Shown piece after piece: positions 1 through 32,249 of a stretch of 32,249 nt of DNA. Numbering within the stretch: position 1 is the first letter of the stretch; every line of letters starts with the position of its first letter. The notes under the pieces were generated by a model. The model saw only the letters and a program-made list of their open reading frames with translations. It searched no databases and was not told where the DNA came from. The position numbers were made by a program, and so were the translations under genes. The DNA comes from a virus: the IMG/VR virus record IMGVR_UViG_3300008952_000182, positions 1 through 32,249 of that record; one strand, given 5' to 3'.

Positions 1-1
1 A

Positions 2-3000
2 ACAAAGATAAATAACGTACAGTTGGCGCGTTTAGCAGAGTCCAACAAGGTCTTGCCAGAGGCCATTAACATTACTGGCTCCGCGGAATCTTTAGTAACA
101 TCTGTTAATGATTCCGACGTATTCATTCTCCAGCAAGCTGGAGCGCTCGCAAAACACGTCTCAGGTTCAGTACTTAAAAGTTATTTTGCAGGTGGTGGTG
201 TTGATGTAACTGCATCTGCGGTTAATGAAAATTACAGATTGACGTTTGTTGATCACCAAGATACGTCACAAATCGGCCTTGCGGTGGATAGTGACCTTCT
301 TTATAATCCAAGTACCAATACTTTGACAGCGACGAAGCTTTCGTCCACAAACGTTGACGGTATTCTTGGTGCAAATAGTGCTGCTGCAGCAACAGTGACT
401 ACATTATCTGCAACAGGTGATGTTGATCTTGGTAACGCAACATCCGATACCATCACAGCTACAGCTCGTTTTGATTCGGATCTTGTACCAAGCACAGACT
501 CAGCAAGAGACCTGGGTACATCTGCACTTCAGTGGGCAGAGGCACACATTGATGCAGGTTATATCGATGCAATTACTGTAACAGGTACTTCTACATTGAC
601 GACGGTTGATATCAACGGTGGTAACATTGATGGCACAGCCATCGGTGCAGCTTCCCACTCAACTGGTAAGTTTACAACTGTTGACGCTACGACCGACTTC
701 ACTATTGATGGGTTGGTCATAACTGCAGACACTATCACAAATGATGCAGCTTTGGAAGTTGCGTCAACCGGACTGACGCTCAATGCGTCTTTAGATATAG
801 CATTGTCCGCTGATGGCGGCAACGTCACGATGGATGATGGTACAACCACAGTCTTTGATTTTAATGTTGACGATCCGGCACTTAAAATAATGGATGATGC
901 GCAAGTGACAAATTATTTGTCCTTGGCTGTTGGTGCTAACGGAGCTACAACGATAGAGACAGTTGATGCTGACGCCGCTGCAGCAAATCTACAGATTACT
1001 GCAGATGGTACTGTTGATATTGACTCTGCAGGTCTTATGACACTGGATTCTGGTGGAGCAATCAACCTTGAGCCAGCTGCTGGTTCTGCCATCTTGCTTG
1101 ATGGTACAATCAGTGTTGATGCGGGTGTCGTTACTGGTGCCACTTCAATAACTTCAACAGCGTTTGTTGGTGCTATTGACGGCGCCCTTGGTGGTAATAC
1201 ACCAGCCGCCGCCACAGTAACAACACTGTCAGCGACAGGAGACGTCGACTTGGGTGATGCAACCGGTGATACAATCACGGCGACCGGTCGTTTTGACTCG
1301 GACCTTGTTCCAAGCACAGACTCAGCAAGAGACCTGGGTACATCTGCACTTCAGTGGGCAGAGGCACACATCGATACAGGTAATATTGATACTGTTGTTG
1401 CAACTGCTATTACTGCTTCTGCAATTAGAGTTACAGAACTTGATGTTGTTACAATCAACTCAATTAACCAGACCGAAGCAACTCTGGAAATCGAAGATAA
1501 ACTCATTGTTTCGGCAGTCAGCGCATCTTCTGCGAATGCAGATGGCGGTGGTTTACGAATTGGTGGAGCTGACAACCAAGCAGCAGGACACGCTTCTGTG
1601 CTTTGGAATCACGCCAGTTCTTCAATGCATCTCAATGTCGGTGGCGAAGTTCAGATACAAATAAAAGACGGCGCTCTTCTTCCAGGAAAAGATGACAACG
1701 TTGATATAGGATCTGCAACGGATACACTGCAGTTTAAGGACCTTTATCTTGACGGAACAGCAAACGCTGATGCCTTGGCTTTGAATTCGGGCGCAACGGT
1801 TACTGCTATTCTTGACGAAGACGCCATGGGATCGGATAGTGCTACAGCGTTGGCTACACAGCAGTCAATCAAGGCTTATGTTGATGCAAACGGTGGAAAC
1901 TTCTACCTAGAAGATGATGATGGTACAGAGGTTCAAATTACCAATAGCAAAGAAATGAAGTTTATTGGTTCTGGTATCACTACTAACTGGACAGATACAT
2001 CCGATGGTAGTGATGGTGATCCTTATGACTTGACCTTCACAGTAGATGCTGCACAGACTGGCATTACATCTATCTTGAACAGCAGTTTGAAGCTTGGATA
2101 TGGCGCATCTGATGCATATATTCTTTTTTCAACTGATAATGAAATAAACTTTGCTATCGATAACACTACTCAGGTAGTGGTTGATGATGGTACTTTTCAC
2201 CCTGAAACAGATAGTGATGTAGATTTGGGTACAACCGCTAAGCGATTCAAAACCGGTTACATAGACGATATTACTGTAACAAACCACGTTACAGCATCGT
2301 CCTTGATATCAACTGGCGACGTACACGTCGGCGCTAACGGTCACCTTGAGACAACCGACGGTGGTAATGACCACTCCATCTTCCCAACAATGACTGGCCC
2401 AGGCCAGACATTGACACTTGGTGGTGGTTCTGCTATCAGTACAGCAGGTAGCTTTTCCGCTGCAGCTGCAACAGTAACAAGCTTGAGCGTTTCTGATGGT
2501 AACATCACAAATGTTGGAGACATAAATGCTGATAGCATTAGTGTTGACGGCGCCGCAACGGGCTTGAATATTGATGGCTCCGGTGCAGACACCACAAAGT
2601 TCAAGGTAACCATGGCAGATAACTTGGCAGACGCTCTCAATATTAATGAGGGTGGAAACTCTTATCTTAAATTCGTTACTACGAATGGTTCTGAGCAGGT
2701 TGTGTTTGGTAAGAACTCCACTTTTGCAAGCACCACAATTGCTGACCTCGGTACTGTAACAACTGCAGACATCAACGGTGGTACAATTGATGGCGTAACA
2801 TTAGGTTCAACAAATACAATTAATGTTACAGCAATCGACCTTGATGGTGCAACAGCACTTGGTGGAGCAAGCATGGCTCAGGCTGACTTGTTACTCATCG
2901 ACGATGGTGCCGGCGGTACCATGAAGTCTGTTACTTTCTCGAACTTTGAGGATTCAATTTTCGGAAATGTTTCAGGTGACGCAACAGTCGCAGCAGGTGG

Positions 3001-3508
3001 TGCTTTAACAATCGCCGCCACCGCGGTCGAAGGAAGTATGCTTAATAACAATATCGTTAGTGGTCTTGATGATATCAATGCTGCTATCGCAGCAACTGAC
3101 GAGATGATCATCAGCGATGCTGGTACAATCAAGAGAACAGACGTTTCACGTCTTGGTACCTTCTTGGGCGGCGGCGACGGCCTTCAGGTCACATCTGGTG
3201 TGTTGAGTATTACTCCTGTAGAAGACATTTGTTCATCAGCATCAAAGAATAGTATCCTTTCAAATGACTTGGTTACAGCTTCTTTAACGCAGGATATGGT
3301 ATCTGGTTCACTTCAAGTATTCTTGAATGGTATGCTACAGACACCTTCTGGCTCGGTTCAGGGTGGCTCTGATCACACCGCAATCTACGACTATTTGTTG
3401 ATTACTTCTTCGCATGACGGTGAGGCCTTCGCAGGTAAGCCTAAGGTTTGGTTTGCACAGGCTATTGATAGCGACGACGTCATTCAGCTCCGTTACATCA
3501 AGAAATAA
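2..3508 (+). CDS. Tail fibre-like structural protein, 5' end outside window
   Basis: This is a long repetitive protein rich in Ala, Thr, Asp, Gly and Ser with almost no Cys, typical of elongated beta-structured phage fibres. The frame is open to the left edge (codons from base 2), so the TTG at 23 is probably not the true start and the gene begins just upstream. Recurring modules carry the pattern STDSARDLGTSALQW followed by an INGG-IDG stretch; two copies, near 386-565 and 1208-1387, are close duplicates. Related weaker copies contain 'DSDVDLGTTAKRFKTGYID' (near 2210) and a 'SATALATQQSIKAYVD' element (near 1840), a pattern I associate with marine phage fibres. The last ~70 residues look like a distinct C-terminal domain (QVFLNGMLQTPSG...). 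A terminator follows directly, so this ends a transcription unit. Which fibre or receptor is involved cannot be told. Confidence 0.75.
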   Translation, partial: TKINNVQLARLAESNKVLPEAINITGSAESLVTSVNDSDVFILQQAGALAKHVSGSVLKSYFAGGGVDVTASAVNENYRLTFVDHQDTSQIGLAVDSDLLYNPSTNTLTATKLSSTNVDGILGANSAAAATVTTLSATGDVDLGNATSDTITATARFDSDLVPSTDSARDLGTSALQWAEAHIDAGYIDAITVTGTSTLTTVDINGGNIDGTAIGAASHSTGKFTTVDATTDFTIDGLVITADTITNDAALEVASTGLTLNASLDIALSADGGNVTMDDGTTTVFDFNVDDPALKIMDDAQVTNYLSLAVGANGATTIETVDADAAAANLQITADGTVDIDSAGLMTLDSGGAINLEPAAGSAILLDGTISVDAGVVTGATSITSTAFVGAIDGALGGNTPAAATVTTLSATGDVDLGDATGDTITATGRFDSDLVPSTDSARDLGTSALQWAEAHIDTGNIDTVVATAITASAIRVTELDVVTINSINQTEATLEIEDKLIVSAVSASSANADGGGLRIGGADNQAAGHASVLWNHASSSMHLNVGGEVQIQIKDGALLPGKDDNVDIGSATDTLQFKDLYLDGTANADALALNSGATVTAILDEDAMGSDSATALATQQSIKAYVDANGGNFYLEDDDGTEVQITNSKEMKFIGSGITTNWTDTSDGSDGDPYDLTFTVDAAQTGITSILNSSLKLGYGASDAYILFSTDNEINFAIDNTTQVVVDDGTFHPETDSDVDLGTTAKRFKTGYIDDITVTNHVTASSLISTGDVHVGANGHLETTDGGNDHSIFPTMTGPGQTLTLGGGSAISTAGSFSAAAATVTSLSVSDGNITNVGDINADSISVDGAATGLNIDGSGADTTKFKVTMADNLADALNINEGGNSYLKFVTTNGSEQVVFGKNSTFASTTIADLGTVTTADINGGTIDGVTLGSTNTINVTAIDLDGATALGGASMAQADLLLIDDGAGGTMKSVTFSNFEDSIFGNVSGDATVAAGGALTIAATAVEGSMLNNNIVSGLDDINAAIAATDEMIISDAGTIKRTDVSRLGTFLGGGDGLQVTSGVLSITPVEDICSSASKNSILSNDLVTASLTQDMVSGSLQVFLNGMLQTPSGSVQGGSDHTAIYDYLLITSSHDGEAFAGKPKVWFAQAIDSDDVIQLRYIKK
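488..549 (+). repeat. 62-bp direct repeat, copy 1, in fibre gene
   Basis: These bases are identical to 1310-1371 (offset 822 bp, in frame). They encode the core of the STDSARDLGTSALQW module. The surrounding module is also duplicated but differs at many synonymous positions. Confidence 0.9.
1310..1371 (+). repeat. 62-bp direct repeat, copy 2, in fibre gene
   Basis: Exact second copy of 488-549. The bases flanking both copies diverge (A/T at 487 versus 1309, T/C at 550 versus 1372), so the identity is limited to this core. Confidence 0.9.
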
Positions 3509-3532
3509 TTATTCCTACCAACTTTCCTACCC

Positions 3533-3562
3533 AAGCCCGGTTTTCACCGGGCTTTTCTTTTT
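3533..3562 (+). terminator. Rho-independent terminator after fibre gene
   Basis: Perfect 8-bp stem AAGCCCGG / CCGGGCTT (3533-3540 and 3547-3554) with loop TTTTCA, followed by a T-rich tract. It lies 25 bases after the fibre stop codon and separates that gene from the tail sheath unit. The stem core is shared with the terminator at 19715. Confidence 0.9.
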
Positions 3563-3641
3563 CTTGTTGCCGTTGCAGGATAGAAAAACTATTTAATAAG
3601 TAAAATAACATTTACTTTAAGTTCCTCAAGGAGATAGCAAC

Positions 3642-6600
3642 ATGGCAGCTAGAAAATTTAAGTTCGTTTCACCCGGAGTTTTTCTAAAAGAGATTGATAA
3701 CTCACAATTACCCAAATTACCTGGAAATATAGGCCCAGTAATAATCGGAAGGACCAGAAAGGGTCCAGCGTTAAATCCAGTAAAGGTAAATTCATACGCA
3801 GAATTTGTAGAAATGTTCGGAGAGACAGTCCCCGGAAACCAAGGCGATGATGTGTGGAGAGAGGGGAACGGTCTTTTGTCCCCGGCTTACGCTCATTACG
3901 CAGCAAAAGCATATTTCGCCGCAGACATTGATTCTCCGGTAACAGTCATAAGACTCTTAGGAGCTTCAGGTGATAATGCAACCTCAGCCGCCGGCGCACA
4001 AGCAGGATGGGCAGTAGACAAAGCCTGGGCCCTTATAACTTACCCTTCGGGCTCATCTACCGCTAATGACCATACAGTTTCAGCGGTATTTTATACGCCT
4101 GCAACGGGTACCATGGTGCGATTAGCAGGTCAAGGCGAAGGCGCCGATTTTACAAAAGACTCACCAGCTGATTTTGGAACTTCAGTGCTGACAGATACCA
4201 ACGGAGATTTCAAGATTATAATCTCAAGCACAGATAGAGACACCAAGGAAGTCCCGGTAAACTTTCGCAAGGGAAGCAAAAATTACATTAGAAGCGCTTT
4301 GAATACTAACCCTGTATTAACAAACACTAGTGTATCTTATATAACATCTGGTACGTTGGCGGACAAGTACTGGCTCGGAGAAACATTTGAGGAAAGTTTA
4401 AACTCAGCTTCCGATGCCAAGAAGTGTGGATATATGGTTCAGTTGCAAGCAGAAACAACTGACTTCGAGGATTATACTCACGATGCATCTGCGGGAAGAA
4501 CAGGTTGGGTATTCAGTCAACATGAAGGTACCGCCAAAGACTATACTGCCGAAGATATGCCTTTGCTATTCAGGCTGATCGCGTTGGCTGAAGGTGAAGA
4601 GCCTTCAAAGAATTTAATAGTATCAATCGAAGATATAAGAGTTCCGCAAACCGGAGACACTGATCCATATGGTTCATTCTCGGTTGTTATTAAAAAGGTT
4701 TTTGGAACAAAGCTAGAAGTAGTGGAATCTTTTGTCGGTTGTAATTTGAACCCTAATTCTCAAAATTATGTTGCGAGGCAAATCGGAGACCAATTCTTCC
4801 AGTGGTCTTCTGCAGAAAAGAGAAATAAGGTTTACGGAAACTATCCAAACAATTCAAAGTATATCAGAATCGACATGGACTCAAATGTCGACATGGGTGC
4901 TGTGTCACCCTCTAAGGTACCTTTCGGATTTTATGGACCGGTCATACCAAAAAGAATAGAAAAAACTGTTAGTAGCGGTGTTATCAACGAGATAGGCGGC
5001 GCCAGCACTTTTATTGAAGAAAGTACTCGATTCAAAGCTGCGAATGTAGCAGACGCAGGTACTGTAACAATCCGTTGGCCAAGTCTAAAGACAACAGTTA
5101 GTGCCTCCGTAAGAGGAACAGACAGCTTTGGAGCGGCAGTTTATAAATTGTCAGGAGATAATCTCACCAGCGAATTAGACACAGGCATGATAGATTACAT
5201 TAGGAAGATGCCTGCAGGCTTAGCGAAGCAACAAACTGATGGTATTTCCGACGGCTCGACAACTGAATATGCGTTCACATTCAGTTTAGATGAAATCCGT
5301 TTAGAGGGGTCAAATTTAACTGATACTTCACTTGCGAATGTAACATCTTCAGTTTTCGTTAGTGGTTCTAGAGCTTGTCAGTCATCAACAGCAACAATTC
5401 TTGTGAAAACAACAAATCCAGCGCAACTTAGAGATATGAAATTCACACTAGTGGATACTGCAGGGGTTAGTAAAGAATATCAAACCCATGATGCTCTTCA
5501 TGATGATTACGAAACAGGCGAGGTTAGTTCTAACGGCGCTTCAATTCTTGCAGACATTAAAGGTTTAAGCTCTCAAGGCACGATTGCAGCACAAATTAAG
5601 GCCGCTATAGAATCAACCCTGGGCCACAATGGTTCAATTACTTGTGCACTTAGTACGACATCAGCAACAAATGACACAATTACAATTACTCAACTAGCTA
5701 AAGGCACCGGCGGCAACACAACTATAAGTGCCGTAACAAATGGTAACGCAACACATCTTACAATTAATGGCGCCATTACACAAACCGCTTTTGCTGGGGG
5801 CGTCGGAAACGCAGAGGGAACCTCATATACTGCTGATAATCCAACAAACGGGGTCTCAAACTTGTTAGAGCTAGGTTTCGATAAGTTCCAGATGCCTCTC
5901 GTCGGCGGATTTGACGGAGTAGATGTCACAGAGCCGGATCCATTTGCGAATAGGTTAACATCTGGCAAGACAACTGCCAACTCGTATGCCTTCGCATCAA
6001 TAGATCGAGCGATAGAGCTTGTTAAGGACCCCGAGTTGATCGAGCAGAACCTAGTTGTTATGCCGGGTATCACCACGGATGCACTGACCACAAAGCTGGT
6101 AGAGAAGTGTGAATCTAGAGCAGATTGTTTAGCAATAATTGATTTGCCTGACGTATATTTGCCGGCACATGAAAAGAAGTGCAAAGTGTTTTCTGACAGA
6201 ATCGGTACAACGCCTTCAAAGGCTGCAAAAGCAATAAAAGCTAGGCAGCTAAACTCTTCTTATGGTGCGACATACTACCCATGGGTAAAGATCAAGGACA
6301 CTGATTCATCAAGAGATATATGGGTTCCACCTTCAGTAGTTGCTTTGGGTGTCATGGCCTATACAGAGCAAAGAGACGAGGTTTGGTTCGCTCCTGCAGG
6401 TTTCAACCGCGGTGGCTTGAACGAAGGGAATGCTGGTGTACCGGTATTGCAAGTTTCTGAGCAGCTTTTATCCAAGCAAAGAGACACACTTTACGAGTCT
6501 AGTGTTAATCCAATCGCTTCATTTGTAACTGAAGGTTTGGTTATATTTGGTCAGAAGACACTTCAAACAACACCTTCAGCACTGGATAGGATTAACGTAA

Positions 6601-6902
6601 GAAGATTGCTCATCTTCGTCAAAAAAGAGATTTCAAGAATCGCAAGCGGTTTACTGTTCGACCAGAACGTACCAGCTACTTGGAACAGATTCCTTGGTCA
6701 GGTTAACCCTTTCTTGCAAAGTGTTAAGACAAGACTTGGACTCTCTGATTATAAGGTTATCTTAGATAATAGCACTACAACACCAGACTTGGTGGATAGA
6801 AATATTATGTATGCGAAGATCTTCTTGAAGCCAGCTAGAGCAATTGAGTTTATTGCAGTTGATTTTGTTATAACAAATACAGGCGCTTCTTTTGATGATT
6901 AA
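3642..6902 (+). CDS. Tail sheath protein (T4 gp18-like), enlarged
   Basis: Contractile tail sheath subunit; it polymerises around the tail tube and contracts on infection. The N-terminus (FVSPGVFLKEID, then GPVIIGRTRKGPA and YAEFVEMFGE) is the typical gp18 start. The C-terminal ~300 residues carry the conserved sheath core: a YYPWVKIKD segment, 'VPPSVVALGVMA', a 'RDTLYESSVNPIASF' segment, and a terminal helix/strand ending near AIEFIAVDFVITN. At 1086 residues it is far longer than T4 gp18 (about 660). The extra length lies in the middle, including a Thr/Ser-rich beta-like insert around residues 570-718. The ATG at 3642 has a good ribosome site (AAGGAG at 3628-3633). The tail tube gene follows at 6951, the usual gp18-gp19 order. 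Confidence 0.93.
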   Translation: MAARKFKFVSPGVFLKEIDNSQLPKLPGNIGPVIIGRTRKGPALNPVKVNSYAEFVEMFGETVPGNQGDDVWREGNGLLSPAYAHYAAKAYFAADIDSPVTVIRLLGASGDNATSAAGAQAGWAVDKAWALITYPSGSSTANDHTVSAVFYTPATGTMVRLAGQGEGADFTKDSPADFGTSVLTDTNGDFKIIISSTDRDTKEVPVNFRKGSKNYIRSALNTNPVLTNTSVSYITSGTLADKYWLGETFEESLNSASDAKKCGYMVQLQAETTDFEDYTHDASAGRTGWVFSQHEGTAKDYTAEDMPLLFRLIALAEGEEPSKNLIVSIEDIRVPQTGDTDPYGSFSVVIKKVFGTKLEVVESFVGCNLNPNSQNYVARQIGDQFFQWSSAEKRNKVYGNYPNNSKYIRIDMDSNVDMGAVSPSKVPFGFYGPVIPKRIEKTVSSGVINEIGGASTFIEESTRFKAANVADAGTVTIRWPSLKTTVSASVRGTDSFGAAVYKLSGDNLTSELDTGMIDYIRKMPAGLAKQQTDGISDGSTTEYAFTFSLDEIRLEGSNLTDTSLANVTSSVFVSGSRACQSSTATILVKTTNPAQLRDMKFTLVDTAGVSKEYQTHDALHDDYETGEVSSNGASILADIKGLSSQGTIAAQIKAAIESTLGHNGSITCALSTTSATNDTITITQLAKGTGGNTTISAVTNGNATHLTINGAITQTAFAGGVGNAEGTSYTADNPTNGVSNLLELGFDKFQMPLVGGFDGVDVTEPDPFANRLTSGKTTANSYAFASIDRAIELVKDPELIEQNLVVMPGITTDALTTKLVEKCESRADCLAIIDLPDVYLPAHEKKCKVFSDRIGTTPSKAAKAIKARQLNSSYGATYYPWVKIKDTDSSRDIWVPPSVVALGVMAYTEQRDEVWFAPAGFNRGGLNEGNAGVPVLQVSEQLLSKQRDTLYESSVNPIASFVTEGLVIFGQKTLQTTPSALDRINVRRLLIFVKKEISRIASGLLFDQNVPATWNRFLGQVNPFLQSVKTRLGLSDYKVILDNSTTTPDLVDRNIMYAKIFLKPARAIEFIAVDFVITNTGASFDD

Positions 6903-6950
6903 GTTAAAAAAGTGTTTGGAATCATATATAGTTATAGGAGATAATAAATA

Positions 6951-7532
6951 ATGAGTTTTTGGAACCAAGCAAGCATAGAGCCAAAGAGAGCGTTTAGATG
7001 GCTACTTTACATCTCTGGTATGCCGCAGTTTATAGTAAAGAATGTAAAGAAGCCAAGTTTTCAGGTAGCAACAACGAACCATGATTTTATAAATTACAAG
7101 TTCTACTACCCTGGTCGAGTGACCTGGCAGCCAATCACGGTCACAATTGTTGACCCTGTGCAGCCTGACTCTACAGCTAGTTTGGTTAAGATTCTAGAAA
7201 GTGCTGGCTACGTTTTGCCTGATGAATATACTTCGCAAGCAAACGAGCCAAGAACAATCTCCAAGCAAGCGTTCGTAGATGCTCTCGGTGGACAGATACA
7301 GCTTGTACAGTTTGGTGCAAACACAGGCGCTCAACAAGAAAACGTTTTGGAAAAGTGGTCTATCAATAATCCTTTCATTACGAGTGTTGATTTTGGGAGC
7401 CTAGACTACAGCCAAGATGAGTTGGTAAATATTTCAATAACCTTCCAGTATGATTGGGCTAATCTTGAATTGCCTGAGACAACTCCTGGTAAGATTTGGA
7501 CTCTTAACCCAACAGCAGCGACAATTGAATAA
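6951..7532 (+). CDS. Tail tube protein (T4 gp19-like)
   Basis: Inner tail tube subunit, forming stacked rings through which DNA passes. The 193-residue length and the pattern match the gp19 family: an N-terminal FRWLLYISGMPQFIVKNVKKP strand pair (written here only in part as a pattern), then YYPGRVTWQPITVTIVDP and a C-terminal 'ISITFQYDWANLE' strand. It directly follows the sheath gene with a 48-base gap that contains AGGAG upstream of the ATG. Sheath and tube are needed in equal copy number, which fits co-transcription. T4 gp19 is 163 residues, so this one is slightly longer. Confidence 0.93.
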   Translation: MSFWNQASIEPKRAFRWLLYISGMPQFIVKNVKKPSFQVATTNHDFINYKFYYPGRVTWQPITVTIVDPVQPDSTASLVKILESAGYVLPDEYTSQANEPRTISKQAFVDALGGQIQLVQFGANTGAQQENVLEKWSINNPFITSVDFGSLDYSQDELVNISITFQYDWANLELPETTPGKIWTLNPTAATIE

Positions 7533-7548
7533 AAGAAAAGAGGTATAA

Positions 7549-8412
7549 ATGTCAAGAAATTCAAGGAGAACGAAAGTTCGGCAGGTTAACAAGCCTGCAC
7601 CGCAACCTACTCCTCCTTCTCACCTGAACGACAAATCAAATCCATTTGGTATAAGTTTTGTTGTACCTACTCACACAGTAGAGTTACCCTCTCGTGGAAA
7701 CTATTATCCACAAGGGTCTACTATGGCGGGAAGAGAGAAAGTAGAAATAAAACAAATGACGGCAAAACAAGAAGAGATTCTATCGAATGCTGATTATTTG
7801 ACTGATGGCACCATGTTAGATAGACTGGTGTCAAGTATATTAACAGATAACACTATCAATGTAGAAGAGATGTTCTCCGGAGATAAGAATGCTATTATTG
7901 TAGAAGCCAGAAGAACTTCCTATGGAAGCGAGTATAGTGTAACACAAACCTGTGAAAATTGCAAAAACAACGAAGTTTTTATATTTGATCTTTCAAAGGT
8001 CTCAATAGAAGATCAGGAAATCGAAGGAGTTACTTATTCAGAAGAAACAAACTTGTTTTCTTTTAAACTTCCTTCAACCGGTCTAGACGTCAGCATCAAA
8101 ATGCTATCTTCTGCAGACCAAAGATTTTTAAATGAACAGAACGATAAAGCAAAGAAGTTAAATATTGAAAATTCAGAAACTTTAAATTTTCTTAGAAGAT
8201 GTGTTGTCAGTGTAAGCAACATAGAAGACAAACAACTTTTAAATGATTTGTTTTCAGTATTGCCGGTTTTGGATATCCGGAAGATAAAGAAAGTTTCCAA
8301 CAGTATTGTTCCAACTTTGAACACTAAACAAGAAGTAACATGTGGTGGCTGTGGTCATGTCACCGAAAGCGAGGTGCCCTTCTCGTTGGGCTTCTTTTGG
8401 CCTGACATCTGA
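7549..8412 (+). CDS. Baseplate protein, T4 gp26-like, with zinc-ribbon cysteines
   Basis: Likely member of the T4 gp26-type baseplate hub/assembly family. The features used are the pattern VELPSRGNYYP (residues 44-54), then I-x-Q-M-TAKQEEIL (68-78), a 'DRLVSSILTD' helix and the position just before the tape-measure gene. Two CxxC pairs (C135/C138 and C265/C268) probably bind one zinc. In T4-type viruses such a protein acts during hub assembly and may not be an abundant virion part. It starts 16 bases after the tube gene with an AAGAGG ribosome site. The protein ends ...FFWPDI, and a second reading frame (+1) runs through this end to 8566; see the separate entry. The family call rests on remembered motif pattern, not alignment. 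Confidence 0.65.
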   Translation: MSRNSRRTKVRQVNKPAPQPTPPSHLNDKSNPFGISFVVPTHTVELPSRGNYYPQGSTMAGREKVEIKQMTAKQEEILSNADYLTDGTMLDRLVSSILTDNTINVEEMFSGDKNAIIVEARRTSYGSEYSVTQTCENCKNNEVFIFDLSKVSIEDQEIEGVTYSEETNLFSFKLPSTGLDVSIKMLSSADQRFLNEQNDKAKKLNIENSETLNFLRRCVVSVSNIEDKQLLNDLFSVLPVLDIRKIKKVSNSIVPTLNTKQEVTCGGCGHVTESEVPFSLGFFWPDI

Positions 8413-8566
8413 GTATGTGAAGGAGGTCACATACCAGGAAATATTCTTTCTCCAACATCACGGACGCTTCACGTTTACAGAAGCTTATAACCTACCTATC
8501 GGACTTCGAAAGTGGTTTGTGTCGAAAAACATAGACTTAATCGAAGAGAGAAATAACAAATCTTAA
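8357..8566 (+). CDS. Small ORF in +1 frame overlapping gp26-like gene end; possible frameshift extension
   Basis: This frame opens after a stop at 8336 and stays open to 8566. Its C-terminal ~45 residues look like real protein: a 'YQEIFFLQHHGRFTFTEAY' segment, then LPIGLRKWFV and a Lys/Glu-rich tail. Starts available in frame are GTG 8342, ATG 8357 and GTG 8417, none with a Shine-Dalgarno sequence in the right place. A +1 slip of the gp26-like frame on TTC TTT TGG (8392-8400), where Phe tRNA can re-pair TTT to TTT, would join the frames and give a protein of about 338 residues. Paired short and frameshifted proteins next to the tape-measure gene are known for tail assembly chaperones of other phages. 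Separate translation or coupling to gp26 is the alternative. Function unknown. Confidence 0.5.
   Translation: MSPKARCPSRWASFGLTSEYVKEVTYQEIFFLQHHGRFTFTEAYNLPIGLRKWFVSKNIDLIEERNNKS
8420..8427 (+). promoter_or_regulatory. Orphan Shine-Dalgarno-like AAGGAGGT
   Basis: A full anti-16S complement lies 8 bases after the gp26-like stop codon, inside the small +1-frame ORF. No ATG, GTG or TTG occurs in any useful place 4-12 bases downstream. It may act as a ribosome pause site or be a chance Lys-Glu-Val codon run. Confidence 0.35.
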
Positions 8567-8606
8567 AAAACATCCTTAGCTGCATATTTACTAAGAGGTA
8601 TTGTAA

Positions 8607-10214
8607 ATGAACTGGGAAGAAATCGCAAAGCTGGTCAAACAGGCCGAGAAAGAAAAAGACCCTGTGAAGCAGAAGGGTCTGTTCGAAAAGGTAAAAGCCG
8701 GCATTGAATCACTTAAAGAAAAAGCCACCTCCGCGGGCTTCAAGTCTTTCGGCGGCGCCTTCGATATTTTCAAAGAAGCTTCTGATGTATACAAGGCTGA
8801 AAGAGAATCAATCAAGAATACCGGATTGTTGCTCGAAGAGCTGTCTGGACCCGGTGGTTTATTTTCAAAATTTTCACAAATTGGTGAAGAAGGCGTAGGT
8901 CTCTTTGGTAGAATAGACGAGGGTGTAAAAGGTGCAGACCAGCTAGCTAAAAACATGAAAGGCCTCTTTGCTGTCTTTGATAATGTTGAGTCGCTATCTA
9001 AAACTGCCACTGTTCTTAATGAGCTTGGAGTTTCATTCGGTACTTTGGGCGATGTTTTAGACTCAGCAGTTTTAGGCTTTGGGATGTCAGGTGAAGCTGC
9101 AGAGAAACTTACAAGATCCATAGCTGGGATTGGCGAAGCAACAGGTGTGGGTATGCAAACAGCCATGGAAAACTTTTCAGCAGCCCAGAAAAGCATGGCT
9201 TATGACTCAAATACTTTAATGGAAAATTTCAAAAGCTTACAACTCACAGCTGGACAAACGGGTGTAAGCTTCAATAAGTTGACATCTGCTTTTGGTGAAT
9301 CGATGGATGAGTTCGGTGGATCTGCACGGAAGGCCGGCTCTTTGAATGCGATATTAGGAAGATCCGTCTTTAATTCAATCGACTTACTTGGCAAGACGGA
9401 AGCACAAAGAGTAGAGACAATCGTGAAAGGTATCAAGGAAAGCGTAGATGTTAAAGCACTGGGTAGAAACAAGTTCCAACTAAAAGCAGTAGCGGATGGC
9501 CTGGGTTTAACTCCAGACGAAACAAGAAGATTGTTGTCAGGTCAAATGTCCGTGGATGAAGCTCTTGCTGGTAAAGAATCGGCTGATCCAAGAATCAGAG
9601 CCAATGCAAAGATGGCGGATCTTCTTGAAAAAAGAACAAACCCAGCCCTCGCACAATTTGAGTACACAATTAGAAGAACTCGCAAAGCCATGGACAATGT
9701 AGCAGCAAGTGCAAACAAGGTCCAACGAGATTTGATCAGGAACCTGGCTGATTCTCTTGTTAGAACTGGCCAATTTAAAGATATTTTACCGTCCACGCGC
9801 CCAGCTGAAGTGGCAAAGACTCTGGACAACATGATGAATCAGATGTCTCTTGAGCAAGTCGAGAAGATCATCGCCAAGACCAATATTGGGCTCACCACAA
9901 AAAAGATAAAAGAAGGTGGACTGTTCGATGCCGAGTTTCTCAGAAAGGAAGGCGGTGAAGCATTTAAAAGATTTTTCATAGCTGTCAAAGAAGAGGCTGC
10001 TACAGCAGCCCAAACACCCGGAGGCACCACCGACGAAGCAACAGTTGCCAAATTTGGAAATATGAATTTTTCTCAAGAAACCTTGGACGCCACCAGAGGC
10101 GCATTGCGCAAAGAAAACGTCGACGAGCTTCTTGACGCACTTTCGAAAGGGGCAAAACAGTTCGAGGAAATCATGGACAAAATAGCGATTGGGTTGAAGT
10201 TAAAAAGAAAGTAA
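8607..10214 (+). CDS. Probable tail tape-measure protein
   Basis: Called mainly from position (after sheath, tube and gp26-like genes and before baseplate genes) and composition. It is a 535-residue, largely alpha-helical, Lys/Glu/Ala-rich protein with Gly-containing hydrophobic stretches in the middle (around residues 120-180, for example 'LGVSFGTLGDVLDSAVLGFG') that recall membrane-active segments of tape-measure proteins. T4 gp29 is about 590 residues, so the length fits a T4-sized or slightly shorter tail. A ribosome site AAGAGGT precedes the ATG. No enzymatic domain such as a lysozyme is visible. A different helical tail or baseplate protein remains possible. Confidence 0.6.
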   Translation: MNWEEIAKLVKQAEKEKDPVKQKGLFEKVKAGIESLKEKATSAGFKSFGGAFDIFKEASDVYKAERESIKNTGLLLEELSGPGGLFSKFSQIGEEGVGLFGRIDEGVKGADQLAKNMKGLFAVFDNVESLSKTATVLNELGVSFGTLGDVLDSAVLGFGMSGEAAEKLTRSIAGIGEATGVGMQTAMENFSAAQKSMAYDSNTLMENFKSLQLTAGQTGVSFNKLTSAFGESMDEFGGSARKAGSLNAILGRSVFNSIDLLGKTEAQRVETIVKGIKESVDVKALGRNKFQLKAVADGLGLTPDETRRLLSGQMSVDEALAGKESADPRIRANAKMADLLEKRTNPALAQFEYTIRRTRKAMDNVAASANKVQRDLIRNLADSLVRTGQFKDILPSTRPAEVAKTLDNMMNQMSLEQVEKIIAKTNIGLTTKKIKEGGLFDAEFLRKEGGEAFKRFFIAVKEEAATAAQTPGGTTDEATVAKFGNMNFSQETLDATRGALRKENVDELLDALSKGAKQFEEIMDKIAIGLKLKRK

Positions 10215-10228
10215 AAGGAGGATAATTT

Positions 10229-10915
10229 ATGGCATCATTTCATGACATAGCAAAAGGTAGCGATCATTTAGTTAAGTTTTTGCACGTTGCAACGGAAACT
10301 AGGGTAGAATTCCCTGCCTTTATAAAAGAGTATTCAGATTCTTTTTCCGTATCTTGGGGGACCGAACAGATCTTTGGTCGAATGGATCCCATAAAACCCT
10401 ATAGAGGCACAACAAGAAGAATCTCTATAGCTTTTGATGTTCTGGCACCAACGTTAGAAAAGGCAAAAGAAAACATGAACAACTACAGCACGCTTGTTAA
10501 AATGATGTATCCCGTTTATGGGGAACCACTCCAGGGAGGAGAGAAAGGACTGGGAAGAACCTTGAAGGCGCCACCATTATTGAGAATACAGTTTCTAAAC
10601 TTAGTAAAGAATTACTCAGATGAGTCCATGGAAGAAGGTTTGCTTGGCTGCATTGGCGGTTTTAGTTTTAGGCCCAATAGGGACTCGGGATTTTTTACCC
10701 TTGATAACGAATTGTTGCCAAAGAATTTTAGCATATCTTTCACTTTTGAGCCTCAGCACGAATCACCATTAGGGTTTAGAGGAAAGAACTTCATAAATCC
10801 ATCTTTTCCTTATGGTAGACCAACAGGAGAGCCTATCGATACAGATAAGGTAGACTCAGGTACAGCCCAAGTGCAAATTAAAAGAGAAAATGATATACTC
10901 GGAGGTCAAGAATGA
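10229..10915 (+). CDS. Baseplate tube cap/initiator-like protein (gp48/gp54-type)
   Basis: A 228-residue protein with the pattern FPAFIKEYSDSFSVSW, then GRMDPIKPYRGTTRRISI and 'FDVLAPTLEKAKEN'. I associate this pattern with T4-like baseplate proteins that sit between baseplate hub and tail tube. The second half contains 'NYSDES' and a 'GCIGGFSFRPNRDSGFF' strand region followed by 'FSISFTFEPQHESPLGF', resembling a tube-like beta fold. The tail is polar. It starts after an AAGGAGG site and its stop overlaps the next start by four bases (ATGA), so it is translationally coupled to the LysM baseplate gene. The exact T4 counterpart (gp48 or gp54) cannot be fixed from sequence alone. Confidence 0.5.
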   Translation: MASFHDIAKGSDHLVKFLHVATETRVEFPAFIKEYSDSFSVSWGTEQIFGRMDPIKPYRGTTRRISIAFDVLAPTLEKAKENMNNYSTLVKMMYPVYGEPLQGGEKGLGRTLKAPPLLRIQFLNLVKNYSDESMEEGLLGCIGGFSFRPNRDSGFFTLDNELLPKNFSISFTFEPQHESPLGFRGKNFINPSFPYGRPTGEPIDTDKVDSGTAQVQIKRENDILGGQE

Positions 10916-11256
10916 TAGATAGAAACGAAAGAAGAGAAATCCTGATCAACGATCACCCTTTCTATAAGAAAAAGCTAAAGAATAGAGGCTTAAAATTTTT
11001 CAGGCATTACTCAAAGATGAAATTGTCTGAAATTTCTCAAGAAGATATGAAGGATCTAACTATTTTGGATCATGTTTATGCCACAGGAGATTCTTTGAGT
11101 AAAATAGCATACAAGCACTACGGTGACACTAGGTATTGGTGGGTGTTAGCAGCCTTTAACCAGAAGCCAATTGACAATTTAATAAAAACAGGAGATATTA
11201 TACATGTACCTCTTCCTTTGAATGAGATAATGTATTTATTAACCAGAGATGAGTGA
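10912..11256 (+). CDS. Baseplate wedge protein with LysM domain (T4 gp53-like)
   Basis: A 114-residue protein whose second half is a LysM-type fold: ATGDSLSKIAYKHYGDTRY at about residues 57-75, WWVLAAFN (76-83) and then 'TGDIIHVPLP' (93-102). In T4, gp53 has the same layout and links wedges during baseplate assembly. The N-terminal half is basic and helical ('KKKLKNRGLKFFRHYSK'). It overlaps the preceding gene by 4 bases and the following hub-like gene by 8 bases, which indicates one co-translated baseplate operon. T4 gp53 is 196 residues, so this is a short form. LysM domains in other proteins bind peptidoglycan; here the structural role is more likely. Confidence 0.75.
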   Translation: MIDRNERREILINDHPFYKKKLKNRGLKFFRHYSKMKLSEISQEDMKDLTILDHVYATGDSLSKIAYKHYGDTRYWWVLAAFNQKPIDNLIKTGDIIHVPLPLNEIMYLLTRDE

Positions 11257-13534
11257 CGAAAAATCAATTTCATTTAATGAACAAGGATATTTAATCTGGG
11301 ATCACTTTATAAAAGGTGCCGGAAGAAAACAAGGAAGCAAGCTGGGTCAGGGTAAGTCATCCAACAGTGGAATAACCTGTCACAAAGTTACAGGCAACTA
11401 TACCAATGTAGATTTCGTCTCTAAAGTAATAAAAAAAGAAAATATTGATGTTTATAGAAATCTTATGGATCTGGAGACAAGAAAGTTGTCTTCGCTTGTT
11501 CCTGAAGTGAAGCTTTTCAAGATAAAAGATAAAAGATATATTCCTTTTTACTTTCCAGTCGCCGCAGAAAATGCTACTATAACATCTTTGCTTCAACCAG
11601 GCGCCTCCGTCGGAGGAGTTGGCATTAAAAGTTTTTCTTATCAATTTATAGGTAAAGATTTTTTTACAAGAGACAAGCAGATAGAGTGCTCGTTAGAGCT
11701 TTTCGTTGATTCAATAGAGAACGTGTTTAAAACTCCACCACCAGGCTTCGCGACACTAGCAGAATTGTTCACAATTTCTAGATCTGAGAGTGTGTCCTTG
11801 AGAGGTTCTATGTCGAAAGAAGTTTCAAGTGAGCAAGTAAACAAGCCCAGTTCACATGAAATTGGAGCATTTATAGGATACTCTGCACCAAACACAGAAG
11901 ACCTTTTAACACAATCTGAGAGAAGAGCAATAGAAAATACTTCGATATCTTTGAGGATGACATATATAAACCACAATCTTAATGTGGCTCAAGACGGCAC
12001 GGCCACAATCAAGGTAGATTACATTGGTAGGTTGTCCGGTATTCTGGATGATCCAATGTACAACATTATATCAACACCAGAAGAAATCCTTGCACTCGCA
12101 GATATACAGAAAGAGGTAGATGAAGCTAAACGAAGCGCAAAAGTAAATGATGTAAAACGAAAAGAGACTGAAGAGAAGATAAAAAGTATCATAAAAAAGA
12201 AAGCGAGTGAAAATTTTATTTCTGTCATGGAAATCTTGAGAAGAGAAAAGAAATTGCACGAAGAACCAATCAGGCTCATCGACTCGAAATTGTATAATCA
12301 ATATGTTGGTAGACAAGAAGATCCGACTCTTGGTGTACTCATTAAGAATCCTTCGGGAGAGGGGTCACCTACAAATGCATACGACACCGCGAAACTATCC
12401 GCACCCGGGTCTGTTATTAGTACTGATCTTGTTACAAACTATGTGTACATGGGAGATTTTATTCAAGCGGTGATTTTCAGCACAAAAGAATCCTTAGAGA
12501 GAGCAAAAAAAGATTTAGAGAAACAGCGCCAATCTGGAGCGCTCGGAGCAAACAAGGTAGATGCAAAACTCAAACCCATTCAAAATTCTTTAGATAATTT
12601 AGAAAGTTTCAAAGTCCTATTTGGAAAGGTCGCGATCGTTACAGGAGAGACATCAGCGATTCAGGTCAACCTAGCGGATATTCCGGTTTCCGTAAAGACT
12701 ATTTCAGACTTTGTGTTTAAGAATATTGAACAGAAGTTTTCCTCAAGAAAAACTTTAAAATCATTCTTAGAAGAAGTTGTAGGTCAACTATATCCAATGG
12801 CCACAACTAGACACCTTTATAAAGATGCTAAGACCTTGCCTTCAAACATTTCAGTAAAAGCAGTCGGCATTACAGGCGAGCGTACCGCAGTACTTAGCGC
12901 TGGAAACTCTGAAGTCTCTATATCTAAGTTGCCCAACTTCTTAAAAAACTTTAATCAAAGAAGAAGAAAGAAGGACGATATTGATTATATGATAATATAT
13001 TCTGAGGTTTCTTCAAACAGAAACTCTGGCCTCGCGGGAGACGTAAAGAAAGATGCGGAAAAGGGTGTGTATCACTTTAACCTATCAAAAGATAGAGGAA
13101 TGGTAAAGAGTATCAACTTCAGCTTAAACAATGTAAGATTTAGAAAAGAAGCTTTAATGCTGGAATCTGTTGATTTATACGACGAACTAAAGATGCCTTA
13201 TAACGCTTCCATAGAAATGGTGGGCAACAACTTGTTCCTACCAGGATCCATGATATATATTAACCCATCCAGCATCGGCTTCGGTGACCCTAGAAACAAG
13301 CGATCAGCAGCCGCCAGGCTCGGCCTCGGCGGATATTATATTGTTATCTCTGTCAACACTGCATTCACCGCAGGTCAGATGGTCACAAAGTTAGATACTC
13401 AACACCATTCTTGGGCAGACGATGATTCCAGACTATCAACAACAGAGATGCTTCAAGAGACAGGAATCTATCAGACGGCCGTCAGAAATGTGGAAACAGG
13501 CAACACAACTAATCTTAAGGAGCTTTACAAGTAA
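11249..13534 (+). CDS. Large baseplate hub-like protein
   Basis: A 761-residue protein between gp53-like and an unknown structural gene. The C-terminal part resembles contractile-tail hub proteins (gp27/gpD type): 'GNNLFLPGSMIYINPSS', then 'GYYIVISVNTAFTAGQMVTK' and LDTQHHSW, a pattern of strands that finish hub barrels. The N-terminal part has an 'IKSFSYQFIGKDFFTRDKQI' region consistent with a tail-protein beta domain. A highly charged predicted coiled coil occupies roughly residues 275-345 (EVDEAKRSAK... to REKKLHEEP). ATG 11249 overlaps the previous gene by 8 bases; the stop overlaps the next start as TAATG. It is longer than T4 gp27 (391 residues), so extra domains are present. The hub call is moderate. 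Confidence 0.5.
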   Translation: MSDEKSISFNEQGYLIWDHFIKGAGRKQGSKLGQGKSSNSGITCHKVTGNYTNVDFVSKVIKKENIDVYRNLMDLETRKLSSLVPEVKLFKIKDKRYIPFYFPVAAENATITSLLQPGASVGGVGIKSFSYQFIGKDFFTRDKQIECSLELFVDSIENVFKTPPPGFATLAELFTISRSESVSLRGSMSKEVSSEQVNKPSSHEIGAFIGYSAPNTEDLLTQSERRAIENTSISLRMTYINHNLNVAQDGTATIKVDYIGRLSGILDDPMYNIISTPEEILALADIQKEVDEAKRSAKVNDVKRKETEEKIKSIIKKKASENFISVMEILRREKKLHEEPIRLIDSKLYNQYVGRQEDPTLGVLIKNPSGEGSPTNAYDTAKLSAPGSVISTDLVTNYVYMGDFIQAVIFSTKESLERAKKDLEKQRQSGALGANKVDAKLKPIQNSLDNLESFKVLFGKVAIVTGETSAIQVNLADIPVSVKTISDFVFKNIEQKFSSRKTLKSFLEEVVGQLYPMATTRHLYKDAKTLPSNISVKAVGITGERTAVLSAGNSEVSISKLPNFLKNFNQRRRKKDDIDYMIIYSEVSSNRNSGLAGDVKKDAEKGVYHFNLSKDRGMVKSINFSLNNVRFRKEALMLESVDLYDELKMPYNASIEMVGNNLFLPGSMIYINPSSIGFGDPRNKRSAAARLGLGGYYIVISVNTAFTAGQMVTKLDTQHHSWADDDSRLSTTEMLQETGIYQTAVRNVETGNTTNLKELYK

Positions 13535-14700
13535 TGTCTTTCTTATATAAAGATGGAAAATACAGTACGACTCGCGACAGCTTTGTGGGAAGAAAAGCTT
13601 ACAAAGAAAATGCTAAGTTAGACCAGGTTCAAGTTCTGGATACATGGTATCAGTATCCAAGTTATGGACTTCTTAACAAAGATTTCGAACCCGTTATATT
13701 GAATACTGACGAAACAGGTGCTAACTTAAACATTTTTGGACAATATGCTGGAGAAGACCTGCGCGCAGCCCCCTTTGTCGCAGAGGCTTTTGACGACTTT
13801 AGAACTTATTATGTTAACACCACATTGGAGAAAAACGTTGACTTTCCTTTATTTATAGATCAGGTCATACCAAAGGTTGCTTACTTGTCTTTCGATGAGC
13901 AATATCAAAATTATGTAGCATCAAATATGAACACTTTTGCTTCTTTGGTTTTGGAGAAAATTTCGTCAATTGATCAATTTAATGAAGAATTGTCTAAAAT
14001 CATACAAGGAAATATACTTAAATTTCCAATAACTAAGTCCGGTTTCTTGCTCTCCCAACAATGTCCAATAAATGTTTCAGGTCTCTGTGTCGAGCTAGCG
14101 ATTTTGGACTTTAATTCAGATACAGAAAAAGCGAAACTATTTGACACAAAGGAATTTCAGTGTTATGCTGAGGTTGCAAATGTTTACGGTTTCTATGTTG
14201 ACAAGAACGCGCCATGGAGATTGATAGCTAATTTGCAGAGCCCCATAATGAAAGAATACATAGACAGGTACAGAAGAGGCACAGACACTGACATAATTTT
14301 AGATAAAATGTTTAGAAGTAAAACACAGTACGAGGATATTTCTAGTGTTTACTATTTCCATGCAGCTGTATTCAATGAGATGTTAGATATTTTAGAATTG
14401 CAGGCATCGTATTCAATTTCGGAAGAAGATTTAATATCATCGACGTTGAGATGTAGAATGTTAGAAACAGGTGTCCCTATGGATCAGTTTGAAAAAAACA
14501 GAAATAATGTTTTAGATTTACACAACATATATGCTTCTAGGCATCCTTTTGATCCGCTGAAACAAGCATCCGGAAAGATCGGAAAGATTTGTTCTGAAAA
14601 ATTGAAAGAAATTTATCTTGCAAAATCAAATATAAACAGTTATAATGAGACAACATTAAAGGAATATAGTGATTTTACAGACCCTAGATATCAAAGATAA
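13534..14700 (+). CDS. Unknown, probable virion structural protein
   Basis: I do not recognise a family with confidence. It is a 388-residue, aromatic-rich acidic protein. A segment near residues 222-240 ('GFYVDKNAPWRLIANL', then QSPIMKEY) is of a type I associate with large structural proteins of T4-like marine phages. Residues 110-150 and 260-300 look alpha-helical. There is no signal peptide, membrane segment or nuclease motif. The start overlaps the hub-like stop (TAATG), so it belongs to the baseplate operon. Its end overlaps the polymerase gene by 32 bases. It may be the last gene of the structural block. It is not an exonuclease partner for the polymerase: no Asp/Glu exonuclease motifs are visible. 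Confidence 0.55.
   Translation: MSFLYKDGKYSTTRDSFVGRKAYKENAKLDQVQVLDTWYQYPSYGLLNKDFEPVILNTDETGANLNIFGQYAGEDLRAAPFVAEAFDDFRTYYVNTTLEKNVDFPLFIDQVIPKVAYLSFDEQYQNYVASNMNTFASLVLEKISSIDQFNEELSKIIQGNILKFPITKSGFLLSQQCPINVSGLCVELAILDFNSDTEKAKLFDTKEFQCYAEVANVYGFYVDKNAPWRLIANLQSPIMKEYIDRYRRGTDTDIILDKMFRSKTQYEDISSVYYFHAAVFNEMLDILELQASYSISEEDLISSTLRCRMLETGVPMDQFEKNRNNVLDLHNIYASRHPFDPLKQASGKIGKICSEKLKEIYLAKSNINSYNETTLKEYSDFTDPRYQR
14618..14646 (+). promoter_or_regulatory. Possible promoter before family A polymerase
   Basis: TTGCAA, 17-base spacer, TATAAT, inside the 3' end of the structural gene. The -10 is perfect and the -35 matches 4 of 6. The expected start near 14653 lies just before the AAAGGA ribosome site (14658-14663) of the polymerase gene. 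Confidence 0.35.
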
Positions 14701-15799
14701 CTGCACCGGTATTTTCCATAATGATGAATTTTTGCTCGACGGCTTTCAAGAGCTGTTAGATCAATACTCTTTAGCCTGGAAACATTCCCCAATGTTGGAT
14801 GACGAAAAGTACAAGTATTTGTATTTGCTTATAAAAGAGGAAGATCTTTCTTCGTACTGCCATGACCCGGAGCTTTTCATTACATATCGGAAAAAACTAG
14901 AAGCCCACCAAAAGGCAGCAGTTTCTGCAAAAGTTAGTTTGCAAGACACCTGTTTTTTTGATTTGCTACCTGAACATCAATTATTGAAGTGGTTCAGAGT
15001 TCGAGCTGGAGCCATGGACAATTTGCAAAAAACAGTACCCTTTCAAGAAGATTATGACATCTTACATAAGGCACATGTACTAACAACGACTATTGCTAGA
15101 CAGGATATTAACTTCGAGGGTAAAGCAGGTAGAGTTTTGTATAACATTTTCGGGTCGGCAACAGGAAGACTAACAACTCGAAGAGGCTCAGTCCCAGTTT
15201 TGACCTTAAAGAGAGAACAGAGAGAATTGATTAAGCCTCAGAACGATGTATTCGTTGAGCTAGATTTAAACGCTGCAGAAGTAAGAACGTTGATAGCTCT
15301 TTCAGGCCGAGAGCAGCCACAGGGCGACATTCACGAGTGGGTTGTGAAGAATGTGTTTGATGGAGAGAAAGAGCGCACAAAAGCGAAGGTAGAGTTGTTT
15401 GCCTGGCTGTATAATCCTTCGAGTTCGAAAAGTCAATTTGACCAAATTTTTTCGCGGACAATTTTTCGAGATTTTTTTGCCCCTGAAGACCAAGTGCTTA
15501 CAACGCCATTTGGACGAAGACTTGCCGTAGATGAAAGAAAAGCACAAAATTACTTGCTTCAATCAACAACATCCGATATAGTTATACAAAACGCGTACAA
15601 GATTATGAAGATGCTTAAAGGTAAAAAGTCTAAAATAGCGTTCACATTACACGATTCGATTATTGTTGACATGGACAAAAAAGATGCTATAATGTTAAGA
15701 GATATAAAAGAGCAGTTTGAGGAAACACCTTGGGGTCCTTTTAGAAGTACGTGTAAAATCGGTAAAACATTTGGTGATTTAAAGGATTTGGTGATTTGA
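14669..15799 (+). CDS. Minimal DNA polymerase, family A (PolA-like), no exonuclease domain
   Basis: The palm and fingers motifs of family A polymerases are all visible: SATGRLTTR at residues 163-171, motif A DLNAAEVRTL (catalytic Asp199), motif B R236-x3-K240-x3-F244-x3-Y248, TTPFGRR (278-284), 'NYLLQSTTSDI' (294-304) and motif C LHDS (Asp329). Motif C has Ser where Pol I has Glu, which is tolerated in parts of the family. At 376 residues it is much smaller than the Klenow fragment (605) or T7 polymerase (704): the first ~130 residues hold no 3'-5' exonuclease motifs and the fingers are shortened. It starts at GTG with AAAGGA upstream. Because a DnaE polymerase is encoded at 29620, this enzyme may do gap filling or repair rather than bulk replication (inference). 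Confidence 0.85.
   Translation: MILQTLDIKDNCTGIFHNDEFLLDGFQELLDQYSLAWKHSPMLDDEKYKYLYLLIKEEDLSSYCHDPELFITYRKKLEAHQKAAVSAKVSLQDTCFFDLLPEHQLLKWFRVRAGAMDNLQKTVPFQEDYDILHKAHVLTTTIARQDINFEGKAGRVLYNIFGSATGRLTTRRGSVPVLTLKREQRELIKPQNDVFVELDLNAAEVRTLIALSGREQPQGDIHEWVVKNVFDGEKERTKAKVELFAWLYNPSSSKSQFDQIFSRTIFRDFFAPEDQVLTTPFGRRLAVDERKAQNYLLQSTTSDIVIQNAYKIMKMLKGKKSKIAFTLHDSIIVDMDKKDAIMLRDIKEQFEETPWGPFRSTCKIGKTFGDLKDLVI
15666..15693 (+). promoter_or_regulatory. Consensus sigma70 promoter inside polymerase gene
   Basis: TTGACA, 16-base spacer, TATAAT, with TG one base before the -10 (extended -10). Both hexamers are perfect. It lies about 100 bases before the tubulin-like gene and reads toward it. Confidence 0.7.
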
Positions 15800-16635
15800 A
15801 AACAATATTGGGCATAGGTACAGCAGGCAGCAACGTTGTAAGGCAACTTGGCGAACACAAGGTGTATAAACCATACACAATTTGTACCAAAAATCAAAAA
15901 ACAACAAAATACCACTTCAACCTACCCGAACTCGACGGTCCCGAGGAATACGAGTCGATGGATATGACAAAGCTAGAGAAGTGGCTGTGCACAATCGAAA
16001 AAAATTGCACCGTATTTCTATGCGGAGCATCCAATTCGTCGGGCATCACCCTACGAGCGCTCCACTTTCTACACCAAAGAGGTGTAAAAATGGACATTGT
16101 GTATTTTACGCCCGAGATCGAGGTTCTTTCTGAGGAGAAAACTTTATGCGAAAGGGCTGTGAAGGGCGTTTTGCAAAATTATGCTCGAAGTGGCCTATTT
16201 GAAAAAATTTGTCTCGTATCCAACCTCCGGTTGGAGCAAATCGCGGGATCGACGAATGTGTTTGATTATTATGATCAAATAAACCGTGTATTTACAAGTA
16301 CTTACTATATGATGGATGTGTTTAAAAATACAGAACCGGTTACTTCCACCTTTAAAAGACCAAATGCTCCTTGTAGGATAACCACTATTGGCCTGGGATC
16401 ATTAGAGAATGACGATTTAACGTTTTTTCCTTTCAATCAAGAGGTGGAAGTGGTATACTATTATGGTATCAATGAAGAAAAGTTAAAAACAGAAGAAAAC
16501 TTGTTCAGAACAATAACAAACACAGTAAAATCAAAAATTACAGAAGAGAGAAAAGTGAGCTTTGGGATTTTTCCAACACAATATGAAGATGACTACATTT
16601 ACGTGGAATACTTTTCTCCAAAAATTCAAAAATAA
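15796..16635 (+). CDS. Divergent tubulin/FtsZ-superfamily protein
   Basis: The layout follows FtsZ/TubZ. A first glycine loop GIGTAGSN (residues 6-13) corresponds to the nucleotide-binding T1 loop. Strand TVFLC leads to GASNSSG (77-83) at the site of the tubulin signature GGGTGSG. Then come helix 'ITLRALHFLHQRG', strand MDIVYFTP, a helix, strand KICLVSN (137-143), and 'FDYYDQINRVF' (156-166), like the helix that contacts the guanine base. A C-terminal alpha/beta unit matches the second tubulin domain in outline. The signature loop is degenerate and I see no NxDxxD-type catalytic T7 loop, so GTP hydrolysis may be weak or lost. At 279 residues it is shorter than FtsZ. It starts at TTG overlapping the polymerase stop (TTGA), with AAAGGA upstream. 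A role in phage DNA positioning or blocking host division would be inference. An unrelated Rossmann protein is the main alternative. Confidence 0.6.
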   Translation: MKTILGIGTAGSNVVRQLGEHKVYKPYTICTKNQKTTKYHFNLPELDGPEEYESMDMTKLEKWLCTIEKNCTVFLCGASNSSGITLRALHFLHQRGVKMDIVYFTPEIEVLSEEKTLCERAVKGVLQNYARSGLFEKICLVSNLRLEQIAGSTNVFDYYDQINRVFTSTYYMMDVFKNTEPVTSTFKRPNAPCRITTIGLGSLENDDLTFFPFNQEVEVVYYYGINEEKLKTEENLFRTITNTVKSKITEERKVSFGIFPTQYEDDYIYVEYFSPKIQK

Positions 16636-16638
16636 ATA

Positions 16639-16667
16639 TTGACACAGATTAGAAAATAAGATATTAT
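16639..16667 (+). promoter_or_regulatory. Sigma70-type promoter before ParB-like gene
   Basis: TTGACA, 17-base spacer, TATTAT. The 14 bases TATTATAAGAATAT starting at the -10 are identical to those at 17724. The start is expected near 16674, with ribosome site AAAAGGA at 16681-16687. Confidence 0.8.
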
Positions 16668-16692
16668 AAGAATATAAACTAAAAGGAACAAA

Positions 16693-17709
16693 ATGAACAG
16701 AGAACAATACGAAGACCTCAAGGTTACGATACAAAATTTTGATCAAACTTACGTGTTTGATGTAGATCCTTCGCTAGTGTATGAGGATACAGCAACTTCA
16801 CAAATTAGGCAAAAAGGAGCAGTCATCAAGAAGGTTCCTGCTATGGTTGCGGATATCGAGGCAAATGGGCAAGAAATTCCCGCAGACGTAAGAGTGATGC
16901 CTGATGGAACTTTTGAGCTTAAAGATGGAATAACCAGATGGCTTTCCCAGAAGAAAATTCCAGGCGGAAAGCTCAAAGTGTCTGTATATCATGACACAAT
17001 ATTTACAAATGAAGACGAGTGGACATTTCATCAAATTGAAGCAAATGAACACGAAACTGCAACATCGAATTCAAAAAAAGACATCGCTTTTCAGGTCGAA
17101 AAGCTTTGGACATCAGGCGCTCTAGAAAGAAGACTAGGGTATCGATATATAGGAAATGAAGCTCGCTTTATGAGAGAGGCACCTACGCTTTTAAAGAGTC
17201 AAACTTATAAGAGAGCTTCTGTTACCAAGAAATCACTTGAAAATTATTTAAAAAAGTGTGTCAACAGTTCATCAAAGGTAAAGAGTAGGTATCACAATTA
17301 TACAAAAGGCCCCAACGGGACTTGTTGGGAGACGTTTAGTCAACTAAACACTTTGGGGTGGTCTGGAAATAAAGCAAATGATATTTGTAACAATATTGCA
17401 ATATACGGAATGTATGACGCCGGCGAGGCAAAGGATATAGCTGGGTATGTCTGGATAAAAGCATCCAAGAATCCAAATGCGAAATATTATCTTTTAGCGT
17501 GGGTTGGCAACTTGTCCAACAAAAACAATACAGGCATCAAAAAAGAAAGACAAAGGATTTTTGATGCTTATAAAACAGAAATGCAAAATCATCCAAAGTT
17601 TAAAGTTCCTATGTTTGATGGTATCTTTTTCTTGCCACAAATTAAGACAGGCAAAGACAAGGAGATTCTACAAAAACTTTACTCGCCCCAAGAATTAAAC
17701 TTGACATAA
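16693..17709 (+). CDS. ParB/Srx-like domain protein
   Basis: A 338-residue protein whose N-terminal region fits the ParB-like nuclease/CTPase fold: 'VPAMVADIEANGQEIPADV' (48-66), then DGTFELKDGITRW (71-83; the usual 'DG-x-x-R' turn) and a conserved-looking block 'NEHETATSNSKKDIAFQV' (118-135), similar in place to ParB box II. The C-terminal half is basic and helical, possibly DNA binding. It has its own promoter (16639) and lies between the tubulin-like gene and the single-strand binding gene. ParB-like proteins in phages can be nucleases, transcription regulators or partition factors; the sequence does not decide. No HTH is obvious by eye. Confidence 0.6.
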   Translation: MNREQYEDLKVTIQNFDQTYVFDVDPSLVYEDTATSQIRQKGAVIKKVPAMVADIEANGQEIPADVRVMPDGTFELKDGITRWLSQKKIPGGKLKVSVYHDTIFTNEDEWTFHQIEANEHETATSNSKKDIAFQVEKLWTSGALERRLGYRYIGNEARFMREAPTLLKSQTYKRASVTKKSLENYLKKCVNSSSKVKSRYHNYTKGPNGTCWETFSQLNTLGWSGNKANDICNNIAIYGMYDAGEAKDIAGYVWIKASKNPNAKYYLLAWVGNLSNKNNTGIKKERQRIFDAYKTEMQNHPKFKVPMFDGIFFLPQIKTGKDKEILQKLYSPQELNLT

Positions 17710-17729
17710 ATAACAAAACATAGTATTAT
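17701..17729 (+). promoter_or_regulatory. Sigma70-type promoter before single-strand binding gene
   Basis: TTGACA, 17-base spacer, TATTAT, followed by the same AAGAATAT run as the promoter at 16639. It overlaps the last codons of the ParB-like gene (stop at 17707-17709). The expected start near 17736 gives a leader of about 80 bases. Confidence 0.85.
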
Positions 17730-17742
17730 AAGAATATGAGTT

Positions 17743-17762
17743 GGTCAGGATATTTGCTGACC
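17743..17762 (+). promoter_or_regulatory. Leader hairpin upstream of gp32-like gene; candidate autoregulatory element
   Basis: GGTCAG (17743-17748) pairs with CTGACC (17757-17762) across an 8-base loop. No T tract follows, so it is not a terminator. Downstream is an unstructured A-rich stretch (about 17778-17800) up to the AAGGAGG ribosome site (17801-17807). T4 gene 32 has a similar plan, a folded 5' element followed by A/U-rich RNA to which gp32 binds cooperatively to block its own translation. The same role here is inference. Confidence 0.45.
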
Positions 17763-17815
17763 TGCTATAGCCGAGAGTGTGCAAAAAAACAACATACCAT
17801 AAGGAGGTAATAATA

Positions 17816-18568
17816 ATGGCACTTAATTTAGACGCAATGAAAGCGAAGTTAGATAAACTTAATGGAAAGGGTGAAGGAAAGAAGAATTTCTGGCGCCCAG
17901 AAGACGGAGAAAGCAATATTCGTATTGTTTCCACTCCAGATGGTGATCCTTTCAAGGAGAAGTTCTTCCACTATGGAATCGGTGGACAGTCTTTTCTTTG
18001 CCCGAAGCGAAACTTCGGAGATGATTGCCCAGCATGCAATTTTGCAAACAAGTTGTGGAACGAGGGTACAGAAGAGAGCAAGCGACAAGCAAAGGAAATG
18101 TTCGCAAAGCAGAGGTTCTTTTCACCGGTTCTTGTTCGAGGAGAAGAAGCTGAAGGTATCAGAGTCTGGGGCTATGGTAAGATGGCTTATGAAAAGTTGC
18201 TTACAATTGTTCTCGACCCTGATTACGGAGACATTACAGACCCCGAGACTGGCAACGATCTTAAGTTGATGTACGGCAAGCTACCCGGAGCTAGCTTTCC
18301 TCGTACTGACATTCGACCTAGGCCACGAAAGACCACCCTTTGTGACGAAGCTGTTGGTGGTGATGAAAGATGTGCGGAACTTTTGGAGACAATTCCGAAC
18401 TTTGACGAAATTTTCGAGAGAAAGACAACAGAAGAGGTGCAATCAATCATGGATCAACACCTTTCTGGGGAGTCTGGAAACGCCGAACTTGAAAAGTTCG
18501 GAAACAACACTAATACTACAACTACTGATGCAGTTGAAGATGCATTCAACGATTTGTTGAACCAGTAG
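17816..18568 (+). CDS. Single-stranded DNA-binding protein (T4 gp32-like)
   Basis: This protein coats single-stranded DNA at the replication fork and during recombination. The 250-residue protein has the gp32 plan: a short basic N-terminus (LDAMKAKLDKLNGKGEGKK), an OB-type core with FWRPEDGESNIRIV, a zinc site H52, C62, C71, C74 (T4 gp32 uses one His and three Cys with the same final CxxC), and an acidic flexible C-terminus (DAVEDAFNDLLNQ), the usual partner-binding tail. The ATG at 17816 is preceded by a strong AAGGAGG site; an upstream in-frame GTG at 17777 lacks one. It has its own promoter and a structured leader, and is followed after 8 bases by uvsX, its functional partner in strand exchange. 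Confidence 0.9.
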   Translation: MALNLDAMKAKLDKLNGKGEGKKNFWRPEDGESNIRIVSTPDGDPFKEKFFHYGIGGQSFLCPKRNFGDDCPACNFANKLWNEGTEESKRQAKEMFAKQRFFSPVLVRGEEAEGIRVWGYGKMAYEKLLTIVLDPDYGDITDPETGNDLKLMYGKLPGASFPRTDIRPRPRKTTLCDEAVGGDERCAELLETIPNFDEIFERKTTEEVQSIMDQHLSGESGNAELEKFGNNTNTTTTDAVEDAFNDLLNQ

Positions 18569-18576
18569 GATATAAT

Positions 18577-19704
18577 ATGCCTAAAATATCAAAACTCAAA
18601 AAAGGTGCATTAGATATTGCCTCAATTCGAGGCATTATCAACAAGAAAGCTGGTAGGGAAGTGGCACATTCACTTCAGGATAATAATCCAACAGAGGTGA
18701 ATGAATGGATCCCTACTGGCTCCCGATGGCTTGACGCCATCATCTGCAAAGGCAGACATGCAGGGATTCCTGTGGGTAAGATCTCAGAAATCGCTGGCCT
18801 CCCAGGTACTGGCAAGTCATTCTTGGCTGCTCAGATTGCTGGGAACGCTCAAAAGATGGGTATCGATGTGGTGTACTTTGATTCAGAGTCTGCTATCGAT
18901 CCTTCCTTTATGGAGCGCGCCGGCTGTGATTTGGACAGGTTGATGTATGTTCAGGCAGCATCTGTTGAGTTTGTCCTGGAAACCATCGAAGAATTGCTAG
19001 CTACTGGTAACAAATGGCTTTTCATTTGGGACTCCCTGGCCCTTACTCCGTCGATTTCTGATGTTGAAGGAGACTTCAATCCTCAGTCTTCTATGGCAGT
19101 AAAGCCGAGAATCCTGGCCAAGGGAATGTCTAAACTAACCATTCCTATCGCTGATGCGAACGCTACCTTTCTAGTTCTCAATCAATTGAAGACTAACTTG
19201 GGAGCAAGAACACCAGCCCAGGCCATGACAGAACCATATACGACCCCAGGGGGAAAGGCCATGATTTATGCTTATTCCCTTCGTGTGTGGCTCACCGCAA
19301 GAAAAGCTAAAGCTAGTTTCATCGTAGATGACAATGGTTTCCGCATCGGATCTGAAGTGAAGGTAAAGCTAGAAAAGTCTCGTTTCGGGACCCACGGCCG
19401 TACCTGTAACTTCAAGATCCTGTGGGGTGATGACGCCGTTGGTGTCCAAGACGAAGAAAGTTGGTTCGATGCAATCCAGATCTCTGAAAGACTTGAACAG
19501 TCTGGTGCATGGTTTACGCTAATCCACAATGATGGGTCTAAGGAAAAGTTCCAGCGCAAGCAATGGGTAACCAAACTTGAGAGTGAAAAATTCAGAGAAA
19601 GTGTCTTGACTATTATTGAAGAAGATGTTATTATGAAGTTCAAGAATAGAGAAGGCAAAGCAGACGACTTCTATGACGCGGACGATGTCCCGCCGACAGA
19701 ATAG
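18577..19704 (+). CDS. uvsX: UvsX/RecA-family recombinase
   Basis: ATP-dependent strand-exchange protein for recombination-dependent replication and repair. Walker A is GLPGTGKS (residues 74-81). FDSES (101-105) supplies the catalytic Glu104. Walker B is 'KWLFIWDSL' (146-154) with Asp152. 'NQLKTNLG' (202-209) matches the RecA segment that senses ATP and leads into loop L2. The N-terminal ~65 residues with a 'WIPTGSRWLDAIICKG' segment fit UvsX. At 375 residues the length is close to T4 UvsX (about 390). The C-terminus is acidic. It is co-transcribed with the gp32-like gene and ends at a strong terminator, so both form one unit. Confidence 0.92.
   Translation: MPKISKLKKGALDIASIRGIINKKAGREVAHSLQDNNPTEVNEWIPTGSRWLDAIICKGRHAGIPVGKISEIAGLPGTGKSFLAAQIAGNAQKMGIDVVYFDSESAIDPSFMERAGCDLDRLMYVQAASVEFVLETIEELLATGNKWLFIWDSLALTPSISDVEGDFNPQSSMAVKPRILAKGMSKLTIPIADANATFLVLNQLKTNLGARTPAQAMTEPYTTPGGKAMIYAYSLRVWLTARKAKASFIVDDNGFRIGSEVKVKLEKSRFGTHGRTCNFKILWGDDAVGVQDEESWFDAIQISERLEQSGAWFTLIHNDGSKEKFQRKQWVTKLESEKFRESVLTIIEEDVIMKFKNREGKADDFYDADDVPPTE
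19606..19634 (+). promoter_or_regulatory. Possible promoter inside 3' end of uvsX
   Basis: TTGACT, 17-base spacer, TATTAT, with an extended TGT before the -10. Transcription from near 19641 would run into the terminator at 19715, giving an RNA of about 100 bases, or with read-through reach the flap nuclease gene. Confidence 0.35.
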
Positions 19705-19714
19705 TCACCCACAC

Positions 19715-19742
19715 AAGCCCGGCTCTTCGCCGGGCTTTTTTT
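19715..19742 (+). terminator. Rho-independent terminator after uvsX
   Basis: Perfect 9-bp stem AAGCCCGGC / GCCGGGCTT (19715-19723, 19729-19737), loop TCTTC, then TTTTT. It sits directly after uvsX and 13 bases before the flap nuclease ATG. The stem core is the same as at 3533. Confidence 0.92.
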
Positions 19743-19755
19743 ATGGAGAATATAA

Positions 19756-20718
19756 ATGAAGAGAATGATGATAGTGGATGCGTATAACCAGTTTATCCGC
19801 GGATATATAGTAGACCCTAGCAAAAACCCAAACGGCTCTCCCATCGGCGGTATGAGGACGTTTATCAATATCCTGAACAAGCTTACAAGAGAGATTAAAC
19901 CAGATCTCATGGTTTTGGTTTGGGATGGCAAAGGCGGCAGCAAAAAGCGTCGAGCAATGAACAAAAACTACAAAGGCGGCCGCAAGCCTCCAAGGACAAA
20001 CTGGTCACAAGTAGGAATGGATGAAGAAGACGTCCTAGACAACAAAGTATGGCAACAAATGAGAGTCATTCAATATCTAAATCAGACACCTGTCATCCAG
20101 TTCATGGAGAATCTAGTAGAGGCTGATGATGTCATTTCATATGTAAAGAGCAGCTCCGCTTTCACAGAATGGCAAAAAGTTATTGTGTCTGCCGACAAGG
20201 ATTTTATTCAATTACTTGACGACAAGACAATTTTACACAGACCTATTCAGAAGGAATATTTGAATAAGAACTCTATAGTCGAAAAGTTTAAGATCCATCC
20301 GACAAACTTTGCACTGGCTAGAGCTATTGTGGGAGACTCCTCGGATAATCTCCCGGGAGTCCCTCGCGTTGGTTTAGAAACTGTAGCAAAAAGATTTCCT
20401 TTTCTAAAAGAGGAAGAGACGCACTACTTAAGTAGTATCCTAGAAGAATGTACCCGGCCAGAGAACAAACAAAAAGTTTACACAAATATTTTAGAATCAA
20501 AGGAGTTAATCGAAAACAATTATGATATTATGCAATTATCTTCGCCCATGCTATCAATTCAAGCCAAACAAGGGATTGACGATACGTTTGAGCAATATAA
20601 GCCCCACTACAATCAAACGGAAATGAGAAAACTTATGCTTCAGGATGGTGTGTTGACTGTCACTACAACAGACTTGGAACAAAGATTTAATAACATTATC
20701 ACTTCCTTTTCACAATAA
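19756..20718 (+). CDS. 5'-3' exonuclease / flap endonuclease (T4 RNase H-like)
   Basis: This enzyme removes RNA primers and 5' flaps from lagging-strand fragments. The metal-binding residues of the FEN family are all in place: Asp8 (MMIVDAYN), Asp57 (VLVWDGKGG), basic block KKRRAMNKNYKGGR (63-76), Glu122/Asp124/Asp125 (VEADDV), Asp147/Asp149 (SADKDF) and Asp194/Asp197 (GDSSDN). A helix-hairpin-helix GVPRVGLETV (201-210) binds duplex DNA. At 320 residues it matches T4 RNase H (305). It starts right after the uvsX terminator with a GGAG site, so its own transcription source is unclear; read-through or a promoter inside uvsX are options. Confidence 0.92.
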   Translation: MKRMMIVDAYNQFIRGYIVDPSKNPNGSPIGGMRTFINILNKLTREIKPDLMVLVWDGKGGSKKRRAMNKNYKGGRKPPRTNWSQVGMDEEDVLDNKVWQQMRVIQYLNQTPVIQFMENLVEADDVISYVKSSSAFTEWQKVIVSADKDFIQLLDDKTILHRPIQKEYLNKNSIVEKFKIHPTNFALARAIVGDSSDNLPGVPRVGLETVAKRFPFLKEEETHYLSSILEECTRPENKQKVYTNILESKELIENNYDIMQLSSPMLSIQAKQGIDDTFEQYKPHYNQTEMRKLMLQDGVLTVTTTDLEQRFNNIITSFSQ

Positions 20719-20736
20719 AATCTGGTATAGTATAAC
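20709..20736 (+). promoter_or_regulatory. Possible promoter before helicase gene
   Basis: TTCACA, 16-base spacer, TATAAC (each hexamer 5 of 6). An overlapping extended -10 (TGGTATAGT, 20723-20731) is an alternative. Either would start transcription just before the TAAGGA ribosome site of the helicase gene. Confidence 0.45.
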
Positions 20737-20754
20737 AAATACTAAGGAACAAGA

Positions 20755-22131
20755 ATGGAACAAGTAAATAACTTCTCAAAGTTTGGCAAATCATTTCAAG
20801 AAGATTTGTGTCATCTGATTTTGAACGACCGAATATTTGCAGATCAGATGTTTGAAGTTTTAGATACAAGCTTTCTAGAATTAAAGCACTTAAGAGTATT
20901 TACTAGGAAAGTAAAGGAATATAGAGAAAAGTATGGAGTCCACCCCACATCTAATATCATGCATTCCATCATTCGAACAGGTTTGGATGATGAACCAGAA
21001 TCAGTCAAGGTACGAATCCGCGAGTACTATGCGAGAGTTCTTGCAAATGGAGAAGTCCCCGACGGTGCAGACTTTATTAAAGATACGGCTCTGGATTTTT
21101 GCAAAAAACAAAAACTCAAAGAAGCTCTGATTAAATCAGTTGAGCTTATTAAATCTTCTTCTTTTGATGAAGTTTCAAAAGTTATAGACAACGCCCTTAA
21201 ATTGGGATCGGACAATACACTAGGTTATGATTATCTTGCAGACTTTGAAGCGCGTTTTGTTAAGAGACACCGCAACCCTATTAGTACGGGCTGGCACGAC
21301 ATCGATGACATTTCTAAGGGAGGTCTTGGGAAAGGGGAGCTTGGTGTTGTTGTTGCTCCTACTGGTGCTGGCAAATCAATGGTACTTGTACATCTCGGGG
21401 CAGCGGCACTCAAGGCCGGGAAAAATGTATTACACTACACATTGGAACTTGCTGATACTGTTGTTGCTGGCCGTTACGACGCTGCTATTACTGGCGTTGA
21501 ATTAAGGAACCTAACAGTATTTAAAGAAAAAATATATGACGAGATTAGAGAAATAAACGGAAAACTTATTGTTAAAGAATATCCAACTAGAAGCGCTAGT
21601 ATCCAAACAATCAAAAATCACGTTGAGAAGCTAAAAAGGCGAGATTTTGTCCCAGACATGATCATCGTAGACTACGGAGACCTAATCCGACCAGAAAATA
21701 GCAGAAAAGATGAGAAAAGGCATCAACTGGAAACTATTTACGAAGAGCTTAGAGGAATAGCTCAAATTTGTGAATGTCCACTCTGGACTGCATCGCAAAC
21801 TAACAGATCTGGGTTGAACGCAGAAGTGATCACAATGGAGTCAATCTCCGAGGCGTTCAACAAATGTTTTGTAGCAGATTTCATCTTCACGGTGTCGAGA
21901 ACCGTGGAGGATAAAAACACCAATCAGGGACGCATTTTTGTAGCAAAAAACAGGAATGGTCCAGATGGACTGGTGTATCCACTATTCATGGACACGAGCA
22001 ATGTGAAGATTAAAGTCCTGCCAAAAACAGGCGAAACCGCGAATGATATTATCCAAAAATCTTCTGCAGAAAGGTTAGCAAACCTGAAAGAGAAGTACAA
22101 GATTTTTAAGAAAGAAGGAGGAAATAAATAA
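20755..22131 (+). CDS. Replicative DNA helicase, DnaB/gp41 family
   Basis: Hexameric 5'-3' fork helicase of the RecA-like SF4 group. An N-terminal helical domain (to about residue 155) is followed by the entry motif ISTGWHDIDDISKGGLGKGE (176-195), Walker A APTGAGKS (201-208), catalytic Glu231 in YTLELA, Walker B MIIVDYGDL with Asp306, 'SQTNR' (347-351) and the C-terminal 'AKNRNGPDG' (397-405) holding the Lys/Arg finger. At 458 residues it is close to T4 gp41 (475) and E. coli DnaB (471). No zinc-finger primase domain is fused, so a separate primase must be encoded elsewhere or supplied by the host. The stop overlaps the next ATG (TAATG). Confidence 0.93.
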   Translation: MEQVNNFSKFGKSFQEDLCHLILNDRIFADQMFEVLDTSFLELKHLRVFTRKVKEYREKYGVHPTSNIMHSIIRTGLDDEPESVKVRIREYYARVLANGEVPDGADFIKDTALDFCKKQKLKEALIKSVELIKSSSFDEVSKVIDNALKLGSDNTLGYDYLADFEARFVKRHRNPISTGWHDIDDISKGGLGKGELGVVVAPTGAGKSMVLVHLGAAALKAGKNVLHYTLELADTVVAGRYDAAITGVELRNLTVFKEKIYDEIREINGKLIVKEYPTRSASIQTIKNHVEKLKRRDFVPDMIIVDYGDLIRPENSRKDEKRHQLETIYEELRGIAQICECPLWTASQTNRSGLNAEVITMESISEAFNKCFVADFIFTVSRTVEDKNTNQGRIFVAKNRNGPDGLVYPLFMDTSNVKIKVLPKTGETANDIIQKSSAERLANLKEKYKIFKKEGGNK

Positions 22132-23993
22132 TGGAACTATCAAATCAAATCTTATCAGAAATTACAGTACACATGAAGTACGCGAGGTACCTAGAAAAAG
22201 AAAAGAGAAGAGAGACTTGGGAGGAGCTTGTTACGAGAAATATGAACATGCATCTCAAGAAGTTTCCAGAACTTGAACTTCAAATTAGAAAAGCCTATAA
22301 GATGGTTTATGATAAGAAGGTTTTACCATCCATGCGATCGATGCAGTTTGGTGGCAAACCAATTGAGGTAGCTCCAAATAGAATTTTTAACTGCGCTTTT
22401 ATGCCTGCCGATGACTGGCGCTGTTTTAGTGAAGCTATGTTTCTTCTTCTTGGAGGAACAGGAGTCGGGTACTCTGTGCAAAAGCATCATGTGGAGAAGT
22501 TACCAGAGATCAGATGCCCAAACATGAAGAGAACACGACGCTTTCTTGTCAATGATTCCATTGAAGGTTGGGCTGATGCTGTTCAGGCATTAGTTAAATC
22601 TTATTTTTACGGAGGGTCCAGACTCCGATTTGATTATTCAGATATTCGCCCGAAGGGCGCCGCGCTCATTACTTCTGGAGGTAAGGCCCCAGGACCTCAG
22701 CCCCTGCGCGAGTGCTTAGTAAAGCTAGAGGGAATGCTCTCACAGAAGGACAATGGAGATAAGCTAACGCCAATCGAAGTGCACGATATGATTTGTCATA
22801 TAGCAGACGCTGTGCTGGCAGGTGGCATTCGCCGCGCCGCTCTCATTTCTTTATTCTCAGCCGATGATGAAGATATGATTGCTGCAAAAACAGGTAACTG
22901 GTGGGAGACCAATCCACATCGAGGTAGAGCAAACAACTCGGTTGTCCTACTCCGACACAAGATTGATAGAGAATACTTTATGAATCTCTGGGAAAGAGTG
23001 AAGGCATCTGGAGCTGGAGAGCCTGGTTTTTATTTTTCAAATGATAAAGACTGGGGGACTAACCCTTGTTGTGAGATTGGTTTAAGACCTTATCAGTTTT
23101 GTAATTTAACTGAAGTTAACGTGTCTAACGTGGATTCGCAAGAAGATCTCAATGACAGAGTTAAGGCAGCAGCGTTCATTGGAACTTTGCAAGCTAGTTA
23201 CACAGATTTTCACTATCTTCGTGACATTTGGCGCAGAACAACTGAAAAAGATGCTCTCATTGGTGTCTCGATGACTGGTATCGCCTCAGGCGCAGTTTTG
23301 GAACTTGATATGAAAGAGGCAGCAAACTGTGTTAAACAGGAGAATACCAGAGCAGCCGAACTTCTAGGCATCCGACCTGCAGCGAGAACCACCTGTGTCA
23401 AACCCGCGGGCACAACCTCTTTGACCTTAGGGACTTCTTCCGGCATCCACGCCTGGCACAATGACTATTACATCCGCCGCGTCCGTGTAGGTAAGAACGA
23501 GCCGATTTACAGTTACTTAGCCCAAAACCATCCAGAACTTATTGAGGATGAATACTTTAGTCCTCATACCACCGCGGTGATTTCTATACCGCAAAAGGCA
23601 CCAGAAGGGTCTATTTTGAGGACGGAATCAGCATTGCAATTACTTAGGAGAGTAAAACATGTTACTGATGAATGGGTCAAACCCGGCTTCCGTAAAGGCC
23701 AGAACACACACAATATTTCTGCAACTATCTCTATAAAAGATGCAGAGTGGGTAGACGTCGGTGACTGGATGTGGGAAAACAGAAACAGCTATAATGGTTT
23801 ATCGGTTCTTCCATTTTCTGATCACACCTACAAGCAAGCTCCATTTGAAGATTGTTCTAAAGAAACATATGAAGTCTTAATTGATTCTTTGAAAAGTATT
23901 GATCTAACTCAGATTAACGAAGAAGAGGATAATACAGACCTTAAAGGCGAAGTTGCATGCGCCGGCGGAGCATGCGAAGTAAAATTTGTTTAA
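22131..23993 (+). CDS. nrdJ: B12-dependent (class II) ribonucleotide reductase
   Basis: This enzyme reduces ribonucleotides to deoxyribonucleotides using adenosylcobalamin to make the active-site thiyl radical. All key residues of the monomeric Lactobacillus-type enzyme can be placed with the right spacing: Cys88 (FNCAF) and Cys324 (QFCNL) as the redox pair, Asn311, Cys313 and Glu315 in NPCCEIGL as the radical site, and C-terminal Cys610/Cys615 (CAGGAC) as the regenerating pair. The pattern 'LLGGTGVGYSV' (106-116) and KPAGTTSLTLG near residue 424 also fit. It needs no oxygen or small subunit, which suits a gene-economical phage. It is shorter (620) than the 739-residue model enzyme. It is coupled to the helicase gene by TAATG overlap. 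Confidence 0.93.
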   Translation: MELSNQILSEITVHMKYARYLEKEKRRETWEELVTRNMNMHLKKFPELELQIRKAYKMVYDKKVLPSMRSMQFGGKPIEVAPNRIFNCAFMPADDWRCFSEAMFLLLGGTGVGYSVQKHHVEKLPEIRCPNMKRTRRFLVNDSIEGWADAVQALVKSYFYGGSRLRFDYSDIRPKGAALITSGGKAPGPQPLRECLVKLEGMLSQKDNGDKLTPIEVHDMICHIADAVLAGGIRRAALISLFSADDEDMIAAKTGNWWETNPHRGRANNSVVLLRHKIDREYFMNLWERVKASGAGEPGFYFSNDKDWGTNPCCEIGLRPYQFCNLTEVNVSNVDSQEDLNDRVKAAAFIGTLQASYTDFHYLRDIWRRTTEKDALIGVSMTGIASGAVLELDMKEAANCVKQENTRAAELLGIRPAARTTCVKPAGTTSLTLGTSSGIHAWHNDYYIRRVRVGKNEPIYSYLAQNHPELIEDEYFSPHTTAVISIPQKAPEGSILRTESALQLLRRVKHVTDEWVKPGFRKGQNTHNISATISIKDAEWVDVGDWMWENRNSYNGLSVLPFSDHTYKQAPFEDCSKETYEVLIDSLKSIDLTQINEEEDNTDLKGEVACAGGACEVKFV

Positions 23994-23999
23994 AAACTA

Positions 24000-24028
24000 T
24001 TGACAAACCTGTTAAAATATACTATTAT
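24000..24028 (+). promoter_or_regulatory. Sigma70-type promoter after nrdJ
   Basis: TTGACA, 17-base spacer, TATTAT, in the 66-base gap between nrdJ and the next gene. Start expected near 24035; ribosome site AAAGGA at 24048-24053. Confidence 0.85.
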
Positions 24029-24059
24029 TGTAATACAACTCAACAAGAAAGGATAAATT

Positions 24060-24332
24060 ATGAGTTCTAACGACGATAAATTACTAACGAAAGAGGAGCA
24101 CCTCGCAAACTATATTAAGACATTTGTTGCTATCGAGGATGCTATGGAGCCATTCAAGGAGCAGCGAAAAGACCTTCGGGAGTCCTATAACGAGAATGGT
24201 TGGCTCTCCAAGGAAGAAATGAGATTGGCTGTAAAGGCCTACAGATTATATAAGTCCGAGACTGACATGGAGATCTTAACAGACTATGTAAACAAGTGTC
24301 AGCGCTCAGTTGGGAGGATCAATGGTCTCTAA
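24060..24332 (+). CDS. Small acidic helical protein, function unknown
   Basis: A 90-residue protein that appears wholly alpha-helical, with a charged N-terminal half (AIEDAMEPFKEQRKDLRESY) and a second helix 'SKEEMRLAVKAYRLYKSE'. The layout of one long charged helix followed by 'NGWLSKEEMRLAVKAYR' distantly recalls GapR/DUF2312-type DNA-binding proteins, but this is a resemblance only. It is the first gene after a strong promoter and overlaps the GroES-like gene by 11 bases. Confidence 0.7.
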   Translation: MSSNDDKLLTKEEHLANYIKTFVAIEDAMEPFKEQRKDLRESYNENGWLSKEEMRLAVKAYRLYKSETDMEILTDYVNKCQRSVGRINGL

Positions 24333-24645
24333 AATAGAAATGTTGAAACCTGTTAACAGGCACCTTTTGATTGTTCCACATGTTCAAAAGAACGAAACAA
24401 ATTCTGGAGTTTTACTACCAGAAGATTACAAACCAGAAGAAAATCAGTATATTGAAGCGTCAGTTATTGATATTGCTTCAGACTGTAGTAAACAGTTTAG
24501 CCATTTGAAATATAACAATATTGACAACAACAAGATTGTTGTAGATAGATCTATGATTCAAGAAGTTACGTTAAAAGAAAAAACCCACTATATGATTCTG
24601 GAGAACTATGTAGTGGGTGTCTATAGGAGGCCCAGTGAGAATTGA
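24322..24645 (+). CDS. GroES-like co-chaperonin (T4 gp31/Cpn10-type)
   Basis: A 107-residue protein with the Cpn10 plan: 'LKPVNRHLLIVPH' (8-20) as the first strands, 'NSGVLLPEDYKPEENQ' (27-42; GroES has SAGGIVLP at this place), strands ASVIDIAS, then a 'NNKIVVDRSMIQEV' loop and a final 'HYMILENYVVGVY' strand. In T4, gp31 replaces host GroES so GroEL can fold the large capsid protein. The segment matching the GroEL-binding mobile loop is residues ~21-30 (VQKNETNSGV), short and polar compared with GroES. The chosen ATG has GGGAGGA just upstream (24312-24317); the frame also opens at TTG 24310. It overlaps both neighbours. Confidence 0.72.
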   Translation: MVSKIEMLKPVNRHLLIVPHVQKNETNSGVLLPEDYKPEENQYIEASVIDIASDCSKQFSHLKYNNIDNNKIVVDRSMIQEVTLKEKTHYMILENYVVGVYRRPSEN

Positions 24646-25339
24646 TCTCTTTGGTGACAAAGTAGGTGCGGTTGAGTACATTTCACATATGGGTTCGGAT
24701 TTGTCGGTTGTTAATGCTGCAAGAGTCTCGTTCGGCTCAGAGAAGGAAGAAGTAGATGAAAAAGATATTAAACTTATTAACTACCTTATGGCCCACAATC
24801 ACTCATCGCCATTTGAACATTGCACTATCACATTTCGTTTTACCGTTCCTTTGTTTATTAGGAGCCAGCATCACAGGCATCGCACTTGGGCTTATAATGA
24901 GATATCTCGCAGGTATACTTCTGTAGACATTCAGTTTTATGAACCTAGTGAGTTCCGGACACAACACAAGTCGAATAGGCAAGCAAGCACAGAAAACCTG
25001 ATAGATCCGATATTGGAATCAAACAGGGACGGCTCACCTACTTTGTCGTCAGCGTCCAGCCAAATTAGGGCTCACCACAAGGAGAGCATGAGATTGTTTG
25101 AAGCACTACTGGAGTCAGGAGTCTGCAGAGAACAAGCGAGAGGTGTTCTACCTCAAAATCTTTACACTCAATATTATGGCACCGTTAATTTGCATAATTT
25201 GCTAAAGTTTATCTCACTTAGGTCTCATGAAGGGGCCCAATGGGAGATACAACAAGTTGCCGAATCGTGTCTGGAGATAGCAGAAGAACTATTCCCCCAC
25301 TCAGTTCAGGCATTTATACAAAAGAAAATGGAGAAGTAA
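24635..25339 (+). CDS. thyX: Flavin-dependent thymidylate synthase
   Basis: This enzyme makes dTMP from dUMP using FAD, NADPH and methylene-tetrahydrofolate. The ThyX signature RHR-x7-S is present as RHRTWAYNEIS (residues 81-91). 'HNHSSPFEHC' (54-63), 'SRRYT' and a later 'REQARGVLPQNLYTQYYGT' region complete the family pattern. At 234 residues the length is normal. The start is taken as GTG 24635, 4 bases after AGGAGG (24625-24630); GTG 24617 is in frame but would place that site inside the gene. It overlaps the GroES-like gene by 11 bases and the next gene by TAATG. With nrdJ it provides a phage-encoded dTTP route. Confidence 0.93.
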   Translation: MRIDLFGDKVGAVEYISHMGSDLSVVNAARVSFGSEKEEVDEKDIKLINYLMAHNHSSPFEHCTITFRFTVPLFIRSQHHRHRTWAYNEISRRYTSVDIQFYEPSEFRTQHKSNRQASTENLIDPILESNRDGSPTLSSASSQIRAHHKESMRLFEALLESGVCREQARGVLPQNLYTQYYGTVNLHNLLKFISLRSHEGAQWEIQQVAESCLEIAEELFPHSVQAFIQKKMEK

Positions 25340-25815
25340 TGGCGTTCTTGTTGTCTCTCTGCTTGTTGTCGAATCAGCATATGGATCTAACAGATTATCA
25401 ACACAGTAATCTATGTAAGTATGAAGATCACATTAGAACAGAAGCAGAAAAAAACGGCATTAAACCAGCACTTTTAGCAGCACTTATATATGTTGAGAGT
25501 GGTTTTTATAGGAACGTAGTCAGTGAAGCAAACGCTTGTGGTCTAACACAGGTTATTCCAAAGTGGACAGGGGGCCCAGAAACCAGAGGTGTTAAGTACA
25601 CTTGCAAACAACTAAAAAACCCCACAACCTCGATAAGGGTCGGCGCGCAAATACTCTCCTACAACATCAAGGTCTATGCCAAGGGCAATGTGGACAAAGG
25701 GCTGTGCTTCTACAACGCAGGCACAAAATGTATTACAAGAAAAGGATTTTACAAAAGGTTAGGTTATGTTAAAAAAGTTAAGCGTATATACAGTTTGCTT
25801 TCTGACGATTGTTAG
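25339..25815 (+). CDS. Secreted lytic transglycosylase (SLT domain)
   Basis: This enzyme cleaves peptidoglycan glycan strands; probably the phage endolysin or a cell-wall remodelling enzyme. Family motifs: catalytic Glu53 in YVESGF, 'GLTQVIP' (68-74) and 'FYNAG' (124-128). The ATG at 25339 (TAATG overlap with thyX) gives 158 residues beginning with a short hydrophobic run MAFLLSLCLL, a weak signal peptide or anchor; there is no preceding Lys/Arg, so export is uncertain. Seven cysteines (8, 26, 67, 89, 123, 131, 158) suggest disulfides and function outside the cytoplasm. No holin is evident next to it. It overlaps the following lipoprotein gene by 50 bases, so the two are probably made together. 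Confidence 0.85.
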   Translation: MAFLLSLCLLSNQHMDLTDYQHSNLCKYEDHIRTEAEKNGIKPALLAALIYVESGFYRNVVSEANACGLTQVIPKWTGGPETRGVKYTCKQLKNPTTSIRVGAQILSYNIKVYAKGNVDKGLCFYNAGTKCITRKGFYKRLGYVKKVKRIYSLLSDDC

Positions 25816-27835
25816 TTGCAACGACGAAACTACAACTAGGTATGGTAGCGTAGACAGTTCTCAGCGAACTGTGAGTGTTGATCTTGTTTCACCAGACATT
25901 CAAGTCGTAGAGATACCTGATATTACAGTTGATACGTGGGTAAATCCATGCGAAAATATCCCTAATACACATGTTAGGTTTTGTGATTGTAACCCAAGTT
26001 GTTGTCAACAACAGACCTGGTACTGTCCACCAACTGGGACAGAAATACAAGCAAAGTATGCAGTGTTGGATATTTGCGACGAGACCTTGACCCCCTGCGA
26101 CAGAAATAGGGATCCCACTTGTCCGCCTGCAGAAATAATTGAAGAGACAGATTGTCAGCATGCTTTTGACTGTCCTCCTGGGATAAATGAGGACTTCACA
26201 ATGTATTATGATTGTGAAGTGGATGGGAATCAGGGCCGTCAAGAAGTAAAGTGCGATAAGGGAAGATTGTATTACGGTGAGTGCATCACTTGTTTTGAAG
26301 AAGAGGAGATCTGCGATTTCCAAGACAATGACTGTGATGGAGACATAGATGAAGGGCAAAGAAATGCATGCGATGGATGCGGGACAGTACCAGAGGATAT
26401 TTGTGACGGCCTCGACAATGACTGTGATGGAACTAGTGACGAACAACTCATTAGAGAGTGTACTACGATATGCAATTCTGGATTGGAGATCTGCGCAGCA
26501 GGTAATTGGGTAGGGTGTACGGCACAGAGACCAGAGGACGAGCAGTGCGACGGCGAAGACAACGACTGCGACGACCTAGTGGATGAAGGACTAAATTGTC
26601 AGTGCCCCCCATCGATGGTCGGCGCTTTGATACCCTGTATGGAGCCACCTCTTCTTTGTGGTTTAGGGTTTAAGACATGTGAGTGTGTAGACGAAGAGTG
26701 TGCAGTAACGCAAATGACTGAGTGTTTTGCTGCATGCCACTGGGTACCAGAACTTGCACAAACGGGTCAATGTGATCAGCTGATGGGGCTTGCTACAGAC
26801 CCAGAGATATGTAATAACTTTGACGAAGATTGTGACTTGCTCATCGACGAACGTCTGACTAGAGAGTGTTACACAGGACCAGAGGGTACATTAAATGTCG
26901 GCGTGTGCATACCAGGAACTCAGGTTTGTAACAATGGTCAGTGGTACGGTAGACGTGAAACGGGCAACTATACGGTCGGTATTTGCTCAGGTGAAATTCT
27001 ACCATCTGAAGAGATCTGCGACGGCGCCGACAACGACTGTGATGGCATTGTAGACTTTGGAGAAGAGATTCCAGAGACGGACATCTTGTTCTTGATAGAC
27101 TGGTCAGGATCTATGGAGAATTATATTAACGCAGTCAGGATGGCCATGAACCGATTTGCCCAAACCTTTGAAGCAGAGGATAAATTAAAGTGGGGACTCA
27201 TCGTCGGACCAAGACTTTTGCCAAACGAACTAGACAATTACGGGAGAATGAAGGAGGGTTTGATACTACAATCTGACATCGCTAGTTTTGAAGATTTCCT
27301 AACAGCGTTTGCAAATGTTGGACAGTTTGATAATCAAACTGGAAACGAGATGTTTAAAGATGCATTACTCTTGGCAGTTAGGAGTATATCAGGGAACGTT
27401 GATTACGATTTTAATACTGCGATTTGGTCTAACAGAACAGGGTCAGTCCCAGCGCTTCAGGATTTCAAAATTAATTGGCGCCCAAATGCAGACCGCATCA
27501 TTGTACTTTTCACGGACGAGCATGATCAAACATATCTGGTACCGACGGTCTCTGACAGGGTTTTATTGCAAGCGCTTGTAACAACACCCAGCTTGAAGAC
27601 TTACATATTTGCAGATGGATTTTTTCCTTGGGAAGATTATGCAATAGAGACAGGTGGAAGGATGTTTGATCTTTCTTCAAACCAAGAGCAAATGTACAGT
27701 GATTTGATGTCTATATTGGATGAAATATGCTTAGGCCCTCAACCTGAACAGGGAACAATGAATAGAACACCAGCCGGCTTCTTCCCAGCGTCTTTGCGTA
27801 CCAGATATGACTATAGATTAGGCATATGTTATTGA
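25766..27835 (+). CDS. Lipoprotein with MopE-type repeats and von Willebrand factor A domain
   Basis: A 689-residue exported protein. The signal is MLKKLSVYTVCFLTIVSC, with lipobox IVSC and lipidated Cys18, so it should be membrane anchored. Residues 60-430 are very Cys-rich and contain five repeats of the pattern E-x-C-D-x-x-D-N-D-C-D-G-x-x-D-E (starting at about 181, 211, 259, 347 and 416; the fourth is degenerate). Such MopE-like repeats are known from Myxococcota surface and secreted proteins and are thought to bind metal, mainly calcium. A vWA domain follows (about 437-656) with a complete-looking MIDAS: Asp445, Ser447, Ser449 in LIDWSGSM, Thr525 and Asp584 in LFTDE. The start is ATG 25766, overlapping the lytic transglycosylase. 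Roles could be surface adhesion, superinfection exclusion or lysis; none is shown. Confidence 0.88.
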   Translation: MLKKLSVYTVCFLTIVSCNDETTTRYGSVDSSQRTVSVDLVSPDIQVVEIPDITVDTWVNPCENIPNTHVRFCDCNPSCCQQQTWYCPPTGTEIQAKYAVLDICDETLTPCDRNRDPTCPPAEIIEETDCQHAFDCPPGINEDFTMYYDCEVDGNQGRQEVKCDKGRLYYGECITCFEEEEICDFQDNDCDGDIDEGQRNACDGCGTVPEDICDGLDNDCDGTSDEQLIRECTTICNSGLEICAAGNWVGCTAQRPEDEQCDGEDNDCDDLVDEGLNCQCPPSMVGALIPCMEPPLLCGLGFKTCECVDEECAVTQMTECFAACHWVPELAQTGQCDQLMGLATDPEICNNFDEDCDLLIDERLTRECYTGPEGTLNVGVCIPGTQVCNNGQWYGRRETGNYTVGICSGEILPSEEICDGADNDCDGIVDFGEEIPETDILFLIDWSGSMENYINAVRMAMNRFAQTFEAEDKLKWGLIVGPRLLPNELDNYGRMKEGLILQSDIASFEDFLTAFANVGQFDNQTGNEMFKDALLLAVRSISGNVDYDFNTAIWSNRTGSVPALQDFKINWRPNADRIIVLFTDEHDQTYLVPTVSDRVLLQALVTTPSLKTYIFADGFFPWEDYAIETGGRMFDLSSNQEQMYSDLMSILDEICLGPQPEQGTMNRTPAGFFPASLRTRYDYRLGICY
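26306..27058 (+). repeat. Five MopE-type Asp/Cys coding repeats
   Basis: Dispersed protein-level repeats (about 16 residues each) with core DNDCDG. DNA copies share short runs such as GACAATGACTGTGATGG (near 26326 and 26417), while others use different codons, so the array is not a recent tandem expansion. Confidence 0.8.
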
Positions 27836-28608
27836 CTGGGGTTGTGATAGGCTCCACCGTGGAAGCCGCATATTACGCCCTAGTAAACGAATATCACTTC
27901 ACAACTACTCGGAAGACACCCCCAATGTTTTACGAGCGCTTAGACGTTTCTTTGTTTGGAAAAACAAGTACAGCTGAGGCTTGGACGAAACTAAACATAA
28001 TGTTGGGTTTGTTGTCGAAGAGATTACCAACCAAACCAAACACGAGTATTAGAATTTCAGATCAACAAATCAGAATTACATCAGATAACGTCACTTTTAA
28101 ATATAATTTTGATAAGTTGTTTGTTTTCGACCCATCAGGAATTCAATTAGATAACGAGATAAAACAGGTAAAAGAAAAAACGTTTATTGTCTTGGATGAT
28201 TTTGAGTTGTCAGTCCTCGGGCCTAAAAGATATTCTTTGCCACCTATAACAGGCTCTCAAGGGGTGTGTAGAGAATTGCATTTTTATTCATCTGACAGGG
28301 TCGACGGAGCGGACTATATCACAGATTGTGTTGTCGAGTCAGAGCTAACGATGGATCAGTTAAAGTCATTTGATTATTCAGATTCAATGATCAGGTTCTT
28401 AGTTAAAAGGCACTTGACATCAATAAATGTAAATGGTAGACTTATGAAGCACTACAAAAATGGTAATCCAAAATATCGTAAACCCAACGTAGTACATGTT
28501 AAAAGATTATTGCAAGAAAAGGATAATAACATATACAAAGATACAAAACACGTAAAGTTTATGAATCCGTCACTGGGGGAAATAATTGAACAAAGCACCA
28601 AAAGGTAG
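27826..28608 (+). CDS. Unknown conserved-looking phage protein
   Basis: I do not recognise the family. It is a 260-residue soluble-looking protein. Residues 33-67 contain a clear amphipathic segment ('MFYERLDVSLFGKTSTAEAW', then TKLNIMLGLLSKRL). The middle is beta-like (IRISDQQIRITSDNVTFKYN), and the C-terminus is basic ('GRLMKHYKNGNPKYRKPN', then VVHVKRLL). The start is uncertain: ATG 27826 overlaps the lipoprotein gene by 10 bases, in keeping with the operon; ATG 27925 (MFYERLDV) has GGAAG upstream and begins at the stronger-looking part. The stop overlaps the next gene. Confidence 0.6.
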   Translation: MLLTGVVIGSTVEAAYYALVNEYHFTTTRKTPPMFYERLDVSLFGKTSTAEAWTKLNIMLGLLSKRLPTKPNTSIRISDQQIRITSDNVTFKYNFDKLFVFDPSGIQLDNEIKQVKEKTFIVLDDFELSVLGPKRYSLPPITGSQGVCRELHFYSSDRVDGADYITDCVVESELTMDQLKSFDYSDSMIRFLVKRHLTSINVNGRLMKHYKNGNPKYRKPNVVHVKRLLQEKDNNIYKDTKHVKFMNPSLGEIIEQSTKR

Positions 28609-29446
28609 AAACCTAGCAGGTATCATACCGTTGACCGGGTGGCACAAATCGTTCGATTTCCCATGGCCAGATTATTTGCAGCCTTTGAGAGAGGGATTTT
28701 TGGCAGTTGAAAGGTCTGTTTATGAGTGTGCATATGCTGGCTGCGATAGTATTTGGATTGTATGCGGAGACGATGTTGCACCTCTTGTTAAGAGCCGTCT
28801 GGGAGACTATGTAATGTCTCCTCGATATTTTGAGGAAAAAAACTTTGTCAAGAGCAGAGAGTATCATGAAAAGTGGATTCCGATATTTTACACTCCCATG
28901 ACACAAAAGGATATCGACAGAAGAGATAGTCTTGGCTGGTCCGCATTACATGGAGCGCTCATGGCATTTCAAATATCGGACAAGATGAGTAGGTGGGTGT
29001 TGCCTACCAAATATTATGTATCCTTTCCGTATGGAATATATAATCCGTCTATAGTGAGAGATTACAGGGATATGATTAGAGGTTCAGAATCTTTTTTCTT
29101 ATCGAGACAGGATAAGACAGTCAGAGATAACCTCTATTTAGGATTCACTTTCTTTCCAGATGACTGGCCCAAATTCAAGCATCATATAAAAGACCAGTGC
29201 TCTGGAGGCACCCGGGCGATACCGGCTGCAGAAAGATGGTCAAGTAAGAACTTTACACTTGACAAAATATTCGATATTGATGTAATATCAATAGATAACA
29301 AGGTTGATGTATTTGAGTACTATAGTTTAGATACATGGGATGAATTACAAACATACTACGCCTCAGATATGAAGATACCTAGACCAACAAGAAAATTTAT
29401 GAAACCATATTATCACAGGAGAATGATAGAAGATGAAGAATATTGA
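28586..29446 (+). CDS. Putative nucleotidyltransferase-like (GT-A fold) protein
   Basis: The first ~80 residues resemble sugar-nucleotidyltransferase proteins in outline: strand AGIIPLTG (11-18), P-x-x-L-x-PL near residue 30, helix 'LAVERSVYECAYAGCDSI' and strand WIVCGDDV (57-64). A later 'YYVSFPYGIYNPSIVRDY' segment fits the family's second half. However, the GGxGTR loop and catalytic Lys of true pyrophosphorylases are not seen, so substrate and activity are open. A TTG start at 28586 is chosen because GGGGGA lies just before it and it overlaps the previous gene by 23 bases. It could modify a phage or host glycan, or act on nucleotides; this is not decided by context. Confidence 0.5.
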   Translation: MNKAPKGRNLAGIIPLTGWHKSFDFPWPDYLQPLREGFLAVERSVYECAYAGCDSIWIVCGDDVAPLVKSRLGDYVMSPRYFEEKNFVKSREYHEKWIPIFYTPMTQKDIDRRDSLGWSALHGALMAFQISDKMSRWVLPTKYYVSFPYGIYNPSIVRDYRDMIRGSESFFLSRQDKTVRDNLYLGFTFFPDDWPKFKHHIKDQCSGGTRAIPAAERWSSKNFTLDKIFDIDVISIDNKVDVFEYYSLDTWDELQTYYASDMKIPRPTRKFMKPYYHRRMIEDEEY

Positions 29447-29630
29447 AGAAACTTATGACATTATGCCATCTATTGTTAAGAAACACGCCGGCATGCCAGA
29501 CAATTATAAAGACTTGACAACTGACCAGGAAAGGTTTATAATAGAGATGTTCCAAATTGATAGAGAAGCAATAAAAACAACGTTATTAGAAACAGTAGAA
29601 GAAATGAAAGAATTAGTGAATGACATCTAA
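29433..29630 (+). CDS. Small acidic protein, unknown
   Basis: A 65-residue, mostly helical acidic protein (...ERFIIEMFQIDREAIK... and a VEEMKELVNDI end). It overlaps the preceding gene by 14 bases and DnaE by 11 bases, and AGGAG lies upstream at 29417. A perfect sigma70 promoter lies inside it. No family recognised. Confidence 0.6.
   Translation: MKNIEETYDIMPSIVKKHAGMPDNYKDLTTDQERFIIEMFQIDREAIKTTLLETVEEMKELVNDI
29514..29542 (+). promoter_or_regulatory. Perfect consensus sigma70 promoter before DnaE gene
   Basis: TTGACA, 17-base spacer, TATAAT: both hexamers and the spacing are optimal. It sits inside the 65-residue gene. The expected start near 29549 leaves a leader of about 70 bases to the DnaE ATG. 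Confidence 0.8.
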
Positions 29631-32249
29631 GAAAAACAACAATATCCCATTCGTAGGTTTACATGCCCATTCAGTTGCGGGATCCCCATTTGACGCCCTA
29701 GGGTACCCGCCAGAGCACATGGACTTTGCCTATGAGAATGGTATGGATGCCCTTGCACTTACGGACCATGGCAATATGAATGGTCTAGCTTGGCAGGTTC
29801 TGCATGCCAAGAAAATGAAAAAGGCCGCCAAAGAGTTTAAGCCTATTTTTGGTTGTGAAGCATACTTTATTCCATCAGTTGCAAAGTGGAAAGAGGAGTA
29901 TGAAGAAATCAAAGCAGCCTCGAAGAAGAAGTCTGATTATGAGGCCGGCAATTCGGGCACCACTGTGGAGGATGAAGGCGCATCCAAAAAGCGTATAAAA
30001 TCCGTCCTAAACAGAAGAAGGCACCTTATCTTGCTGGCTATGAACCAGACGGGTTTGCAAAACATTTTCAAGATGATCTCAAGGTCTTATAGTGGGGATA
30101 ATTTTTACCGATATCCACGCGTTGATTACGCACTTCTTAAGAAACACAATGAGGGCGTAATCGCAGCCTCAGCATGCTTGGGTGGCGTTTACGCTGGCAA
30201 CTATTGGGAAAACAGAGAAACAGGCCCAGACGCCGTTCTTGGCGCTATGAGAGAAACCACAGCAAAGATGCAGTCGATCTTTGGCGACCGCTGGTATGGA
30301 GAGCTTCAATGGAACAACATACCAGAACAGCATGAACTTAATCAATACATTATTCAGATGCACCAGGAATTCGGTATTGACCTGATTTCAACCGCTGACT
30401 CTCATTATTATAATGCGGATGTTTGGAAGGATCGAGAACTATATAAGAGACTAGGATGGCTAGGAAAGGGTAAGCCTGATTATTTATCAGACGAACTGCC
30501 CGTTTCAGTTGAGGAGATTGGTTATGAACTTTACCCCAAGAATGGTGAGCAGATGTTTGAGTCTTATAAAAAATACTCAAAGGAGTGTGGGGTAGAATAT
30601 GATGAAAGCCTGGTCCTCAATTCAATTACGAAAACGCACCAGATTGCGCATGAACGTATTGAGACGTTCTTGCCCGACAATACCGTTCGCCTCCCGGACT
30701 TCGTTGTCCCCGAGGGTTCAACTGCTGGCCAAACCCTGGCTGCCCTTTGTGTTGAGGGTCTTCGCACCCTTGGGCTCCACGAAAACCAAGAATATGTGGC
30801 GCGCCTCAAGCATGAGGTCAATGTTATTGAAGATCGCGGGTTTTCGAAGTATTTTCTAACTATGAAATCTATTGCAGACGTCGCCGCCGATCGACAACTT
30901 GTGGGAGCAGGTCGAGGTTCTGCAGCAGGATCCCTCGTTGCATACGTTTTGAACATTACTCAGGTTGATCCCATCAAGTACGGCCTTCAGTTTGAGAGAT
31001 TCTTAACCAAGGGCGGATCGGGTTACCCAGATATTGACTATGATGTATCAGACCCAATGGTCCTCAAGGAAGTCCTAATTGACCAGTGGGGTGATAACTC
31101 TGTGGTTCCTATTACCAACTGGAACACGCTTCAGTTGCGCTCACTCATCAAGGACATCTCTAAGTTCTACGGTATCGAGTTCACGGAAGTAAACAACGTA
31201 ACAAGTAAGATGGTCTACGAGGCAACACCTCGGGCCAAGGCGAAGCATGGCATCACGGCTGGTGTATATGCTCCCACGTTTGAAGAATTGATGGAGTTCT
31301 CAGAGTCCTTGCAAGCATTTCTGGAGAAGTACCCACACATCAAGACTCACATTGAGAAACTGTATGGGCAGACACGTTCAGCTTCACGTCATGCTGGTGG
31401 TGTTGTTGTAGGTGAAAATCTAGATCAGTGGATGCCGCTTATCAACTCAGGAGGAGTTCGACAAACACCTTGGTCCGAGGGTATGAACGTAAGGCACCTT
31501 GAACCCATGGGCTTCATCAAGTTTGACATCCTGGGTCTTGCTTCACTTCGTATGTTGGAAGGCGCCATCGAGCGCATTCTCAAGCGCCATCACGGAATGG
31601 AGGACCCTACTTTTGCAGATATCAAGGCATTCTATGACGAAAATCTACACCCAGAGAAGATTGATTTGGAAGATCGAGCAGTCTGGGAGAATATCTTCCA
31701 CAAGGGAAAGTGGGCAGGAATCTTCCAGTTCACAGAGTCTGGGGCCCAATCGTTCTGCAAGAATGCGAAACCAGACAACATCATTGACTTGTCGGCTATC
31801 ACTTCTATCTACAGACCAGGCCCCCTATCAGCAGGTGTTGACAGAAAGTACATCGGCGCAAAGAAGGCACCGCAAGAAGTAGAATACATCAACAAGCAGG
31901 TTCGTGAAGTAACGGAGGAGACTTATGGGTTCCTCATCTTCCAGGAACAAATCGCTATGTTGGCTCACAAACTGGGTAAGGATCTATCTCTAGATGAAGG
32001 TAACAAGCTCAGGAAACTACTTACTAAGAAGGGTACTGATGGAATTCAGGCTGAGAAAGACAAAATCTTCGACAAGTTCAAAAAGGGTTGTGTCGAGAAA
32101 GGAATGAAAGAATATGAAGCAAGAGAATTGTGGGAAACCTTTGAGTACTTTTCCGGTTACGGCTTTAACAAGTCTCACGCTGTGTCCTACTGTGTCTTAT
32201 CTTATCAGTGTGCTTATTTACTTAATTATTACCCAGCAGAGTGGCTAGC
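29620..32249 (+). CDS. dnaE: DNA polymerase III alpha subunit (DnaE-type), 3' end outside window
   Basis: Family C replicative polymerase, open for 876 codons from ATG 29620 to the right edge. An N-terminal PHP domain has His15/His17 (LHAHS), TDHGNM (48-53), Glu80 and a later 'TADSHYYN', so most metal ligands remain and it could be an active proofreading nuclease. The polymerase core has GAGRGSAAGSLVAY (429-442), catalytic Asp471 and Asp473 in PDIDYD, and Asp636 in KFDILGL, spaced much like E. coli DnaE (401, 403, 555). Also seen are RSASRHAGGVVV, YRPGPL, a 'FLIFQEQIAMLAH' segment and 'YGFNKSHAVSYC'. It is probably the phage replicase, since no family B polymerase is seen here. It overlaps the previous gene by 11 bases. 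Confidence 0.95.
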   Translation, partial: MTSKKNNNIPFVGLHAHSVAGSPFDALGYPPEHMDFAYENGMDALALTDHGNMNGLAWQVLHAKKMKKAAKEFKPIFGCEAYFIPSVAKWKEEYEEIKAASKKKSDYEAGNSGTTVEDEGASKKRIKSVLNRRRHLILLAMNQTGLQNIFKMISRSYSGDNFYRYPRVDYALLKKHNEGVIAASACLGGVYAGNYWENRETGPDAVLGAMRETTAKMQSIFGDRWYGELQWNNIPEQHELNQYIIQMHQEFGIDLISTADSHYYNADVWKDRELYKRLGWLGKGKPDYLSDELPVSVEEIGYELYPKNGEQMFESYKKYSKECGVEYDESLVLNSITKTHQIAHERIETFLPDNTVRLPDFVVPEGSTAGQTLAALCVEGLRTLGLHENQEYVARLKHEVNVIEDRGFSKYFLTMKSIADVAADRQLVGAGRGSAAGSLVAYVLNITQVDPIKYGLQFERFLTKGGSGYPDIDYDVSDPMVLKEVLIDQWGDNSVVPITNWNTLQLRSLIKDISKFYGIEFTEVNNVTSKMVYEATPRAKAKHGITAGVYAPTFEELMEFSESLQAFLEKYPHIKTHIEKLYGQTRSASRHAGGVVVGENLDQWMPLINSGGVRQTPWSEGMNVRHLEPMGFIKFDILGLASLRMLEGAIERILKRHHGMEDPTFADIKAFYDENLHPEKIDLEDRAVWENIFHKGKWAGIFQFTESGAQSFCKNAKPDNIIDLSAITSIYRPGPLSAGVDRKYIGAKKAPQEVEYINKQVREVTEETYGFLIFQEQIAMLAHKLGKDLSLDEGNKLRKLLTKKGTDGIQAEKDKIFDKFKKGCVEKGMKEYEARELWETFEYFSGYGFNKSHAVSYCVLSYQCAYLLNYYPAEWL

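Follow-up and report, generated by a model that had tools for sequence, protein, structure and literature searches.

The locus described here raises the question of what a 689-residue lipoprotein, in which MopE-type repeats are joined to a vWA domain, does for a phage. Its gene (hereafter VWA) lies in a 32,249-nucleotide stretch of viral DNA (IMG/VR record IMGVR_UViG_3300008952_000182; the window), and the features discussed below are collected in Table 1. The open reading frame and the lipobox proposed in a first-pass annotation are both present. The N-terminus, MLKKLSVYTVCFLTIVSC, is a lipoprotein signal with the lipobox IVSC, whose Cys18 keeps its position in 43 of 43 aligned relatives; the residue directly after this Cys is Ser, Ala, Asn or Thr in most relatives and Asp in one of the 43. 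By this signal the product qualifies as a bacterial-type lipoprotein, with lipidation predicted. The signal is followed by a variable acidic linker, an N-terminal domain (residues 61-180), the MopE region (181-432) and the vWA domain (433-660). Cysteines number 49 in the window protein, a cysteine-rich make-up kept in all 43 relatives, which implies an oxidising, extracytoplasmic location. For a virion-associated protein, in whose favour stands only the occurrence of the gene in a phage, such features would be out of place: the signal and the dozens of cysteines direct the product out of the cytoplasm, the site of head and tail assembly, and the gene is not among the structural genes. We therefore consider a virion role most improbable. 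The N-terminal Cys-rich domain had no match in Pfam or PDB, and its single-sequence fold was poor (pLDDT 48) and was not used. A dN/dS of 0.05 was obtained from the one computable pair, synonymous sites being mostly saturated.

Table 1. Coordinates of the VWA lipoprotein gene, its domains and sites, and the neighbouring genes in the window
Feature	Position	Strand	Remarks
Sigma-70-like promoter TTGACA-17-TATTAT	24000..24028	+	gap between RNR and g24060
g24060	24060..24332	+	first operon gene; no assigned function
GroES-like co-chaperonin (cpn10)	24322..24645	+	listed ORF start 24310; ATG 24322 preceded by GGAGG
thyX	24617..25339	+	between-phage distances track VWA gene
SLT transglycosylase	25339..25815	+	secreted-looking; optional; 50-base overlap with VWA start
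VWA lipoprotein gene	25766..27835	+	689 aa; viral relatives, full-length or nearly so, number at least 77
Lipoprotein signal peptide and lipobox IVS-C18	25766..25819	+	Cys invariant, 43/43
N-terminal Cys-rich beta domain (residues 61-180)	25946..26305	+	phage-only so far; no Pfam/PDB match
MopE repeat 1 (CDFQDNDCDGDIDE)	26312..26353	+	
MopE repeat 2 (CDGLDNDCDGTSDE)	26402..26443	+	
MopE repeat 3 (CDGEDNDCDDLVDE)	26546..26587	+	
MopE repeat 4 (CNNFDEDCDLLIDE)	26810..26851	+	
MopE repeat 5 (CDGADNDCDGIVDFG)	27017..27061	+	
vWA domain (residues 433-660), integrin-beta-like	27062..27745	+	AlphaFold2 model; fold and profile matches
MIDAS DxSGS (D445, S447, S449)	27098..27112	+	43/43; aligned to integrin beta-8
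E528, place of integrin beta Glu220	27347..27349	+	E-x3-D-A pattern; predicted equivalence
D584, fifth MIDAS residue	27515..27517	+	aligned to integrin beta-8; invariant
d1	27826..28608	+	conserved; no assigned function; start overlaps VWA stop
d2	28586..29446	+	conserved; no assigned function

The five Asp/Cys repeats noticed in the first reading were confirmed by a Pfam profile search, in which PF11617 matched the window protein at E=8e-12 (45.6 bits against a curated cut-off of 27) and all 43 aligned relatives at E<=0.01, with five to eight repeats per relative. The PF11617 repeat, described as a 'putative metal-binding motif', takes its name from MopE of Methylococcus capsulatus. An oxidised Trp takes part in the copper site of MopE (PMC8424229); no sign of this feature was seen in the phage protein.

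The proposal of a MIDAS-containing vWA domain stood with respect to fold and site and has to be adjusted with respect to profile score and MIDAS type. The PF00092 profile gave 20.5 bits in the window protein, just under the curated cut-off of 23.8; it was matched by 30 of the 43 relatives at E<=0.01, and a shorter phage relative exceeded the cut-off with 24.7 bits. When solved structures were searched by single sequence with two vWA domains, nothing useful was matched. An AlphaFold2 model of the domain (pLDDT mostly 80-95) reached Z scores of 16-18 against solved vWA folds, and its best Foldseek matches were integrin beta chains, which were also the best match by profile (E 0.008, weak). The shared fold with the integrin beta I-like domain (beta-8 and beta-3) corresponds to a Z of about 16-17, while identity in the structural alignments is just 14-18%, and the vWA domains of TFIIH subunits score as high as integrin beta or higher by fold. 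The likeness is confined to fold and site and does not imply a common origin of the whole protein.

A classic vWA MIDAS consists of DxSxS, Thr and Asp, and the MIDAS of integrin beta-3 of Asp119, Ser121, Ser123, Glu220 and Asp251. The aligned relatives have no conserved Thr, so that the classic five-residue form is lacking, and an invariant Glu is found instead, as in the integrin beta I-like domain, which carries Glu where most vWA domains have Thr. From the E-x3-D-A pattern and the integrin beta-3 site, we take E528 to be the counterpart of integrin beta Glu220. D445, S447, S449, E528 and D584 are invariant in 43 of 43 relatives, while linker and tail vary; a Glu of the E528 type is also shared by two relatives from bacteria and by phage versions with a length of only 418-424 aa. 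The MIDAS of the phage domain therefore appears to be of the integrin-beta form (DxSxS, Glu and Asp), both the Glu equivalence and metal binding being predictions. This residue conservation would be left unexplained if, like MopE in Methylococcus, the protein served the infected cell by handling copper or calcium. The MopE-type loops and the many Cys and Asp residues are in keeping with such a role, but the loops resemble generic acidic metal-binding loops, and we find it very unlikely. The invariant integrin-beta-type MIDAS, together with the predicted lipid anchor, would also suit an adhesin by which infected cells attach to one another, to particles or to progeny virions, altering how these spread. 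Exposure on the outer face is unsupported, however, and the gain for a lytic phage is speculative, which makes an adhesin distinctly unlikely.

A scan of IMG/VR recovered at least 77 other loci or contigs with VWA relatives (40-100% identical, most of them full-length); further loci were added by two scans with d2 and RNR as queries. The contigs reach about 190 kb, with one of 281 kb, and come from large uncultured phages, most of them marine. Among the 20 larger contigs there is one VWA copy per record, barring one tandem paralogue. An identical copy of the gene lies on another contig (L002), and gene order is conserved in dozens of contigs; these observations answer the worry that the stretch could be a host-derived assembly chimera, which is rejected. 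No VWA match was obtained among 50,697 annotated phage records or 72,556 plasmid records, PHROGs and NCBIfam hold no family for the protein, the anti-phage defence models of PADLOC did not match it, and the literature searched contained no paper on this architecture in phages. The gene, first described as very unusual, is so with regard to annotated phages, but it is common in this uncultured phage lineage, of which it is a conserved family. The nearest annotated phage by RNR (66% identity), Microcystis phage Mel-JY01, has a similar run of recombinase-polymerase/exonuclease, helicase and RNR genes, without a VWA match. Variants of the locus were also seen: tandem pairs of VWA-family lipoproteins (L044, 9983-14609; L179, 1267-4876), and short VWA lipoproteins of 422-424 aa, encoded on the opposite strand and adjoining two small secreted-looking proteins (L223, 10394-12408; L227, 3688-5684).

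In one scan of named bacterial genomes, only two distant relatives were found, both in unclassified small-genome MAGs. These proteins (L080, 358 aa; L081, 591 aa) share the lipobox and the MopE repeats, followed by a vWA domain with DxSxS, Glu and Asp; identity to the phage protein is about 30%, over part of the vWA region only, and the phage N-terminal Cys-rich domain has no counterpart within the matched stretches. Given this common lipobox-MopE-vWA architecture, we class the phage protein as bacterial in kind, with an N-terminal domain added. Other genomes from the phylum of one bacterial relative contain MopE-rich proteins, and by a simple pattern check the pair of DxSxS and Glu was absent from these loci.

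In the window, VWA belongs to an operon (24060-29630) whose genes overlap throughout. The SLT gene preceding it most likely starts at 25339, not 25240, judging from the starts in relatives and the TAATG overlap with thyX. In most loci the order SSB-uvsX-exonuclease-dnaB-RNR-g24060-cpn10-thyX-[SLT]-VWA-d1-d2 is kept. Co-translation with the transglycosylase had been taken as a key clue to function, a view that the wider sample does not bear out: SLT adjoins or lies near VWA in only 25 of 78 loci, and PF01464 was matched anywhere in just eight of the 20 larger contigs and in none of the other 12. A dependence of VWA on SLT was rejected on these counts. They also bear on the idea of a lysis accessory, a lipoprotein that would assist in breaching the outer membrane once SLT or another endolysin has cut the murein. 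Beyond the overlap of the two genes in the window, this idea draws on the 25 loci with SLT beside or near VWA, on SLT-VWA adjacency in three divergent-context loci (L024, L037 and L038) and on sister phages, whose same slot is occupied by SLT, by a protein resembling it or by a GH25 lysozyme; against it are the 12 larger contigs that lack SLT, an early-like promoter type and the size of the protein, which is much bigger than known outer-membrane spanins. On balance, lysis assistance is possible, though on the unlikely side.

Several observations concern other genes of these loci. For d2, which Pfam does not match, more than 550 relatives were seen among the candidate stretches of viral contigs. 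A divergent phage carries a GroEL-like fragment (L019, 2-787), and the window phage has the GroES-like protein listed in Table 1. At L049 (388-4091), the N-terminal motif MxLLREYIRxLLxE is common to several consecutive genes.

The timing of expression was assessed from promoter motifs. The sigma-70-like promoter TTGACA-17-TATTAT sits in the sole gap upstream of the operon, and a sigma-70-like score of at least 10 out of 12 was reached in 24 of 37 loci, compared with 7% of shuffles. Upstream of the tail sheath gene, such a score was found in only one of 17 phages, and ACTATTTA was present in all 17, in many of them with a terminator-like hairpin ahead of the motif; in the window, ACTATTTAATA precedes the sheath gene at 3588-3598. 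In this lineage, ACTATTTA before the sheath probably serves as a late promoter. The longer motif ACTATTTAnTA, the core of which stands before all 17 sheath genes, has 16 plus-strand occurrences in 1.41 Mb of VWA loci, and none of these falls within the RNR-to-VWA spans (59 loci, 225,683 bases). The T4-type late promoter TATAAATA was also considered and rejected, as its one match in the window equals chance expectation. With a conserved sigma-70-like promoter and no sheath-type motif in the operon, VWA of the main clade would fall into a replication-type class that is probably early or middle, and not late as first proposed. Two loci of divergent context, L015 and L019, may be exceptions: they carry ACTATTTAnTA some kilobases upstream and elsewhere near the VWA gene, and late expression is possible there.

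The site before d1 offers a further view of the gene. VWA lies directly upstream of d1 in 69 of 99 scored loci, a sample that was not dereplicated and was enriched by the queries used; the rest have SLT, cpn10, thyX or another gene there. In sister phages the slot is filled variously by a secreted SLT, a GH25 lysozyme that carries a peptidoglycan-binding domain, a matrixin-like metalloprotease whose N-terminus is lipoprotein-like, a coiled-coil-looking membrane protein or small secreted proteins, and some sister phages have non-envelope genes such as a NUDIX-like protein. For the most part, then, the slot is one for envelope genes. Also observed before d1 was a family of secreted proteins, weakly SLT-like and about 190-236 aa long (L216, 10495-11079; L217, L221, L232, L240 and L257). 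Between-phage distances of VWA correlate with those of thyX (rho 0.67) and hardly with those of d1, d2 and dnaB (0.26-0.31), whereas distances within this d1/d2/dnaB backbone agree with one another (0.81-0.94). thyX-VWA therefore looks like a module exchanged between phages, as expected of an interaction gene. As a separate observation, L016 and L021 (9986 onward) are near-identical as far as the VWA gene and into it, but diverge beyond that point, as would be expected from recombination or a chimeric contig.

Taken together, the early timing, the location in the envelope and the exchange among phages are better explained by exclusion or remodelling than by lysis. We tentatively favour an envelope lipoprotein of infection time with a guarding or remodelling role at the cell surface. 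The lipoprotein would be made in early or middle infection from an operon shared with nucleotide-metabolism genes, exported, and held by its lipid anchor in the infected cell's envelope, in the outer membrane more likely than in the inner. Disulfides and the bound metal of the MopE-type loops would hold it rigid, and the vWA domain thus presented would use the MIDAS metal to grip an acidic group on a partner. The partner would be a component of the host envelope or surface, and the cell surface would be guarded or remodelled as a result, most simply in the form of superinfection exclusion. Of the surface or envelope function late in infection suggested by the first-pass annotation, the location is thereby retained, in view of the lipobox, about 50 cysteines, a slot shared with secreted hydrolases and an architecture for metal-dependent binding; the lateness is not. 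Against exclusion, some of the slot alternatives are murein hydrolases, which point equally to lysis.

Superinfection-exclusion lipoproteins acting at the outer membrane are known from phages T5 (Llp, which is expressed early) and Rtp (Rtp45) (PMC9586334, PMC12685063). Like these, the VWA protein is a phage-encoded lipoprotein at the host envelope, as predicted here. Llp and Rtp45, which have FhuA or LptD as their targets, are small proteins (about 6 kDa for Rtp45), whereas the VWA protein has 689 residues, MopE repeats and a vWA domain, and shows no sequence kinship with known exclusion lipoproteins. A more specific version, in which the phages early on equip the infected cell's surface with an integrin-beta-like metal-dependent receptor that binds a particular protein partner (a rival phage tail, a neighbouring cell or a host receptor), seems unlikely to us; if true, it would represent a type of phage-made cell-surface receptor without earlier description.

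The envelope-altering phage lipoproteins known so far are small and come from a few model phages. The VWA protein is large and multi-domain, belongs to a widespread uncultured lineage, and predicts an invariant metal-dependent binding site outside the cytoplasm. In these phages, promoter motifs would also set the tail-sheath gene apart from the genes for replication and the envelope.
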